A stretch of 64,000 nt of DNA. It comes from Fusibacter sp. 3D3 (lineage in GTDB: Bacteria; Bacillota; Clostridia; Peptostreptococcales; Acidaminobacteraceae). The notes under the pieces were generated by a model, which searched no databases, was not told where the DNA came from, and was given only the letters and a program-made list of their open reading frames with translations. The stretch spans positions 104,293 through 168,292 of the forward strand of contig NZ_BDHH01000005.1 in the NCBI RefSeq assembly GCF_001748365.1. The letters are read 5' to 3'. Position 1 is the first letter of the stretch. The number at the start of each line of letters is the position of its first letter. Both the position numbers and the translations under genes were made by a program. Below, one piece after another: positions 1 to 64,000 of this stretch.

Positions 1-545
1 TGAAAGAGCTTTTTGTGTCATCTGATGGCATATCAGCAGAGTACCCTAGATATTATAGAAAATCACTCGACAAGCTTAAGCGTGAACAAAGAAAGCTATC
101 CTTGTGTCAAAAAGGAAGTAAAAATCGTAACAAGCAAAGGATAAAAGTAGCAAAAATTCATGAGAAAGTGACCAACCAACGTAAGGATTTTTTACACAAG
201 CAGTCAAAGCAGATAACCAATGCTGTTGATGCTGTGTGTATTGAAGATTTGAACATGAAGGGGATGTCACAAGCGTTGAATTTTGGTAAAAGTGTTATGG
301 ATAATGGGTTTGGGATGTTCGTGTCTATGCTTGATTACAAGTTGATGGAACAAGGTAAACAACTGATTAAAATCGACAAGTGGTTTCCAAGTTCCAAAAT
401 GTGTAGCGAGTGTGGAAAAGTAAAAAATACCCTTTTGCTTTCAGAGCGCACATATCATTGCGAAGATTGCGGAATGACAATGGACAGGGATTACAATGCA
501 AGTATAAATATCAAAAATGAAGGTATGCGCATATTATTAGCGTAA
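1..545 (+). CDS. tnpB: TnpB (IS200/IS605 family) RNA-guided nuclease, 3' part
   Basis: This is the C-terminal part of a TnpB/OrfB protein; the frame is open to base 1, so the true start lies outside the window. The GTG at 15 is only the first in-frame start-like codon. Visible parts are the second RuvC segment with its catalytic Glu (VCIEDLNMKGM), a zinc ribbon with two CxxC pairs (CSECGK, CEDCGM), and the third RuvC segment with catalytic Asp (DRDYNASINI). The first RuvC Asp must lie upstream. TnpB proteins are transposon-encoded nucleases guided by an RNA read from the element's right end. The retained half looks intact, with no frameshift. No TnpA transposase is visible in the window, so the autonomy of the element cannot be judged. 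Confidence 0.9.
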   Translation, partial: KELFVSSDGISAEYPRYYRKSLDKLKREQRKLSLCQKGSKNRNKQRIKVAKIHEKVTNQRKDFLHKQSKQITNAVDAVCIEDLNMKGMSQALNFGKSVMDNGFGMFVSMLDYKLMEQGKQLIKIDKWFPSSKMCSECGKVKNTLLLSERTYHCEDCGMTMDRDYNASINIKNEGMRILLA

Positions 546-652
546 ACGAACTTCTAGAACCGTGGGACGCACGGGGATAGCTCGCTTATGCTGTAGCCGT
601 TAGGCTACTCGAACGAGAAGCCCCCACTTCTTAAGTGGTGGGAGTATGTCAC
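546..652 (+). mobile_element. IS200/IS605-type right end (putative omega-RNA region)
   Basis: This segment follows the tnpB stop codon. It holds a 6-bp hairpin with a GTTA loop (GTAGCC/GGCTAC at about 594-609) and then a terminal hairpin CCCCCACTT-AAGTGGTGGG (621-642), ending near TCAC (649-652). IS605-type elements have a subterminal hairpin at the right end, and the guide RNA of TnpB is transcribed across the end of tnpB into it. The boundary at TCAC is inferred from the hairpin-to-end distance usual in this family; the left end lies outside the window. The end overlaps the start codon of the following Nudix gene. Confidence 0.7.
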
Positions 653-1035
653 TGTATGTGGTTATTGTCTCTAGATACAATAACCAATGGCTTTATGTTA
701 AACACAGAGATCGATCTACGTGGGAAATCCCTGGCGGACATATAGAAGCTGGTGAGTCACCAGATGACGCGGCTAAAAGAGAACTTATGGAAGAGAGTAC
801 AGCAGATCAATTCACACTTGTTCCCATAAGTGATTACAGTGTTACACGAGAGGGCACCAAGAGTTATGGCTGGCTGTATTATGCTGAAATTGAACATCTG
901 AAATTAAATTTTGATTATGAAATTGAGTGTTTTAAGTGTTTTGATACATTACCAGAGGCATTAACCTATCCAGAAATACAACCTCATTTGTGGGCATATG
1001 TTACAGAACAATTGAAAATAGTGGAAAGCAATTGA
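646..1035 (+). CDS. Nudix hydrolase
   Basis: A 129-residue protein made of one Nudix domain. The Nudix box runs from GGHIEAGE through RELMEE and fits Gx5Ex7REUxEE; the usual Gly after EE is Thr here. Such enzymes hydrolyse nucleoside diphosphates linked to another group, using Mg2+ held by the box glutamates; the substrate cannot be read from sequence. The ATG at 646 lies within the right end of the upstream tnpB element, so the original 5' end may have been replaced on insertion. The N-terminus still aligns sensibly with small Nudix proteins, so little coding sequence seems lost. The next gene begins 26 bases after its stop codon. Confidence 0.85.
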   Translation: MSLYVVIVSRYNNQWLYVKHRDRSTWEIPGGHIEAGESPDDAAKRELMEESTADQFTLVPISDYSVTREGTKSYGWLYYAEIEHLKLNFDYEIECFKCFDTLPEALTYPEIQPHLWAYVTEQLKIVESN

Positions 1036-1061
1036 TAAAGAAAGGCTTAAAAGGTACTCTG

Positions 1062-1646
1062 ATGAGAAATAAAAAAAGCGCATGGGAAGAGCTCAGTAAA
1101 AAAAGAAACGGCACTTATGGAAAATCAACTTTTACAAAACATGAAAACGTCATTTTTCAATATAAAAATACAAGTATTGTACTGGATCGATATACGACTA
1201 TGGTGGGGTCTACACCAATAATGAATACACGGATCAGAAGTATTTTTAAGAATCCAACTAGATTGAGTTTTAAACTTTATCATGAAGGTTTTTTCAGTAG
1301 TTTGAGTAAAATGTTAGGCATGCAAGATATTTTAATTGGAGATGATGAATTTGATCAACGCTTTGTGGTTAAAAGCAATGATGAAATAAAGATAAGGCAG
1401 TTGTTAAGCGATTATAAATTAAAACAACTTCTATTTTTTGGAAAGCCAATTACCCTTGAAATTAAACTAAAAGATAAATGTCTAAACAGTAAAGATGAAA
1501 GTATTCTTCTTTATCAAGCCACAGGGGTGATCAAAGATATCGATACGCTTGAGAATATTTTGAATATCTTTGAGAGATTCATCGATCATATGATTGAAAT
1601 TGGACTTTCAAATGAATCGCAAATCAATTCGGTTCTTAAACCTTAA
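1062..1646 (+). CDS. Conserved hypothetical protein
   Basis: A 194-residue soluble protein with no signal peptide or membrane segment. The ATG at 1062 is preferred because the frame upstream of it overlaps the Nudix gene and has no ribosome binding site. It opens with a Trp-Glu-Glu-Leu stretch, has a central segment with GMQDI and EFDQRFVVK, and ends with a helix-rich tail. I recall similar uncharacterised Firmicute proteins with the order W-E-E, TYT, GMQD, F-D-F-x-KxND, but cannot assign a function or family name. It may be co-transcribed with the Nudix gene upstream. Confidence 0.6.
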   Translation: MRNKKSAWEELSKKRNGTYGKSTFTKHENVIFQYKNTSIVLDRYTTMVGSTPIMNTRIRSIFKNPTRLSFKLYHEGFFSSLSKMLGMQDILIGDDEFDQRFVVKSNDEIKIRQLLSDYKLKQLLFFGKPITLEIKLKDKCLNSKDESILLYQATGVIKDIDTLENILNIFERFIDHMIEIGLSNESQINSVLKP

Positions 1647-1729
1647 ATGCGATTTGAATCGTGTAAATCAGAAATTGCAAGTAGAAATCACCTTTGAAAT
1701 AAGATACTTGAGAAGAAGGAGATCGACAA

Positions 1730-2479
1730 TTGTTAAAATCAAAAGAACAATATCTTCGTGAAGTTTATAAAAACAAAAGTGATGTAACTGGAAGAAATGA
1801 ATATCCCTATAACTTGCCAGCAGTTGAGAGCTTAAATACTATTGAATTTCATCCGAATGTCACTTTTCTAATTGGTGAAAACGGTAGTGGGAAATCAACT
1901 ATACTGGAAGCTATTGCAGTTGCATTTGGATATAATCCTGAAGGTGGCACTAAGAATTTTAATTTTGCCACTGAAAATTCTCATTCTCCTTTGTTTAATG
2001 AAATTCGACTTGTAAAAAGCGCCAAATCTCCTAAAGATGGCTTTTTTCTGAGAGCAGAAAGTTTCTATAATGTTGCATCCTATATTGATGAATTAGATCG
2101 AGATTACGGTAATGCGTCTAAATTAATTCAATCCTATGGAGGGAAATCTTTACATCAACAATCTCATGGTGAGTCATTTCTAACCTTATTTATGAACAGA
2201 CTAAGCGGCAAAGGACTCTATATCTTAGATGAACCTGAGGCGGCACTTTCACCAAATCGGCAAATGGCTTTACTTTCAAGAATGCATGATTTGGTTCTGG
2301 AAGATTCACAATTTATAATTGCCACGCACTCGCCAATTTTAATGGCGTATCCCAATGCGTGTATATATTCTGTTGATCAGAATTACGATTGTGTTAAATA
2401 TGAAGATACAGAGCATTATAATGTTACAAAGCAATTTTTAAACAATACGGAGCGCATGCTTAAAATTTTAATGACTTAA
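1730..2479 (+). CDS. AAA/ABC-type ATPase (SMC-like predicted ATPase)
   Basis: A 249-residue cytosolic P-loop ATPase. Walker A is GENGSGKST at residues 49-57. A signature-like SHGES follows at about residue 145, and Walker B is LYILDEPEAALSP, followed by the ATHSP switch histidine. This order matches stand-alone predicted ATPases of the COG3910/AAA_21 type, not transporter subunits, and no permease is adjacent. The start is a TTG at 1730 with AGAAGGAGA about 8 bases upstream; no ATG fits as well. The role is unknown. Such ATPases sometimes pair with a nuclease, but the neighbours here do not suggest that. Confidence 0.8.
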   Translation: MLKSKEQYLREVYKNKSDVTGRNEYPYNLPAVESLNTIEFHPNVTFLIGENGSGKSTILEAIAVAFGYNPEGGTKNFNFATENSHSPLFNEIRLVKSAKSPKDGFFLRAESFYNVASYIDELDRDYGNASKLIQSYGGKSLHQQSHGESFLTLFMNRLSGKGLYILDEPEAALSPNRQMALLSRMHDLVLEDSQFIIATHSPILMAYPNACIYSVDQNYDCVKYEDTEHYNVTKQFLNNTERMLKILMT

Positions 2480-2545
2480 TTGTGAGCATTAGTCCGTTAT
2501 ATCTAAAAATCGTTTAGAGTAAAATCGTTAAAGCTGGAGGACAAA

Positions 2546-4153
2546 ATGCTGTTAGAATGTTTGATAAAACAAAATTCACCTGATGATTTGGTTCTTGAAG
2601 GTCATCGTATAAGATTACGCGCGTTAAAAAAAGAAGATATTAGTGCCCTGTATGAGATTCGGCATTCGAGGGAGATTTCTAAATATATCGATCGTAAGAT
2701 TGATGAAACCTATGAAGAGACAGAACAATTTATAGATAAGATCATAGCGGGATATGAAGATCATCAATGGTATTTTTGGGGTATCGAACTCAAAGAGACA
2801 AAAGCAATTATTGGGACTTTATGTCTATGGAATATTAACTATGATGCGAATAAAGGTGAGCTTGGTTATGAGATTATCGAATCTAATCAAAAGAACGGTT
2901 ATATGCATGAGGGCCTTAAACTTGTTTTGAACTTTGCATTTAAAGTATTGATGCTCTCCACCGTTGAAAGCATTATTCATGCTCAAAACAAAGCATCTAT
3001 TAAGAGTGTGGAGCGTTATAATTTCAGTCTGATGGGTGTCATCTCTGATAAGAAACAAGTCATATACAGTCTGAACCGACTTTTGTTTTTATCCGATTAC
3101 CCAAATAGAGCACATGAAATAGGTCTGAAAATAGGTTCGCTTAAGAGAGGCGCTCTCAATAAAATCACAGATGTAGCGGGTATTCGTGTGGGACATTCTA
3201 CGATTCAAAGTGGTGCCTCTCAAACGGGTGTAACCGTTATTTTGCCGTCGGCAGAGGATATGTTTAAACATAAAATGATAGCTGCATCACATGTGATTAA
3301 TGGCTTTGGAAAGACAACTGGCTTAATACAAGTGGATGAGCTGGGAACCTTAGAAACACCTATAGCATTGACCAATACACTAGCAGTGGGGCGTGTTCAA
3401 GATGCTTTGATAGATTATATGCTTGCATCGAGTGAATCTGAAATTAAATCGATAAATCCAATTGTGGGTGAATGCAACGACAGTTATCTCAATGATATTA
3501 CACATAAATCTGTTCAAGCTTACCATGTACTTGATGCTATCAAGAATGCTGAAATTGACTTTTCAGAGGGCGCTATAGGTGCAGGCAGAGGGATGTCTTG
3601 TCATCAATTGAAAGGCGGCATTGGCTCATCATCAAGATGCTTCAGCATTGGCAAGGCGCAGTATACACTTGGCGTCTTGGTATTATCGAATCATGGCATA
3701 TTAACAGATTTAATCGTAGACCATAATCAAATTGGAAGTTGCATCGACTCTTTGAGACGAGCGGCTATTAATGAAGAGGCTGTGGATAAAGGATCGTGTA
3801 TGATTATTGTTGCCACAGATTTACCGGTATCTGACAGGCAACTTAAACGTATTTGTAAACGTGCGGTTAGTGGACTTGCAAGACTGGGTTCTTATATCGG
3901 ACATGGCAGTGGTGAGATCGTCATTGGTTTTTCCACCGCAAATAGAATTGGGATAACAACAGCTTCAGAGCTCATGTCATACACCTTTATTCAGGAAAAT
4001 CAAATGGATATTGCTTTTAGAGCTGTCATTGAGTCTACGGAAGAAGCCGTATTAAATTCAATGTTGACAGCAGAATCTGTTGAAGGCGTAAATGGAAATA
4101 AGAGAGAGAGTTTTCAAACATATGCTTCTCTGTTGAGCCAATCCGCAGTCTGA
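2546..4153 (+). CDS. GNAT acetyltransferase / S58 (DmpA-type) aminopeptidase fusion
   Basis: A 535-residue protein with two domains in one uninterrupted frame. Residues about 15-175 look like a RimJ/RimL-type GNAT N-acetyltransferase, with GELGYEI and an acetyl-CoA loop around QKNGYMHEG. Residues about 195-525 are a complete peptidase family S58 domain (L-aminopeptidase D-esterase / beta-peptidyl aminopeptidase): KRGALNKITDV, GMSCHQLKGGIGSSSR, and the self-cleavage site with Gly416-Ser417 before MIIVATDLP. In S58 enzymes this Ser becomes the N-terminal nucleophile of the beta subunit, so maturation would leave the GNAT domain on the alpha chain. S58 proteins are usually about 320-380 residues and stand alone. 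The start has a GGAGG 7 bases upstream. Confidence 0.85.
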   Translation: MLLECLIKQNSPDDLVLEGHRIRLRALKKEDISALYEIRHSREISKYIDRKIDETYEETEQFIDKIIAGYEDHQWYFWGIELKETKAIIGTLCLWNINYDANKGELGYEIIESNQKNGYMHEGLKLVLNFAFKVLMLSTVESIIHAQNKASIKSVERYNFSLMGVISDKKQVIYSLNRLLFLSDYPNRAHEIGLKIGSLKRGALNKITDVAGIRVGHSTIQSGASQTGVTVILPSAEDMFKHKMIAASHVINGFGKTTGLIQVDELGTLETPIALTNTLAVGRVQDALIDYMLASSESEIKSINPIVGECNDSYLNDITHKSVQAYHVLDAIKNAEIDFSEGAIGAGRGMSCHQLKGGIGSSSRCFSIGKAQYTLGVLVLSNHGILTDLIVDHNQIGSCIDSLRRAAINEEAVDKGSCMIIVATDLPVSDRQLKRICKRAVSGLARLGSYIGHGSGEIVIGFSTANRIGITTASELMSYTFIQENQMDIAFRAVIESTEEAVLNSMLTAESVEGVNGNKRESFQTYASLLSQSAV

Positions 4154-4282
4154 GATTTGCTTGAAATGAAATATAATTTTGCCTAGAGAAATTCTTTTAA
4201 AAAAATAAAAAATGGTTGACATAATCGCAAATGGGTATTCATTGACTAAAGCTTTAATTTTTTTTGAAAGTGTGGTGATGTT

Positions 4283-4996
4283 ATGAAAATAGATTCGAAT
4301 TCGTTTAATCCAATGATTCAGGGCGCTCAAAATAAACCTGCAAACATTAGTATTGAACAGAAGATGACTTCTCAAATTAACGCATTAAATCAAGGATCTG
4401 AAAATGCTCAAACTGTGGTAGATGCTCTGAAAACAGCCGATGGTGCACTTCAATCTGTATCGGATCCGCTACAGGAAATCAAGCAGCTTGCAATTCAAGC
4501 CCAAAACGGGATATTGACAGTGGATGACAAGAATGCCATCCAATCTCAAATCGAAGGCCTAAAAAGTTCAATAAAGGATACCCTTAAGAACACGGAATTT
4601 AATACTATAAAATTATTGGGTCAAGATCGTAAACTTAATGTTCAAACAGGCAATCAAGGAACGTCTATGCAGCTTCAAAATACCAGTTTAGAAAGTTTGG
4701 GCATCTCAGATTTTAATGTAACTGGAGATTTTGATCTCAGTAAGATCGATCAAGCACTGGAAAAAGTGAGCGCTGCACGTTCTAAAATGGGCAGCAAAAC
4801 GACAGGATTAGAATCAACGGTTCGCTCTAATGATATAGCACAAGAGAATACAGTTGCTTCCAGAGCAAATCTTGAAGAGGATTTGCTGACTCAAATATCT
4901 GATTTTAAAAAGCAGGATTATTTAAAACAGTATCAGTTATCTACTCAAAAATTGCAAATGGAATCACAAAAGAGTAAACTCAACATTTTAGCTTAA
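4283..4996 (+). CDS. Short flagellin-like protein
   Basis: A 237-residue protein related to flagellin. The first helical domain is seen from QKMTSQINAL through NAQTVVDALKTADGAL and LQEIKQLAIQAQNG to TEFNTIKLL. The C-terminal domain carries ARSKMGS, LESTVRSND and ENTVASRA and ends in the usual coiled tail. The canonical first 40-50 residues of flagellin (MRINxN through LSSG) are missing or replaced by a short unrelated start. No variable D2/D3 region is present. No other flagellar gene lies in the window and no sigma-D-like promoter was recognised upstream. It could be a minor filament protein or a flagellin paralogue on its way out. Confidence 0.75.
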   Translation: MKIDSNSFNPMIQGAQNKPANISIEQKMTSQINALNQGSENAQTVVDALKTADGALQSVSDPLQEIKQLAIQAQNGILTVDDKNAIQSQIEGLKSSIKDTLKNTEFNTIKLLGQDRKLNVQTGNQGTSMQLQNTSLESLGISDFNVTGDFDLSKIDQALEKVSAARSKMGSKTTGLESTVRSNDIAQENTVASRANLEEDLLTQISDFKKQDYLKQYQLSTQKLQMESQKSKLNILA

Positions 4997-5036
4997 AAAG
5001 ACATCTGAAAGGCGTTTGCATCGTTTTGCGATCATT

Positions 5037-5085
5037 AGAATAGGATTCATCGAAATGAAATTCATTTCAGTGAATCCTATTTTTA
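5037..5085 (+). terminator. Intrinsic terminator after the flagellin-like gene
   Basis: An imperfect stem of about 20 bp (ATAGGATTCA...TGAATCCTAT) is followed by TTTTT on the + strand. It lies between two convergent genes. The minus-strand flank is not clearly U-rich, so it mainly serves the + strand gene. Confidence 0.75.
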
Positions 5086-5088
5086 GAT

Positions 5089-6771
5089 TTATTTTTCGTT
5101 GATGATTTGATTGTAATTGAATTCTGATAGAAAAGCTTGAATAATTTGAGTTTTGAGAATGGACATATCGATTATGCCATGGCACTGTTGATTGATACTG
5201 GTCACGGTGTGATTTTTGAGACCACAAGGGACAATTACATCAAAATCCTCAAGATGGGTGTTGACATTAAGGGCGAAGCCATGCATGGTGACGCCCTTTT
5301 TTACAGAAAGACCAAGTGCAAGAATTTTAGAATTACCAACAAAGACCCCTGAATTAATGGGATCTCTTTTAGCTGGAATATTATAATGATCCTGTAGCAA
5401 TTGGATAAAGAGTTGCTCTAATTTATAGACAAATTTCTTAACACTGCCTCCGTGATTTTTTTTGATGTTAAAAATAGTATAACCCACCAATTGGCCAGGC
5501 CCATGGTAAGTAACATCACCACCTCGACGCGTCTTTATAACTTGGAAACCAAGTGCATCAAGTTCTGCCTGAGGGATGAGTATGTTATTGTCATTCGCAT
5601 TTAAGCCTAGTGTTATAACTTTGGGATGCTCAAGCAGTAACAAATGATCATCGGAGCCATTCTGGACTTCAAGCAATAAATGCTCTTGAAGTGTGTATGC
5701 TTTTGTGTAATCCATTAAACCAAGATCATGTGTGTTCAAATTCATAGAAAATGCGTTAATTTTGTATTCAAATTTTGGGTGCTCACCAAATTTATAATTG
5801 AAAACAAGTTTGTTTTCTAGTAGTGTGGCAGGCGTCAATGTCTTTAAATTTATAGGCAGGGTTAAAGAACATGCATTGTACTCGATGACATGATGATCAA
5901 ATACTTGAATGGTTGTAAAAAGACTGATCCCATTAAAGCGTGTTTCGATAGGTCCCTTCAAATTGACTTCAATGTTGTGATAAATGTGATCATAGGTGCA
6001 ATTGTTTTGATTGAGCTCAATTAAACTGGCAACTTGTAAAAAAAAAGGTTTGGAAACCGTGTTTTCTAAAAAAAGTCGATCCATCTCTGCCCTTTTGTCG
6101 ACAAGATTAAGTGAAACGGATATATTTTGGGGAATAAGGATGCCGTTGGGGTGCATTTGCGGTACCAAGTTTCGCGTAATGGCAACTTGAGGTTCTTTTT
6201 GGAGGCCATTGAGCATCGTTTCAGTAATGATCATGTGTACAATTTGACTCGATTTTTTTTGGTACTGCGTTGCATCACATTGTATAATATCCTGAAAATA
6301 GGCTTCAATGTGGAAAGCGGCAATAATATTTCGAAAACATTGGATGCTTTCTTTATTAATTTCTAAACCAGTGACCTGAATTTCAGATGCTGTAAAAAGC
6401 GTGGTCAAGGGTGTGACCAATGTGCCAAAGGGACCAGTTCCCGCATATAAAATATGTATGGTCTCGTTTGGAAATTGATTTTGAAGTGCTTTGATGCCAT
6501 CCTGTATGCCCATTAAAAATAGCCTCGTTCGCATAAATTCTGTCATGCATCTGCCTGCCCAATAGGAGCCAATGGCTTTACCGCTATCCAAATAGATCGC
6601 TTCATTATGAGTGTGATCATTGACATCCAATTGACTTACTTTTTCAAACAAATCAAATAGAGTATCAGAGGCATCCTTCAACGCATTATACTGGAAGTGC
6701 TCACGGATCAATATAGACGTGTTTTCTCTCAAAATTTGATTCAGATTTTTTGGATTGTTCTCTAGATTCAT
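5089..6771 (-). CDS. lipB: SAM-dependent methyltransferase-like / octanoyltransferase LipB fusion
   Basis: A 560-residue protein. Residues 343-560 form a full-length LipB domain (lipoyl(octanoyl) transferase, which moves octanoate from acyl carrier protein to lipoyl domains). It shows RRGGDVTYHGPGQLVGY, the catalytic Lys482 in SKILALGLSVKKG and Cys516 in VPCG. Residues about 1-330 resemble a class I SAM-dependent methyltransferase: ILYAGTGPFGTL as glycine-rich motif I, then TGLEINKES as the acidic motif II. No ribosome binding site precedes the LipB Met343, so the two are translated as one chain. LipB alone is normally 210-230 residues. No lipA or lipoyl-dependent complex lies nearby. The substrate of the N-terminal domain is unknown. 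Confidence 0.85.
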   Translation of the reverse strand: MNLENNPKNLNQILRENTSILIREHFQYNALKDASDTLFDLFEKVSQLDVNDHTHNEAIYLDSGKAIGSYWAGRCMTEFMRTRLFLMGIQDGIKALQNQFPNETIHILYAGTGPFGTLVTPLTTLFTASEIQVTGLEINKESIQCFRNIIAAFHIEAYFQDIIQCDATQYQKKSSQIVHMIITETMLNGLQKEPQVAITRNLVPQMHPNGILIPQNISVSLNLVDKRAEMDRLFLENTVSKPFFLQVASLIELNQNNCTYDHIYHNIEVNLKGPIETRFNGISLFTTIQVFDHHVIEYNACSLTLPINLKTLTPATLLENKLVFNYKFGEHPKFEYKINAFSMNLNTHDLGLMDYTKAYTLQEHLLLEVQNGSDDHLLLLEHPKVITLGLNANDNNILIPQAELDALGFQVIKTRRGGDVTYHGPGQLVGYTIFNIKKNHGGSVKKFVYKLEQLFIQLLQDHYNIPAKRDPINSGVFVGNSKILALGLSVKKGVTMHGFALNVNTHLEDFDVIVPCGLKNHTVTSINQQCHGIIDMSILKTQIIQAFLSEFNYNQIINEK

Positions 6772-7031
6772 AATATCTGTATCCCCTTAGTGTTATATAA
6801 TACTTTAATCTTAACACTCTAGACAAATAAATAGAATAATAATATTCTAAGTTTTAACCTTTTTTTAATAGCTTTCAAATGCTTTATAAAGGGTATTAGA
6901 GTAGAATAGGAATCGGATCGGGATCAAAGGATCATAATGCAAATTTTTCTATTTCATCAAATCAGTATTTTAACAATGGAAATTTTGACATTGGCGGATT
7001 TACTTCGTGGTTACCTGCCTTTTCATTTGCC

Positions 7032-7598
7032 ATGGTAATGATTGTAATTGTAGTTGTCGTGCTGAGGGTCTTTTTAGGCTATATTCTTGAGGTTGGCGGG
7101 CGTAACTACTTCTTAAGAGGTACTGAACGTGAGGTTGCTTTTAAGGAAGTTGGCTTTGGATTTAACTCGGACTATTACCTGAACATTGTTGTAACCATGT
7201 TCATAAAAGACGTTTATAATTTTCTATGGCTTTTACTATTCATTATACCAGGTATTATAAAAGCTTATGCGTATTCAATGGTACCTTACATTTTGGCCGA
7301 CAATCCCAATATTGACAGTAATAGGGCTATTGAACTCAGTGTAGAAATGACAAATGGTCAAAAATGGGATATGTTTGTACTGGACTTATCCTTCTTGGGA
7401 TGGTATATATTAGGTTCTCTGCTGTTTGGCATCGGCACGTGGTTTGTCAATCCTTATGTGGATGCAACCAAAGCGCAACTTTATGCGTCCTTGAGATTGG
7501 GCGCTATTAAGCACAATTTATGCACGCCAGAAGAGCTTTGCTATGCATTGTCTAATGCTGAAGAAAGTGAACAGAATGACTGGTACGACGAATATTAA
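7032..7598 (+). CDS. DUF975 family membrane protein, 5'-eroded
   Basis: A 188-residue integral membrane protein matching the C-terminal two-thirds of DUF975: LLFIIPGIIKAYAYSMVPYIL, NPNIDSNRAIELS, MTNGQKWDMFVLDLSFLGW, then a GIGTWFVNPY segment. It has about four membrane segments. Family members are usually longer and begin with a cytoplasmic helix plus a first membrane segment. Here the coding frame can be read upstream to 6900 (a loop rich in Asn, Gly and Ser, then FTSWLPAFSFA), but a TAG at 6897 ends it and no ATG, GTG or TTG start lies between. The N-terminal part therefore appears lost by deletion or decay. Whether the remainder is expressed is unclear, as no ribosome binding site is obvious before 7032. 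Confidence 0.65.
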   Translation: MVMIVIVVVVLRVFLGYILEVGGRNYFLRGTEREVAFKEVGFGFNSDYYLNIVVTMFIKDVYNFLWLLLFIIPGIIKAYAYSMVPYILADNPNIDSNRAIELSVEMTNGQKWDMFVLDLSFLGWYILGSLLFGIGTWFVNPYVDATKAQLYASLRLGAIKHNLCTPEELCYALSNAEESEQNDWYDEY

Positions 7599-7619
7599 TG
7601 AGTCCATTGATGACACGAG

Positions 7620-7686
7620 AGCCATACACAATCTTTTGGAGGCAACATTTCTTTAAAGATTAAAGGTATGGCTTTTATTTTTTTTT
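7620..7686 (+). terminator. Intrinsic terminator after the DUF975 gene
   Basis: The stem AGCCATAC/GTATGGCT has an inner ATCTTT/AAAGAT pairing and is followed by a long T-rich tract (7674-7686). Confidence 0.7.
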
Positions 7687-7695
7687 GAATTAGCC

Positions 7696-7723
7696 TTGTA
7701 ATGCTATAAAGATATCGTATAAA
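7696..7723 (+). promoter_or_regulatory. Putative sigma-A promoter of the histidine phosphatase gene
   Basis: TTGTAA (7696-7701), a 16-base spacer, and TATAAA (7718-7723), about 90 bases before the start codon at 7812. Confidence 0.45.
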
Positions 7724-7811
7724 ATAGTAGAGATTACACGGTTTGAGTGAAAAAGTCTATTGCTGAACTTTTTTTCATCCTAACCATCAGATGAGATACG
7801 AGGAGGCTTAA

Positions 7812-8432
7812 ATGCTGGAAATTTATATGGCAAGGCATGGACAGACAGAATGGAATGTTCTTGGAAGAATGCAGGGGTGGCTAAATTCACCATTAACTGA
7901 AAAGGGTATTCAGAGTGCTTATTATCTGGGCAAAGAAATTGATGCGCTTGAGTTTGATGCCTATTATGCTTCACCTTCGGATCGTGCGCTTAAGACGCTT
8001 GAAATTGCAACGGATTATACAGCTCATATCATGTGCGATGATCGCTTAAAAGAAATTGGGCTCGGACCATGGCAAGGTATGTTTATCAAAGAGATAGAAG
8101 AAAAGTATCCAGATGCGTATAAGCAATATTATTATGAACCTGAAAAATTTGTGATAGAAGATGGCGAGAATTACTATATGCTCTATGAACGTGTCAATGC
8201 TTTCATAAAAGATTTACTAGAGCAACATTTTGAAATGAATCACGTTAAACGCGTGATGATTGTCACGCATGGGATTACATTGATGATGATGAAATTGATT
8301 TTTAATGGTGACCAAATTGAAAAGATCAAAGAGTATCATGTGGCCGGGAATGCAAAATTGCATATTTACAAATTTGATGGTTCAAATTTCAAATGTGTAC
8401 ATGAGCCGCAAATGGAGCACTTAAGTAGATGA
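7812..8432 (+). CDS. Histidine phosphatase family protein (phosphoglycerate mutase-like)
   Basis: A 206-residue cytosolic enzyme of the histidine phosphatase superfamily. The catalytic RHG motif is at the N-terminus (MARHGQTEWN, phospho-acceptor His9). The second arginine region is PSDRALKTLEIA, the acid residue lies in LKEIGLGPWQG, and the second catalytic His is in VMIVTHGITL. The short length and the GPWQG segment fit broad-specificity phosphatases (PhoE/GpmB-like, CobC-like) better than glycolytic mutases; the substrate cannot be set. GAGG precedes the ATG. The gene has its own likely promoter and stands between a terminator and the aminotransferase. Confidence 0.85.
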   Translation: MLEIYMARHGQTEWNVLGRMQGWLNSPLTEKGIQSAYYLGKEIDALEFDAYYASPSDRALKTLEIATDYTAHIMCDDRLKEIGLGPWQGMFIKEIEEKYPDAYKQYYYEPEKFVIEDGENYYMLYERVNAFIKDLLEQHFEMNHVKRVMIVTHGITLMMMKLIFNGDQIEKIKEYHVAGNAKLHIYKFDGSNFKCVHEPQMEHLSR

Positions 8433-8506
8433 TTTGTTTTTAAATATGAAAGGCCTAAAAACTTAATAAAAAAATAGGGAAAATAATAAAAGCTTAATAA
8501 TATGCG

Positions 8507-8535
8507 TGTACATCTCATAAAAGAGTTGCTATAAT
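8507..8535 (+). promoter_or_regulatory. Extended -10 promoter of the aminotransferase gene
   Basis: TGTACA (8507-8512), a 17-base spacer, and TATAAT (8530-8535) preceded by TG at the extended -10 position. It lies 36 bases before the start codon at 8571. Confidence 0.6.
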
Positions 8536-8570
8536 AAACATGAATTCAGAGATTATTGGAGGTCAAATTT

Positions 8571-9758
8571 ATGAAATCTTTGTCTAAAAAAAATAGTGGT
8601 ATTTCAGCTTCGATGACTTTAGCCATTACAGCTAAAGCGAAACAATTAAAAGAGAGTGGTGTCGATATCGTTAGTTTTGGTGCGGGAGAACCCGATTTTA
8701 ATACACCTGAGTATATCAGAACTGCAGCGATTAAACAGATTGAAAAAGGCGGCAATGGCTATACAGCAGCATCAGGATTACTGGAACTGAAAAAAGCGAT
8801 TTGTGATAAACTCAAAAGAGACAATGAACTTGACTATAATCCTGAACAAATTGTGGTTTCATCAGGTGCCAAACATTCACTTTTCAATGCGTTACAGACG
8901 CTTTTGAATCCAGGGGACGAGGTGATCATTCCTTCGCCGTATTGGGTAAGTTACTATGAACTTGTAAAAATGGCTGATGGTGAGCCCGTTTTAGTTGAAG
9001 CAGAAGCTTCGAATTTATTTAAGGTGACTGTAGATCAGCTTGAAAAAGCAGTTACCAAGAAGACAAAGGCGATTATTATCAATAGTCCCAACAATCCAAC
9101 GGGTGCAGTTTATTCAAAAGAAGAGCTTGTAGAAATTGGTGTTTTTGCAGAGCAAAATGATCTTTATATTATATCAGATGAGATTTATGAAAAATTAATA
9201 TATGGGAAAAGACATTATTCAATTGCAGCGCTTTCAGAAAGCTTTAAGGAGAGAACTATCGTTGTCAACGGATTGAGTAAAGCCTATGCAATGACGGGAT
9301 GGCGTATTGGATACACAGCAAGTACCGTGGAAATCGCTAAAATTATGAGCAATATTCAGTCTCATGCTACTTCTAATCCCAATACAATCGCGCAGTATGC
9401 AAGTATTGAAGCACTTAATGGAAATCAAGAACCAATAGAAGTGATGAGAAAAGCATTTGACGAAAGACGTCAATTCATGGTTAAAACCATTAGTGCTATC
9501 CAAAACGTCACATGCGTTGAACCAGAAGGTGCGTTTTATGTCATGGTCAATATGGCTTATTTTATCGGTAAAAAAATAAAGGGTATTGATATAAAAAACT
9601 CCATCGATTTGGCATCGGTTTTATTGGATGATGCCAATATAGCGGTTATCCCTGGAATTGCATTTGGGGTGGATGATTACATTAGACTTTCTTATGCCAC
9701 AAGTATGGTTAATATTGAAGAGGGATTAAAAAGACTTAAAGTATTTTGTGAACAATAA
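8571..9758 (+). CDS. aspB: Pyridoxal-phosphate aspartate aminotransferase (class I, AspB type)
   Basis: A 395-residue fold-type I aminotransferase, the usual length. It shows the substrate-side FGAGEPDFNTP, the PLP-binding SSGAKHSLFNA, the SPNNPTGAVY loop, the SDEIYEKLIYG Asp/Tyr pair, and the Schiff-base Lys237 in NGLSKAYAMTGWRIGY. This pattern fits the Bacillus-type (subgroup Ib) aspartate aminotransferase, which interconverts aspartate and 2-oxoglutarate with oxaloacetate and glutamate. Aromatic or alanine aminotransferases of the same subgroup cannot be fully excluded. The start is the ATG at 8571, because the GGAGG (8558-8562) lies just ahead of it; a longer frame from TTG 8556 would contain that site. 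An inverted repeat follows the gene. Confidence 0.9.
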   Translation: MKSLSKKNSGISASMTLAITAKAKQLKESGVDIVSFGAGEPDFNTPEYIRTAAIKQIEKGGNGYTAASGLLELKKAICDKLKRDNELDYNPEQIVVSSGAKHSLFNALQTLLNPGDEVIIPSPYWVSYYELVKMADGEPVLVEAEASNLFKVTVDQLEKAVTKKTKAIIINSPNNPTGAVYSKEELVEIGVFAEQNDLYIISDEIYEKLIYGKRHYSIAALSESFKERTIVVNGLSKAYAMTGWRIGYTASTVEIAKIMSNIQSHATSNPNTIAQYASIEALNGNQEPIEVMRKAFDERRQFMVKTISAIQNVTCVEPEGAFYVMVNMAYFIGKKIKGIDIKNSIDLASVLLDDANIAVIPGIAFGVDDYIRLSYATSMVNIEEGLKRLKVFCEQ

Positions 9759-9813
9759 ATAACTGAATTTTGACGCTCTAACTATCAATAGGAATGCGTT
9801 TCAAACCAACACG

Positions 9814-9851
9814 ACGCGTGTTTAAGTGATCATAGTCATTTAAATACGCGT
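9814..9851. repeat. Inverted repeat between aminotransferase and sensor kinase genes
   Basis: A near-perfect 16-bp inverted repeat (ACGCGTGTTTAAGTGA against TCATTTAAATACGCGT) with a 6-base centre. No T-run follows on either strand, so it is not a standard terminator. It lies about 70 bases before the kinase gene and could be an operator or a hairpin at the end of the preceding transcript. Confidence 0.55.
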
Positions 9852-9919
9852 TTGATTTATATTTTGAACATACTGTGATAAAATGAGTTTAATGATTATA
9901 ACAGGGATGTGATAGACGC

Positions 9920-11206
9920 TTGATCAATCAAAAATCAAGAAATAATGAAAAGCTCGTCTTAGTGGCTGTTTTTACTACTTTTATGGGACAAATATATTTC
10001 ACGCCGTTTGGAACGGAGTTTAGACTTACCTTTGCAGTGGTTGTTTTAAATATCCTCATATTGACATTCAAAGAAATTAACCCACTTTCCACGATTAATC
10101 TCGTAGGCGTTTTGATGTTTCTTGTAAGAAGTTCTGTTTTTGTGTTCAATCAAAATGGCACTTTTTTAGAGGCGTTTCAGATTTACTATCCGGTGGTTTT
10201 TTTCTATGTCTTCTACAGCATCTTTTTTGTGTTATTAGATGTAAGAAGTTTTCTCAAAAATCCTTTGGCGCTCTTCTTGAGCATTTGGATTTGTGATAGT
10301 ATTCCCAATATTATTGAAGTTGTCATTAGGCAAGAATGGCAAAATGCAAATTTTGAACAAGTGATTTATACCATCATTATGATTGGCTTGTTTAGGACGA
10401 TTTTCACAACGATTATGATTTATATTTCAGGTTATTATTTGCAACATATGAAGGACAGACAGAATCACCAAAAATTTGTTGAGAAGATTGTGCTCATGTC
10501 CAGCTTAAAAACTGAACTCTTTTTCCTTAGGAAATCTAAAAATGATATTGAAGATGCTATGAGACGAAGTTTTGAAATTTATGAGAGAATCGATAACAGT
10601 GACGAAAAAACTGCAATCTTATCTGTTGCAAAAGATATTCATGAGATCAAAAAGGATTATACGAGAGTGATCGCTGGTATAGAAAAGAGCATAGAGGAAA
10701 CTTCAAGTTTTCAAATGCATTTCTTTGAAATTCTAAATATTGTCATCGAGACGAATCGAAAGTTAGCAGAATCCAAAGGCAAAAAAATAGATTTTCAAAT
10801 CAATAGATTTTATAATTTTAAAACAAGTGAATATTTTACACTGATATCCGTTTTAAACAACCTTGTGGTCAATGCCATTGAAGCAATTGAACGTACGGGT
10901 TTAATCAGTATTTATGAAAATCTACAAGATGATTTTATATTTATGAGCGTATATGATGAGGGTGTTGGCATAGAAGAAGTCGATTTAAATCTTATTTTTG
11001 AGCCTGGATTTTCGACAAAATATAATGAAATCAATGGAATCATGTCTTCTGGTATCGGATTAACACATGCTAAATATCTTATTGAAGAAATTTTAAATGG
11101 CAAATTGACCGTTGAATCACAAAAGGGTGTTAGCACTAATTTCAATATTAGAATGCCTAGAGTTCGATTGGTAAATGATCGCGAAGATACAGAAATCCAC
11201 GAGTAA
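9920..11206 (+). CDS. glnK: Sensor histidine kinase, GlnK (YcbA)-like
   Basis: A 428-residue membrane sensor kinase. Residues about 10-185 carry five to six hydrophobic segments with no large external domain. The phospho-acceptor region is DIHEIKKDYTRVI, the N box is LNNLVVNAIEAI, and the G boxes are YDEGVGI and SSGIGLTHAKYLI. The Spo0B-like helix pair and the partner downstream match the glutamine-sensing GlnK/GlnL pair of Bacillus, which controls glutamine use. The start is TTG at 9920 with AGGGATG upstream. It is followed 20 bases later by the response regulator and then by a DAACS transporter, as expected for a nutrient-uptake system. The ligand is inferred only. Confidence 0.8.
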   Translation: MINQKSRNNEKLVLVAVFTTFMGQIYFTPFGTEFRLTFAVVVLNILILTFKEINPLSTINLVGVLMFLVRSSVFVFNQNGTFLEAFQIYYPVVFFYVFYSIFFVLLDVRSFLKNPLALFLSIWICDSIPNIIEVVIRQEWQNANFEQVIYTIIMIGLFRTIFTTIMIYISGYYLQHMKDRQNHQKFVEKIVLMSSLKTELFFLRKSKNDIEDAMRRSFEIYERIDNSDEKTAILSVAKDIHEIKKDYTRVIAGIEKSIEETSSFQMHFFEILNIVIETNRKLAESKGKKIDFQINRFYNFKTSEYFTLISVLNNLVVNAIEAIERTGLISIYENLQDDFIFMSVYDEGVGIEEVDLNLIFEPGFSTKYNEINGIMSSGIGLTHAKYLIEEILNGKLTVESQKGVSTNFNIRMPRVRLVNDREDTEIHE

Positions 11207-11226
11207 AGTGAGTAGCCGAGGTGATT

Positions 11227-12126
11227 ATGAATTATAATTTTTATTTAATTGATGATGATATAAGTGTTATCAGTATACTCTCAAAAATTATTGTCAATCA
11301 GAAATTGGGTGATGTGATTGGCAAGGACACCACTGGTGCAAATGCAGTTAATGAAATCGTAAAGCTAAGACCTGATATTGTAATTGTGGATTTACTATTG
11401 CCTAAAATTGATGGCATCACATTGGTGACCCAATTAAAACCTAAATTTAAAGATCTTCCTTTTATAATGATCAGTGAAGTTCACGCAAAAGATATGGTTT
11501 CTAAGGCTTACAACAGTGGGATAGAGTTCTATATAAATAAGCCCATCAATGTGATTGAAGTGATCAATGTGGTAAAACGCATTGACGAAAAGTTAAAAAT
11601 GAAAAAGGTGATTGATTCCTTTCAATCTGCCTTTAAAAATATGCAGTCTTTAAATGGGGATCCAATATTCGAAATGAATCGATTAGAGCAAGATCCGCTC
11701 GCCAGCGCAAAAGAGATATTGTCTCATTTGGGTGTGATTAGCGATGCGGGGACTAAAGATATTCTCCATGTGGTTGAATTCATTCTTGGACTTGATGATG
11801 GGATAAGAAAAAAAGTGTTAGATTATCGTCTGTCGGAACTGTACACGTATGTCAGTGATAAGTATGAGAGAGAAAAGGGCGAAATCGTCAATGAAAAGAC
11901 GATTGAGCAACGTATTAGAAGGACGATTGGACAAGCACTTGAGACCATTGGTGAAATCGGACTAGATGACTATGAAAATATTTATTTTGACCGCTATGCA
12001 AATACTCTGTTTGAATTCAGAGAAGTTCGAAAAGAAATGGAATATCTAAAACACCGTTCAAAAGATCCTGGAAAGATCAATATCAAAAAGTTCATTGCGG
12101 GATTGATCATCGAAATGAATAAATAG
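11227..12126 (+). CDS. glnL: Response regulator with YcbB-type output domain, GlnL-like
   Basis: A 299-residue response regulator. The receiver domain occupies residues 1-125, with the acidic pair in LIDDD, phospho-acceptor Asp in IVIVDLLLPKIDG and the conserved Lys in YINKP. Residues about 145-295 are the alpha-helical YcbB-like DNA-binding output, including YVSDKYEREKGEIV and VEKTIEQRIRR-type helices. The ATG at 11227 is favoured over the GTG at 11221 because GAGGTG lies just ahead of it. It forms an operon with the kinase. The most likely target is the symporter gene downstream, by analogy with Bacillus GlnL acting on a glutaminase/transporter operon. Confidence 0.8.
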   Translation: MNYNFYLIDDDISVISILSKIIVNQKLGDVIGKDTTGANAVNEIVKLRPDIVIVDLLLPKIDGITLVTQLKPKFKDLPFIMISEVHAKDMVSKAYNSGIEFYINKPINVIEVINVVKRIDEKLKMKKVIDSFQSAFKNMQSLNGDPIFEMNRLEQDPLASAKEILSHLGVISDAGTKDILHVVEFILGLDDGIRKKVLDYRLSELYTYVSDKYEREKGEIVNEKTIEQRIRRTIGQALETIGEIGLDDYENIYFDRYANTLFEFREVRKEMEYLKHRSKDPGKINIKKFIAGLIIEMNK

Positions 12127-12200
12127 AGCACTATTAGAATGAAGAAGGCTATGTTGATTTAAGGCAAACGCAGTTGCTTGAATATTGATATAGCCTTTAT

Positions 12201-12333
12201 CAATGCGTATATTCAGTTCGCTTCGCAACCTTCGCACCCCTCGCAACCCGCCTATTGGATTGCATTCCGTGAGAGTTTCTGAACTCGGAAGATGTCCCCC
12301 ACTTTGAGAAGTGAGGGACATCTCTTCAAGGGC
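12201..12333 (+). repeat. Family A repeat, copy 1 (IS605 right-end-like)
   Basis: A diverged copy of the about 130-bp family A element in the forward orientation. It ends in a 14-bp hairpin (GATGTCCCCCACTT...AAGTGAGGGACATC, 12291-12323). It shares with the other copies the GTATA..CAGT start, the TTGGATTGCATTC centre and the GAGTTTCTGAA segment. It fills most of the 340-base gap between the regulator and transporter genes; the rest (12334-12466) shows no gene. Confidence 0.75.
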
Positions 12334-12466
12334 TATGTTACAAAATAGAAATAAATTTTGTATGTTTGTGTAACATTTTGTAGGAAAGTGTAGTCTCGCA
12401 GATATAAATAGAGTGTATTCTGGAGTGAACTGTATTTATTTTGAATTATTAAAAAGGGGGAAAAAC

Positions 12467-13744
12467 ATGAAAGGTACAAGTTTAACAAAAAAAATTCTAA
12501 TTGCAATGTTACTGGGGGTTGTTGTCGGATTAGTTTTAAATCCGCTTGGGGACAATGTAATCGTAAAAGATTACGTTGTGGGTTTTGGATTTGTTTTATT
12601 GGGTTCGGTTTTTATTGCACTCATTAAAATGATGGTAGTTCCACTTGTTTTTGTATCACTTACACTTGGCGCGGCACAAATGGGTGACATTAAAAAGCTT
12701 GGCAGAATTGGTGGTAAAACAGTTGGATTTTATTTATTGACAACTGCGATTGCGATTACAATTGCAATTATTGTCGGGACGATCGTCAAGCCAGGTTCCT
12801 TCATGCAAATGACTTCACAGGAACTGACTTATGAGGCGGCTGCAAGCCCTGCATTTGTTAATGTATTGATCGATATGGTGCCGACAAATCCCATCGATGC
12901 TATGGCAAAAGGCAATATGCTTCAAATCATTATATTTGCACTTCTAACAGGGACGGCAATTACGATTATAGGTGATAAAGCAAAAATGGTTAAAGATCTT
13001 TTAGAACAAGTCAATGAAGTCATTCTTCAAATGGTTATGTTGATTATGAAATTTGCACCCTATGGCGTATTTGCGTTGGTGGGCAAGACGATGGCGACTT
13101 TTGGATTTGATGCGATTGGCTCCTTACTGGTCTACATGTTGTGTGTTTTAGGGGCACTTGTAATTCATGGCTTAATCACTTATCAAGGTCTTCTATATGC
13201 GACCACTAAGCTGAGTCCAATTCAATTCTTCAAGAATTTTGCACCTGCTATGGCAGTTGCTTTTTCAACCTCTTCAAGCAACGCAACACTGCCTGTAACC
13301 ATAGAAACGGTTGAGAAGAGATTAGGTGTTAAGAAAGAACTTGCCTCTTTTACATTACCACTGGGTGCGACGATCAATATGGATGGGACTGCAATTATGC
13401 AAGGCGTTGCAACCGTGTTTATAGCACAACTTTACGGGATTCCTTTAGGCTTAGGCGATTTTGCAACCGTAATTTTAACAGCGACGATTGCATCTATTGG
13501 TACTGCGGGCGTTCCTGGGGTCGGTCTGGTTATGCTTTCCATGGTGCTTGTACAAGTAGGATTGCCTGTTGAAGCAATTGGTTTGATTTTAGGAATTGAT
13601 AGAATTTTAGATATGTGTAGAACTGTTATTAACATCACTGGAGATGCAGTTTGTACACTGATCGTCGCTAAAACTGAAAATGAATTTGATGAAGCCATTT
13701 ACTATGCACCAAACGAACTTGACTCTGCTGGAGATGTTGCGTAA
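12467..13744 (+). CDS. Sodium:dicarboxylate/glutamate symporter (DAACS family)
   Basis: A 425-residue inner-membrane transporter of the dicarboxylate/amino acid:cation symporter family. Diagnostic segments are the serine-rich re-entrant loop AFSTSSSNATLPVT, the cation/substrate site GATINMDGTA, the second loop SIGTAGVPGVG, and the final INITGDAVCTL. Family members carry glutamate, aspartate, C4-dicarboxylates or neutral amino acids with Na+ or H+; the arginine that selects acidic substrates is not conclusive by eye. The ATG at 12467 follows AAAGGGGG. The neighbouring GlnK/GlnL-like system probably controls it. A terminator follows directly. Confidence 0.9.
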   Translation: MKGTSLTKKILIAMLLGVVVGLVLNPLGDNVIVKDYVVGFGFVLLGSVFIALIKMMVVPLVFVSLTLGAAQMGDIKKLGRIGGKTVGFYLLTTAIAITIAIIVGTIVKPGSFMQMTSQELTYEAAASPAFVNVLIDMVPTNPIDAMAKGNMLQIIIFALLTGTAITIIGDKAKMVKDLLEQVNEVILQMVMLIMKFAPYGVFALVGKTMATFGFDAIGSLLVYMLCVLGALVIHGLITYQGLLYATTKLSPIQFFKNFAPAMAVAFSTSSSNATLPVTIETVEKRLGVKKELASFTLPLGATINMDGTAIMQGVATVFIAQLYGIPLGLGDFATVILTATIASIGTAGVPGVGLVMLSMVLVQVGLPVEAIGLILGIDRILDMCRTVINITGDAVCTLIVAKTENEFDEAIYYAPNELDSAGDVA

Positions 13745-13790
13745 GCGCATCTGAGTTAAAGTATAAAGAAGTTGAGTATTAAGAGGCCAC

Positions 13791-13852
13791 ACACATTTTG
13801 AGTTTAACCTGATTTCTTATGAAGAGGGTTAAATTTAAAATGTGTTTTTTTT
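13791..13852 (+). terminator. Intrinsic terminator after the symporter gene
   Basis: ACACATTTT pairs with AAAATGTGT, with an inner AGTTTAACCT/AGGGTTAAA pairing, and is followed by T8. Confidence 0.8.
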
Positions 13853-14293
13853 GGATTATTAGATTTACGACAACAATGTATTGGATTTGTAATACAAACA
13901 GCTATATCAATTTAGTTAACCGAGTGCTATAGTAAGATATGAGGCGATGGAATAATATGCGCATTATATTTTAATATGGTAAAAAATCAAAAAGATGAAA
14001 AAACATAGTTTGGTATAATAAATTTGCATTTAACATTTTGAACTCAATAGTAAAGTTGCGGTCAGATTGCTAATTTTTATCATTACTTTTCCGCCCGATA
14101 CGGAGCAGAGCGGTTTAATTTGTGGAAATCGGTTACACGCGGAAGAGCAAGGATTGTCACTAATTGACTTGATAGTGATACATAACCTCATAAGTTGCTA
14201 ACAAAAGTCGGTTTGAGATTTCAAGCCATCTCATAATTTTTCAGAGTATAAATCAAAATGTATTATGAATACAAATGAAGTAGGAGGTTTTAA
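13853..14293 (+). other. Long intergenic leader of the first SLH gene with a GC-rich structured core
   Basis: A stretch of 441 bases with no gene. Most is AT-rich, but 14090-14200 is clearly more GC-rich and contains local pairings such as TCACTA/TAGTGA (around 14157-14180). The last 90 bases are AT-rich up to the AGGAGG at 14282. It does not match the conserved cores of cyclic-di-GMP, cyclic-di-AMP, cobalamin or T-box leaders as I know them. It may be a long 5' untranslated region, common for abundant surface-layer genes, or hold an unrecognised regulatory RNA. Confidence 0.4.
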
Positions 14294-17197
14294 ATGACAA
14301 GAAAAAAATGGAGAAATAAGGTGGTTTCATTGTCGACCACGCTTATCCTGCTGGTAACAATGATTCCTGTATTATCATTTGCTGGACCAAGTGATATTCA
14401 AAAACATTGGGCACAAACGACACTTGAAGAGTGGACAACAAGTGGATTTGCTAGTGGCTATCCAGATGGTACATTCAGACCAGATGAGATGATTACTAGA
14501 GCTGAATTTATGACTTTAGTAAACAAAGTATTTTATTTTACACAAGAGAATTCGATTAACTTTAGTGATGTATCTGTTTCGGATTGGTACTACAGTTCGG
14601 TAAAAAAAGCTGTAGCAGCAGGTTATATTAAGGGGTATCCAGATAACACTATGGGCCCAAATCGATCTATTACGAGACAAGAAGCAGCAATCATTATTGC
14701 TAAAGTAAAAGGATTAGAATTGACTTCGCTGAATATTAACAACTTTAGCGATGCGTCATCAATAGCGAATTGGAGTAGAAGTTATGTTGGTGCTGTTGTC
14801 AATGCAGGGCTAATGAGCGGTTATCCAGATGGGACTTTTAGACCAACGGATATTATTAAAAGAGCAGAAGCTCTTGTGGCATTAAACAATGCAATGTCAG
14901 CTTCTTATACAGCATATGATGCGTCTGGTATCTATGGACCGGCAACAGGCATAGAAAATGTCGCGAACACGGTTATTATTAAAAGTGATGGCGTAACGCT
15001 ACAGAACATGCATATAACAGGCGATCTGATCATATCAGAAGCAGTGGGTACTGGCAGCGTAACATTAAATAATGTCACTGTAGATGGTGCAACATATGTC
15101 AGAGGTGGTGGTGTGAATAGTATTTACATCAATGGCGGTAAATATAATAAAGTTATCGTTCAAAAAACTTCTAGTGGCAATGTACGTATTGTTGCAAAAA
15201 ATATAAATGATCTGGAAGTTGTGATTTCTGAAAGTGCTGCAGGTCAGACAGTTGTATTAGAAGGCACTTTTAAGAAAGTACAGATCAATGCACCTAATGT
15301 GACTGTAAAAACGCAAGGGGAAACCACAATTGACGAAATGACGATATCAAGCACAGCGATCGGCGCAAAAGTTGATTTAGGTGTGAACACAGTCGTTAAA
15401 ATGATGAAAATAAACACAAAGATTCACATAACAGGCAAAGGTAAAATCATAAAAGCAGAGGTCAGCGTAGATGGTGTGACTTTTGAAACACAGCCAACAG
15501 ACGGTGTTGTAAGAGTTGATTTCAATACACCGGTAACGCCTTCAACACCGAGCAGCGGTGGTGGTAGCAGTGGCGGAAGTGGTGGCAATGATGGTGATGA
15601 CACCGTTAATGTTAGTGGTGTCAGCGTTTTACCAACAACTATGGGACTTGTCGTAGGGGGGAGTACTGGAACAGTTACTGCAACAGTGAGCCCTACTAAT
15701 GCAACGAACAAATCTTTAACATGGACTTCTAGTAATCTCTCAGTGGCAACTGTGGTCAACGGTGTTGTTACACCAGTTGCTGTAGGCACAACAAATGTTG
15801 TCGCTACATCAGTGGCGAATACAAGTATGTCAGCGATCTGTGTGGTAACAGTGACCGAGCAGGCAGCAATACCAACTGCAGTAACATTGGCAGTTGGGAG
15901 TTTGAATCCAGTTGGAGGCGTTAACAATGTCGTCATCCCAGCAGCGAACGGAACCGATACGACTGGTTTTATAGCAGGTTGGGCAGCAGGAACGGCTGAC
16001 AAAATCAAGTTCACAGTGACTAATGGTGGCTTAGCAACATCTAGCATCACAATTAATGGAACGCCATATACAAGTGGAGCAGACTATACTGTGCTCTCTA
16101 CATCAAGTGCATCTATAGTTGTGACAACGAGTGAAACTGGTAAAACAACTGTGGTAAGAACTTTTATCGTCAGCGTTACTTCAGCGCCAGCAGTTTTAGC
16201 AACTGCTCCTAGTGCAGTAACCTTAGCAAAGGGCGGCAGTGAAGACTCGGTTGGAAACATTACAAATGTATCGATTCCAGCAGAGGGTGCAACAGACAAC
16301 ACAGGTGCTATTGTAGATTGGGTAGCAGCAACAGCAGACAAAATCAAATTTACAGTAACGAATGTCGGTTTAGCAACATCGAACATCACAATTAATGGAA
16401 CGCCATATACGAGTGGCGCAGACTATAAAGTGCTTTCTACATCAAATGTGACTGTAGTTGTGACAACCACCGAAACTGGCAAAATTACAGCAACAAGAAC
16501 CTTCATTATAAGTGTCTCACCAGCAGCTTTGGCGACTTCGCCAAGTGCGATCACACTTGCAGTTGGTAGCGCAAATCCAGTTGGTGCCGTTACAGACGTG
16601 GCGATTCCAGTGGCTGGTGGCACAGATAACACAGGTGCAGTTACCGATTGGTCATATATGAATGCGGATAGAATAAAGTTTACGGTGACAAACGCACCTT
16701 CTACATCATCTACAATTCAGATTAATGGTTCAGACTATACAAGTGGCGTGGATCATGTAATTGCAACAAGCACATCAGCACTAACCGTAGTGGTTACAAC
16801 AACAGAAACTGGAAAAACGCCTGCAATTAGAACTTTTAATATTTCAGTGACTGAAAATCCAGTTCAGGCAACTACTCCAAGTGCGATTACCTTAGCCGTT
16901 GGCAGTATGAATCCAGTAGGAGGCGTTACAAACGTAGCAATTCCAGCAGCTGGTGGTACAGATACAACAGGTGCAATAACAGGTTGGGTGACGGGTACAA
17001 ATGATAAAATCAAATTTACCGTTACAGCAAGTGGAAGTGGAAGTGAAACTACAAATATTCAGATCAATGGCGTTAATTACTACAGTGGTGTGGATTATAC
17101 GGTAGCTTCAATCTCTAATCTTTCAATTGTTACTGTTACCAGAGAAAATGGTAAAGCAACAGTCGTAAGAAACTTCACGATAACTGTATCACCATGA
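14294..17197 (+). CDS. S-layer-type surface protein with three SLH domains and Ig-like repeats
   Basis: A 967-residue secreted protein. A signal peptide ends near LSFAGPSD. Three SLH domains follow (residues about 33-195), with SGYPDGTFRP-type motifs, that bind pyruvylated secondary wall polymer. Residues about 210-410 form a repetitive beta-rich stalk (NNVTVDGATYVRGGG, QKTSSGNVRIV). Then come a Gly/Ser linker, a bacterial Ig-like (BID_2) domain (VSVLPTTMGLVVGGSTGTV to CVVTV), and four tandem copies of an about 110-residue repeat starting near bases 15870, 16198, 16528 and 16864. Each repeat reads (S)AxTLAxGxxxPVG, IPxAxGTDxTG and YxSGxDYxV, then TETGKTTxxRTF. The gene has AGGAGG before the ATG and its own terminator. 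Confidence 0.9.
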   Translation: MTRKKWRNKVVSLSTTLILLVTMIPVLSFAGPSDIQKHWAQTTLEEWTTSGFASGYPDGTFRPDEMITRAEFMTLVNKVFYFTQENSINFSDVSVSDWYYSSVKKAVAAGYIKGYPDNTMGPNRSITRQEAAIIIAKVKGLELTSLNINNFSDASSIANWSRSYVGAVVNAGLMSGYPDGTFRPTDIIKRAEALVALNNAMSASYTAYDASGIYGPATGIENVANTVIIKSDGVTLQNMHITGDLIISEAVGTGSVTLNNVTVDGATYVRGGGVNSIYINGGKYNKVIVQKTSSGNVRIVAKNINDLEVVISESAAGQTVVLEGTFKKVQINAPNVTVKTQGETTIDEMTISSTAIGAKVDLGVNTVVKMMKINTKIHITGKGKIIKAEVSVDGVTFETQPTDGVVRVDFNTPVTPSTPSSGGGSSGGSGGNDGDDTVNVSGVSVLPTTMGLVVGGSTGTVTATVSPTNATNKSLTWTSSNLSVATVVNGVVTPVAVGTTNVVATSVANTSMSAICVVTVTEQAAIPTAVTLAVGSLNPVGGVNNVVIPAANGTDTTGFIAGWAAGTADKIKFTVTNGGLATSSITINGTPYTSGADYTVLSTSSASIVVTTSETGKTTVVRTFIVSVTSAPAVLATAPSAVTLAKGGSEDSVGNITNVSIPAEGATDNTGAIVDWVAATADKIKFTVTNVGLATSNITINGTPYTSGADYKVLSTSNVTVVVTTTETGKITATRTFIISVSPAALATSPSAITLAVGSANPVGAVTDVAIPVAGGTDNTGAVTDWSYMNADRIKFTVTNAPSTSSTIQINGSDYTSGVDHVIATSTSALTVVVTTTETGKTPAIRTFNISVTENPVQATTPSAITLAVGSMNPVGGVTNVAIPAAGGTDTTGAITGWVTGTNDKIKFTVTASGSGSETTNIQINGVNYYSGVDYTVASISNLSIVTVTRENGKATVVRNFTITVSP

Positions 17198-17249
17198 TTT
17201 TGAAGGTAGCGAGTAAAAATTTCTAATTAAAGATTTATTTTAAGGATTA

Positions 17250-17285
17250 AACCTCCGATTGTATTTTTCAGTCGGAGGTTTTTTT
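17250..17285 (+). terminator. Intrinsic terminator after the first SLH gene
   Basis: The stem AACCTCCGA/TCGGAGGTT is followed by T7. Confidence 0.85.
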
Positions 17286-17437
17286 ATGTGCCAAAAGAGA
17301 CAATAATAGTTTGATAATAAAAAAATACAATGGTGAACCCGAAGTGATTTTTTATAAATAATGGGTATAAGGAACTATTATGATACTCATATTATCTCGT
17401 GGGTGGATAAAAAACAATATAACAAGGAGGTCTTTTA

Positions 17438-20302
17438 ATGAAGAAGAAAAAACGGGGGAACAAATTAATTGCGTTATTGACGACATTGATTTTGTTGGCA
17501 ACCATGATTCCAGTTGTATCTTTTGCAGGTCCAAATGATATAACTGGACACTGGGCTGAAAATGAAATCAAGGCATGGTTAGCGAGTGGTTTGGCAAGTG
17601 GTTATCCAGACAACACATTTAAACCCGACGCTAACATTAGCAGAGCTGAGTTTATGGCTTTGGTTAATAAAGCATTTTATTTTACTCAAGGCAGAGCAAT
17701 TGATTTTAAGGACGTAAAAGCATCAGATTGGTATTATGATGCTGTGGCAAGGGCTATATCAGCTGGCTATATCAGTGGTTATCCAGATAAGACCATCGCA
17801 CCGAATAACCCTATTACGAGACAAGAAGCCGCTATTATGATCGCCAAGGCTAGAGGACTAACCTTGAACTCACAATCCGTAAGTGGTTTTTCTGATGTTT
17901 CTAGTATTGCTGATTGGAGTAAAGCGTATGTAGGCGCTGTCGTTACAGCGGGTTATATGAAGGGCTATCCAGATGGCACTTTTAGACCTAATGATATTAT
18001 CAGAAGAGGCGAAGCTGTTGTGGCGCTTAATAATACACTAGCAGAAGCTCATGTTGTCTATGATCAAGCGGGTACATATGGACCTGCAACAGGATTAGAA
18101 ACGATAGAGAACAATGTCGTTATCAAAGCAGATGGCGTAATACTTCAGAATTTACACATAACGGGCAATTTGATTGTCTCAGAAGAAGTGGGTTCTGGAG
18201 ATGTTACATTAAACAATTTAACAGTAGATGGCGAAACGTTTATTAGAGGTGGTGGGGCGAACAGTATTCACATTAATGGGGGTCAATATAAAAGCGTCAC
18301 AGTCCAAAAGACTTCCAGTGGAAAGGTCCGTGTGGTTGCCACTAATGTAGATGGCCTTAAGGTTGTTATTTCTGAAAATGCAGCAGGTCAAGGCGTTGTG
18401 TTAGAAGGTAGTTTCGAGAGCGTTCAAGTAAATGCATCAGAAGTTGCAGTCTCAACCCAGGGTGAAACCACTATTGGAGAGATGACTGTTTCGGCTTCAG
18501 CAAAAAATTCTAATATAAACTTAGGTGAAAATACGGTTGTAACAAAAATGAAGATTGACTCAGAGATAAGGATCACAGGAAAAGGGACTATAACTTCGGC
18601 AGAAGTTAGTGTTGAAAATGTTACTTTTGAAACAGCACCAAAAGAGGTGGTTGAAGTGACACCTGGAACGCCTTCTACACCAGCGACACCAAGTGGTAGT
18701 GGTAGCAGTGGTGGTGGCAGCAGTGGTGGCGATGATAGTCCCACTGTAAGTGTGACTGGCGTTGTTGTTTCGCCAACGACGATGGCTTTAACTGTCGGTG
18801 GTAGTACAGGCACTGTAACAGCCGCAGTGACGCCAACCAATGCGACGAATCAATCTGTTACTTGGTCATCCAGTGATACTGGTGTTGCAACCGTCTCAGG
18901 CGGCGTGGTGACACCTGTTGCTCCAGGAACGACCAATGTCATTGCAACTTCTGTATCGAACACGACTTTATCTGCAATTTGTGTGGTGACGGTTACAGCA
19001 GCGTCAAGTACGCCAGCCGTAAGCAGTGTTACCACAACAAAAGATACGTTTACAGTAACTTTTAATCAAAATTTTACATCTATTACAATGCCAAATACGA
19101 TTGTATTTGGGGCTACAACTTATTCTTTTGATGTTTTTAACAATGTGGATTCTAGTCGTTTTGGACATTATGGGTTAATCAGTCAGACTTCTAATTCTGT
19201 GACCATGGCGATACTTGGCAATTTTGGTGATTTAAACACTTATAATTGTAATTTTAAACTCTATACAGGGGACCCTCTCAATCCTACTGTTATAGCTCAA
19301 AGCAATGTGTTTAATTTCGGAAATTGGGCGGATCATGACTCAGATGTTAGCGCATTTATGTATGATAAAGACCAAATTTGGGTCACAGTTGAAGACCAGG
19401 AGATATCAACGTTGCTTGAAAATTTAAGTGCAGATGATATCCAATTATTTGATGGTGCGGGTAATCTCATCACTATCAACTTCCAAGTGGGCTCTGACTA
19501 TGATAGCAATTTACCTGATCATGAATTCTTATTAACACCAATCACAGGTACCTTTGAGGGTGTTTATAAAGTAAGATTTGCCAAAACAGGTTATAATCCA
19601 GACAATGAAATGTTTACAGTTTCAGCAGCACCTGCAGTAGATGCTACAACCCCAAGTGCCATCACACTTGAAGTTGGTAAAGATAATCCAGTAGGTGGTG
19701 TCACAAATGTGTCAATTCCAGTTGCAGGGGGAACAGATACAACAGGTGCAGTTAATGATTGGTCCTTTATGAATGCTGATAGAATCAAATTTACGGTTAC
19801 AGATGTCAATCCTGCGGCTTCAGTGATTACAATTAACAGCAGCCCACACACAAGTGGTGCGGATTACGTGATTGGAACTTCAGTTTCATCCTTAACGGTT
19901 GTCGTTACAACGACTGAAACAGGCAAGACAACAGTAACAAGAACCTTTATGATATCAGTTGCAGAAAATGCAGTTCAGGCAACATCGCCAAGTGCCATTA
20001 CACTTGCAGTTGGCAGTCCAAATCCAGTGGGTGGTGTCACCAACGTTTCAATTCCAGTAGCTGGAGGAACAGATACAACGGGGGCTGTAACCGGATGGGT
20101 CGCAACAACAGCCTCTGCAATTAAAATTACAGTTACGGATTCTGGTTCTGCCGTATCGATGATCCGGATTAATGATTCACCTTATACAAGTGGCGCAGAT
20201 TATGATATTCTTACAACAACACCTCTTGCTGTGGTAGTGGTTACTCGGGAATTGGGTAAGGCAACTGTGGTGAGAAACTTCACAATTTCTGTTTCAGAAT
20301 AA
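17438..20302 (+). CDS. Second S-layer-type SLH protein, paralogue of its neighbour
   Basis: A 954-residue paralogue of the preceding protein with the same order: signal peptide (cleavage near VVSFAGP), three SLH domains, beta-rich stalk, Gly/Ser linker, BID_2 domain and C-terminal repeats. It differs by carrying only two of the about 110-residue repeats (from about 19636 and 19975). It also has a unique module of about 205 residues (bases about 19010-19635) between the BID_2 domain and the repeats, rich in aromatic residues and Asp (HYGLISQTSNS, SAFMYDKDQIWVTVEDQ). SD AAGGAGG precedes the ATG. The pair most likely arose by tandem duplication followed by domain gain and loss. Confidence 0.9.
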   Translation: MKKKKRGNKLIALLTTLILLATMIPVVSFAGPNDITGHWAENEIKAWLASGLASGYPDNTFKPDANISRAEFMALVNKAFYFTQGRAIDFKDVKASDWYYDAVARAISAGYISGYPDKTIAPNNPITRQEAAIMIAKARGLTLNSQSVSGFSDVSSIADWSKAYVGAVVTAGYMKGYPDGTFRPNDIIRRGEAVVALNNTLAEAHVVYDQAGTYGPATGLETIENNVVIKADGVILQNLHITGNLIVSEEVGSGDVTLNNLTVDGETFIRGGGANSIHINGGQYKSVTVQKTSSGKVRVVATNVDGLKVVISENAAGQGVVLEGSFESVQVNASEVAVSTQGETTIGEMTVSASAKNSNINLGENTVVTKMKIDSEIRITGKGTITSAEVSVENVTFETAPKEVVEVTPGTPSTPATPSGSGSSGGGSSGGDDSPTVSVTGVVVSPTTMALTVGGSTGTVTAAVTPTNATNQSVTWSSSDTGVATVSGGVVTPVAPGTTNVIATSVSNTTLSAICVVTVTAASSTPAVSSVTTTKDTFTVTFNQNFTSITMPNTIVFGATTYSFDVFNNVDSSRFGHYGLISQTSNSVTMAILGNFGDLNTYNCNFKLYTGDPLNPTVIAQSNVFNFGNWADHDSDVSAFMYDKDQIWVTVEDQEISTLLENLSADDIQLFDGAGNLITINFQVGSDYDSNLPDHEFLLTPITGTFEGVYKVRFAKTGYNPDNEMFTVSAAPAVDATTPSAITLEVGKDNPVGGVTNVSIPVAGGTDTTGAVNDWSFMNADRIKFTVTDVNPAASVITINSSPHTSGADYVIGTSVSSLTVVVTTTETGKTTVTRTFMISVAENAVQATSPSAITLAVGSPNPVGGVTNVSIPVAGGTDTTGAVTGWVATTASAIKITVTDSGSAVSMIRINDSPYTSGADYDILTTTPLAVVVVTRELGKATVVRNFTISVSE

Positions 20303-20350
20303 AGCGCTAAAGTCAAAGATTTAGTTGAAAATTTCCAGTATAGTACAAGG

Positions 20351-20390
20351 CCTTCAATTGTCCATTTAGACAATTGAAGGTTTTTGTTTT
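20351..20390 (+). terminator. Intrinsic terminator after the second SLH gene
   Basis: A perfect 12-bp stem CCTTCAATTGTC/GACAATTGAAGG is followed by TTTTTGTTTT. Confidence 0.9.
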
Positions 20391-20397
20391 ATATAAT

Positions 20398-20530
20398 CCT
20401 TGGGAAGATGTCCCCCGCTTTTCAAAGTGGGGGTTCATATTCCTAATTCAGAAACTCCCACTGAATGCAATCCGATAGGATTGTGCAAGTGTTACGAAGG
20501 TAGCGAAGCGGACTGAGTATACGCTTTGAT
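20398..20530 (-). repeat. Family A repeat, copy 2 (IS605 right-end-like)
   Basis: A full family A element in the reverse orientation. Read on the minus strand it runs GCGTATACTCAGTCCGCT..., hairpin CAATCC/GGATTG, GTTTCTGAATTAGGAA, then the terminal CCCCCACTTTGAAAAGCGGG hairpin. Copy 3 lies one base away in the same orientation, so the two form a direct tandem pair. Confidence 0.8.
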
Positions 20531-20531
20531 T

Positions 20532-20654
20532 CCTTGGGAAGATGTCCCCCGCTTTTCAAAGTGGGGGTTCATCTTCCTAATTCAGAAACGCCCACTGAAT
20601 GCAATCCGATAGGATTGTGCAAGTGTTACGAAGGTAGCGTAGTGGACTGAGTAT
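20532..20654 (-). repeat. Family A repeat, copy 3 (tandem partner of copy 2)
   Basis: Nearly identical to copy 2 over about 120 bases and in direct repeat with it. It diverges after the GACTGAGTAT end. A further fragment of the same end (GTTACGAAGGTAGC...CGCTTTGAT) occurs at 20690-20730. Confidence 0.8.
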
Positions 20655-20689
20655 GTACCAGAAAATCTTGAAATAAAATGTGGATTTTG

Positions 20690-20730
20690 GTTACGAAGGT
20701 AGCACAGTGAGCTGAGTATACGCTTTGATT
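20690..20730 (-). repeat. Family A fragment
   Basis: About 40 bases matching only the outer end of the family A element (GTTACGAAGGTAGC and GAGTATACGCTTTGAT), without the hairpin end. Confidence 0.65.
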
Positions 20731-20780
20731 TAGTCTTCAATGAGCTTTGGCTTAAAATATGGTATACTCATATAAAAGAG

Positions 20781-20832
20781 ATAGGGTTAGGGTGTCAAAT
20801 CCAAAAGTTGAGCAACCCTCTACCCTATGATG
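20781..20832 (-). repeat. Family B half element (right half)
   Basis: On the minus strand this reads CATCATAGGGTAGAGGGTTG, CTCAACTTTTGG, then TTTGACACCCTAAC. It matches the right half of the full family B element at 55812-55929, with the left half absent. It lies 28 bases upstream of the MBL-fold gene start. Confidence 0.65.
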
Positions 20833-20859
20833 TAAAATTAGAGATGAGTGAGGTGCAAG

Positions 20860-21666
20860 ATGAAACTAAAAGTATTGGTAGATAATAATACGTATATTGA
20901 TGCCTACTACTGCGGAGAACCGGCAGTATCTTATTATATTGAGGATGAAGGGATAAAATTACTATTGGATGTTGGCTATTCCGATTTATTTTTAAAGAAT
21001 GCAGAGGCATTTGGCATCGATTTAAATGAGATTGAGTCCATTGTCATTTCGCATGGACATGATGATCATACCAGAGGTTTAAAGTTCTTTTTTGAATGCG
21101 AAAAAAGGGAAGCAGTGACCGTTATTGCGCATCCAGATGCTTTCAATGAAAAATCTTTTGAAGGCTTGAAGATCTGCTCGCCAATACTCAAGCAAGAACT
21201 CAGTGAGAAATGTAATCTTATCCTGTCACAGAAGCCCATTAAAGTGAGTCCAAACATCACTTTTTTAGGTGAAATTCCACAGACGAATCATTTTGAAAAG
21301 AGTCAATGCATTGGGACACAAATAGTGGATGGCAATTCATTCGATGACTATGTGCTCGATGATACAGCACTTGTTTATAAAAGTGCCCAAGGTATATTCA
21401 TTATCACAGGGTGTTCCCATAGCGGCATTTGTAATATTATAGAATATGCCAAAAATGTAACCGAAGACAATAGAGTGCTCGGTGTGATAGGTGGGTTTCA
21501 CTTATTTGAGGTGAATGAACAAGTACAAGGCACCATCCGTTATTTGAAGCGCAATAATATTGAGCATTTATACCCTTGTCACTGTACGTCGTTTGCTGTA
21601 AAATCAGAAATTCATAAGTTCATCCCTGTGCGAGAAGTGGGAGTGGGGTTAGAGCTAAATTGGTAA
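20860..21666 (+). CDS. MBL-fold metallohydrolase (COG1237-like)
   Basis: A 268-residue cytosolic metallo-beta-lactamase-fold protein. The metal motif is SHGHDDHTRG; further ligands lie in GCSHSGICNI and in the C-terminal YPCHCTSF. The arrangement, with the GCSHxG segment and a late His-Cys-His, resembles the COG1237 group named after dihydropterin ribofuranosyl-aminobenzene phosphate synthase. That activity is established for archaeal methanopterin synthesis and should not be assumed here. The ATG at 20860 is chosen over GTG 20848 because GTGAGGTG sits just ahead of it. The gene is flanked by repeat elements on both sides. Confidence 0.75.
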   Translation: MKLKVLVDNNTYIDAYYCGEPAVSYYIEDEGIKLLLDVGYSDLFLKNAEAFGIDLNEIESIVISHGHDDHTRGLKFFFECEKREAVTVIAHPDAFNEKSFEGLKICSPILKQELSEKCNLILSQKPIKVSPNITFLGEIPQTNHFEKSQCIGTQIVDGNSFDDYVLDDTALVYKSAQGIFIITGCSHSGICNIIEYAKNVTEDNRVLGVIGGFHLFEVNEQVQGTIRYLKRNNIEHLYPCHCTSFAVKSEIHKFIPVREVGVGLELNW

Positions 21667-21672
21667 AGCGCA

Positions 21673-21806
21673 ATCAAAGCGTATACTCAGTCCGCTACGC
21701 TACCTTCGTAACCCTTACGCAATCCGTTAGGATTGCATTCAGTGGGAGTTTCTGAATTAGGAATATGAACCCCCACTTTGAGAAGTGGAGGACATCTCCC
21801 CAAGGG
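21673..21806 (+). repeat. Family A repeat, copy 4 (IS605 right-end-like)
   Basis: A full-length forward-oriented copy beginning 6 bases after the MBL gene stop. It has GCGTATACTCAGTCCGCT, the hairpin CAATCC-GTTA-GGATTG, GAGTTTCTGAATTAGGAA and the terminal CCCCCACTTTGAGAAGTGG hairpin. The hairpin loop and flanks (CCGTTAGG) are shared with the genuine IS right end at 594-609. Confidence 0.8.
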
Positions 21807-21816
21807 TTATACTATT

Positions 21817-21887
21817 GCCCCTGTCTCAATGATTCCGGTCAGCGCCCTTGCATTGCTGCGGATAACCTGCATCATTGAGATGGGGGC
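21817..21887 (+). repeat. Family C hairpin element, copy 1
   Basis: A long hairpin. The arms GCCCCTGTCTCAATGAT and ATCATTGAGATGGGGGC pair over about 15 bp and enclose a core GGTCAGCGCCCTTGCATTGC followed by TGCGGATAACC. The core recurs, inverted, in copy 2 at 22004-22078, with quite different arms. No gene or T-run is associated. Confidence 0.75.
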
Positions 21888-22003
21888 TGTTGTGTGAGAA
21901 AGAATTTATGATCAATAATCTACATAGAACGGTGCTTTTAATATCACATGCCAATATGTCAATAAAATATTTTATTGTAAGATCTTGGTCCTAAAAACCA
22001 CAA

Positions 22004-22078
22004 AAGCCCCAATCCCCATGCGACAGGTCATCCGCAGCGTAGCGAGGACGCTGGCCTATAGCATGGGGATTGGGGCTT
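22004..22078 (-). repeat. Family C hairpin element, copy 2
   Basis: The inverse-oriented partner of copy 1. Its arms AAGCCCCAATCCCCATGC and GCATGGGGATTGGGGCTT form a perfect 18-bp stem. On the minus strand the core reads GGCCAGCGTCCTCGCTACGC then TGCGGATGACC, matching copy 1 at most positions. It lies between copy 1 and the miaB promoter. The rest of the 494-base gap (21888-22003) shows no gene. Confidence 0.75.
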
Positions 22079-22102
22079 AATTGTAAACAAAAATCCACAA
22101 AG

Positions 22103-22131
22103 TTTAATTGAGAATTGAAATCTGTTATAAT
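22103..22131 (+). promoter_or_regulatory. Extended -10 promoter of miaB
   Basis: TTTAAT (22103-22108), a 17-base spacer, and TATAAT (22126-22131) with TG one base upstream of the -10. It lies 30 bases before the miaB ATG. Confidence 0.6.
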
Positions 22132-22160
22132 AATAGGGAACGATTTTTAGGAGGATTGAA

Positions 22161-23606
22161 ATGTCAAAAAGGGAAACACTTAATTTGGTTTCTGTAGAGG
22201 AACTGTTAAATAAAAATGATGAAGTGATTCGTAATATTAGAGAGATCAACGATCAATTTCATAGAGAAGAAGGTAAGCAGAAGAAGGCTATTATAGTCAC
22301 CTACGGTTGTCAGATGAATGAGCATGACTCTGAAAAACTAGATGCCATGATTCAAGATATGGGCTATAGCGTCGTCAAGAAGATCGATCAAGCGGATTTG
22401 GTCATTTTCAATACGTGCTGTGTCCGTGAAAATGCAGAGTTTAAAGTTTATGGCAACTTAGGACGCATCAAACATTTAAAAGAAACGAAAAAGGACTTAG
22501 TCCTAGCGGTTTGTGGCTGTATGATGCAGCAACCGCATGTGGTTGAAGCTATCAAGAAACAATATAAATACGTGGATCTCGTATTTGGAACGCATAATCT
22601 TCATAACTTCCCATCGCTCCTTGAAGAAACGCTTTCCTCTCATAAACAAGTGGTTGAAGTGTGGGCAAATGAAGGGGATGTGATAGAGGGGCTTGCCATA
22701 AATCGCAAAAAAGACATCAAAGCTTATGTCAATATCATGTATGGATGTGACAATTTTTGTGCGTATTGCATCGTACCCTATACAAGAGGTCGAGAGCGTT
22801 CTAGAGTGCCAGAAGATATTCTTGATGAAATAAAAGGGCTTGTTGATGGTGGCGTGAAAGAGGTTATCTTACTGGGCCAAAACGTAAACTCCTATGGCAA
22901 AACGCTTGAAAGTCCAATGGATTTTGCAGACTTAATGAGAAAAGTAAACGATATCGAAGGGATTGAGCGCATTCGCTTTATGACCTCACATCCTAAAGAT
23001 ATCTCCGATAAATTGCTAGAAACCATGGCTGAATGCGAGCATATTTGCGAGTATTTACATTTGCCAATTCAAGCAGGCAGTAATCGGATCTTAAAAGCGA
23101 TGAATCGTAAGTATACGAGAGAACAGTATCTTGGAATTGTAGATAAAGCTCGAAAATTGATGCCAGAGGTGTCTATTTCCACTGATTTAATCATTGGTTT
23201 TCCTGGTGAGACAAAAGAAGACTTCGAAGAGACGTTATCTTTAATGAAAGAAGTCAAATTCGATTCAGCGTTCACCTATATTTACTCTAAGCGTACGGGG
23301 ACACCAGCAGCGTTGATAGAACCTCAGATCGATGAAGCCGAAAAACACCGCCGAATGACGGAACTGCTAGAAATGTTTAACCCGATGGTTAATGAAAAAA
23401 TTAAAAGTTACCAAGATGAAATCCTAGAAGTTCTTGTGGAAGGCGCTTCTAAATCAACAGATCAGATTTTAATGGGTAGAACGCGTCAACATGTTACGGT
23501 TAACTTTGAGGGCGATCTTTCACTCACGGGTAAGCTTGTGAGAGTCAAAGCGACTCAGCCAAGGCGATTTTCAATATTTGGCGAACTCGTTGAAGTGATC
23601 AGATAA
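22161..23606 (+). CDS. miaB: tRNA-2-methylthio-N6-dimethylallyladenosine synthase MiaB
   Basis: A 481-residue radical-SAM methylthiotransferase, slightly longer than average because of an N-terminal extension of about 45 residues. The UPF0004 domain supplies the auxiliary [4Fe-4S] cysteines (TYGCQMNEHDSEK, FNTCCVREN, AVCGCMMQ). The radical SAM cluster is MYGCDNFCAYCIVPYTRGRE, and a TRAM domain ends the protein (VLVEGASK to VRVKATQPRR). It adds the methylthio group to i6A37 made by MiaA, whose gene is part of the same block. GGAGG precedes the ATG. Confidence 0.95.
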   Translation: MSKRETLNLVSVEELLNKNDEVIRNIREINDQFHREEGKQKKAIIVTYGCQMNEHDSEKLDAMIQDMGYSVVKKIDQADLVIFNTCCVRENAEFKVYGNLGRIKHLKETKKDLVLAVCGCMMQQPHVVEAIKKQYKYVDLVFGTHNLHNFPSLLEETLSSHKQVVEVWANEGDVIEGLAINRKKDIKAYVNIMYGCDNFCAYCIVPYTRGRERSRVPEDILDEIKGLVDGGVKEVILLGQNVNSYGKTLESPMDFADLMRKVNDIEGIERIRFMTSHPKDISDKLLETMAECEHICEYLHLPIQAGSNRILKAMNRKYTREQYLGIVDKARKLMPEVSISTDLIIGFPGETKEDFEETLSLMKEVKFDSAFTYIYSKRTGTPAALIEPQIDEAEKHRRMTELLEMFNPMVNEKIKSYQDEILEVLVEGASKSTDQILMGRTRQHVTVNFEGDLSLTGKLVRVKATQPRRFSIFGELVEVIR

Positions 23607-23690
23607 CGGATAAACAAAGTGCAAAAGCAAGCAGGCGAGTAAAAAGCATAATTTAAAACATCTGTAGAACGTGAGTAGGGGGCGCAACAC

Positions 23691-26387
23691 ATGAGCACAA
23701 TCAATAAAGAGAAATTGACGCCAATGATGCGTCAATATTTTGAAATCAAAGAACAATATGAAGACTACATTTTATTTTATCGCTTAGGCGATTTTTATGA
23801 AATGTTTTTTGACGATGCTGTCGTTGCATCAAAAGCACTTGAAATTACTTTGACAGGCAGAAACTGTGGCCTTGAAGAACGCGCGCCATTATGTGGGATT
23901 CCTTATCATGCAATGGACGTCTATCTCAAAAAGCTTGTTGAAAAAGGGTTTAAAGTAGCCATATGCGAACAAGTAGAGGACCCTGCACTTGCAAAGGGGA
24001 TTGTCAAAAGAGAAGTCATCAGAGTTATAACACCTGGAACGGTCATTGATCCAGACATGCTTGATGCCACAGAAAATAACTATATTGCTGCTATTTCGGT
24101 TAATGACCAGAAATTTGGGCTCGCTTATTGTGATATCACCACAGGGACTTTTAAAACAACAGAAATATTAGAAGTAGAACGTCTTATTGACGAAATCCTA
24201 AAAATAGAGCCCAGTGAGATCATCATTAATATACAAACTGGAATTGACAAGGCCCTTGAGAAGGCATTGATCGATCAAGATATGATCTTATCACCTTATT
24301 ATGCACACGCATTTGGCGATGAAAACGCGCATAAAGTCATTTCAAGGATCTTTAAAGTATTTTCAGTGGAAAGTATAGGTCTGAATGATTTTCCCGTGGC
24401 ACTTTCGGCCACAGGTGCATTGCTTTCCTATATTGAGGAAACGGCGAAGACGCCTTTAAATCATCTTCATAAAATCGAAATTTATCACGATTCCAATTTT
24501 ATGATTTTAGATAAATACACGCGCCGCAACTTGGAACTGGTGGAAACCATGAGAAGCAAGGAGAAAAAAGGGTCTTTGCTCTGGGTTTTGGATAAGACCG
24601 CAACCGCTATGGGCGCAAGGAAATTAAAGGCGTGGATAGAAGAGCCCTTAATTCAAATTGAAGCCATTAAAATGAGACATCAAACCGTTGCGGTTTTAGT
24701 GGAAGACTTATTGCTTAGAAGTGATTTAAGAGAATATATGAAGCAAATTTATGATCTTGAACGCTTAACCAGTAAACTCGTCTATGGCAATATCAATCCG
24801 AGGGATCTCGTAGCCCTTAAAAATTCACTCTTTGTTATACCTGAAATCAAGATAAGACTTGAAGCCATGGAAGAAGGCCTCCTGAAGACGATCTATGATG
24901 ATATAGATAGCCTTGAAGACATTTATCAGTTGATTGAAGGTGCCATCGTAGAGGAGCCGCCATACACCTTAAAAGATGGTGGTGTGATAAAGACGACATA
25001 CAACGCAGAACTTGAAAAGCTTAGAGATGCGGTACTCAACGGGAAACAGTGGATTTTAGATATCGAAAATAAGGAAAAAGAAAGAACAGGCATTAAGACA
25101 CTCAAAATCGGTTTTAATAAAGTGTTCGGTTACTATATTGAAATTTCAAGAGGGAGTGCAAAACTTGCTCCAGAACATTACATTAGAAAGCAGACACTTG
25201 CAAATGCGGAAAGGTATATCACACCAGAGCTCAAAGAGATCGAAGAAACCGTTTTGCATGCGGAAGAAAAGATCGGGAGACTTGAGAGTGAACTTTTCAG
25301 TGCGCTTAAACAAGAAATTATGGTCGAGATCAAGCGCATTCAGAAGACCGCGTATGCTGTGGCATCACTGGATGCACTGGTATCCTTTGCAGAGGTCAGC
25401 TATCGCTATGGCTATGTGATGCCCAAAATATCTAAAAAGCAAGTGATCAACATCAAAAATGGACGTCATCCTGTAATCGAGCGCATCTTTAACGATGAAT
25501 TGTTCATCCCAAATGATACCCTACTCGATCAAGATGCACATCAGTTTTATATTATTACGGGTCCTAATATGGCGGGTAAATCTACTTACTTAAGACAAGT
25601 TGCGTTGATCACCTTGATGGCTCAAATCGGTTGTTTTGTACCAGCGGATAAAGCTGAGATCGGTATCGTGGATCGCATTTTCACAAGAGTTGGCGCTTCA
25701 GATGACCTCTCACAAGGTCAGAGTACTTTTATGGTGGAGATGAATGAACTTGCAAACATACTCAACAATGCATCTCCAAGAGCCTTGATCATACTAGATG
25801 AAATTGGTAGAGGCACAAGTACTTATGATGGTCTCAGCATCGCATGGAGCGTAGTGGAGTATATTTCAAAGCTCAAGACGAAGGCTTTGTTTGCCACACA
25901 TTATCACGAACTGACGGAACTTGAAGGCAAGCTTCATGGTGTCTGTAACTTTAGAATATCGGTTAAAGAAGCAAAAGATGATATTTTATTCCTCCGAAAA
26001 ATTGAACGCGGTGGCGCAAATCAAAGTTTTGGGATACAAGTGGCCAAGCTCGCTGGCGTACCAAAACCCGTGATTGAGAGGGCAAAAGAAATTTTAGCCA
26101 AACTGGAAGTCAATGATATCAACAACAATATTCATAATTTGAATGCTGTCGATAGGACAAGTGATTTTAAAGACGATTCAAATGTTAATACAAAAGATGG
26201 TCATAATGGCGACTCAAAAGAGGGTCAAATAGAGGTGAGAGCACAACTAAGTCCCCTGAAAAGTGCTTATGCAATAGATGAGGCTCTGTTTAAATACCTT
26301 GAAAATATAGACGTTGAGCAACTAACGCCTATAGAGTCCATGAATACACTCTATCAAATCGTCCATCAGTTTAAAAACAGGAAGTGA
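23691..26387 (+). CDS. mutS: DNA mismatch repair protein MutS
   Basis: An 898-residue mismatch-recognition ATPase. The N-terminal mismatch-binding Phe-x-Glu is in LGDFYEMFFDDA. The connector, lever and clamp domains follow. The ATPase domain has Walker A GPNMAGKST (residues about 624-632), signature DDLSQGQSTFMVEM, Walker B LIILDEIGRGTST and the ATHYHEL switch. The C-terminal tail is longer than usual, with a low-complexity Asp/Asn/Gly-rich linker (bases about 26110-26230) before the final helices. It binds mismatches as a dimer and recruits MutL, encoded 4 bases downstream. It begins 84 bases after miaB, with AGGGGGCG ahead of the ATG. Confidence 0.97.
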   Translation: MSTINKEKLTPMMRQYFEIKEQYEDYILFYRLGDFYEMFFDDAVVASKALEITLTGRNCGLEERAPLCGIPYHAMDVYLKKLVEKGFKVAICEQVEDPALAKGIVKREVIRVITPGTVIDPDMLDATENNYIAAISVNDQKFGLAYCDITTGTFKTTEILEVERLIDEILKIEPSEIIINIQTGIDKALEKALIDQDMILSPYYAHAFGDENAHKVISRIFKVFSVESIGLNDFPVALSATGALLSYIEETAKTPLNHLHKIEIYHDSNFMILDKYTRRNLELVETMRSKEKKGSLLWVLDKTATAMGARKLKAWIEEPLIQIEAIKMRHQTVAVLVEDLLLRSDLREYMKQIYDLERLTSKLVYGNINPRDLVALKNSLFVIPEIKIRLEAMEEGLLKTIYDDIDSLEDIYQLIEGAIVEEPPYTLKDGGVIKTTYNAELEKLRDAVLNGKQWILDIENKEKERTGIKTLKIGFNKVFGYYIEISRGSAKLAPEHYIRKQTLANAERYITPELKEIEETVLHAEEKIGRLESELFSALKQEIMVEIKRIQKTAYAVASLDALVSFAEVSYRYGYVMPKISKKQVINIKNGRHPVIERIFNDELFIPNDTLLDQDAHQFYIITGPNMAGKSTYLRQVALITLMAQIGCFVPADKAEIGIVDRIFTRVGASDDLSQGQSTFMVEMNELANILNNASPRALIILDEIGRGTSTYDGLSIAWSVVEYISKLKTKALFATHYHELTELEGKLHGVCNFRISVKEAKDDILFLRKIERGGANQSFGIQVAKLAGVPKPVIERAKEILAKLEVNDINNNIHNLNAVDRTSDFKDDSNVNTKDGHNGDSKEGQIEVRAQLSPLKSAYAIDEALFKYLENIDVEQLTPIESMNTLYQIVHQFKNRK

Positions 26388-26391
26388 TCAA

Positions 26392-28320
26392 ATGAATAAA
26401 TCGAATACAAATCGAATATTGAGACTCGATGAAATAACCTCTAGTAAAATTGCAGCCGGAGAAGTGGTAGAGAAACCCGCAATGGTGGTCAAAGAACTGG
26501 TTGAAAATGCGGTGGATGCCGGTGCCACTGAAATCATAGTGGATATCAAAAAAGGCGGCAAAAAGCTCATAAGAGTTGTGGACAACGGCAGTGGCATACA
26601 TCGCGATGATGTAGACTTGATGTTTGAAAGGCATGCCACGAGCAAAATCCGTAAAATTGACGATCTCTATAGGACTTTATCGCTGGGCTTTAGAGGTGAG
26701 GCACTTGCAAGCATTTGTGCAGTTGCAAATGTGGAAGTAATCACCATGCAAGAAAATGACGATTACGGCATCAAAGTAGAAGCTTCTGGTGGCGCAATCA
26801 TCGGGAAGAGTGAAATGGGCGCTAAGCGTGGCACAAGCGTCGTGGTCAGAGATTTGTTTTACAATACGCCAGCGCGTTTAAAATTCTTAAAAAGTGATTC
26901 TGTCGAAACCAAGCATATTACTGAGATCATGGGCAATTTGGCTCTATCTCATCCAGAGATTGCGTTTAAATATACTACAGATGATCAAATGGTGTTCAAA
27001 ACACCTGGTGATGAAAAACTTGAAAATACGATTTTTTCAATTTATGATCGCATGTTGATCAAGCATCTATTTGAGATTAAAGATGAATTTGACTTCTTAA
27101 AACTGAAGGGCTATATCTCCACTTTTGACTACACCAAGGGCACAAGACAGCAACAAATTGTTTTCGTAAATGGTCGATATGTTAAGAGTGATGTGATTAA
27201 GGATGCCATTAATTTGGCGTATAAACCTTACTTAATGCATAATCGATACCCTGTTTGTTTTCTATTTCTTGAGATTGATCCAGATAAAATTGATGTCAAC
27301 ATACATCCGGCTAAGACAGAAATCAAATTTCATGACGATGGCGTTTTAAAGCAATTTATCTATACGGCTCTTAAAAAGGCATTCAATCTGCAAAATCAAG
27401 TACCTGAGGTGAGTTTGAAAAGAACTGAAACGCATGACGCGATGGACTCTCTTGGTGATATTGAGTCTATCAGTGATATTGAGCCTATTGATGATATTGA
27501 GTATCTTGGTAGTCTTGAGCCTCCCGTTGCCCAAAAACGTGAACAAAACGTGTATAAAGAGTCCACAAACGCGACATATTTATCCTCTGAAAAAGGGCCA
27601 AACGAAAAGACGGAGGAGGCTTTTATTTCAAAGGAATCCACGCATGAGCATGCTTATCAAGCAATTGATTTTTCAAAAGTTTCGCTTGAACCACTTATCG
27701 AATTTGCAGATGAAATTCGTTTTTTTGATAAGCCGGTACAGACGGCATCCATCTATGATGAGCTTAATTACATTGGGACGTTTATAGATGCTTACTTGCT
27801 CTATGAAAAAAGCAATCAGCTCTATTTAATCGATCAACATGCAGCACACGAAAAAATTCTGTATGAACGCTTTGTGGATGCCTATAAGCGTGGTAAGATG
27901 ATTTCTCAAGGCTTATTGCTTCCCGAAATTATAGAACTGGATCATTTGAGCATGCATGAATTTAATGCATATCAGGCCTACTTCAATCGATTGGGATATG
28001 AAGTTTCTATCTTTGGAGATAAGAGCATCATTGTCAGAGCAATTCCGAATATGTTTAACGTTGAAACAGCCAGTGCTATACTCGTTGAAATCATGGAAGG
28101 CTTATCACATAAAATGGATGACCTTGTGCTTGAAAAACTCATGAGTAGAGCGTGTAAATCAGCAGTAAAAGCATATGACAAGCTGTCCAACTTAGAAATA
28201 GAGTCTTTATTGACACAATTAAAAGGTCTTAATGAGCCTTATACTTGTCCACATGGGAGACCGATCATGATCAGTTTTAGCAAATCAGAGATTGAGAAAA
28301 AATTTAAGCGTATTCTTTAA
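26392..28320 (+). CDS. mutL: DNA mismatch repair endonuclease MutL
   Basis: A 642-residue GHKL ATPase/endonuclease. N-terminal motifs are KIAAGEVVEKPAMVVKELVE, VDNGSGI, RHATSKI and LGFRGEAL, followed by GTSVVVRDLFYNTPAR. A Ser/Glu/Asp-rich linker (bases about 27400-27640) separates the C-terminal domain. That domain carries the endonuclease motif DQHAAHEKILYE (Asp481) and the zinc-site CPHGRP. The endonuclease motif is typical of organisms that lack MutH, so strand cleavage is expected to be intrinsic. The gene starts 4 bases after the mutS stop codon, so the two are probably translationally coupled. Confidence 0.97.
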   Translation: MNKSNTNRILRLDEITSSKIAAGEVVEKPAMVVKELVENAVDAGATEIIVDIKKGGKKLIRVVDNGSGIHRDDVDLMFERHATSKIRKIDDLYRTLSLGFRGEALASICAVANVEVITMQENDDYGIKVEASGGAIIGKSEMGAKRGTSVVVRDLFYNTPARLKFLKSDSVETKHITEIMGNLALSHPEIAFKYTTDDQMVFKTPGDEKLENTIFSIYDRMLIKHLFEIKDEFDFLKLKGYISTFDYTKGTRQQQIVFVNGRYVKSDVIKDAINLAYKPYLMHNRYPVCFLFLEIDPDKIDVNIHPAKTEIKFHDDGVLKQFIYTALKKAFNLQNQVPEVSLKRTETHDAMDSLGDIESISDIEPIDDIEYLGSLEPPVAQKREQNVYKESTNATYLSSEKGPNEKTEEAFISKESTHEHAYQAIDFSKVSLEPLIEFADEIRFFDKPVQTASIYDELNYIGTFIDAYLLYEKSNQLYLIDQHAAHEKILYERFVDAYKRGKMISQGLLLPEIIELDHLSMHEFNAYQAYFNRLGYEVSIFGDKSIIVRAIPNMFNVETASAILVEIMEGLSHKMDDLVLEKLMSRACKSAVKAYDKLSNLEIESLLTQLKGLNEPYTCPHGRPIMISFSKSEIEKKFKRIL

Positions 28321-28484
28321 AAAAGTAATAGACTCAAGGTTGAAGTTTGTACATTAAAAATATATGATATAGGTATTGAATTGAATTTTGAGAGGAGAAT
28401 GAATTTTAATCGCCGAAAGTAAAGGTGATTACGTGAATTTAAAGTCGATTAAAATGGATTCAACTTATAGGGGTAGGAGAAATC

Positions 28485-29402
28485 ATGAAAAAAATATTGG
28501 TGATAGTGGGGCCGACAGCTGTTGGCAAGACAGATATCTCAATTGAGGTGGCTAAAGCGCTTGATACTGAAATTATTTCATGTGATTCAGTGCAGCTTTA
28601 TAAAAAACTTAACATTGGATCAGCAAAGCCCACAGATGCGGAAATGCAGGGGATCAAACATCATCTCATTGATTTCATTGAACCGAATCAGAATTATTCA
28701 GTCAGTGAATACAAGCGAGATGCAAAGGCCATTATTTCAAAACTGCATGCTGAGGGCAAAATACCAGTTATCACAGGCGGGACAGGCCTCTATGTGAATG
28801 CATTGCTCTACGAAATGCATTTTGGCGAAAATGCATCAGATGAAAATTACAGGCAATCACTTGAAAAAAAGGCTGAACTTGAAGGCAATAATGCTTTACA
28901 TGAATTATTGAAACAGGTGGATTTAAATGCTGCAGAGAAGATCCATCCCAATAATCTGAGACGTGTTATTAGAGCACTTGAAATCCATAAAGTGACTGGA
29001 AAAACCGTTGGCGATTTTACTTTGGACCCTGTCAGAACGGAAGATTATGAAGTAATTTTGATTGGACTGACGAGAAATCGCCTAAAGCTCTACGCACGCA
29101 TCAATCAGCGTGTGGACATGATGCTTGAAGCTGGTCTTATAGAGGAAGTGAAAACTCTAAAAAAATTAGGATTGGATGATAGTTTTCAATCCATGCAGGG
29201 TATAGGATACAAAGAGGTGCTCGCATATTTAAATGGTCTTTACGACTTAGATACCATGATTTCTCTACTCAAACAAAATTCCCGAAGATATGCCAAGAGG
29301 CAAATGACGTGGTTTAAACGTTATGAGGATATTAGGTGGATCGACCTAGAGGCGTTCTCATCAAAAGAGGCAGTGGTAAAGACGATTTTATCAACCATAT
29401 GA
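28485..29402 (+). CDS. miaA: tRNA dimethylallyltransferase MiaA
   Basis: A 305-residue enzyme of normal length that attaches a dimethylallyl group to A37 of tRNAs reading UNN codons, the step before MiaB. The P-loop is GPTAVGKTD. The substrate motifs are DSVQLYKKLNIGSAKP, HHLIDF and GGTGLYVNALL, with RRVIRALE and the C-terminal KRQMTWFKR. GGTAGGAG lies ahead of the ATG. The 164-base gap after mutL contains a tiny Shine-Dalgarno-led reading frame (28399-28422, 7 codons) of uncertain meaning. Confidence 0.95.
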   Translation: MKKILVIVGPTAVGKTDISIEVAKALDTEIISCDSVQLYKKLNIGSAKPTDAEMQGIKHHLIDFIEPNQNYSVSEYKRDAKAIISKLHAEGKIPVITGGTGLYVNALLYEMHFGENASDENYRQSLEKKAELEGNNALHELLKQVDLNAAEKIHPNNLRRVIRALEIHKVTGKTVGDFTLDPVRTEDYEVILIGLTRNRLKLYARINQRVDMMLEAGLIEEVKTLKKLGLDDSFQSMQGIGYKEVLAYLNGLYDLDTMISLLKQNSRRYAKRQMTWFKRYEDIRWIDLEAFSSKEAVVKTILSTI

Positions 29403-29429
29403 AACTATAGAATAGAAGGAGGGGGAACC

Positions 29430-29651
29430 ATGAAGAGTGCTATTAATTTACAAGATGTTTTTTTGAACCAATGTAGAAAAGATCAGACTCACATTACCAT
29501 TTTTTTAATCAGTGGCTATCAAATAAGAGGTTTAGTTAAAGGCTTTGACAGCTATACGATCGTTTTGGATAGCGAAGGTAAACAACAAATGATCTATAAA
29601 CATGCAATTTCGACCATAATTCCAGCAAAAACAGTTAATTTTCAAGCTTAA
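29430..29651 (+). CDS. hfq: RNA chaperone Hfq
   Basis: A 73-residue Sm-like protein of the usual Firmicute size. The Sm1 motif is [20 protein letters not shown], with G-x-V-K-G-F-D-S-Y following. The Sm2 motif is YKHAISTI, with the Tyr-Lys-His of the proximal RNA-binding pocket. It assembles as a hexameric ring that binds small RNAs and mRNA tails. It is coupled to miaA (27-base gap, GGAGGGGG upstream), a very common order in bacteria. No terminator is visible after it. Confidence 0.97.
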
Positions 29652-29817
29652 TCATTAAAAGTATAGGGTCTAATAGGGGCGGGTTTAGATGGATAAGCGA
29701 AATTCAAGCTTAAACATTTGAGAACGCCCTTAATTTATGAACTTCAGCATTTTTTTAAGCAAAATGGGACGTATTTATTAATTTTTATGAACAAATGACA
29801 AAAGTAGAACTCTGTTA

Positions 29818-29846
29818 TTGTTATTCAAAGGGTTACACTATATAAT
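29818..29846 (+). promoter_or_regulatory. Sigma-A promoter of the transketolase gene
   Basis: TTGTTA (29818-29823), a 17-base spacer, and a consensus TATAAT (29841-29846), 37 bases before the ATG. Confidence 0.7.
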
Positions 29847-29882
29847 GTTTATGATAAGAATTTTAGAAAGGTTGGTTTAATT

Positions 29883-31850
29883 ATGGTAGAAAATTTGACG
29901 ATTAATGCGATAAGAGTTTTGTCAGCGGAGGCAATTCAAGCTGCAAATTCCGGTCACCCTGGACTTCCACTTGGAGCAGCACCGATGGCATATACTTTAT
30001 GGGCAAAAGCATTAAAACACAGTCCAAGCAATCCTCATTGGCACAATAGAGATCGATTTGTACTCTCAGCAGGTCATGGCTCAATGCTGATGTATTCCTT
30101 ATTACATTTATTTAACTACGGTCTTCCTATGGATGAACTCAAGAACTTTAGACAATTTAACAGCTTGACACCTGGACATCCAGAATTCGGGCATACTGCA
30201 GGTGTTGAAATTTCGACGGGTCCTTTAGGTCAAGGCATTGCCAATGCTGTTGGTTTTGCAATGGCAGAAGCACATCTTGCTGCTAAGTTTAATAGACCGG
30301 GTTTTGAAGTGGTAGATCATTACACCTATGCGATTTCAGGTGACGGTTGTTTAATGGAGGGTATCTCTTCAGAAGCCGCATCACTTGCAGGCACATTGAA
30401 ACTCGGCAAACTTGTACTCATGTATGATTCCAATAAAATTTCGATTGAAGGCAGTACTGAAATCGCTTTCACGGAAGATGTGGCGAAGCGATTTGAGGCT
30501 ATGCATTGGCATGTTCAAATCGTTGAGGATGGTAATGACACGATTGCAATCGAAAAGGCAATTAATGCGGCTAAAGCAGAACTTGAAAAACCATCAATCA
30601 TCATTGTTAAGACGATTATCGGCTATGGTTGTCCTTCAAAACAAGGCTCTCATAAGGTTCATGGCTCTCCACTTGGCGGTGACGGCATTTCAGAGATGAA
30701 AACATTCTTGAATTGGCCTTGTGAAAATGCTTTTGAGGTTCCAGCAGAAGTAACGGATCATATGGCAGAACTTACAAAAGAGCTCTCTAAATCTGAGACA
30801 ACTTGGAATACACTTTTTGAAAATTATAAAAAAGAATTTCCTGAACTCGCGAGCGAGTATGAGCTTTGGATGAGTGGTGCCACACCTAATGATTACCTCG
30901 AATCAGAGGCGTTTTGGGCATATAATGAAACAACTGCTTCAAGAAGTTCTTCTGGTAAGGTGCTCAACAATTTAGCGGATAGAGTGCCTAACTTATTTGG
31001 TGGATCCGCAGATTTATCGCCTTCAAATAATTCAGATATGAAGAATAGAGAAAGTTTCTTTGCAACCCATTATGCGGGATCAAATTTACATTTTGGTGTT
31101 AGAGAACATGCGATGACCGCGATTTGTAATGGGATTCAAGCGCATGGTGGCTTAAAATCTTATGCGGCAACTTTCTTCGTATTTTCAGATTATATGAAGC
31201 CTGCCATTAGACTTGCGGCATTGATGGGACTTCCTGTGACTTATATTTTGACACATGATAGTATCGGTGTTGGGGAAGATGGTCCTACGCACCAACCCAT
31301 TGAGCAACTTGCTATGCTCAGATCAATTCCAAATTTAAATGTGATCAGACCAGCGGATGCAAGAGAAGTCAGTGCGGCATGGTACACTGCAATGAAGAGT
31401 ACAAAGACCCCTACGGCACTTATTCTATCAAGACAAAACTTACCAGCACTCGAAGGTTCTTCTAAAGAAGCCCTAAGAGGTGCCTATGTTATTTCTAAAG
31501 AAGAAAAAGAAGCTCAAGTGGTTTTAATTGCCACAGGTTCGGAAGTATCACTTTGTATTGAAGCGCAGTCTAAATTAAAAGCAGAAGGCATTGATTCGAG
31601 AGTAGTCTCTATGCCATGTCAAGAATTGTTTGATGCGGCGCCAAAATCATATCAAGCAGAAGTGCTTTTAAAAGGGGTTCCAAAGCTTGCGGTTGAAGCT
31701 GCCACCACTTTTGGATGGCATAAATATGCATGTGATGTCATCGGGATGGAGGGCTTTGGTCTATCAGCACCAGGGGATGTCCTATTTGAAGCTTTTGGTT
31801 TTACGAGTGAAAACATTGTGACGCGTGCAAAAGCATTAATTTCTAAATAA
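29883..31850 (+). CDS. tkt: Transketolase
   Basis: A 655-residue thiamine-diphosphate enzyme in one chain, the usual length. N-terminal pieces are [12 protein letters not shown] and [12 protein letters not shown]. The ThDP-binding GDGCLMEG continues to the metal-site Asn in [10 protein letters not shown]. The second half has FGVREHAM with the catalytic Glu and [15 protein letters not shown]. It moves two-carbon units between sugar phosphates in the non-oxidative pentose phosphate pathway. AAAGGTTGG precedes the ATG. It has its own promoter and is separated from pflB by a regulated leader. Confidence 0.96.
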
Positions 31851-31853
31851 GTC

Positions 31854-31882
31854 TTTACAGATCTTTTGAGATCTATTATAAT
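31854..31882 (+). promoter_or_regulatory. Sigma-A promoter of the pfl leader
   Basis: TTTACA (31854-31859), a 17-base spacer, and TATAAT (31877-31882). The predicted start site would be just at the 5' edge of the riboswitch. Confidence 0.7.
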
Positions 31883-31885
31883 TTG

Positions 31886-31992
31886 AATATCTCAAAACTG
31901 GCGGAGTCAGTGGAAAACCACGAGGGATTGAGAGTATTATAATGATTAGCCGACCGCCTGGGCGCTTACAGCCTAGGTGTGTCGGTTTTTGT
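31886..31992 (+). ncRNA. ZTP/ZMP (pfl motif) riboswitch with overlapping terminator
   Basis: The conserved blocks of the pfl motif are in order. An outer stem CTCAA/TTGAG encloses ACTGGCGGAGTC, and a GTGG-AAAA-CCAC hairpin is followed by GAGGGA. After a short linker comes the diagnostic CCGCCTGGGC. The last block lies inside a strong terminator: CCGAC...GTCGG (31950-31985) followed by TTTTT. ZTP binding in this class stabilises the folded aptamer and disfavours the terminator, so downstream expression should rise when 10-formyl-tetrahydrofolate is scarce. The next gene, pflB, supplies formate, a one-carbon source. Confidence 0.88.
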
Positions 31993-32043
31993 ATGCAAAA
32001 AATCAGCACCTTGGTAAGTTTATTATAAAAGGAGCGCTGAGCA

Positions 32044-34302
32044 ATGAAAGCAGATAAAATGAATGAAGCATCATTGAGGATTGAGTATGAGGGCTTTGCT
32101 GACGGCAATTGGACCCAAGAGGTAGATGTTAGAGATTTTATAATGCAGAACATCACCCCTTATACTGGAGATGAAAGCTTTTTAGAAGGCTGTACGGAAC
32201 GCACTTTAAATGTATTGGAAACCGTTGAAAAGCTTCTAGAATTGGAAGCCAGTCGAGAGGGTGTTTTAGACATCGATGTGGATCGTGTTTCCTCTCTTTT
32301 GAGTTATGAACCCGGTTATATTCAAAAGGAAAAGGAGATCATCGTAGGGCTGCAAACAGATGAACCCTTAAAAAGAGGCGTTAATCCCTTTGGCGGTATT
32401 CGAATGGCAACTCAAGCGTGTGAAGCCTATGGCAAAAGCCTTTCATCAGAAGTCATATCACAATTTGACTATAAAACCACGCATAATGAAGGCGTGTTTA
32501 GAGTCTATACAGAAGAAATGAAAACGCTTAGGCGCAGTGGTGTGATCACTGGACTTCCAGATGCTTATGGACGTGGTCGGATTATTGGGGATTATAGAAG
32601 GATTGCACTCTATGGGATTGACTACCTCATCGCACAAAAAACAGCCGATAAAAAGTGTTATGCACAAAGGCCAATGACAGAAGAAAATATCAGACAAGTA
32701 GAAGAGCTGTATAAGCAAATCGATTTTTTAAAGAAACTGATTGAGATGGCAAAGGCGTATGGCCACGACATTAGAAAACCCGCAAAGAATACAAGAGAAG
32801 CGGTTCAATGGCTATATTATGGTTACCTTGCTGCAATAAAAGAGCAAAATGGTGCCGCTATGTCCCTTGGGCGGGTAAGTTCTTTTATTGACATCTATGC
32901 GGAGAGAGATTTGAGAAATGGCCTTTACTCTGAAATTCAGATTCAAGAGATTATAGATGATTTTGTCATCAAATTGAGATTGGCAAGACAGCTTAGAACG
33001 CCAGATTACAATCAACTTTTTGCGGGAGATCCGCTTTGGATAACAGAAGCACTTGGTGGTATCCGTGTTGATGGACAATCACTTGTGACCAAAAACTCTT
33101 TTAGATTTTTGCATACACTCACTAATCTCGGGCCAGCACCTGAGCCCAATATGACTGTTTTATGGTCCGAACAATTGCCTGAGGCCTTTAAAAAATATTG
33201 TGCGAAACTCAGCATCTTAACAGATGCCATTCAATACGAAAACGATGACATCATGAGACCTGTTTACGGGGATGATTACGGCATCGCGTGCTGTGTGTCG
33301 GCCATGAAGCTCGGGAAAGAGATGCAATTTTTTGGTGCCAGATGTAACCTGGCCAAGACATTACTCATGGCACTAAATGGTGGGCACGATGAAAATAATT
33401 TTGAGCTTATAGGGCCAAAAGATACGGTTATGAATGATAAAATTTTGGATTTTGATAAAGTATGGCAACGGTTTGATCACTATTTAGAATGGATTTGTGA
33501 GCAATATGTGAATACCCTTAATATCATTCACTTTATGCATGATAAATACGCTTATGAAAAAACGCAGATGGCGCTTCACGATACCGAGGTGCATCGTTTC
33601 ATGGCGTGCGGGATAGCGGGTCTTTCAGTGGTGGCGGATTCTTTATCGGCGATTAAGTACGCAATGGTAAAACCTGTTTTAAACGCACATGGTTTCATTG
33701 AAGACTTTATCACAGAAGGTGCGTTTCCTTGTTATGGCAATGACGATGATCGCGTGGATGCCATAGCCGTCAAGCTGACGGAAAGTTTCATAGAAAAATT
33801 GAGAAAGCATCCCACCTATAGAAATGCGACGCATAGTTTGTCGGTTTTAACCATAACTTCAAATGTCGTATATGGTAAAAAAACGGGCAGTACACCCGAT
33901 GGTAGAAAAAAAGGGGAACCTTTCGCACCTGGAGCAAACCCAATGCACAATCGAGATCAGAAAGGGGCACTTGCTTCACTGAACTCGGTCGCTAAAATAC
34001 CTTATGAGGCTTGTCGAGATGGTATATCGTGTACGTTTTCCATAACGCCATCCTCTTTAGGCACGATTTTTGAACTTCAAAAATCCAATTTAGTAAATAT
34101 CCTTGATGGGTACTTCTATCAGAGGGCACATCATTTAAATGTAAATGTTTTGGATCGCAATAAGCTGATTGAGGCAATGCAAAATCCAGGATTGTATCCG
34201 AATCTTACGATTAGGGTATCTGGATATGCGGTTCATTTTCATAGGTTGAGCAGGGCACAACAGCTGGAAGTTATCAATAGAACTTTTCATAAGAGTCTTT
34301 GA
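32044..34302 (+). CDS. pflB: Formate C-acetyltransferase (pyruvate formate-lyase)
   Basis: A 752-residue glycyl radical enzyme converting pyruvate and CoA to acetyl-CoA and formate. The adjacent active-site cysteines are Cys416-Cys417 in [21 protein letters not shown], a pair typical of true pyruvate formate-lyase rather than diol dehydratase or decarboxylase relatives. The radical site is Gly727 in [17 protein letters not shown], followed by the usual INRTFH tail. It is cytosolic and oxygen-sensitive. AAAGGAGCG lies ahead of the ATG. Control by the ZTP riboswitch upstream links it to one-carbon supply. The activase follows 10 bases downstream. Confidence 0.96.
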
Positions 34303-34312
34303 GGAGGGGTTA

Positions 34313-35041
34313 ATGAATTTAAAAAGGCATGGCCCTATGACACCTGCATTAAATGTATTTCATATAGAAAGTATGGGCACTTTGGATGGACCAGGCATCA
34401 GGACCGTCATCTTTTTAAAAGGGTGTCCACTGAGATGCCACTACTGTCATAATCCTGAATCTTGGCAAGACCAGACTGAAAATTGGATGCAACAAGATGA
34501 ACTGATGGCTTTGATCATGAAAATGAAACCTTATTATAAAAATGGCGGTGGCGTTACCTTTTCAGGTGGCGAACCGCTTTTACAGGCTAGAAAATTAGAG
34601 CCTTTATGCAAGCGCTTAAAGGCGGAAGGGATTCATGTGGCGCTTGATACATCAGGTTGTATCCTTAATCAGGACGTAAAAGTATTGCTTGAAGTGGTAG
34701 ACCTTATTATTTTAGATGTCAAACATGCAGAATCAGAAGCTTATACGGCACTAACGGGTGGAGCACTTTCAAAAACGCTTGAGTTCTTAGAGTTCATTAA
34801 AGCCATTCATAAGCCCTATTGGATAAGGCAAGTCATTGTGCCAGATTATAATGATCAAAAATCTCTTGTTTTAAAACTGGAATGCCTTACAAAATCCACG
34901 TATAGACAAAAGCTTGAGCTGCTTGCATTTCATAATACGGGTATGGGAAAGTGGCAATGGAATTCTCCTTTCTGGAACCGACCTTCCTTATCTGAAAAAA
35001 TACTTGTAGAATTACAGGAAATGATCCAAAAAAATGTTTAG
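34313..35041 (+). CDS. pflA: Pyruvate formate-lyase activating enzyme
   Basis: A 242-residue radical-SAM enzyme that installs the glycyl radical on PflB. The N-terminal ESMGTLDGPGIRTVIFLKGC leads into the CxxxCxxC cluster motif (CPLRCHYCHNPESW). It continues with GGGVTFSGGEPLLQ, the SAM-binding GGE motif, then HVALDTSG and LIILDVKH. There is no extra ferredoxin-like insert, as expected for a PFL-type activase. GAGGAGGGG lies just before the ATG, 10 bases after the pflB stop, so the two genes are one operon. Confidence 0.95.
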   Translation: MNLKRHGPMTPALNVFHIESMGTLDGPGIRTVIFLKGCPLRCHYCHNPESWQDQTENWMQQDELMALIMKMKPYYKNGGGVTFSGGEPLLQARKLEPLCKRLKAEGIHVALDTSGCILNQDVKVLLEVVDLIILDVKHAESEAYTALTGGALSKTLEFLEFIKAIHKPYWIRQVIVPDYNDQKSLVLKLECLTKSTYRQKLELLAFHNTGMGKWQWNSPFWNRPSLSEKILVELQEMIQKNV

Positions 35042-35119
35042 AACTGTTAGGAAGTGGATATTATATTCATAGTCAAGGTTTTGGCTAAATCCAAGACAAA
35101 TATCATAAGGAGATTGGCT

Positions 35120-35494
35120 ATGAATGATTCTAATGTAAAAGAACTGGTGTGTAATTTGTGCCCAGTTCACTGCAACATGTCCATTGAATACTCCAAATGG
35201 GGAGAACAAATTAAGAATGTGTACGGTAGTCGATGTAGTCGTGGGTATGAATACATAAAAAACTATAAGTTTGATCAACAATGTATGTTACCCACAAGTG
35301 TAAGGTTAAGAGGATTCAGAGTAGAAAGGTTGCCTGTGAACTCAGATGCCCCCCTTCCTAAGACAATTGTTTCAGACGCCATGAATGTCATTAAAACACT
35401 TGAAATTGAATTACCTGTAAAATCAGGAGAAATAATCGTCGAAAATATTTTAAATACGGGCGTCAATATTGTCGCTACAAAATCAATGTTCTAA
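35120..35494 (+). CDS. DUF1667 family protein
   Basis: A 124-residue protein with a short cysteine-rich head (LVCNLCPVHCNMSIEY, then GSRCSRGYEY), followed by TSVRLRGF, PLPKTIVSDAM and a C-terminal NTGVNIVATK. This matches DUF1667, whose members usually accompany a glycerol-3-phosphate dehydrogenase-type flavoprotein and an FAD/NAD oxidoreductase. Neither is present here, so this copy is solitary. The four cysteines could hold a metal or Fe-S cluster; that is inference. The start at 35120 follows AAGGAGATTGG; the longer upstream frame lacks a ribosome site. A strong terminator closes the unit. Confidence 0.8.
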   Translation: MNDSNVKELVCNLCPVHCNMSIEYSKWGEQIKNVYGSRCSRGYEYIKNYKFDQQCMLPTSVRLRGFRVERLPVNSDAPLPKTIVSDAMNVIKTLEIELPVKSGEIIVENILNTGVNIVATKSMF

Positions 35495-35503
35495 TTTTTT
35501 TTT

Positions 35504-35543
35504 AAGAAATGTCTTTTGGTCACACAAAAGACATTTCTTTTTT
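35504..35543 (+). terminator. Intrinsic terminator after the DUF1667 gene
   Basis: A perfect 15-bp stem AAGAAATGTCTTTTG/CAAAAGACATTTCTT with a 6-base loop is followed by a T-run. Confidence 0.9.
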
Positions 35544-35583
35544 GTAGAATGATAAGGGTTACATTAAAATTGCATTAAATGCC

Positions 35584-35625
35584 TTGTATTTATACGTGGT
35601 TCGGTGTACTATCACATTAATACAC
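35584..35625 (+). promoter_or_regulatory. Promoter with YtrA-type operator ahead of the GntR/ABC operon
   Basis: TTGTAT (35584-35589), a 17-base spacer, and TACTAT (35607-35612). An inverted repeat GTGTA (35604-35608)-N12-TACAC (35621-35625) overlaps the -10. YtrA-subfamily GntR regulators are known to bind widely spaced GTGTA/TACAC repeats, so autoregulation by the downstream GntR gene is likely. Confidence 0.55.
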
Positions 35626-35663
35626 GCGTGAATTATATGATAAATTAACAAGGAGGTTGTGGT

Positions 35664-36047
35664 ATGGAATTTAATAACGATCTACCGATCTATCAACAAA
35701 TCATAAACATGATTAAACATGATATTGTCTCTGGAAAAATTCCAAGCGGTCAAAAGCTATTATCTACAAGAGATTTGGCAATCAAATTAAAAGTAAATCC
35801 AAATACGATACAAAGAGTTTATAAAGAACTTGAGACTGAAGAAGTCTGCCTGACAAAAAGAGGGCTTGGCACTTTTGTAACAGAAGAAGAGGAGATGATT
35901 TTAGTGATGAAAGAAGCACTCGTGAGTGATATGGTCAAAACATTTGTTGAAGGCATGGTCAAACTCAATTATAACAAAGAAAACATCATAGAAAAGATTA
36001 ATCGCCAATTTGAGAAGGAGGACCAACAAGATGTCAATATTAATTAA
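35664..36047 (+). CDS. GntR family regulator, YtrA subfamily
   Basis: A 127-residue DNA-binding protein. The winged helix occupies residues 5-75 (PIYQQIINMIKHDIVSGKI, LLSTRDLAIKLKVNPNTIQRVYKELE, GLGTFV). It is followed by only a short helical tail of about 45 residues for dimerisation, so there is no ligand-binding domain of FadR or HutC type. This size defines the YtrA subfamily, whose genes lead ABC-exporter operons and repress them. The stop codon overlaps the start of the ABC gene by 17 bases. AAGGAGG precedes the ATG. Confidence 0.9.
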   Translation: MEFNNDLPIYQQIINMIKHDIVSGKIPSGQKLLSTRDLAIKLKVNPNTIQRVYKELETEEVCLTKRGLGTFVTEEEEMILVMKEALVSDMVKTFVEGMVKLNYNKENIIEKINRQFEKEDQQDVNIN

Positions 36048-36732
36048 TTGCATTAATTTAAATAAAAAATATATGAATAAGGTGGCACTTGAAGAAATCA
36101 CACTAAAGTTTGAATCGGGTAAAATATATGGCGTCCTTGGCCCCAATGGCAGTGGTAAAACCACTTTGATGAAAATCATTGCGGATTTACATAAACAATC
36201 ATCGGGAGAGATAACAGTTTGTGGTAATAAACCGTCTCATGAGACAAGATCTAAAGTCGCTTATATGCCAACCGAAAATTTTGTGTACGGGTGGATGAAA
36301 GTTAAAGATAGCTTAGCTTTTTATAATGATATGTACGCTGATTTTGATATGAATAAGGCACTGGATTTAATGACCTTTATGGAACTTGATCTCAACCAAA
36401 AAGTGTCAAGTCTATCCACAGGGCAAAGAGCACGTCTTAAAATTTCATTGACGATTTGCAGAGATGCAGAAGTAATTATGCTAGATGAGCCTCTAAATGG
36501 ATTGGATCCAATTTCAAGAACTAAAATTAAGGAATGTATCATTGAGCAGTTTGATGAAAATAGCGTGATGATCGTTTCAACACACTTGGTGACTGAAATT
36601 GAACAGATTCTAGATGAAGTTATATTTTTAGGCAATGGGCGATTGGTTTTACAAGGCCGTGCTGAAGATTTGCGATTTGAAAGAGGCAAATCAATTGAAG
36701 ATATCTATAGGGAGGTTTTTGCACATGCTTAA
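36031..36732 (+). CDS. ABC transporter ATP-binding protein
   Basis: A 233-residue nucleotide-binding subunit. Walker A is GPNGSGKTT; the signature LSTGQRARLKIS is slightly diverged from LSGGQ, Walker B is VIMLDEPLNGLDP, and the switch is STHLV. Its shortness and context fit YtrB-like exporters. The ATG at 36031 follows GAAGGAGG and overlaps the regulator gene. It overlaps the permease gene by 8 bases, so the three genes form a compact operon. The substrate is unknown; relatives respond to cell-wall antibiotics. Confidence 0.92.
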   Translation: MSILINCINLNKKYMNKVALEEITLKFESGKIYGVLGPNGSGKTTLMKIIADLHKQSSGEITVCGNKPSHETRSKVAYMPTENFVYGWMKVKDSLAFYNDMYADFDMNKALDLMTFMELDLNQKVSSLSTGQRARLKISLTICRDAEVIMLDEPLNGLDPISRTKIKECIIEQFDENSVMIVSTHLVTEIEQILDEVIFLGNGRLVLQGRAEDLRFERGKSIEDIYREVFAHA

Positions 36733-37507
36733 ATTATTAAAGTTTGAATTTACCCGTAAAAAAACAGTATTCTTAGTGGCTTGCCTTATGGTGATTTTAG
36801 GAGAGGCATATGCTTTATTTAAATATTATCAAATGGATGAATCCATGCGATATTTTGCTAATAACGAAATATTCGGTATATTTGTAGCTTTTTTAACATT
36901 TGGATTTGGTATGTTATATCTTGTGGACATCATCACATTGCTGAGACAAGATATGTTTAAGCAAGAAGGCTATATGTTGTTTATGACGCCCTTTAACGGT
37001 TATCAGATTTTGGGTTCAAAGGTCATATTTGCACTTTGTGAAGGTTTTTTTATTGGGTTGATTTATCTAGCGATCGTAGTTGCCAATGGCAAAATAATGG
37101 GTGTTACTGATTTTGGGTTTATCTATGAGTTTGGAAATTTAGACGCCAATGAGATTTGGATGGTTATCAAAGGCATTTTAGTAGGGATCCTTTCTATTGT
37201 GGAATTTGCATTAACAATATTTCTTTCTTTTGCACTTTTTAAAAGTATTTTTACAGATGTTCGCTTTAAGGGCGCCATCACATTTGGGATCTTTATCGGC
37301 ATCATATTAATCAAAGGTCAGGTTCTAAATTTAGTCACTAGTCTTGTGGGCAATAGTATGGACTTATTCAATGCGAGCATAAGCCATGTCAATTATGTTT
37401 CCAATATTCACATGGCACTGAATATATCCATGGGTTATGTTTTAGTGATGAGTGCACTGCTCTTTGCGATGACAGGCTACTTGTTAGAGCATAAAATCAA
37501 CTTATAA
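36725..37507 (+). CDS. ABC transporter permease (ABC-2 type)
   Basis: A 260-residue membrane protein with about six hydrophobic segments, beginning with the short cytoplasmic stretch LKLLKFEFTRKKT. It should pair with the ATPase encoded just upstream; its start overlaps that gene by 8 bases. The ATG at 36725 is preferred because the N-terminus then fits ABC-2 permeases, whereas the longer frame adds a stretch that merely shadows the ATPase gene. No substrate can be inferred. A short terminator follows. Confidence 0.85.
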   Translation: MLKLLKFEFTRKKTVFLVACLMVILGEAYALFKYYQMDESMRYFANNEIFGIFVAFLTFGFGMLYLVDIITLLRQDMFKQEGYMLFMTPFNGYQILGSKVIFALCEGFFIGLIYLAIVVANGKIMGVTDFGFIYEFGNLDANEIWMVIKGILVGILSIVEFALTIFLSFALFKSIFTDVRFKGAITFGIFIGIILIKGQVLNLVTSLVGNSMDLFNASISHVNYVSNIHMALNISMGYVLVMSALLFAMTGYLLEHKINL

Positions 37508-37541
37508 AAAATGGGACGGATATATTGTCCTCAACATGAAG

Positions 37542-37562
37542 AGAGCGGATGCGCTCTTTTTG
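37542..37562 (+). terminator. Short intrinsic terminator after the ABC operon
   Basis: AGAGCG-GATG-CGCTCT is followed by TTTTTG. Confidence 0.65.
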
Positions 37563-37604
37563 TGTCGTTACATAGAATATAGATCATAGATAGGAGGGGA
37601 AATC

Positions 37605-40034
37605 ATGATATTAACGCAGTTTCATAAAAAATGTTTATTGTACCTTATACTCATCTTATTTATCAGCTTAAGCGCTACAGGTTGCTCAAAGAAGAACACA
37701 GAAAATGAAGCTAAAACGATACCTAATGCAGGCGATATCATTCAGAGCAGCGGGGTAAATCTCAATGAATTTGTGCGTTATGAGCTTAATGAAACTTTGT
37801 ATTATAAAGGGGTCGATGGTTTAAATCGATATGAATCTTGTGTGAGAATTGACGAGATTTTATCTCCAAATATCGGCAAATTATACTTTTTTGAGGGTGA
37901 AACGGAGGCTTTGTCTGAAGAAGTTTCTGAGGATTACTCTTTTTATAAGGCTTATGAAGTGACGGATACGCATTATGCGCTGTATTATGACGATCAAAAT
38001 GAAATGATTCTTTTGAAAAATGATATTTTGGAAGGCTCTAAATGGAAGACATCCATGATTGAGCCAGATTTAGGCATGTTGGCAGTGGAAGCAACCGTAG
38101 AAAAGATAGAAAACGATGAAATAACAGTGCGCTATAAATTCATAGACAATCAAAATATTCCAGTGGCGCAGCAATACACATTAGAGTATGTTTTTAAAGC
38201 AGGTCAAGGGATTGTTAAAGAAAAGCGCCTTTACAGTGATTATGAACTGGAACTCCAGTTAACTCAAAAGTCCTCAGATACGCCCAATACATTTGTATCT
38301 AGGTACAACAAACCTTCAGAGTTAATCTCTAAAATTTATCCGAACACTTATTTTAAGGATTTAATTTCGGATTCGATTTTTAAACAAAAAATGAGGCGGG
38401 GGCATTTTAATGATAATGAGTTGTACCAAAGTTATAAAGATTATTTAAACCAATTGCAAGTAGGGAACATGGGCAACATAAGTAGGGCTAAAGAGATGCT
38501 TAGAAATAGCGTCACCTATACTCAAAATCCACTTGAACTCGTAAGACAATTTATAGCATTTTATGAACTTAACTGTTATGACTATGGACATGTATGGATT
38601 GAACAACTTGAACTCTATGATAACGCAAAATTGGAGGCCCTCTTTGTTTTCGATGAGCATAAAGAAAAAACAAGGGTTAATCCTCAACTTAAAGGGGAAT
38701 ATCGCGCAGTGGGCGCTTATTTTATTGAGAATGGCATGAGCATTAAGTACGAAGAGGGTCATCCCTACTTTTCAACAAGTGCTGACTTTTTAGATCAAGC
38801 GGTAAATGTTGTAGACCCAATTTCTAAAGATTATGTGGCCTTTAAAAAGCGCCAATATACCGTTTTTCCGATACAATCAGAGGGTTATTTGACGGTATCT
38901 GCTGAGGAACTTGCTCATGCAATAAAAGCATTTGATGCAGATTATCAGGCCCATAGAGACCTTAAAGATTTTGAAGAGGCTAAATACTTGGCGGATTATC
39001 TCTTTGAGCTCTATATACTGCCAAATGGTTATTTTTCAGAAGACTATAATTATAAAGACGGCTATATCACAGAGGCATATTTAGAAAGTTACAAAGCCTA
39101 TATTCAAGAAAATCCAAAATCTTCTTATACACCGATATTAATTAATGTGGTAAAAATTTTAAAGATGACTGCCAATGCCTACAGTCAAGAATTGGATCGT
39201 TATTTGACTGAACTGGGCTACTCACCTATGAGTGACACTTTTGCGTTAAAGTTTATGCAAATGGAGATGTTCTCTGATATCACAGAGGGTAAAAAGCGTA
39301 TTTTGTTAAATCCCAAGGCATCAGAAGTGGTTACCGTTTCTAACACGGAAGCTTTTTTGTCTGCTATTGGACCCAATAAAACGATTTATTTAAAACCGGG
39401 ACTTTATGAAATTCCATATCAGGTAGAGATTGAAAACGCATATGTACAGGTAGAAGAGGGAACCCTCAGAATTAAGAATGTTGAAAATATGACAGTTTTA
39501 TCAGAGTCTGGGATCGTTGATATCCTTGCGGACAGCTATCTGGAAGTGCTCGTATACGATGGCTGTGAAAATATTCAAATGGAGGGGATAAGACTAGGGC
39601 ATTTAAGGACGTATTGTATCGGAGATGTCCTTTCTGTTAAAGCTTCAAAGCAAATAGAAATCAACAAAGTCATTTTGTTTGGATGCGGTTACAATGGACT
39701 CAATTTAGAGGATGTGACAGGATTGAGCCTTTCCAATTCACTCATTTCGGACTGTCAAGCCTGTGGTCTTGTTTTTAAAGATGTGAATCAAATATCGATA
39801 AAAAACACACAGTTTTACAGAAACGGAAGACAGCTCTTTGATTTTAAGAACGCCCTAAATGTGACGTTAACTCAAGTTGTTGCGGCTGATAACGATAAAG
39901 AGGCATATGAAGCCGTTAATGCACTTATGACAGCGGATGAACTCTCAACGATTTCATTTATAAAGTCCAAACTAGAGACCACTTTTGTTCAAAAACGAGT
40001 TGAGGGTTCAGGTGCTGTGACACAAGAGGAGTAA
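37605..40034 (+). CDS. Large lipoprotein with C-terminal beta-helix
   Basis: An 809-residue predicted lipoprotein. The signal peptide is hydrophobic and ends in a lipobox-like SATGC, giving Cys27 as the lipid-modified residue. Residues about 40-230 are beta-rich, 230-570 helical and acidic, and about 580-790 form short repeating strands resembling a right-handed parallel beta-helix (TIYLKPGLYEI, VEEGTLRIKNVENM, QMEGIRLGHL, NGLNLEDVTGLSLSNS, LVFKDVNQISIKNTQF). Beta-helices of this kind often bind or cleave polysaccharides, but no catalytic pattern was recognised. GGAGGGG precedes the ATG. It is a monocistronic gene after the ABC operon. Confidence 0.7.
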   Translation: MILTQFHKKCLLYLILILFISLSATGCSKKNTENEAKTIPNAGDIIQSSGVNLNEFVRYELNETLYYKGVDGLNRYESCVRIDEILSPNIGKLYFFEGETEALSEEVSEDYSFYKAYEVTDTHYALYYDDQNEMILLKNDILEGSKWKTSMIEPDLGMLAVEATVEKIENDEITVRYKFIDNQNIPVAQQYTLEYVFKAGQGIVKEKRLYSDYELELQLTQKSSDTPNTFVSRYNKPSELISKIYPNTYFKDLISDSIFKQKMRRGHFNDNELYQSYKDYLNQLQVGNMGNISRAKEMLRNSVTYTQNPLELVRQFIAFYELNCYDYGHVWIEQLELYDNAKLEALFVFDEHKEKTRVNPQLKGEYRAVGAYFIENGMSIKYEEGHPYFSTSADFLDQAVNVVDPISKDYVAFKKRQYTVFPIQSEGYLTVSAEELAHAIKAFDADYQAHRDLKDFEEAKYLADYLFELYILPNGYFSEDYNYKDGYITEAYLESYKAYIQENPKSSYTPILINVVKILKMTANAYSQELDRYLTELGYSPMSDTFALKFMQMEMFSDITEGKKRILLNPKASEVVTVSNTEAFLSAIGPNKTIYLKPGLYEIPYQVEIENAYVQVEEGTLRIKNVENMTVLSESGIVDILADSYLEVLVYDGCENIQMEGIRLGHLRTYCIGDVLSVKASKQIEINKVILFGCGYNGLNLEDVTGLSLSNSLISDCQACGLVFKDVNQISIKNTQFYRNGRQLFDFKNALNVTLTQVVAADNDKEAYEAVNALMTADELSTISFIKSKLETTFVQKRVEGSGAVTQEE

Positions 40035-40038
40035 TTCA

Positions 40039-40091
40039 TGCGCTTATCTATGGTTAAAAGGGGCTCAACTTTTGACTTTGGATACTCTAAC
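40039..40091 (+). repeat. Family B half element (diverged right half)
   Basis: A weak match to the right half of family B: the CGC..ATC.ATGGT region, then GGCTCAACTTTTGA and the ACTCTAACGCC end. It lies between the convergent lipoprotein and DUF401 genes. Confidence 0.45.
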
Positions 40092-40094
40092 GCC

Positions 40095-41351
40095 TTATGC
40101 AGAGACCAAATAGATGCCGATCATTACTGCAAAAACAACGGGTAATATCAAGCGGTATTGCTTGTAAAGGGATTTGGTATCAACGTTGAAATACTCAACG
40201 GTTAAAACCTGACAAAGATGTAGTGGTGAAATATAGTAGAATACAAATCCAGTGGTATAAATAAACATCGCCAGTCTCAGCTTTGTCTGTTCGTCGATTG
40301 CCATAGGTAAAATGAGTGGATATAAAATGGCGACGCTTGGCTGAATTGAGGCCAAGGTAAAAGATAACAATCCCGTACATAAGATAATGATGAGTTCAAT
40401 TGGAATTCCCATAGAGACGATTGAGGCCATTTGGTCGTATAAATCAGGGAAAAGACCCAGTGTGTTTTTAAAGACCATAATGCCAAAAACAGATAAAACC
40501 ATCAATGGTTTAACGCCTTTTTTAAGAGAGATTAGAAGCGTTTCATCATCATCTAGCCGATGTTTATCTGTAAAATGAACCAGCAAAGTCGTTAGAATAC
40601 CTAGAATACAAGCTATTGAAAAAGGCAAATTTAAAATTAATGTCGACAATAAACTGACGATTATGGGTGAGGCGTAAAGACAAAAATTGATCAACTGAAA
40701 AAATAGTTTAGGAGATTTAAAGTGCATATCAATGCCCTCTATTTGAGTGTTCAAAAGTGCTTTTGAAGAATAGGGTCTGACATATAAAAAGTAGCCCATT
40801 AAGCTAAAAACAATCGCAAGTGGAAATTGGAGCTTTATAAATTCAAATAGGTCATACCCCCCGATCTGTGCTGCGATAATCATAGTGGTTGAAAGTGGAA
40901 ATACAAAATATAGAGAATGCCTAAAGACAAGATTGCTTGCGGCACGATGTACATTTGACATTTCGATGCGTTCGCCTAAAGAATTCACAACTGGACAAGA
41001 CATCAGAGCCCCCCCTGATACGAGCAAAGTGCCAATAAGTGCAGGTGCGAGCACTATTGTGGCCTTGACGCTACCAAGAAGATTTTCTAGGGATTGAATC
41101 ATACGGTTCATAAGTTGATAACGGTCCATGAGATAACCTAAGATGGTTATAAAACCAATTGCAAGCGCTAAATTTAAAGCCTCCAGATCTGTGAGCGTCT
41201 GAAAAACAACTTTTAAGAACATCAAAACAGAAGCCTTGTTGAGTAAGATGAACGACAGAGATCCCAAAAGCAGCGATATACCGATGTTTACTTTTTTGGA
41301 GACGAGGATTAAAATAATGACCATAGTGAGTATGAGTTTTAGGATAAACAT
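40095..41351 (-). CDS. DUF401 family membrane protein
   Basis: A 418-residue integral membrane protein with about ten hydrophobic segments. It has the N-terminal LLGSLSF, a conserved GALMSCPVVNSLGER loop, FRHSLYFVFPLSTTMIIA and a C-terminal ISPLHLCQ. This pattern fits DUF401, related to the ion-transporter-like families that include gluconate and C4-dicarboxylate carriers. The transported compound is unknown. The gene is read alone on the minus strand. AAGGGAG is seen upstream on the coding strand. Confidence 0.8.
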   Translation of the reverse strand: MFILKLILTMVIILILVSKKVNIGISLLLGSLSFILLNKASVLMFLKVVFQTLTDLEALNLALAIGFITILGYLMDRYQLMNRMIQSLENLLGSVKATIVLAPALIGTLLVSGGALMSCPVVNSLGERIEMSNVHRAASNLVFRHSLYFVFPLSTTMIIAAQIGGYDLFEFIKLQFPLAIVFSLMGYFLYVRPYSSKALLNTQIEGIDMHFKSPKLFFQLINFCLYASPIIVSLLSTLILNLPFSIACILGILTTLLVHFTDKHRLDDDETLLISLKKGVKPLMVLSVFGIMVFKNTLGLFPDLYDQMASIVSMGIPIELIIILCTGLLSFTLASIQPSVAILYPLILPMAIDEQTKLRLAMFIYTTGFVFYYISPLHLCQVLTVEYFNVDTKSLYKQYRLILPVVFAVMIGIYLVSA

Positions 41352-41488
41352 ATTGGGCTCCCTTCAATTTATAAGAGTATGTTAACATATCTTTTGTTAT
41401 TTCGCTATCCTAAATTAATTTAAAGGGTATAAATAACTTCATTTTGGGGTATCATAAGGGTAAATTGTTTTAGGGGAGTGGAAAGTGT

Positions 41489-43597
41489 ATGCATAAGATC
41501 AGACAACAAATAGAAGAAATGACAAATCAAATTAATTTGAATCTACATCGGATTGATTCTAAAACCTTATCGTTGATTGATGCATTAATGGCCTTTTCCA
41601 CAAAAGAAAATGACTACTTTGGGATCTCTAAAGCACATCTGTATCTTGGGATTGTCGATGTGGAAAAGGGCAATGTCAACGATGGCATTAGTCAATATAT
41701 TATGGCTTTGAGTTATACTTTTTATGAGGGACTTGAAGCTTTACGCCCTCCTGTTTTGAATAACCTCGGTGTTGCACAAAATATCATTGGTAATCATGTG
41801 GCTGCAATTGAACATCTTTCAAATGCAAAAAACATTATCAATCGATATCAGGTCAGGCTGGATTTATTGCCAATTATTCATGGCAATATTGCAGATGCAT
41901 ATCTGGGGATACATCAACCCGAAAAAGCACTGGAATATCTGGATAAAGTAAATGAAGGTATTGCTCTTCTAGACTATGACAAAGCTTATCTCATACTGGC
42001 AAATTATGCTGAAGCTTACCTACAGCTCAAATCGCCTGAAAAGGCGTTTAACTATATTTTATGGTGTGAAGAAGTCCTAAATAATAGAAAATATTTTAGC
42101 TATCTCTCTTACGTGGATTACCTTAAAGCCAAGTATTTCGAATTGCTACATGCCTATGAAGATGTAGAAATTTTTTATAAAAAGGCTATTGATAATCAAA
42201 TTAAAGATAGCCAGTTGTTTTATTATCCCAAAATATCATCCGATTATATGAGTTTTTTAATGGATCACCAAAAGTATGAAGCGTGTGTGCCTTTTATAAA
42301 GCGTTCTTTAGAACTCGCTAAAATCAATCATTGGGATTTTATATATTCAGAATACTACAGCTATCTTTCTGAGTGTTACAGAGCGCTGTCGGAATGGGAG
42401 CTTGCTTTTAACGCCATTAACTTGTACTTTGAACACAACAATAAAAACAAAGAACGCCTAAATCAATATCAACTCAATTTGCTCAACGCTCAAGAATCTC
42501 TCATGAGATTGGAAATTAAAAATAATATGCTAACGCAGTCTATCGAAAATATGAAAGTTGTCAATAACATCCTCAAGAAAATTAACGCCGTTCATAATTT
42601 AAATGATTTGGTGAAGGATTTGTACATTGAACTCAAGAATATTTTTGAGATAGATACTTTTACAATTGGATTATTAGAGGCTGAGGAAAGGAAAATCACC
42701 TATATTGCCAAATATGAAAATGATGTTTATTTAGGAACGAGTCAGATTGATTATGACAATGATAAATCCTTTAGTGTATGGGCTAAAAACAATCTTATGC
42801 CTGTCATCATACACAATGCAGATGATTTTGATTATATTAAAACACATTATGCGGCAATTAAACTAAGCAGAGAGGATTATATTAAAAAGGGCAACTATTC
42901 AAAATCGATAGTCATATGGCCATTGATGATAGAAGATGAAATGATTGGACTGATTAATATTCAAGCGCTTAAAGAGCATGCCTATAACACCTATGATCTT
43001 GAACTGATTGAAATGCTCTCGGCACATTTAGCCATAGCACTCATCAACAATAAGCAGAGAAATGAGCTCAATCATATGATCGAAAAACTCAATGAGCTTT
43101 CTTTCATTGATTCTCTTACAGGCATTTACAACCGACAAGCTTTTAACGAGTTTTTGCCATCACTTTATAAAGAGGCGATTGATCTTAAACAAAATTTGGT
43201 ATTTGCCATGATTGACCTTGATAATTTTAAGGCGTTAAACGATGCTTTTGGACATCAAGAAGGTGATTTGTGTCTACAGCAATTTGGTGATCTTCTTAAA
43301 GATGTCGTGGGCAATTTAGGCTATTCTTATCGTTATGGCGGGGATGAATTTAGCGTGCTGTTCATGGGCATTGAGTTAGAGGTTGTGGACAGTATTTTGG
43401 AAGAAATCTGTCAAAAATCTTCGAAGATGTATACCTTAGATCCACATTTAACTGTGAGTGCCTCAATTGGTGCTGTCTTCATCGAAAATGGAGACTGTGC
43501 TGATCTCCAAATGCGTTCTTTTATAAGTTATGCAGACAATGCACTCTATATCGCCAAGAGCGAAGGCAAAAATACTTATAGACGCGTTATTGTATAA
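41489..43597 (+). CDS. TPR-GAF-GGDEF diguanylate cyclase
   Basis: A 702-residue cytosolic protein. Residues about 30-340 contain tetratricopeptide-type helical repeats (AHLYLGIVDVEKGNVNDGI, ALRPPVLNNLGVAQ, ANYAEAYLQLKSPEKAF). A short coiled segment and a GAF domain (residues about 370-520) follow, then a complete GGDEF domain. The domain has the active-site motif GGDEF at residues 617-621 (YRYGGDEFSVLF), SLTGIYNRQAF at its start, and DLDNFKALNDAFGHQEGD. It should make cyclic di-GMP from GTP. No RxxD inhibitory site is obvious near GGDEF. It has no membrane anchor, so the sensor is likely an internal ligand or protein. Confidence 0.9.
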   Translation: MHKIRQQIEEMTNQINLNLHRIDSKTLSLIDALMAFSTKENDYFGISKAHLYLGIVDVEKGNVNDGISQYIMALSYTFYEGLEALRPPVLNNLGVAQNIIGNHVAAIEHLSNAKNIINRYQVRLDLLPIIHGNIADAYLGIHQPEKALEYLDKVNEGIALLDYDKAYLILANYAEAYLQLKSPEKAFNYILWCEEVLNNRKYFSYLSYVDYLKAKYFELLHAYEDVEIFYKKAIDNQIKDSQLFYYPKISSDYMSFLMDHQKYEACVPFIKRSLELAKINHWDFIYSEYYSYLSECYRALSEWELAFNAINLYFEHNNKNKERLNQYQLNLLNAQESLMRLEIKNNMLTQSIENMKVVNNILKKINAVHNLNDLVKDLYIELKNIFEIDTFTIGLLEAEERKITYIAKYENDVYLGTSQIDYDNDKSFSVWAKNNLMPVIIHNADDFDYIKTHYAAIKLSREDYIKKGNYSKSIVIWPLMIEDEMIGLINIQALKEHAYNTYDLELIEMLSAHLAIALINNKQRNELNHMIEKLNELSFIDSLTGIYNRQAFNEFLPSLYKEAIDLKQNLVFAMIDLDNFKALNDAFGHQEGDLCLQQFGDLLKDVVGNLGYSYRYGGDEFSVLFMGIELEVVDSILEEICQKSSKMYTLDPHLTVSASIGAVFIENGDCADLQMRSFISYADNALYIAKSEGKNTYRRVIV

Positions 43598-43605
43598 TTT
43601 TATTA

Positions 43606-43644
43606 ATTGATATTCTCTATCAATACGCTATAATAATAGAGAAT
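43606..43644 (+). promoter_or_regulatory. Promoter with nested inverted repeats ahead of the TSCPD gene
   Basis: TTGATA (43607-43612), a 16-base spacer and TATAAT (43629-43634). The palindrome ATTGATA-N5-TATCAAT (43606-43624) covers the -35. A second repeat, ATTCTCTAT (43612-43620)-N15-ATAGAGAAT (43636-43644), brackets the -10. These look like operator half-sites for a dimeric repressor; the regulator is unknown, though Fur/PerR-type boxes share some of the pattern. Confidence 0.5.
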
Positions 43645-43664
43645 CATTAATAGGAGGCAGAAAA

Positions 43665-43904
43665 ATGTATAAAGTTGCAACCTCTGGTGTATGTGCTAGA
43701 GAAATTATTTTTAATATTGAAGATGGATTGGTTGGACATGTTGAATTTGTAGGCGGATGTCCTGGAAATGCAATAGGTTTAAGCAATATGATCAAAGGGA
43801 TGCCAGTGACAGACGTGATTGAGAGGCTTAAGGATGTAAAGTGTGGCAATAAAAGTACATCCTGTCCCTCTCAACTTGCACTGGCACTAGAAAAGTGTTT
43901 GTAA
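43665..43904 (+). CDS. TSCPD domain protein (TIGR03905 family)
   Basis: A 79-residue protein consisting of one TSCPD domain, with SGVCAREIIFNIEDG, VEFVGGCPGNAIG and the C-terminal STSCPSQLALAL. The motif that names the family has Ser where Asp is usual. The domain occurs as an appendage of adenosylcobalamin-dependent ribonucleotide reductases and also as a stand-alone small protein with no known activity; the conserved cysteines suggest metal or thiol chemistry. GGAGG precedes the ATG. Confidence 0.85.
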   Translation: MYKVATSGVCAREIIFNIEDGLVGHVEFVGGCPGNAIGLSNMIKGMPVTDVIERLKDVKCGNKSTSCPSQLALALEKCL

Positions 43905-43924
43905 AGGCATCTGGAGATTTAATA

Positions 43925-44032
43925 ATGCAAAAATGGAACTCAATGACCAATAATCAGAGGGTTCTTTTTTACATAGATCACTTAGCGAAAATGGGTTTGT
44001 TACTGAAGAATTACATTCTCGTTAAAAGGTGA
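43925..44032 (+). CDS. Possible small protein, 35 residues
   Basis: A short reading frame with GGAG 8-10 bases before the ATG. It encodes a basic peptide beginning MQKWNSMTNN and ending in NYILVKR. It lies between the TSCPD gene and the amidase gene. No family is recognised, and coding status rests only on the ribosome site and the open frame. Confidence 0.25.
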   Translation: MQKWNSMTNNQRVLFYIDHLAKMGLLLKNYILVKR

Positions 44033-44115
44033 TAACGATGCAGATTTATCAGTTATAATAGTGTAGAATTAAAATGAAAATTTAATGAACTCAATCAGAG
44101 GAGCGGGGACAGCAT

Positions 44116-47091
44116 ATGAAGAAGACAATGAAATTGATGGTATCAATTCTGCTATTGACGACGATGATTTTTGGACAGACCATTCAGATTTATGCGGATG
44201 AGACGTCTTCAAGCAATCTTACGGAAGAAGAATTTAGAGGCGTTTGGGTAGCAACAGTACTCAATATTGATTATCCGAAAAAAGGGACGACCAATGTCGA
44301 AGCGTTAAAGACAGAGGCCATTACGATTTTAGATCGTGCACAGGCAAATGGATTGAATGCGGTGATATTACAGGTGAGACCGACAGGAGATGCTTTTTAC
44401 AAGTCGGCACTATTTCCTTGGTCAAAATATTTAACGGGTATTCAGGGAACTGCTCCTGAAAATAATTTTGATCCTTTGGAATTTTGGATAGAGGAAGCGC
44501 ATAAACGCAACTTAGAACTACATGCATGGATTAATCCATTTAGAGTGACTAAAAAGACTAAAAATGAAGCAAGCCATGATTATAACAGTCTCTCACAATC
44601 CAATCCAGCAAGATTACATCCAGAATGGACGGTGAAATACAATGATGGTAATATATATTATGATCCTGGTATTCCTGCAGCTAGAGATCTCATCGTAGAC
44701 GGTGTAGCAGAGCTTATAAGCAATTATAGTATAGATGGCATACATTTTGATGACTACTTTTATCCAGGGACAGACTTTGATGATGCAAGTACATTTAACC
44801 AATACGGGACTGGATTTAGTGATGTAGGAGATTTTAGACGTCATAATGTCGATCTTTTGATTGAGGATGTGCACCAAACCATCAAAGCGATAAAACCAGA
44901 GGTTGAATTTGGGATCAGCCCGTTTGGCATATGGGCCAATAAAAAGGACAATGCACTTGGAAGTGATACAAAAGGACTTCAATCTTATTATGCACATTAT
45001 GCAGATACAAAAGGATGGGTTGAAAAAGAAATTATAGATTATATCGCGCCGCAGCTTTATTGGAACATTGGCTATACGATTGCGGATTATGAGATTCTAG
45101 CAAAATGGTGGAATGACGTCTGTAAGGAGTCTTCAGTAAAACTGTATATCGGCCATGGGGCTTACAGAACTGGCAATAGCGATTCTAAAAGTGCGTGGTA
45201 TGGCGTGGATGAAATTAGGAGACAGCTTGATTTAAATCAAACATTGGATCAAGTAGAGGGCAGTATTTTTTATAACAATACCGCTTTTATCAACCAGCCA
45301 AGCCTAGGAACGCTTTTAAAGACTTATTATGCTTCAAATAATGCCACTAAAAATTCAACGGCAAATGCACCAACCAATGCACCAACCAATGCACCAATTG
45401 TTATCAAACCAGTAACACCAGTGACCAACACTTTTATCTTGTCTAGACCAAGTGACAATATCAAAACAACAGCTTCAAATTATTATTTATCAGGGGCTTC
45501 AAATGCGACGCTGCCTTTGTTTTTGAATGACAAAGAAGTAGCGGATAGAACTTTAAATGGTTATTTTGGTATTTATGTAACTTTAAAAGAGGGTGTAAAT
45601 ACATTTACTTTCAAACAGGGCAGTAAAAGTTACACAAGAACAATTACGAAAACAAGTTCAAGCGGGAGTATAACACCGATGAGTACTTATCAGATTTCGG
45701 ATAGTACAACGCTTCCAAGAGAGAAAGAAATGAGAATGGCAGGAGAAAAGATCACTTTAATCTGTAAGGCGCCAATTGGAGCAGAAGTAAAAGTTGCTTT
45801 TAATGGTCAAAGTTATTTGATGGTGCCTAAAGTGACTCAGAGTCCAGATGGTAAAGTTTATGCGACAACTTACAGTTATGAGTACACTTTTCCAGCGCTT
45901 AATCAAGGCGTCTATGAGCAAGATTTAGGCGTGCCCGTTTATACGATGAAATTTGGCAGTTACAAAGATGAAGCTTCTGCACCCGAAAATCTAGTCTTGA
46001 TTTCAAAGAACTCAATTTATACAGGCGTTGTGGTGGACACTTATATCGACCTCTACAAAACACCAGTATCTGGAAACGGGGTTGCTGCTAATATGGTAGA
46101 AGGCATGACGGATCAGATCACTGGCATGTCAGGCAACTACGTAAGACTTGCTTCAGGTCTTTGGACCAGCAAAAGTGCTGTAACGATTTCTAAGGCAAAT
46201 GAGCCACAAATTATTAAATTGACTAAAATGGACTATCAATCTACCGACGCTTTCGATCGTATTGTGATTGAAACTTCTGGTGGTGGTGCTGGAATTGCCG
46301 CGTACGATGGGGAGTCGGTATCGCTTGCTTTAAGTTCAATTGAGAACAAGAATGCACTTTCACTTCAAAATAGCATTATAGAAACAAATTTCGCAGAGGG
46401 TAAGACCAACCTTAAAATCGAAACGCCAAGTTTAAAAGGATACTATATGGAGAAAACAGCTAAAGGCTTTGATTTAATTCTACTTAGAAATAAGGCGAAA
46501 AATGAATCTGCTGTATCCAGTTTGCCACTTGCCAACTATACCATATTGCTTGATCCAGGTCATGGTGGTAGCGATATGGGTGCTCGGGGTCTTCTTGGGG
46601 ATATATTCACCGAAAAAACAATCAATTTGAATACCGCATTTGCTTTAAAAGCTAAATTAGAATCTCTAGGTGCCATCGTGAAAATGACAAGAGAATCTGA
46701 TGTGGATATGTCTCTTAAAGAACGTTTAGCATTTTCATTAAAGGTAAAACCAGACCTCTTTCTATCCATTCATGCAGATAGTTTAGAGGATACGAAAGAT
46801 ATTTCTAAAGTCTTCGGTTTTTCAGTTTTTTATAAAGATCCTGTCGCTAAAGCGTTATCAGATACGTTGCTAAATCAAATTTTGTTTGATTTGGGGAGAA
46901 AAGACAGAGGCGCTAATATGAAGAATTTCTATGTGACGCGGGGAACTTGGGCACCTTCGGTTCTGATTGAAACGGGATTTGTTTGTAATCCTGTGGAATA
47001 TGAATGGCTGATGGATCAAAAATCTCAATCTTTGTTAGTGGATAGTTTAGCACGTGGCATTGTCAATTATTTTGGTCAAACCGTACAATAA
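44116..47091 (+). CDS. Secreted GHL10 glycoside hydrolase-like / N-acetylmuramoyl-L-alanine amidase
   Basis: A 991-residue exported protein. The signal peptide is about 27 residues. Residues about 38-410 are a glycosyl hydrolase-like 10 domain (FRGVWVATVLNIDYP, VILQVRPTGDAFY, ELHAWINPFR, GIHFDDYFYP, DYIAPQLYWN). A Thr/Asn/Pro linker with NAPT repeats follows, then beta-rich modules (about 440-790) and a C-terminal Amidase_3 domain (about 800-990). The amidase zinc ligands are in LLDPGHGGSDMGARG, the glutamate at FTEKTINLN, the FLSIHADS histidine, and a catalytic VLIETGFVCNP. It probably cleaves both glycan and stem-peptide bonds of peptidoglycan. A terminator follows. Confidence 0.9.
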   Translation: MKKTMKLMVSILLLTTMIFGQTIQIYADETSSSNLTEEEFRGVWVATVLNIDYPKKGTTNVEALKTEAITILDRAQANGLNAVILQVRPTGDAFYKSALFPWSKYLTGIQGTAPENNFDPLEFWIEEAHKRNLELHAWINPFRVTKKTKNEASHDYNSLSQSNPARLHPEWTVKYNDGNIYYDPGIPAARDLIVDGVAELISNYSIDGIHFDDYFYPGTDFDDASTFNQYGTGFSDVGDFRRHNVDLLIEDVHQTIKAIKPEVEFGISPFGIWANKKDNALGSDTKGLQSYYAHYADTKGWVEKEIIDYIAPQLYWNIGYTIADYEILAKWWNDVCKESSVKLYIGHGAYRTGNSDSKSAWYGVDEIRRQLDLNQTLDQVEGSIFYNNTAFINQPSLGTLLKTYYASNNATKNSTANAPTNAPTNAPIVIKPVTPVTNTFILSRPSDNIKTTASNYYLSGASNATLPLFLNDKEVADRTLNGYFGIYVTLKEGVNTFTFKQGSKSYTRTITKTSSSGSITPMSTYQISDSTTLPREKEMRMAGEKITLICKAPIGAEVKVAFNGQSYLMVPKVTQSPDGKVYATTYSYEYTFPALNQGVYEQDLGVPVYTMKFGSYKDEASAPENLVLISKNSIYTGVVVDTYIDLYKTPVSGNGVAANMVEGMTDQITGMSGNYVRLASGLWTSKSAVTISKANEPQIIKLTKMDYQSTDAFDRIVIETSGGGAGIAAYDGESVSLALSSIENKNALSLQNSIIETNFAEGKTNLKIETPSLKGYYMEKTAKGFDLILLRNKAKNESAVSSLPLANYTILLDPGHGGSDMGARGLLGDIFTEKTINLNTAFALKAKLESLGAIVKMTRESDVDMSLKERLAFSLKVKPDLFLSIHADSLEDTKDISKVFGFSVFYKDPVAKALSDTLLNQILFDLGRKDRGANMKNFYVTRGTWAPSVLIETGFVCNPVEYEWLMDQKSQSLLVDSLARGIVNYFGQTVQ

Positions 47092-47116
47092 AATATTAAA
47101 AATAGGGATTAAAAGC

Positions 47117-47164
47117 AGTTCTATTTAACCTTGAGGATAAGGGTTGAGTAGAACTCTTTTTTTT
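47117..47164 (+). terminator. Intrinsic terminator after the amidase gene
   Basis: AGTTCTA.TTAACC pairs with GGGTT.AGTAGAACT and is followed by T9. Confidence 0.8.
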
Positions 47165-47259
47165 GGATCGCGAATTTGTTTTCTGTAGAAATGAACACAT
47201 TATTGGGTATAGATGCTATAATGAATGTATCAAAAACGTAATAAAAACTTGGAGGCAGT

Positions 47260-49074
47260 ATGAGACGGAAGCTTATATTAATCACTAGTATAATTTCAGT
47301 GGTTTTACTGAGTTATGGCGTTCATTTTTTTGATAACTATGAAAATAGTATCTATGACGCTTTTTATCAAAAGCCGCAAGAGACCAATGATAATATTGTC
47401 ATCATAGCAATAGACGATGCCACAATAAACGCCCTAGGGCAATGGCCTTTTGATCGCTCAATGCACGCAGATTTAATTGATTTTATATCACAAGGCAATC
47501 CAGCTGCAATCGGGGTGGACCTTATGTTTGATTCCTATTCAAATGAAGCGTCTGACTTTGAACTTGCACGTGCGATAAAAGAAGCAGGCAATGTGGTATT
47601 GGCAAAGCAGATTGTGTATACGCCCAAAATTAAAGGGTATAAACAAGGGAGTGACATTGTCATCAGTCAGTTTGATGAGCTTCTTGATGTGTCGACGCAA
47701 GGTCACATCAATACCTTTCTTGATGCAGACCGTGTCGTTAGAAAAATTAACATGTTTGCAAAACGTTTTGTTCTCGAAACGGAGTCCTATGAGGAAGAGC
47801 CAAATTTTGCATATGCGCTCTTAAAACTGTATGCTCAAAATGCCGGTATGGATGACCAGACGAAAGAAAACTTAGAAAGTGTACTCCAAAAATACAATCA
47901 TGACACTGAGGATCTCTATATTGATTATAAAGGGATTCCAAGAAAATATGACAGTATTCCATATTTTTTAGTTTACAGTGAGGGTTTTCCTGCGAGTTAT
48001 TTTGAAGATAAAATTGTTTTAATTGGACCTTATGCCAATGGCCTTCAAGATGAATATGTGACACCTGTTGTGAAAGAGCAACCCATGTTTGGAATCGAAA
48101 TACATGCGAATATCCTTCAAAATTTACTAGAAGATAGTTTTAAAAAACCCGTTCCAAGCTTTTTTAATGTGCTAATGATCGTTTTCATGGGGATTTTAGC
48201 CTATTTTTTATCTAATAAATTATCGCCTGCTAAGGGGTTAATTTCAAATGCGGCCATCATAATTGTCTACTTGATATTATGTCATCAAGTGTATCAAATG
48301 GGCTATATCTTGAAGGTGTTTTATCCGATTTTAGCGATGATGATTATGTATGTTTCAGCACTGGCTTATCATTATCTAGAGCAACTTTATGAAAAGAAAA
48401 AGATCAGAAATATCTTCGGTCGATATGTGGCTCCACAAGTTGTCGATAAGATCTTAGAGGATTCGGACAATATAAATCTAGGTGGTGAGAGACGCTATAT
48501 TTCTGTGCTGTTCGTTGATATTAGAGGTTTTACACCACTTTCGGAGAAAGCAGAACCCGAACAAATTGTAGAAATTTTGAACAGCTACTTAGAACTCTGT
48601 GAACAGTCGATCTTTAAAAATGCAGGCACTTTAGACAAATTTATAGGCGATGCGACGATGGCGATTTACAATGCACCTCTTGAACTTGAAGCGCATGCGC
48701 TCTGTGCAGTAAAAACAGCTTGGGACATGAAAATGGGCGCTCAAAAATTAAAGCAAGAGCTGTTTGAGAAATATGACAAGATTGTAGACTTTGGTATTGG
48801 CGTTAATACAGGGTATGCAGTTGTGGGCAATATTGGCTCCAAAAAGCGTATGGATTACACTGCAATTGGAGATACAGTGAACACATCAGCGAGGCTAGAA
48901 GCCAATGCGAAGGCAGGTCAAATCTTGATTAGCGAGAGCACTTACGAACATGTGAAAGATCAGATTCTTGCAACGCCTTTAGGCGGTATTAAAGTCAAGG
49001 GCAAGGAAACTCTGATTCAAATCTATCAAGTGGAGGGAATTGTAGGCGATGACAGACAAGCAAATGGAAGTTAA
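47260..49074 (+). CDS. CHASE2-domain adenylate cyclase (class III)
   Basis: A 604-residue membrane protein. An N-terminal membrane helix leads into an extracytoplasmic CHASE2 domain (residues about 30-290: IVIIAIDDATINALGQWPFDR, GVDLMFDS, GPYANGLQDEYVTPV, MFGIEIHANILQ). Three membrane helices and a class III cyclase domain (about 405-595) follow. The catalytic domain has both metal aspartates (FVDIRGF, FIGDATMAIY), the adenine-specifying Lys in TLDKFIGD and Asp in RMDYTAIGD, and the Asn/Arg pair in NTSARLEANA, so ATP is the expected substrate. AGGAGG-like sequence lies ahead of the ATG and a TGC-TATAAT extended -10 lies at 47214-47222. It overlaps the next gene by 26 bases. Confidence 0.92.
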   Translation: MRRKLILITSIISVVLLSYGVHFFDNYENSIYDAFYQKPQETNDNIVIIAIDDATINALGQWPFDRSMHADLIDFISQGNPAAIGVDLMFDSYSNEASDFELARAIKEAGNVVLAKQIVYTPKIKGYKQGSDIVISQFDELLDVSTQGHINTFLDADRVVRKINMFAKRFVLETESYEEEPNFAYALLKLYAQNAGMDDQTKENLESVLQKYNHDTEDLYIDYKGIPRKYDSIPYFLVYSEGFPASYFEDKIVLIGPYANGLQDEYVTPVVKEQPMFGIEIHANILQNLLEDSFKKPVPSFFNVLMIVFMGILAYFLSNKLSPAKGLISNAAIIIVYLILCHQVYQMGYILKVFYPILAMMIMYVSALAYHYLEQLYEKKKIRNIFGRYVAPQVVDKILEDSDNINLGGERRYISVLFVDIRGFTPLSEKAEPEQIVEILNSYLELCEQSIFKNAGTLDKFIGDATMAIYNAPLELEAHALCAVKTAWDMKMGAQKLKQELFEKYDKIVDFGIGVNTGYAVVGNIGSKKRMDYTAIGDTVNTSARLEANAKAGQILISESTYEHVKDQILATPLGGIKVKGKETLIQIYQVEGIVGDDRQANGS

Positions 49075-49909
49075 ATTTTTGGGGGTGAGAGGTTCGTATA
49101 ATCTTTCCAATACTCAAAGTGTAAAATATGGCGGTAATACAAGTTGTATTCAAATTATCATTGAAGATCAGATTATTTTTTTGGATGCGGGAAGTGGCAT
49201 TACAAAAGTTGAAAAACCCTTTAATGACTTTGATATCCACATCCTCTTTACACATTATCATTGGGATCATGTTTTGGGTCTACCTTTTTTTTCTACACTC
49301 TATGCCAAAAATGATAAAGTACATGTAAAAGGGATGAAACCTGAACATTATTCATTAAAGGAAGTCTTGAGATTATTGTTCAATCCTCCCTTTTGTCCGA
49401 TTATGTGGTCAAAAGTACAAGATAAATTAGATATCGAAGAAATTCCTGAATACGGAACCTTTTACATTAAGAACATTAAAGTAGAGACTATATTGCTCAT
49501 GCATCCAGGAGGAGCACTAGGCTATAAAATAACTTATAACGGTATATCTATTGTGCTTTTAACAGATATAGAATTGAGCAAGGCATTTTCATCATATGAA
49601 TCAGAGCGAGAAAAACTCTTGAAATTTGTTAAAGATGTTGATGTATTGGTCATGGATGCTGCACTTACCAATGAAGAGTATTATGGCGCTGTGGGCAGCA
49701 ATAAAATCGGTTGGGGCCATAGCACAATGGAAGAGTGTATACTCTTGTCAGAGGATGCTGGAGTAAAAAAAACGTATATTACACATTATCTGCCTTATCG
49801 TGAGGATCTCCAAAATGATGCTCTAGAAAAGGACATCAAAGCAAAGCATCCAACTGTATTTTTAGCGAAAGAAGATGAATCCCTTATTTTTAGAGCCTGT
49901 AGGAGTTAA
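49049..49909 (+). CDS. MBL-fold metallohydrolase (possible cyclic nucleotide phosphodiesterase)
   Basis: A 286-residue metallo-beta-lactamase-fold protein. The N-terminus is FLGVRGSYNLSN and KYGGNTSCIQI. The metal motif HYHWDH occupies residues 69-74, with further ligands in LLMHPGGALGYKI, VMDAALT and GHSTMEECI, then ITHYLPY. The GxRGS..GGNT(S)C start is typical of PhnP/Atsa-like hydrolases often found beside CHASE2 cyclases. The overlap with the cyclase gene and the HD-GYP gene downstream suggests a role in the same signal, possibly cyclic AMP breakdown; this is inference. The start has GGAGGG about 11 bases upstream. Confidence 0.8.
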   Translation: MTDKQMEVKFLGVRGSYNLSNTQSVKYGGNTSCIQIIIEDQIIFLDAGSGITKVEKPFNDFDIHILFTHYHWDHVLGLPFFSTLYAKNDKVHVKGMKPEHYSLKEVLRLLFNPPFCPIMWSKVQDKLDIEEIPEYGTFYIKNIKVETILLMHPGGALGYKITYNGISIVLLTDIELSKAFSSYESEREKLLKFVKDVDVLVMDAALTNEEYYGAVGSNKIGWGHSTMEECILLSEDAGVKKTYITHYLPYREDLQNDALEKDIKAKHPTVFLAKEDESLIFRACRS

Positions 49910-49913
49910 AGAG

Positions 49914-51437
49914 ATGAATTTAAAGACGGATATAATGCCAAATGCGCTTATACTCAAAGAAAATTATGAGAAATTAATCAAAGTTGGAAAAGCACTCACT
50001 GCAGAAAAGGATTATAACAAATTACTAGAGCTGATATTAAATGAAACGCGTAAAATTGCAAAAGCAGATGGCGGCACGCTCTATATTATTGATGATGGCA
50101 AATTGTATCATAAAATTATGCAAAATGAGACTTTGAAAATTTTTTTGGGTGGTGGGGGAGAACCTATTAATTTCAAACCCCTTGAACTGGTAGAAACCCA
50201 TATTGCGCCTTATACAGCTATTCATAAAAAACCAGTAAATATTCCGGATGTGTATCACACGGAACTGTTTGATTTTACTGGACCGAAAGAGTTTGATAAG
50301 TCGGTTGGTTATATTACAAAGTCCATGCTCGTCGTGCCCTTAATCAATCGTGATGATGATGTTATCGGTGTTGTTCAACTCATAAATGCTGTGGAAAATA
50401 ATGAACTGGTCCCCTTTAGTCATGACATAGAAGAAATCGTCATGACGCTTTCTTCACAAGCAGGCATAGCACTGGAAAATATGCAATATGTGGATGAAAT
50501 ACGGACTCTGTTTGATTCTTTTGTTGCGGTATTGGTAACTGCAATTGATGAAAGAACGCCATACAATGCAAATCATTCTAGAAATGTCGCTATTTTTACG
50601 GAGCGGTTTGCAAGAGCGGTCAATGATTATAAAGAAGGCCCCTATGGTGATTTTATATTTGATGAAGCACATATTCGAACGCTTGTTATGGCAGCTTGGC
50701 TTCATGATATTGGAAAGATAACAGTACCTGAAAGCGTTATGAATAAGCCAACACGTTTATCTACAGACATCGAATTTGTAGAAAATAGGATAAAATTAAT
50801 TAAAGCACTGGTGGATCAGCGCTATTATAAAACCTTGGCAAATTGTGAACGGACAGAAACGGAGAAGCAATCGGCTAAAGCACTTTGGGTATTGGAGAAA
50901 GAATTTATTGAAGAAGCCACAGCCCTGATCATAAAAGCAAATGAGCCGAGTACCTTTATGGATGCAAAGATGCAAAGTGAAATCGTTAAGATTTATGAGT
51001 ATCGATTTGAAGCGGTTGAAGAAAGCCTTTTAAATCAGAGAGAATTTGAATTTTTAATGATTCAAAAGGGGACTTTAACAGATGGGGAACGCGAGATTAT
51101 GGAGAATCATGTGGTTACCACAGAAAAAATGCTTTCCAAAATTAAATTTCCAAAAGACCTCAATGAGGTCCCTTATTGGGCGATTAATCATCATGAGATG
51201 CTCGATGGTACTGGGTATTCTAGAGGTTTAAAAGAGGCTGAAATCCCTATGGAAGTCAGAATTTTAACGATTATTGATATCTATGATGCTTTAACAGCTA
51301 CAGATAGGCCTTATAAGAAGGGGATGCCGGCGGATAAAGCATTCTTTATACTTGGCAAAATGGTAGAAGAAGGCAAGATTGATGGTGATTTGCTTTATAT
51401 TTTTGAACACAGTGAGGCTTGGCATTTTAAAAATTGA
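49914..51437 (+). CDS. GAF-HD-GYP-type phosphohydrolase with an insertion
   Basis: A 507-residue cytosolic protein. Residues about 25-180 form a GAF sensor domain. The HD metal site is His264-Asp265 in WLHDIGKITVP. The second part has TDGEREIMENHV and HHEMLDGTGYSRGL (His426), then IIDIYDALTATDRPYKKG. The HD-GYP signature has Ser in place of Pro (GYS). About 100 residues of charged helix are inserted between the HD helix and the rest. HD-GYP enzymes degrade cyclic di-GMP; the altered motif and insertion make the substrate uncertain. The ATG at 49914 follows AGGAGTTAAAGAG and lies 4 bases after the upstream stop. The operon with a cyclase and an MBL hydrolase is notable. Confidence 0.85.
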   Translation: MNLKTDIMPNALILKENYEKLIKVGKALTAEKDYNKLLELILNETRKIAKADGGTLYIIDDGKLYHKIMQNETLKIFLGGGGEPINFKPLELVETHIAPYTAIHKKPVNIPDVYHTELFDFTGPKEFDKSVGYITKSMLVVPLINRDDDVIGVVQLINAVENNELVPFSHDIEEIVMTLSSQAGIALENMQYVDEIRTLFDSFVAVLVTAIDERTPYNANHSRNVAIFTERFARAVNDYKEGPYGDFIFDEAHIRTLVMAAWLHDIGKITVPESVMNKPTRLSTDIEFVENRIKLIKALVDQRYYKTLANCERTETEKQSAKALWVLEKEFIEEATALIIKANEPSTFMDAKMQSEIVKIYEYRFEAVEESLLNQREFEFLMIQKGTLTDGEREIMENHVVTTEKMLSKIKFPKDLNEVPYWAINHHEMLDGTGYSRGLKEAEIPMEVRILTIIDIYDALTATDRPYKKGMPADKAFFILGKMVEEGKIDGDLLYIFEHSEAWHFKN

Positions 51438-51528
51438 GGCAAATTCTTCGTTGGGATTTTGAAGTGCCTTTACAGACGGCTAAGCGTGTTCGTATAATTT
51501 GAGAGTGAATTAAAACTTTGTGGCCTAT

Positions 51529-51570
51529 AAAAAAGGTTGAAATTGCAATTGCAATCTCAACCTTTTTTTT
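51529..51570. terminator. Bidirectional terminator
   Basis: AAAAAGGTTGA.ATTGC and GCAAT.TCAACCTTTTTTTT form a stem with T-runs on both strands, between two convergent genes. Confidence 0.85.
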
Positions 51571-51624
51571 ATAATACTCTAAATTCTTAGAACAGTTTAA
51601 TTGTATTGGACACTTTAACTTTAA

Positions 51625-53577
51625 TTAATTTGCAGGTACATTTAACATTTGACCTGGCATGATTAAATTTGGATTTTTAAGTTGATTGAGTTCTTGAAGT
51701 GCTTGCCAAGTGGTGTGATATTTTTTTGCGATTTTCCAAAGGACATCACCAGACTGTACTTTATAGACACTGCCTTTAACGCTAATGAGGCCACTATTGA
51801 TTAAATCTTGCACATTAATGGCTTTGACATTTAGTGTTCTTCCGTCTTCGGAAGCAGGTAAAGTGAGCGTGCCGTTTTTAATCATTTCATTTACGAGTCC
51901 AAGATAAGGGGAATTTGCGATATCTGTGCCGATGATTTTCCAGTTGTTATCAATTGCTGGATCAAGTTTTCCATTTTTTACATCTTGTGTGTAAGCGATG
52001 ATGAGATCTCTTACGCGACCTTTATCTTGCATTGCTTCGTAGGAGTCATAATATTTATCTTCCATTTTTACAAGGTCTAAACTGATTAAAGTACCAAAAC
52101 GATAATTGTTTACAGCAAGTTTGTAGACCTTGTTTAAATCCACAGAGGCACCGTTAATTTTAGCATTGACGATTCTTGAACCCGATGGATTAGAAAGATC
52201 AATCTCATATGTGATACCGCTAAACATATCATAATTATAGCCTCTGACATCAGGATTAAAACTGATGGTTAAATCGCCTTCCTTATAGGTGTTAAAGTAG
52301 TTTGCTGACCACTCCATATATTTGAGTAAATTTTCACCTGTAATATTAACGCCCATTAAGGTATTGTCATATTTGTAGATAAATGCAACATCTTTCTTCT
52401 TAAATACGCCTTGTTTGAGATTAGAACCAAAATTAAAGAGTGCAGCACTACTAATATCAGCTTTTGAATAGTACATTTGAACTTCATTGATTAAATCAAT
52501 AACGGATGTATCCATAATTTGAGCTGTTGGAAGTGTTGTTACCTCACTCTTACCCGTATAATAGTCAGGATTCTTGATAAAATCAGCGGATATTTGTCCC
52601 ACGACTTTGTTTGCTTCTTCGAGTGAACGCTCATCAACAAATTTGAAAGCAGTTAAAATTTCAGGATCAGCATCTGCTTTAGCGGTTTCGACATTTTCAA
52701 CTTCAACTGTTTTGACGCTCCATTTGCCGTTTTCTTTTGTAAGTGAAATATCTGCCTTTGAAACGGCCCAGCCATAGCTACCCGGTTCAATTAATTTGAC
52801 ACCATTAATTTCGTTTGTATATTTGCTGTGGGCATGACCCCCAAAGATGACACTAAATTGAGGGTATTTTTCTGCAACGAGTTCTATACCATCATAGCCG
52901 TGTTCGCCTTCAGGTCCAATGTGATAAGCGCCAACAAGGACATCGTATTTACCTTCAAGCTCTTTAAGTGCTTTACCGGTTTCGTCCAAAACATTTGTAA
53001 ATTCTAAACCTGCAAAATGTTCTGGTGTGCTTGCTTCCCAAATAGGGACATTTGGAGGCATCATGCCAACCACTGCCACTTTAACCCCTTGAATATCAAA
53101 AATTTCATAAGGTGCAACAAAGCGCTCGTTAGTCTCTTTTTTATAAATATTAGCGGCTAAAACTTTACCCTCAAAGCCCGCTATGTTTTTGTTTAAGAAA
53201 TCCATGCTAAAATTGAATTCGTGATTGCCAAGAACCCAAGCATCGTAGCCAATCATATTCATTGCTTGTATCATTGGATGGACCGGTAGATCGTTGAATA
53301 ATTCCGCGCTATTATCCTGAACTGTATCGCCACAGTCAAATAGAATAGAATTTGGATTTTCTGCTTTAAGTGTTTTAACCACAGTTGCAATTTTAGCGAG
53401 ACCTGCGTCTGAGTCGTTTGAATCTGTCGCATACTCATAAGGATAAATACGACCGTGTAAATCACTAGTACCTAAGATTGAAATGTTGATGACTTCCTCA
53501 TTTGCTCCAAAAGCTGCAAATGGCACTGTAGCAAGTACTAAGATCAGTGTCAATAAAATCGACAGTTTTCTTTTCAT
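51625..53577 (-). CDS. Secreted 5'-nucleotidase/cyclic phosphodiesterase with LysM anchor
   Basis: A 650-residue exported enzyme. The signal peptide is MKRKLSILLTLILV to AAFGA. The calcineurin-like metallophosphatase domain has LGTSDLHGRIYP, DCGDTVQ, GNHEFNFS and FGGHAHSK. The C-terminal 5'-nucleotidase substrate domain includes NFGSNLKQGVF, NNYRFGT and FNPDVRGYNYD. The last 45 residues are one LysM domain (YKVQSGDVLWKIAKKYH), which binds peptidoglycan and should hold the enzyme on the wall. It probably releases phosphate and nucleosides from external nucleotides. The ATG at 53577 follows GGGAGG; the longer frame has no ribosome site. Confidence 0.9.
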   Translation of the reverse strand: MKRKLSILLTLILVLATVPFAAFGANEEVINISILGTSDLHGRIYPYEYATDSNDSDAGLAKIATVVKTLKAENPNSILFDCGDTVQDNSAELFNDLPVHPMIQAMNMIGYDAWVLGNHEFNFSMDFLNKNIAGFEGKVLAANIYKKETNERFVAPYEIFDIQGVKVAVVGMMPPNVPIWEASTPEHFAGLEFTNVLDETGKALKELEGKYDVLVGAYHIGPEGEHGYDGIELVAEKYPQFSVIFGGHAHSKYTNEINGVKLIEPGSYGWAVSKADISLTKENGKWSVKTVEVENVETAKADADPEILTAFKFVDERSLEEANKVVGQISADFIKNPDYYTGKSEVTTLPTAQIMDTSVIDLINEVQMYYSKADISSAALFNFGSNLKQGVFKKKDVAFIYKYDNTLMGVNITGENLLKYMEWSANYFNTYKEGDLTISFNPDVRGYNYDMFSGITYEIDLSNPSGSRIVNAKINGASVDLNKVYKLAVNNYRFGTLISLDLVKMEDKYYDSYEAMQDKGRVRDLIIAYTQDVKNGKLDPAIDNNWKIIGTDIANSPYLGLVNEMIKNGTLTLPASEDGRTLNVKAINVQDLINSGLISVKGSVYKVQSGDVLWKIAKKYHTTWQALQELNQLKNPNLIMPGQMLNVPAN

Positions 53578-53950
53578 GTTTTGCCTCCCATATTGTTTAA
53601 TAGTAGCCCCAAAAAAGTCCATATTATGGATAGAATCATTATATCAAATTTAAAGAAAAATTCAGTAAATTTAATCATTATTTTATAAGAACTTTACAAG
53701 GGGTCCGTCGAATAGGTTGACATAACGCTCAACAAGTTGCTGAAGGGGTTGGGTACAGCGGTAATATTTCTTTAAATTCAGATTACTTTGTATATAAATT
53801 ACAAAGCAATTCTAAAGATATTTTAATGTAATTGAAATCTTATGGACACATCTAATACATATATTAGCTTTATAATGATGAAGTACCATTAAAATGGATT
53901 CAACTCATAAGATAAGGAGGATAGGTCAATAAGTAGACCTAACATAAACG
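53578..53950. other. Intergenic region between nucleotidase and lipoprotein genes
   Basis: A stretch of 373 bases between two divergent genes. Mostly AT-rich. The segment 53695-53765 has higher GC, and on the minus strand it stays open for about 30 codons ending at a stop near 53690 (YYRCTQPLQQLV, ERYVNLFDG), possibly the tail of a lost gene. The AAGGAGG at 53915 lies too far from the ATG at 53951 to serve it, and nothing else definite is seen. Confidence 0.3.
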
Positions 53951-55009
53951 ATGAAGAGAAAAATGATTATAGGGATTACGGTATTTACACTTTTGATGAC
54001 AGGGTGTCAACCTAAAGCAAACGATGAGGTGCAAAATACGAATCCGTCGGTGCCACAAGAAACGGTTCAGGGGACAAATCCAGAAACGGAAGCCATTAGT
54101 CCAGAAAAAGTTGAGGCGAGTCCGATTGATAAAGAAACCGAAAAAGAAGCGCTTATGTCTTTATTAAAAGAAGGTAGAATGGTGGAGTATAAAACAGTGC
54201 TCACCAATTATATAAATGATTTTGATCAAACCGAAATTGATGCCCTCTTTGTAATGCATCAAGCTTATTTAAGGGAACATCTTACTGACGAAATCGATTT
54301 ATATTATAGCGATGACATGGCCGGCATACATGCGGAGCTCATAGCTGCGCTTTCGGATCAAGCAAGTTATATCGTTTATGGCAGTGATAAATTAAAACTG
54401 GTCGATAAATTGCAAACAGAATCCTACAAAGCTTTAGTCCAAAAAACTTTAGAATCGGGTTATGCATTAGACAGTGGTGAGGGTTCTTTCTATCCACAAC
54501 TGGATTATTCCGAATTGTTATCTGTGTATGAAGGGCATTTGTCAGAACAATATAGAGGCTATTTATCCCTTATGTCAGAAGACCTCAAACAGCCTTTAAC
54601 CACAGAGGAATATTTAGCGGTGGATTTAGAGACCTTAAAAGCGAGAATGTATGCTTATGAAGACTACTTACAAACTTTTGGAAAGCAAATTAAAAAGGAT
54701 CAACCAGAGATGTTTGAAGACATACGCATTCAGCTTTCGGTAGGTATTTGGAATACGGTAAATCCAAGTCTATCTAATGGTTTGTTGGGAATGGATTATT
54801 ATCCAACACAAGAGCTTGTGCATTTTTATCAGTCTATCATAGAGGATGATCAATATCCGATTACAACAGAAGCGGCCTCTAGAATTTTAAAAATTATTGA
54901 AGATAAAAGAGAAGACGTATTTGGTTCAGCAGAGAAGACAGAATTGTTGTACCCAATGTCTCAAACGATCTCTGATGATTTAAATCAGAAATTAAAAATG
55001 GCATATTAA
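53951..55009 (+). CDS. Lipoprotein of unknown function
   Basis: A 352-residue lipoprotein. The signal peptide ends in lipobox LMTGC, with Cys20 lipid-modified. A Pro/Glu/Thr-rich spacer of about 45 residues follows, then a largely helical, acidic domain to the end. No catalytic motif or known fold was recognised. No convincing ribosome site sits at the usual distance from the ATG at 53951, although AAGGAGG lies about 30 bases upstream, so the start is less certain than the reading frame. It has its own terminator. Confidence 0.65.
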   Translation: MKRKMIIGITVFTLLMTGCQPKANDEVQNTNPSVPQETVQGTNPETEAISPEKVEASPIDKETEKEALMSLLKEGRMVEYKTVLTNYINDFDQTEIDALFVMHQAYLREHLTDEIDLYYSDDMAGIHAELIAALSDQASYIVYGSDKLKLVDKLQTESYKALVQKTLESGYALDSGEGSFYPQLDYSELLSVYEGHLSEQYRGYLSLMSEDLKQPLTTEEYLAVDLETLKARMYAYEDYLQTFGKQIKKDQPEMFEDIRIQLSVGIWNTVNPSLSNGLLGMDYYPTQELVHFYQSIIEDDQYPITTEAASRILKIIEDKREDVFGSAEKTELLYPMSQTISDDLNQKLKMAY

Positions 55010-55023
55010 TCAAATTAAAAAGC

Positions 55024-55064
55024 AAAATGAAGGTGTTCCTACGAATAGGGCACCTTCATTTTTT
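55024..55064 (+). terminator. Intrinsic terminator after the lipoprotein gene
   Basis: AAAATGAAGGTG.TCCT pairs with AGGG.CACCTTCATTTT and is followed by T-rich sequence. Confidence 0.85.
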
Positions 55065-55092
55065 GACCACAAGTGATTCTGAGGGGTTCTAA

Positions 55093-55721
55093 AATGTTTG
55101 GCATTATATTCATTATACGACACGTGCTATTGGGGGCGTAGGACTTATATTAATGGAGGCCACAGCAGTTGAAAAGAGAGGTAGAATTTCAGATAGAGAT
55201 TTAGGAATCTGGGATGATGCCCATGTTAAACGGTTAAAAAATATAGTGGATGAATGTAAAATTCAGGGTGCCCTAATTGGAATTCAGTTAGCACATGCAG
55301 GTCGAAAATGTGAAGTGCCAACAGAAGATAGCATTGCACCAAGTTCAATCGCGTTCAGTGAAGCCTATCAGCGTCCTAGTGAGATGAATCAAAAGGCAAT
55401 TGACACCGTTATAGAGGCCTTTAAAAAAGGTGCTGAGAGAGCTTTAAAAGCTGGATTTGATGTTATTGAGTTACATGGGGCCCATGGCTATTTGATCAAT
55501 GAATTGAGACAATTCGATTGGAGACTCAACTGCCTGTCATTGGTGGTGGATTACTGACGAATGCACTTATGACTGAAGAAATGCTCCAAAACGATAGAAT
55601 TGATTTGTTTTTTCTAGGGCAAGAATTATTAAGAAATCCATATTGGGCATTAAAGGCATCCCAGGACCTTCACGAGGATATTCAGTGGCCAGTGCCCTAT
55701 CAAAGAAGTAAGACAATCTGA
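55093..55721 (+). pseudogene. Decayed NADH:flavin oxidoreductase (old yellow enzyme family)
   Basis: Remains of a YqjM-type flavin oxidoreductase gene. The readable sequence begins after a TAA, with NVWHYIHYTTRAIGGVGL, an internal piece of the barrel, then MEATAVEKRGRIS, IQLAHAGRKC and DVIELHGAHGYLINE. The frame then breaks at about 55505-55518 and resumes in another frame with LPVIGGGLL, IDLFFLGQELLRNPYW. The first about 35 residues and about 115 residues between the catalytic HGAHGYL and the C-terminal phosphate-binding part are missing. The family is about 340 residues; only about 210 are left. An ORF from 55153 to 55557 exists but would not fold as a barrel. Confidence 0.85.
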
Positions 55722-55811
55722 GGTATGGTTTTTGATTTGAAGAATTGATGGAGAAGGTGGCATAACAGACAAGGTTAGTGATATAATGATAGGTAGACAT
55801 TATCAATTATA

Positions 55812-55929
55812 GTTAGAGTGTCAAAGAACAGTTTCGCAGGAACCATCACCCGTAAGCTGTGTCGCGTACTTTCCGTAAACGCATCATAGGGTAGACGGTT
55901 GCTCAACTTTTGGTTTTTGAAACTCTAAC
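55812..55929. repeat. Family B repeat, full copy 1
   Basis: An imperfect palindrome bounded by GTTAGAGTGTCAAA and the inverse TTTGAAACTCTAAC. The tip region GTCGCGTACTTTCCGTAAAC-GCATCATAGGGT is nearly identical to copy 2 (57953-58063), while the arms differ and pair only within each copy. It ends 31 bases ahead of the GNAT gene, so it may be part of its leader. Confidence 0.75.
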
Positions 55930-55960
55930 CCTGTATTCTAATCTAGGAGGAAAATGTCAT

Positions 55961-56422
55961 ATGAAAATCATATCTATAAGAGAAAATCCATCTTATAAAG
56001 ATATTGCAATTCAATATTTTCAAAAGAGATGGGCAAATGAAGCCACCATGAAGATTTATGAAGATTGTATTTCCAACAGTATTTTAGCGCAAAGACCATT
56101 GCCACAATGGTATTTATTGCTAGGAGATCAAGATAAAATAGTGGGTTGTGCTGGACTTATAACAAACGATTTTATCAGTCGAATGGATTTGTATCCTTGG
56201 GTTTGTGCTGTATATATTGAAAAAGAATACAGAGGAAATGCCTATGGAAAACTTCTGCTCGATAAAGCCAAAGAAGACGCAAATGAAGCGGGTTTTTCAA
56301 ATCTATATTTATGTACACATCATGTTGGATTTTATGAAAAATACGGATTTAATTATCTTGCAGAGGGCTATCACCCTTGGGGCGAAAGCTCTAGAATTTA
56401 CGAGTGTGACTTACAACGTTAG
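55961..56422 (+). CDS. GNAT family N-acetyltransferase
   Basis: A 153-residue acetyltransferase of the GNAT fold. The acetyl-CoA loop is EKEYRGNAYGKLLLDKAKEDA. A preceding strand has GCAGLI and VCAVYIE, and the C-terminal HHVGFYEKYGFNYL holds the family Tyr. The substrate is unknown; the short size fits enzymes acting on small amines or antibiotics. The ATG at 55961 follows GGAGGAAAATGTCAT. It is preceded by a family B repeat and followed by a terminator. Confidence 0.88.
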   Translation: MKIISIRENPSYKDIAIQYFQKRWANEATMKIYEDCISNSILAQRPLPQWYLLLGDQDKIVGCAGLITNDFISRMDLYPWVCAVYIEKEYRGNAYGKLLLDKAKEDANEAGFSNLYLCTHHVGFYEKYGFNYLAEGYHPWGESSRIYECDLQR

Positions 56423-56472
56423 AGTAAAATGCCTGCGCTTTGCTGGACGAAAACGAATGCGTTCTCTAATAA

Positions 56473-56509
56473 AAAACGAGCCATGAATTAATTTCATTGG
56501 CTCGTTTTA
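56473..56509 (+). terminator. Intrinsic terminator after the GNAT gene
   Basis: AAAACGAGCCA pairs with TGGCTCGTTTT, with an AT-rich loop. Confidence 0.75.
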
Positions 56510-56544
56510 CTGTAAATAAAATACTTTTTATAGCTTGTACACTT

Positions 56545-56581
56545 TTGTAAGAGGGTTGTTTTACTTTTGACCACTCTAACT
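56545..56581 (+). repeat. Family B half element (diverged)
   Basis: GTAAGAGGGTTGTTTTACTT, then TTGACCACTCTAAC, matching the right arm and terminus of family B. It is truncated and diverged. Confidence 0.4.
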
Positions 56582-56592
56582 CACTTTCAAAT

Positions 56593-56997
56593 TTACAGAT
56601 AAGGCGAAAAACAATCGGGAATATGTCCTGTAATACTCAAACTGATCTCAAAGTGAAGATTGAAACGGTCTGCAATGAGTTTAATTTTTTCCAGCCAATC
56701 ACATATTTCTTCTGGTGTCAGAATATAAATATTTAAAATACCATCTAAATACATACTTTCAATATCGTAATTGGTGCTCATTAAACCGTGTAAAAATGCG
56801 ACGAATTCATCAGATGAATTAATAGGAAATTCTGAAATGTTGATATATCTGATACTGTGATGAATTTCAAGAATGCTTTCATCTGACTCACCAATAAAAA
56901 CAATATTGCCCTTTGAAGTCTTAACAGCTGCATTTGCATGATCAATCATTTCTTTTGTTTTACCTATACCTGGTTGTCCAATAATCAATTTAATCAT
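56593..56997 (-). CDS. Small P-loop NTPase-like protein
   Basis: A 134-residue protein starting directly with a Walker A-type loop (IKLIIGQPGIGKTKEMIDHA), then NIVFIGESDESI, IRYINISEFPI and YDIESMYLDGIL, which may act as Walker B. It resembles small clostridial ATP-binding proteins sometimes labelled PilT-like, but there is no PilT domain. The start at 56997 follows AGGGGGC on the coding strand; the longer frame from 57057 lacks a ribosome site. The function is unknown. It is a lone gene between + strand units. Confidence 0.7.
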   Translation of the reverse strand: MIKLIIGQPGIGKTKEMIDHANAAVKTSKGNIVFIGESDESILEIHHSIRYINISEFPINSSDEFVAFLHGLMSTNYDIESMYLDGILNIYILTPEEICDWLEKIKLIADRFNLHFEISLSITGHIPDCFSPYL

Positions 56998-57257
56998 ATA
57001 AGCCCCCTGTAAGTTCTGTATTTTAGGTTCATATTTAATTTTAGCATGATTTGACAAGAATCACACCTATAATTTGAACAAATAAACACTTAAAATGAAA
57101 GTTAATTTAGAGCAAGAGAATACTTTTTAAGGAGACATATCATTATTAAACCTTGTATAGCTCCCTTTTTTTGGTTATAATGCTCTTAGCAAGGTGGACC
57201 CGTTTATAGAGTGCAACCGATAAATTGGGGACAAAAAAATACTTGGAGGCATAAATC

Positions 57258-57752
57258 TTGATAAAAGTTGATGTGGAAAATTTAAAGAAATATGTGGATG
57301 CGTACTCATTTGTTGAATTGTCATCGGGTCAAATGATCATTAATATCCTCAAAACAGAGGGGATCATGAGAGTCGTTTATACCAAGTTATTTGAGGCGTA
57401 CAATATTTCAGAACCTAAGTTTTTTGTTCTATTACTTTTGAGTAATAAAAAGGAGGGCATGGCGCTTTCTGAAATTGGAGAACAAATGCTTGTTACTAAA
57501 GCGAACATGACGACTTTGATTGAGCGCATGGAGAATGAAGGTTTGGTTTCAAAGAAAAGAAGTCATGAAGATAAGCGTTCTATTAAAGCGACATTAACAC
57601 CTAAGGGGGAATCTCTTTTCGATGAAGTTAAATTTTTACATAAAGAATTTAGTGAAAAAATGATGAAATCACTGACAAATGATGAAATCGATTCTTTAAA
57701 TCATTTATTGAGAAAGCTTCAATTTGGGATTATGAATGATTTTAACCCTTGA
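57258..57752 (+). CDS. MarR family transcriptional regulator
   Basis: A 164-residue DNA-binding protein. The winged helix is at residues about 45-125: LSEIGEQMLVTKANMTTLIERMENEGLV, then the wing RSHEDKRSIKATLTPKG. Long terminal helices form the dimer. The start is TTG at 57258, with GGAGG (57245-57249) at the right distance. No target gene is adjacent in an obvious operon. Family A and B repeats follow it. The ligand is unknown; MarR relatives often sense phenolics or oxidants. Confidence 0.88.
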   Translation: MIKVDVENLKKYVDAYSFVELSSGQMIINILKTEGIMRVVYTKLFEAYNISEPKFFVLLLLSNKKEGMALSEIGEQMLVTKANMTTLIERMENEGLVSKKRSHEDKRSIKATLTPKGESLFDEVKFLHKEFSEKMMKSLTNDEIDSLNHLLRKLQFGIMNDFNP

Positions 57753-57879
57753 GGAGATGTTTCCCACTTCTCTAAGTGGGGGTTCATATTCCTAATTCAG
57801 AAACGCCCACTGAATGCAATCTGATAGGATTGTGCAAGTGTTACGAAGGTAGCGCAGCGGACTGAGTATACGCTTTGAT
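57746..57879 (-). repeat. Family A repeat, copy 5 (IS605 right-end-like)
   Basis: A full reverse-oriented copy that begins within the last bases of the MarR gene. Its hairpin end is CCCACTTCTCTAAGTGGG; the internal hairpin has one mismatch (CAATCC/AGATTG). It is otherwise close to copies 2 and 3. Confidence 0.8.
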
Positions 57880-57952
57880 GTAATGCGCTAGAAGTTGAAG
57901 TATTTATAGATCAGACGAATTCGAAATTGCGGTTTTTGAATCTTTATGGTCG

Positions 57953-58063
57953 GAGTGTCAAAAACCATTTTCGCACGAATCCTCTACCGATGCCGTATCG
58001 CGTACTTTTCGTAAGCGCATCATAGGGTAAGGATTCGTGCGAAACTTTTGACTGTTGACACTC
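57953..58063. repeat. Family B repeat, full copy 2
   Basis: A 111-base hairpin element. The outer stem is GAGTGTCAA/TTGACACTC, and a perfect 14-bp middle stem is TTTCGCACGAATCC/GGATTCGTGCGAAA (57969-57982 and 58031-58044). The tip carries TATCGCGTACTTTTCGTAAG and CGCATCATAGGGTA. It ends 3 bases from the stop codon of the small membrane protein gene. With family A copy 5 it fills the 314-base gap; no gene is present. Confidence 0.8.
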
Positions 58064-58066
58064 TAA

Positions 58067-58294
58067 TTATTTCGTCTTTTTTTCAAAAAAAGTGATGACA
58101 AAAGCAACCATTAACAATCCAATTGAAAGATAGTACATATCTTGATTGGCATTGATTGGACATACATTTGATACCTTGGTCGTATAAGTCGTCCAAAGTG
58201 TATATGAACTTATGGATAAAGCTAACACAAAGAGTGCATCTGAAATCTTTTTAAACCGTGATGTGTCTTCTATATATTTTCGAATTATTTTCAT
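58067..58294 (-). CDS. Small two-helix membrane protein
   Basis: A 75-residue protein with two hydrophobic segments (residues about 18-37 and 50-68), a basic N-terminus and a KKTK tail. The connecting loop holds one cysteine. AAGGAGGG lies at a good distance before the ATG, which supports translation. No family is recognised. It lies between a family B hairpin and the promoter region of the PAP2 gene. Confidence 0.65.
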   Translation of the reverse strand: MKIIRKYIEDTSRFKKISDALFVLALSISSYTLWTTYTTKVSNVCPINANQDMYYLSIGLLMVAFVITFFEKKTK

Positions 58295-58501
58295 AAGATA
58301 CCCTCCTTAATTCTATATAAGTACAAAGATTGTTTTTGTTATGAATGTTGGGTTCTAAATAATATACCACGAAAAGTCAGTATTATCACATATATTAAGA
58401 AAGCTTAAAACCCTCGAGGGGCTTTATTTAAAGGCAAACTTGGTTGTTATGTCCTACTGCATTTGTTACAATAGGGATAGTAAGCGAAGAAGGAGAATCA
58501 T

Positions 58502-59362
58502 ATGCCGTTTGAAATTAAGTTAATAATCTGGATACAAACGTTTAGTTCACCATTTTTGGATCATCTATTTGAAGCTATAACCGTATTGGGTGAATCGTAT
58601 ACTTATATTGTTTTATTAAGTCTGATTTATTGGTGTATAGATAAAGTGAATTCTAGACGCCTATTAATAGCGGTTACACTTTCAGTCGCCATAAATGGGA
58701 TGTTGAAAGAAATCTTTAATGCGGCAAGACCCATTGGTGTTGAGGGGATAAGAAGTTTGCGTATCCATACGGCCATAGGGGCATCGTTTCCAAGTGGCCA
58801 TACACAAACCCTTGCGACATTTGTTTTTTCAATGATGCGCATTTATAAAGATAAAATGATGACTATTTTAGGTTTGTTTTTGGTTGTTGCAGTTGCAATT
58901 TCTAGATTATATTTAGGGGTACACTGGCCAAAAGATGTCATTGCAGCGGTTATTGTTGCTATGGTCATTGTAAAAAGTTCTGAATGGATACATGAGCGTG
59001 CATATCGTTACAGTGATTTTTTGCCCTATTTTATTATTTTAGCAATCGCGAGCGCCTCTTTATTTGCTTTTAAAACAGAGAGCTACTATAAGGGTGTGGC
59101 CATTTTGCTTGGGTATATCATAGGTTATTGGGTAGAAGAGAACTTTGTGAATTTTGATGCAAGAGGCCCTTTAGATCGACAAATCATAAAATACATCATT
59201 GGCATGACAGGCCTTTTGATTGTATTTGTGGGGCTGAAAATGATTCTTCCAGAGGCACCAAGCATGAGTTTTATCCGATATTTTGCAACTTTATTATGGG
59301 CTACAGCAGGCGCACCAGCTTTATTTGTGGCACTGCGCTTATCAAACCATCGAATTTTTTAA
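58502..59362 (+). CDS. PAP2 superfamily membrane phosphatase
   Basis: A 286-residue membrane protein with about eight hydrophobic segments. The three phosphatase motifs are KEIFNAARP, SFPSGHTQ and SRLYLGVHWPKD, with catalytic histidines in the last two. The active site should face outward. Members dephosphorylate lipid phosphates such as undecaprenyl pyrophosphate, phosphatidate or phosphatidylglycerophosphate; the substrate is not decided by sequence. GAAGGAGAA precedes the ATG. The next gene starts 16 bases later and may be co-transcribed. Confidence 0.9.
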   Translation: MPFEIKLIIWIQTFSSPFLDHLFEAITVLGESYTYIVLLSLIYWCIDKVNSRRLLIAVTLSVAINGMLKEIFNAARPIGVEGIRSLRIHTAIGASFPSGHTQTLATFVFSMMRIYKDKMMTILGLFLVVAVAISRLYLGVHWPKDVIAAVIVAMVIVKSSEWIHERAYRYSDFLPYFIILAIASASLFAFKTESYYKGVAILLGYIIGYWVEENFVNFDARGPLDRQIIKYIIGMTGLLIVFVGLKMILPEAPSMSFIRYFATLLWATAGAPALFVALRLSNHRIF

Positions 59363-59378
59363 GAAAAGAGAAAATGCC

Positions 59379-60089
59379 ATGAGAACGGATAATCGTATAA
59401 AATACTGTGTTGAAAATAATATATTTGATAGCTTAAACAAAATTTATGAGGCTGTACCTTCTGGCCAATGTCAAGGGTGTACAAAATGCTGTCATGAGTC
59501 AGTAAATATATCAATGGTTGAGGCGTTGAATATTCTACATCAATATTATGAAAAAGAAAATGGTGAAATTGTAATACCTGAAAATATAAAAATGAACCTG
59601 ATAAAATACTATTTTAGCGAATGGATTATGCCTAAAAAATGTCCTTTTTTAAGTGATGAAAACCTGTGTAGCATTTATCAGGCGAGACCTTTGCCTTGCC
59701 GTATATTTGGCAATCGATCTCGACATGCTTTTAATAAGAATTTGGATCTTGTCAGAAAACAAAATAAGCGTGTCGCTAGGGCGATCTTAATGGATTTAAA
59801 GCTGAAAGTACCTTTAAAGGTTATCAATCGAACAATTGAGTATTGTGAAAATTACCAAAGAGGGCGCTTACTTGACGAAGGTGATGTCAATGCACTTTAT
59901 GATTCACTGATCAATTTAGAGGGGAAACTTTATTTTAGCGGTGTCATGGAAGAAATGATGATGAACCAACATCTAGTTGGTTTTTTTATAGAGGCCATTT
60001 TACTGAATGAAACATATGAAGTGGTCACCTCTAAATTATTACAAGATATTAGACTCGATATTTTAAGAAGTATCCCTATGAACAAATAA
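59379..60089 (+). CDS. YkgJ family cysteine cluster protein
   Basis: A 236-residue protein. The cysteine cluster is spread over CQGCTKCCHESVNIS and KKCPFLSDENLCSIYQ, followed by RPLPCRIFGNRSR, the pattern of the YkgJ/CxxCxxCC zinc- or iron-binding family. The C-terminal about 100 residues are helical. The role is unknown. The ATG at 59379 is chosen because the longer frame runs inside the PAP2 gene. It is followed by a bidirectional terminator. Confidence 0.85.
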   Translation: MRTDNRIKYCVENNIFDSLNKIYEAVPSGQCQGCTKCCHESVNISMVEALNILHQYYEKENGEIVIPENIKMNLIKYYFSEWIMPKKCPFLSDENLCSIYQARPLPCRIFGNRSRHAFNKNLDLVRKQNKRVARAILMDLKLKVPLKVINRTIEYCENYQRGRLLDEGDVNALYDSLINLEGKLYFSGVMEEMMMNQHLVGFFIEAILLNETYEVVTSKLLQDIRLDILRSIPMNK

Positions 60090-60139
60090 AAAGGCGTTAT
60101 TGCTCATCTGAAGTTTTAGATTTGCAATAGCGCCTTTTA
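60089..60139. terminator. Bidirectional terminator
   Basis: AAAAGGCG.TATTGC pairs with GCAATA.CGCCTTTT, between two convergent genes. Confidence 0.8.
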
Positions 60140-60143
60140 ATTG

Positions 60144-61139
60144 TTATTTTTCGTGATGATGTTCTAAAATAGTTCGACCCGAGTGTTTGCCCTCTAGCAT
60201 CATCTCTATTCTACTTTCAATTTCGGATAATGTGATGGTCTCGACAAATTTGAATTTTTCTGTAATGGCCCATTCTTCTGATAAAAGATCCCAAATTTTA
60301 GTTCGTAGGGTCATGTCACACTGAACGGAATCAATCCCATAAAGTGTGACACCTCTTAAAATAAAAGGGTACACATTGAGCATTAAATCGGGTGATGCCA
60401 CATTGCCACAACAGGTGACACAACCCGCATAATCGGTAGATTTCACAGCGGATGCAAGAAAATCGCCGCCAACAGTATCAACAGCTGCAATCCACATCGG
60501 TTTAGCAAGCATCTTCGCACCGAGCTGTGTTAAGGCATCTCTATGAAGGACTTCACAGGCGCCGTTTTGAATAAGTTGATCTTTGAGCTGTTCTTTTCCC
60601 GTTACAGCCACAACTTGATAACCCAAGTGACTTAATAATCCCATGGCAATACTGCCAACGCCACCAGTAGCCCCAGTAACTAAAATTTTACCAGATTCAG
60701 GTTTAACACCATGATCGACAATCTTTTTAACTGAAAGGGCAGCGGTAAATCCAGCTGTACCATAGAGCATGGCATCTTTCAGGGATAGATTTGACGGTTT
60801 CTTAACGACCCAATGCGCAGGCACATCAATAAATGCGCCAAAGCCGCCATCCGTATTCATGCCGAGATCATAGCCGGTTACGATGACCTCATCAGAATTA
60901 TTAAAAAGACTTGATCTGCTCTCTTCAATGATCCCAGCGGCATCAATCCCTGGAACATGTGGATAATTGCGTGTGACACCCTTGTTGCCTGTTGAAGAGA
61001 GGGCATCTTTATAATTTAAAGAAGAAAAAAGAACTTTAATTCTGACATGATCTGGTTTGAGTTCCTGAGATTCAAGGTGCTTGATTTCTTTCGTGAACAC
61101 ACCATCAAGTTCTGTTATATAAAGTGCTTTGTATTGCAT
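60144..61139 (-). CDS. YhdH/YhfP family quinone oxidoreductase (AcuI-like)
   Basis: A 331-residue medium-chain dehydrogenase/reductase without zinc ligands. The N-terminal half has SSLNYKDALSSTGNKGV, YPHVPGIDAAG and SDEVIVTGYDLGM. The NADPH fold has LVTGATGGVGSIAMGLLSHLG, and the C-terminus has VTCCGNVASPDL and LYGIDSVQC. This set identifies YhdH/AcuI-type enzymes; the best known reduces acryloyl-CoA with NADPH. It probably detoxifies an electrophilic enone or acryloyl compound. It is divergently transcribed from a MarR regulator with shared operators. Confidence 0.92.
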   Translation of the reverse strand: MQYKALYITELDGVFTKEIKHLESQELKPDHVRIKVLFSSLNYKDALSSTGNKGVTRNYPHVPGIDAAGIIEESRSSLFNNSDEVIVTGYDLGMNTDGGFGAFIDVPAHWVVKKPSNLSLKDAMLYGTAGFTAALSVKKIVDHGVKPESGKILVTGATGGVGSIAMGLLSHLGYQVVAVTGKEQLKDQLIQNGACEVLHRDALTQLGAKMLAKPMWIAAVDTVGGDFLASAVKSTDYAGCVTCCGNVASPDLMLNVYPFILRGVTLYGIDSVQCDMTLRTKIWDLLSEEWAITEKFKFVETITLSEIESRIEMMLEGKHSGRTILEHHHEK

Positions 61140-61165
61140 AGAGACCTCCCGAATGAGTTGATGAT

Positions 61166-61226
61166 AGTTTTATGTAAAACTAATGTTTTTTTCAAATATA
61201 CCATTAAAATAGTTTTATGTCAAACA
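61166..61226. promoter_or_regulatory. Paired MarR-type operators in the divergent promoter region
   Basis: Two copies of a 16-base palindrome, AGTTTTATGTAAAACT (61166-61181, perfect arms) and AGTTTTATGTCAAACA (61211-61226), spaced exactly 45 bases. The second overlaps the -35 of the reductase promoter and lies next to the -35 of the MarR promoter; the first lies downstream of the reductase start site. Placement suits repression of both genes by the MarR product. Confidence 0.65.
61195..61223 (-). promoter_or_regulatory. Promoter of the YhdH-type gene
   Basis: On the minus strand, a consensus TTGACA (61223-61218), a 17-base spacer, and TATATT (61200-61195). Confidence 0.75.
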
Positions 61227-61228
61227 AA

Positions 61229-61257
61229 TTGAAAATAAACTCATGATAAAGTATAAT
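61229..61257 (+). promoter_or_regulatory. Promoter of the divergent MarR gene
   Basis: TTGAAA (61229-61234), a 17-base spacer, and consensus TATAAT (61252-61257). Confidence 0.75.
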
Positions 61258-61327
61258 AGAGAAAAGGGCCGATAAGATAAGCCATTATTTTTATGACCCG
61301 AATGAAGTGAAAGGAATATTGAAAGCT

Positions 61328-61768
61328 ATGAATGACAAGTACATCGTTTATTTTATAAGCAAAACAAAAAAGAAAATGCAAAAATTTATTGAAGCGAAAT
61401 TGAAAGAAAATCAAATTGATGATTTGGTCCCATCTTATGGAAATATTTTCACTGCACTTTATGAGCATGGTGGACGGCTTAAAATGAGTGAAATAAGCCA
61501 CTTGGTCAATAAAGACAAATCTACAGTGACCGTTTTAGTGAATAGACTCATTGAAAGAAAATACATTCAAAAACAGTTTTCTAAAGAGGATAGGCGTGTT
61601 GTTTATATTGTTCTAACAGATAAAGGCCATGCTTTTGAGCCTGTTTATAAGGAGATATCAGCTGAAATTAATGCTGTTGCATTTGAGGGATTTGAAGATA
61701 CGGAAAAGGAAATTTTCCTTAAATTGTTAAAAAAGATGAATAACAATTTTGGACGTTATACTGAATGA
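61328..61768 (+). CDS. MarR family transcriptional regulator (divergent from YhdH-type reductase)
   Basis: A 146-residue winged-helix protein of typical MarR size. The recognition region is LKMSEISHLVNKDKSTVTVLVNRLIERKYI, with the wing SKEDRRVVYIVLTDKG. It most likely senses an electrophile or its precursor and represses both itself and the reductase gene through the palindromes at 61166-61226. The ATG at 61328 is favoured, although an upstream GTG at 61307 is open. A bidirectional terminator separates it from the convergent degV-type gene. Confidence 0.88.
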   Translation: MNDKYIVYFISKTKKKMQKFIEAKLKENQIDDLVPSYGNIFTALYEHGGRLKMSEISHLVNKDKSTVTVLVNRLIERKYIQKQFSKEDRRVVYIVLTDKGHAFEPVYKEISAEINAVAFEGFEDTEKEIFLKLLKKMNNNFGRYTE

Positions 61769-61791
61769 TCTGTATCCATCAGCGGTTGAAG

Positions 61792-61841
61792 AAGGCATAG
61801 TGTAAGAAGACATTTCGATGCTTCTCAGACTATGCCTTTTT
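61792..61841. terminator. Bidirectional terminator
   Basis: AAGGCATAGT pairs with ACTATGCCTT, with an inner AGAAG/CTTCT pairing and T-runs on both sides. Confidence 0.8.
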
Positions 61842-61853
61842 AATGGCATATTG

Positions 61854-62810
61854 CTATTTGTTGTTGTGCAGTAATTTGTGAGCGGATTCTTCAACTTGAT
61901 CTTTGAAGTGTCTAAAATTATTAGTAAACAAACCATCGTGAATATGTGGTTTTTCAAGGAAATAAAAGGATAAACCGCCAAGGCCAACATGAGTTCCCAC
62001 AGCGACACCCATCTGAAGTAGCAAGATTTCGCCTTGGAAAGCAGTTTCACTTTTTATAAGTTGCACTAAATTTTCTGCATAGAGTTTATCAGAGGTATAG
62101 CCTACGATAACAAAGTCGGTGAGTTCGAGATTAACACGTTCTTTGAAGGCGTCAATATAATGCTGAAGGACTTTTTTTCGACCTCTTTCCTTGCCGACAA
62201 TGGCACCCTCACCATCGCGCATGGACATAATCGGTTTTACCTTCAACATTTTACCGATAAAGGCGCTGGTGGGTTTCAGACGACCACTTCTCACAAGATT
62301 ATCGAGGTCATCCACAGATAGAAGGTGTTTTACATTTCTTTTGTAGGCTTCCACAAATTCAACGACCTCTTCAAAGGTTTTATCAGAATTCAATAAACGT
62401 GCTGATTTTAGGATAAGCCATCCACTGCCATGACTCATAGAGGTGGAATCCACAATGTGGATCTTATAATCTATGACCTCGTGAGCATCTATAAAATAAT
62501 CTTTTGCAATGAGAGCAGATTGATAGGAGCCGCTGGTTTTTCGAGACATACAAATGCATAGAATTTCTTTTTTGCCTTGTATATAAGCGTCTTCAAAGAG
62601 TTGAAGGAAAAGTGCAGGTGATGGCATAGCCGTTATCGGTGGTGCTTTATAATCTGCAATCTTTGCAAAAAAAGTATCCGAATCAATGTCGATTCGATCC
62701 TTATAAGTATGACCATCTATAGTAATACTCAGTGGCGCAATGCCGATATCATACTGTTTGCATATCATCTCTGAAAGATCGCATGTTGAATCTGCTATTA
62801 ATTTAAACAC
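61854..62810 (-). CDS. DegV family fatty-acid-binding protein
   Basis: A 318-residue protein, slightly longer than the usual about 280-290. N-terminal VFKLIADSTCDL, then ITAMPSPALF, CICMSRKTSGSYQSAL, the serine-rich VDSTSMSHGSGWL, and LDNLVRSGRLKP place it in DegV. Members bind fatty acids; in some Firmicutes (FakB) they deliver them to the FakA kinase. No fakA is adjacent. The start is a GTG at 62810 with GAGAGG 6 bases upstream; the longer frame would overlap the proC gene. The gap to proC is only 10 bases, so the two are likely co-transcribed. Confidence 0.88.
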   Translation of the reverse strand: MFKLIADSTCDLSEMICKQYDIGIAPLSITIDGHTYKDRIDIDSDTFFAKIADYKAPPITAMPSPALFLQLFEDAYIQGKKEILCICMSRKTSGSYQSALIAKDYFIDAHEVIDYKIHIVDSTSMSHGSGWLILKSARLLNSDKTFEEVVEFVEAYKRNVKHLLSVDDLDNLVRSGRLKPTSAFIGKMLKVKPIMSMRDGEGAIVGKERGRKKVLQHYIDAFKERVNLELTDFVIVGYTSDKLYAENLVQLIKSETAFQGEILLLQMGVAVGTHVGLGGLSFYFLEKPHIHDGLFTNNFRHFKDQVEESAHKLLHNNK

Positions 62811-62820
62811 ATGACACCTC

Positions 62821-63633
62821 TCATTTCTTTGCTGACATTTGAACAGATTTTGATGCACAAGTTACCATTGCTTCTATTAAATCAGATCTAAAGCCTGTTT
62901 TTTCAAGTGAGGCCACCGCTTCAATGGTAGTGCCCCCAGGAGAGGTTACTTGATCTTTTAGAACACCAGGATGTAGGCCTGTTTCAAGAGCCATAAGAGC
63001 GGCACCGTATATACTTTGAGCAGCCATTTTATAGGCTTGACCTCTTGGCAATCCCAAGAGAACGCCAGCATCGCCCATGGCTTCAATCATCATATACACA
63101 TATGCTGGAGAAGACCCATGGATTGCAATAGCAGCGTGAATAAGAGATTCTTTAATAACTTCACATTTTCCAATGGCTTCAAAAAGTGAAATAACATAGG
63201 CATATGAAGGATCCGCCTTTGACACATCTGTGCAAAGTGAAGTCATACCTGCATTTACATTTGCAGGCGTGTTGGGCATTGCCCGGTATATGCGCAGTTT
63301 TTGGTGCGTCCAGTTGGTCAATTGATCCAGTGTTACCCCTGCTGCAATGGATATGACCACTTGATCTGATGAAAAGGATTCACAAATTTCGCCAAGAATG
63401 GTCTCCACCATATAGGGTTTAACTGCTAAAATAACATATTCGCATTCTTTTGCAATTTGGGTGTTGTCTAAGGTGGTTTGAATTTGGAGAGATGCCTTTA
63501 TTTGATCAATGCTACTTTGTGAAGAGGCACTGGCTAAAATTTCATTTTCAGTTACAATAGAGGCGTTTAGCAATCCTTTGATAATCGCTTTAGCCATGTT
63601 ACCAGCGCCAATAAATCCAATTTTATATTTCAT
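62821..63633 (-). CDS. proC: Pyrroline-5-carboxylate reductase
   Basis: A 270-residue enzyme of normal length that makes proline from pyrroline-5-carboxylate with NAD(P)H. The nucleotide-binding start is IGFIGAGNMAKAIIKGLL. VILAVKPYMVE, SIAAGVTLDQL and the RAMPNTPANVNAGMT segment follow. The proline-site GSSPAYVYMMIEAM is followed by VTSPGGTTIEAV. GGAGG precedes the start on the coding strand. It leads a two-gene unit with the degV-type gene. No proA or proB is nearby. Confidence 0.95.
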   Translation of the reverse strand: MKYKIGFIGAGNMAKAIIKGLLNASIVTENEILASASSQSSIDQIKASLQIQTTLDNTQIAKECEYVILAVKPYMVETILGEICESFSSDQVVISIAAGVTLDQLTNWTHQKLRIYRAMPNTPANVNAGMTSLCTDVSKADPSYAYVISLFEAIGKCEVIKESLIHAAIAIHGSSPAYVYMMIEAMGDAGVLLGLPRGQAYKMAAQSIYGAALMALETGLHPGVLKDQVTSPGGTTIEAVASLEKTGFRSDLIEAMVTCASKSVQMSAKK

Positions 63634-63711
63634 GATAACCTCCAGAGTCTTAAATTAACCATATTGTACACCATATTGTACCATAGAATTGTGATATTTT
63701 TGTGATTTTCA

Positions 63712-63741
63712 TTGACAAACCCTCTGAAAATAAATGATAAT
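63712..63741 (+). promoter_or_regulatory. Promoter of the last gene, with Fur-like AT-rich box
   Basis: Consensus TTGACA (63712-63717), an 18-base spacer, and GATAAT (63736-63741). The -10 lies in AATGATAATGAGAAC, which resembles half of a Fur/PerR-type box; only one half is convincing. Confidence 0.5.
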
Positions 63742-63779
63742 GAGAACAGTGGGTTAATGTATACAAAGGAAGGCATATA

Positions 63780-64000
63780 TGAATTTAAAAACATTAATGA
63801 TGAACACAACTAAAGATGCTGTTTTAAATGAACTTTTAATTCTCTATCCAGAAACGGATAATGAAATAGAATCTTATGAAGCAGTTTATGATTTGATTGA
63901 AACTTTAAGGCTCATCCCTTTTGATAAATTTGATATTAGGATTGGACTCGTAGATCCAAGTCAATCAGAAGATTTTGAAGAAGGTATTGATGAAGAAGCC
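63780..64000 (+). CDS. Hypothetical protein, 5' part (runs off the window)
   Basis: The first 73 codons of a gene that continues beyond the window. It starts MNLKTLMMNTTKDAVLNELL and continues with ILYPETDNEIESYEAVYDLI, and is acidic and helical. AAAGGAAGG lies before the ATG. The pattern (short N-terminal helix, LYP, Y.x.V.x.L) recalls small uncharacterised Firmicute proteins of the DUF6557 type, but this is a weak recollection. No stop codon occurs in the visible part. Confidence 0.6.

What the first reader, a model, noticed from the sequence alone, without database searches (positions are those of the whole stretch)
21817..22078. Family C: two inverted long hairpins sharing a core but not their arms
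The element at 21817-21887 and the reverse-oriented one at 22004-22078 share the core GG.CAGCG.CCT.GC...GCTGCGGAT.ACC. Their arms of 15-18 bp are unrelated to each other but perfectly self-paired. The design mirrors family B with another core. Two such units facing each other over 115 bases recall BIME-like composites, yet the core does not look like known REP sequences to me. They lie directly upstream of the miaB-mutSL-miaA-hfq block.
Basis: partly seen in the sequence, partly recalled or inferred. Interest (0 to 1): 0.68.

Follow-up and report, generated by a model that had tools for sequence, protein, structure and literature searches.

The report
Terminator hairpins: fixed tip, free arms
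The two hairpins belong to an apparently undescribed family of dozens of DNA palindromes in Fusibacter and a few relatives that sit just behind genes, probably end transcription, keep one conserved tip and carry long arms that differ at nearly every site yet stay matched, so they offer a natural test of how perfect palindromes arise and persist.

Summary
In detail: two inverted hairpins at 21817-21887 (+) and 22004-22078 (-) share a 31-nt core that no shuffle reproduces. The core is not unique. A covariance model finds 39 places in the host genome (Fusibacter sp. 3D3; 24 dispersed, 15 in 222-bp arrays), about 36 in F. ferrireducens, a few in other genera. The shared part is the tip (AAGAGTCCTCGGC-loop-GCCTGCGGATT plus an internal loop). 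Outer arms (about 20 bp) are mostly unrelated between copies but about 96% Watson-Crick paired; orthologous stems show 24 compensated double changes. Copies lie between convergent or codirectional genes (none divergent), mostly sense, close behind a stop codon, with an A-tract before and a T-tract after: a bidirectional terminator layout, not a BIME. Arm mismatches show no G-U excess, so I infer pairing is kept at DNA level, most likely by template switching. Y1 transposases do not track the family; integron boxes and integrase are absent; Rfam has no match. Several copies bound DNA missing from the sister species (10-kb S-layer gene, 14-kb island, DISARM, CRISPR-Cas, MNT-HEPN), so a role as insertion site remains open. 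Termination and template switching are untested at the bench.

The parts
21817..21887 (+). Element E1: arms 21817-21839 / 21865-21887, core 21837-21867; lies about 145 nt behind the stop codon of the upstream gene on the same strand; diverged (decaying) core
   Evidence: R1 score 63 bits
22004..22078 (-). Element E2: arms 22004-22030 / 22052-22078, core 22026-22056 on the minus strand; intact; T-rich tail CTTTTGTGGTTTTT on the core strand
   Evidence: R1 score 79 bits
21888..22003 (.). Spacer between the two inverted elements
   Evidence: sequence
20848..21666 (+). Upstream ORF, 272 aa, MBL-fold-like by eye; E1 sits in sense on its 3' side
   Evidence: assignment by eye
21673..21811 (.). Copy of a separate ~140-bp dispersed repeat (more than 35 copies in this genome) ending about 6 nt before E1; not part of family C
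22081..22160 (+). Region before miaB conserved in two other Fusibacter genomes; the conserved stretch begins 2 nt behind E2
22161..23606 (+). miaB

Best explanation
The pair are two members of a dispersed family of 3'-end hairpins in Fusibacter and a few related Clostridia. Shown from sequence: a conserved tip (short helices, GAG-type bulge, internal loop) on a long stem of free sequence; position close behind stop codons, mostly sense; A-tract and T-tract outside the stem; never between divergent genes; compensated arm changes between orthologues; local duplication. Inferred: (1) the hairpins work as mostly bidirectional intrinsic terminators; at the miaB locus they would insulate the conserved miaB promoter region from upstream transcription; (2) the arms stay matched because one arm is recopied from the other by template switching during replication, so drift in one arm is fixed in both, which gives unrelated but matched arms without selection on their sequence. 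The tip is then the only part under sequence selection, for a ligand or protein still unknown.
For: Family: core patterns and covariance models. Pairing: 23 of 31 pairs (10 sequences) and 26 of 29 (70 sequences) change on both sides, 0 of 500 shuffles reach the covariation score (also 69). Own arms pair with median score 17 versus 3 for the left arm of one copy with the right arm of another. Position: 31 convergent, 33 codirectional, 0 divergent, 5 unassigned; sense stop within 40 nt 28 vs antisense 10. T 0.56-0.67 in the four positions after the last G-C pair, A 0.49-0.58 before, background 0.33. DNA level: isolated arm mismatches G-U 12, A-C 25, other 16 against 1198 Watson-Crick pairs; ordinary terminator-like hairpins of the same genomes G-U 14, A-C 9 (Fisher p 0.037). 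Orthologous stems: 24 compensated changes vs 3 G-U, 9 A-C, 11 other. Core of the thiT-side element inverted between species with the outer arm kept. Template switching as maker and keeper of perfect stems is published (PMC8794818). The groEL 3' end carries a member in Fusibacter and in genus g18 with different arms.
Against: Termination was not measured; many copies, E1 among them, lack a clear T-tract, and the simple terminator scan flags neither element (its loop limit of 8 nt cannot fit them). The G-U result is modest: a first control (15 vs 3) counted overlapping registers twice, and the cleaned control gives p 0.037. A bidirectional RNA terminator would also disfavour both G-U and A-C, so DNA-level upkeep is not the only reading. 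A conserved 25-nt tip is not needed by a terminator and stays unexplained.
Confidence: 0.55

Rival explanations
1. Structured 3'-UTR RNA: the tip is an RNA motif that binds a protein or small molecule and controls read-through or mRNA decay; arms co-vary only because the RNA stem must form.
For: Conserved internal loop, bulge and apical helix with covarying flanks; sense orientation behind stop codons; conserved position behind groEL across genera.
Against: No G-U excess in arms (12 vs 25 A-C; 3 vs 9 in orthologues); it follows unrelated housekeeping genes (groEL, ychF, metK, purD, pepD, DegV, S-layer), so no regulon; Rfam has no match.
Confidence: 0.22
2. Folded single-strand DNA sites for a recombinase: gene-plus-hairpin units are captured beside a resident hairpin, in the way integrons add gene plus attC.
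For: DNA absent from the sister species is bounded by family hairpins: 10-kb S-layer gene between same-arm direct copies, 14-kb island between same-arm direct copies, CRISPR-bearing island of G000 between C14:108740 and C34:13899 against an intact hairpin-free site in G002, DISARM genes between inverted copies, MNT-HEPN pair. Strand-neutral pairing fits a DNA hairpin.
Against: Many copies sit at fully syntenic sites; 3' ends are safe landing places for any insert; no integron integrase above cut-off and no attC boxes; flanking pairs with equal arms are what RecA recombination between direct repeats would leave; the DISARM pair has the wrong polarity.
Confidence: 0.15
3. REP/BIME-like repeats mobilised by a Y1 (RAYT-type) transposase.
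For: Palindromic, intergenic, dispersed, some inverted pairs; the host has 26 Y1 transposase matches.
Against: Arms rather than loop are variable, the reverse of REP; Y1 numbers do not follow the family across genomes.
Confidence: 0.05

Closest known systems
Intrinsic (Rho-independent) terminators, bidirectional
   Same: G+C-rich stem, A-tract before and T-tract after, close behind stop codons, often between convergent genes
   Different: Stem 20-30 bp instead of about 8-10; a conserved 25-nt tip with internal loop shared by dozens of copies
REP / BIME repeats with RAYT transposases (own knowledge)
   Same: Short intergenic palindromes in tens of copies, sometimes in inverted pairs
   Different: REP arms are conserved and loops vary; here the tip is conserved and arms are free; no link to Y1 transposases
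Integron attC sites (abstract of PMC2727003; rest own knowledge)
   Same: Structure kept while sequence drifts, unpaired landmarks in the stem, placed 3' of genes in the same orientation
   Different: attC keeps its boxes at the foot and varies at the tip; here the reverse; no integrase or boxes found
Hairpins made and kept by template-switch mutation (PMC8794818)
   Same: Long perfect stems, multi-base compensated changes, loop inversions
   Different: Described for RNA genes; here a multi-copy family with a conserved tip offers dozens of parallel cases

Membership tests
Bidirectional intrinsic terminator | Stable G+C-rich stem followed by a T-tract (and preceded by an A-tract) | tested here: met
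   As a family: T 0.56-0.67 and A 0.49-0.58 next to the stem vs 0.33 background; 30 of 55 with at least 5 T in 8. E2 has it, E1 does not.
Bidirectional intrinsic terminator | Located at 3' ends of genes | tested here: met
   0 of 64 classifiable copies between divergent genes; 28 of 57 within 40 nt of a sense stop. E2 itself stands before miaB with no minus-strand gene beside it.
Bidirectional intrinsic terminator | Causes transcript ends | not testable with these tools
   No transcript data available
REP/BIME | Conserved stem sequence with variable loop | tested here: not met
   Outer arms mean identity 33% vs 28% shuffled; tip conserved
REP/BIME | Association with RAYT/Y1 transposase | tested here: not met
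   PF01797 counts do not follow the family
Integron attC | R and L boxes GTTRRRY / RYYYAAC at the foot | tested here: not met
   Both boxes in 0 of 69 copies
Integron attC | Integron integrase in the genome | tested here: not met
   TIGR02249 matches only below cut-off, lacking model positions about 180-236
Any Rfam RNA family | Score at or above gathering threshold | tested here: not met
   only generic hairpin microRNA models far below threshold

The most novel reading that the evidence does not exclude
The hairpins are the sites of an undescribed DNA-capture system: a host factor recognises the conserved tip in folded single-stranded DNA and inserts gene-plus-hairpin units (toxin-antitoxin, DISARM, CRISPR-Cas, S-layer genes) beside resident hairpins, the arms being remade at each event so that every site ends with its own matched stem.
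Probability: 0.1. Interest if true: 0.9.

Novelty: new variant of a known kind. Interest (0 to 1): 0.6.

Why it matters
Dozens of parallel copies in two sister species, with one fixed part and one free but always matched part, make the question of how perfect palindromes are created and kept directly testable from sequence and in culture. If the tip is a binding or recombination site, it points to an unknown factor; the recurring position at the edges of defence islands would then help explain where such islands land in these bacteria.

Tried and rejected
Rfam at gathering and permissive thresholds: nothing. Exact core in the genome collection: only F. ferrireducens. Viral contigs: none with the main core; the one hit to a variant lies in a G+C-rich contig inside predicted coding sequence and without the matched long stem, taken as chance. 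Idea that the core was inserted into ready-made terminator stems: at G002:C2:159369 the empty orthologous site of G000 holds neither arm, so the arms came with the element or the site lost everything. First G-U control rejected for double counting and replaced. Weak R1 matches in G012 and G049 are plain hairpins without the core and that in G016 shows nothing; the G019 match was missed by my centring and confirmed with R2. A test of enrichment of synteny breaks at the elements was not possible: too few gene boundaries in the fetched stretches. Paper searches found no description of such repeats, but only open-access text was searched. Not pursued: whether arm sequences occur elsewhere in the genome.

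Full report
Organism. The window is G000:C5:104293-168292. The assembly of 57 contigs and 5,111,250 bases equals that published for Fusibacter sp. 3D3 (PMC5525254). G002 has a contig of 635,936 bases, the length of the F. ferrireducens Q10-2 contig that carries two copies, so I treat G002 as that species.

Observation. E1 (21817-21887, +) and E2 (22004-22078, -) are present as described. The joint core has no chance matches and BLAST relates the two copies at E 7e-7 in the whole genome.

The family. Relaxing the core showed further copies with quite different arms. A covariance model from ten of them found 39 distinct places in G000 (24 dispersed, 15 in 222-bp tandem units on C5, C11 and C22 next to 5S-like rRNA sequence, read by eye), about 36 in G002 and 3 in G001. 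A broader model over 297 genomes of the order found it in 13 genomes of 7 genera out of 135: all three Fusibacter, four genomes of genus g9 (3-12 each), two of g18, four of one other family. So the family is patchy and lineage-bound.

Anatomy. Aligned on the tip a copy reads: outer arm (free), internal loop (left about YTTCRG, right about CTNC), inner stem of 3-4 bp plus AA/TT, a GAG-type bulge, TCC, TCGGC-loop-GCCTGC, GGA, and the mirror. Subtypes differ next to the tip (CAAGAG..GGATTG; CACGCG..GGAGTG; GGTTCCCA..GTAACC; GGACCG..GGAGC). Outer arms have median length 20; 25 of 64 are perfect; 1198 of 1251 counted cells are Watson-Crick, counting isolated mismatches only. Left arms pair with their own right arms (median score 17) and not with those of other copies (median 3). 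Covariation exceeds every shuffle and every slid register. Alignment A3 was fitted to the model; A2 and A4 were not.

Position. Of 69 copies, 31 lie between convergent genes, 33 between codirectional genes, none between divergent genes. In 28 of 57 distinct copies a same-strand stop codon lies within 40 nt, against 10 for the opposite strand. The genes in front are ordinary: groEL, ychF, metK, purD, pepD, DegV, S-layer proteins and others, named by eye. Outside the last G-C pair, T is enriched after the stem and A before it over about ten positions. This is the layout of bidirectional intrinsic terminators. The pair before miaB departs from the rule: E1 is sense but 145 nt behind its gene with another repeat between, and E2 has no minus-strand gene beside it. 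Upstream of miaB the other two Fusibacter genomes have unrelated genes, and conservation starts 2 nt behind E2, so I infer a rearrangement here.

How arms change. Where orthologous copies can be aligned, stems show 24 compensated pairs against 23 that are paired in one species only, of which 3 are G-U and 9 A-C. Across the family isolated mismatches are G-U 12, A-C 25, other 16. If the stem were kept as RNA read from the core strand, G-U should exceed A-C. Ordinary terminator-like hairpins of the same genomes give 14 to 9 (p 0.037 for the difference). The evidence is modest but points to strand-neutral upkeep. At one locus (G000:C1:258458 vs G002:C45:155447) the arms differ completely and G002 keeps the right half of the G000-type copy about 60 nt further on. 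In the MNT-HEPN duplication the tip and a 43-nt downstream stretch are identical while outer arms share 11 of 20 positions (counted by eye). At the thiT locus the core is inverted between species while the outer left arm is shared. Matched multi-base change and loop inversion are what template switching predicts (PMC8794818). That this happens here is my inference.

Association with inserts. Compared with the sister species, several inserts are edged by these hairpins: the 3284-aa S-layer gene of G002, a 14-kb island behind thiT with identical-arm direct copies, a G000 island with a CRISPR-like array and Csm/RAMP-like genes (by eye) between C14:108740 and C34:13899, whose site in G002 has no hairpin, a DISARM system confirmed by PADLOC models, and a MNT-HEPN-like pair (by eye). 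Many other copies sit at undisturbed sites, 3' ends are tolerant of inserts, and direct repeats recombine, so this stays an open lead. One clear empty site (G000:C7 vs G002:C2:159369) lacks both arms, which speaks against insertion of a bare core into a ready-made stem.

Known families. REP/BIME and attC fail on tested features (membership table); Rfam has nothing. The family works like a bidirectional terminator and resembles attC only in keeping structure over sequence.

Verdict. A real, sizeable and apparently undescribed family; most likely terminators with a conserved tip whose arms are kept matched at DNA level. The tip's purpose is unknown.

Noticed in passing
window 21673-21811, also 20394-20732, 57743-57882, 12257-12336: A separate dispersed repeat of about 140 bp (TTACGAAGGTAGCG...ACTGAGTATACGCTTTG; CCCCCACTTTGAGAAGTGG at one end) with more than 35 copies in this genome and tandem partial copies in F. 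ferrireducens; its end recalls IS605-type ends.
   Followed up: no
   Followed up: no
window 31884-31970: ZMP/ZTP riboswitch, 57 bits.
   Followed up: no
G000:C5:456-1410, C11:5-517 and 4031-4321, C22:805-1761: 222-bp tandem units holding a family C hairpin beside 5S-like rRNA sequence, near contig ends.
   Followed up: partly
L050 5122-15062 (G002:C11): DISARM genes drmA, drmB, drmC and drmMII plus an 840-aa protein without PADLOC match as first gene; candidate accessory gene.
   Followed up: partly
G000 whole genome: 26 Y1 transposase matches in Fusibacter sp. 3D3 against 1-4 in the other two Fusibacter genomes.
   Followed up: no
G002:C42:108093-108235: Second copy of the miaB promoter and start region (82% identity) about 2 kb upstream of miaB in F. 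ferrireducens.
   Followed up: no
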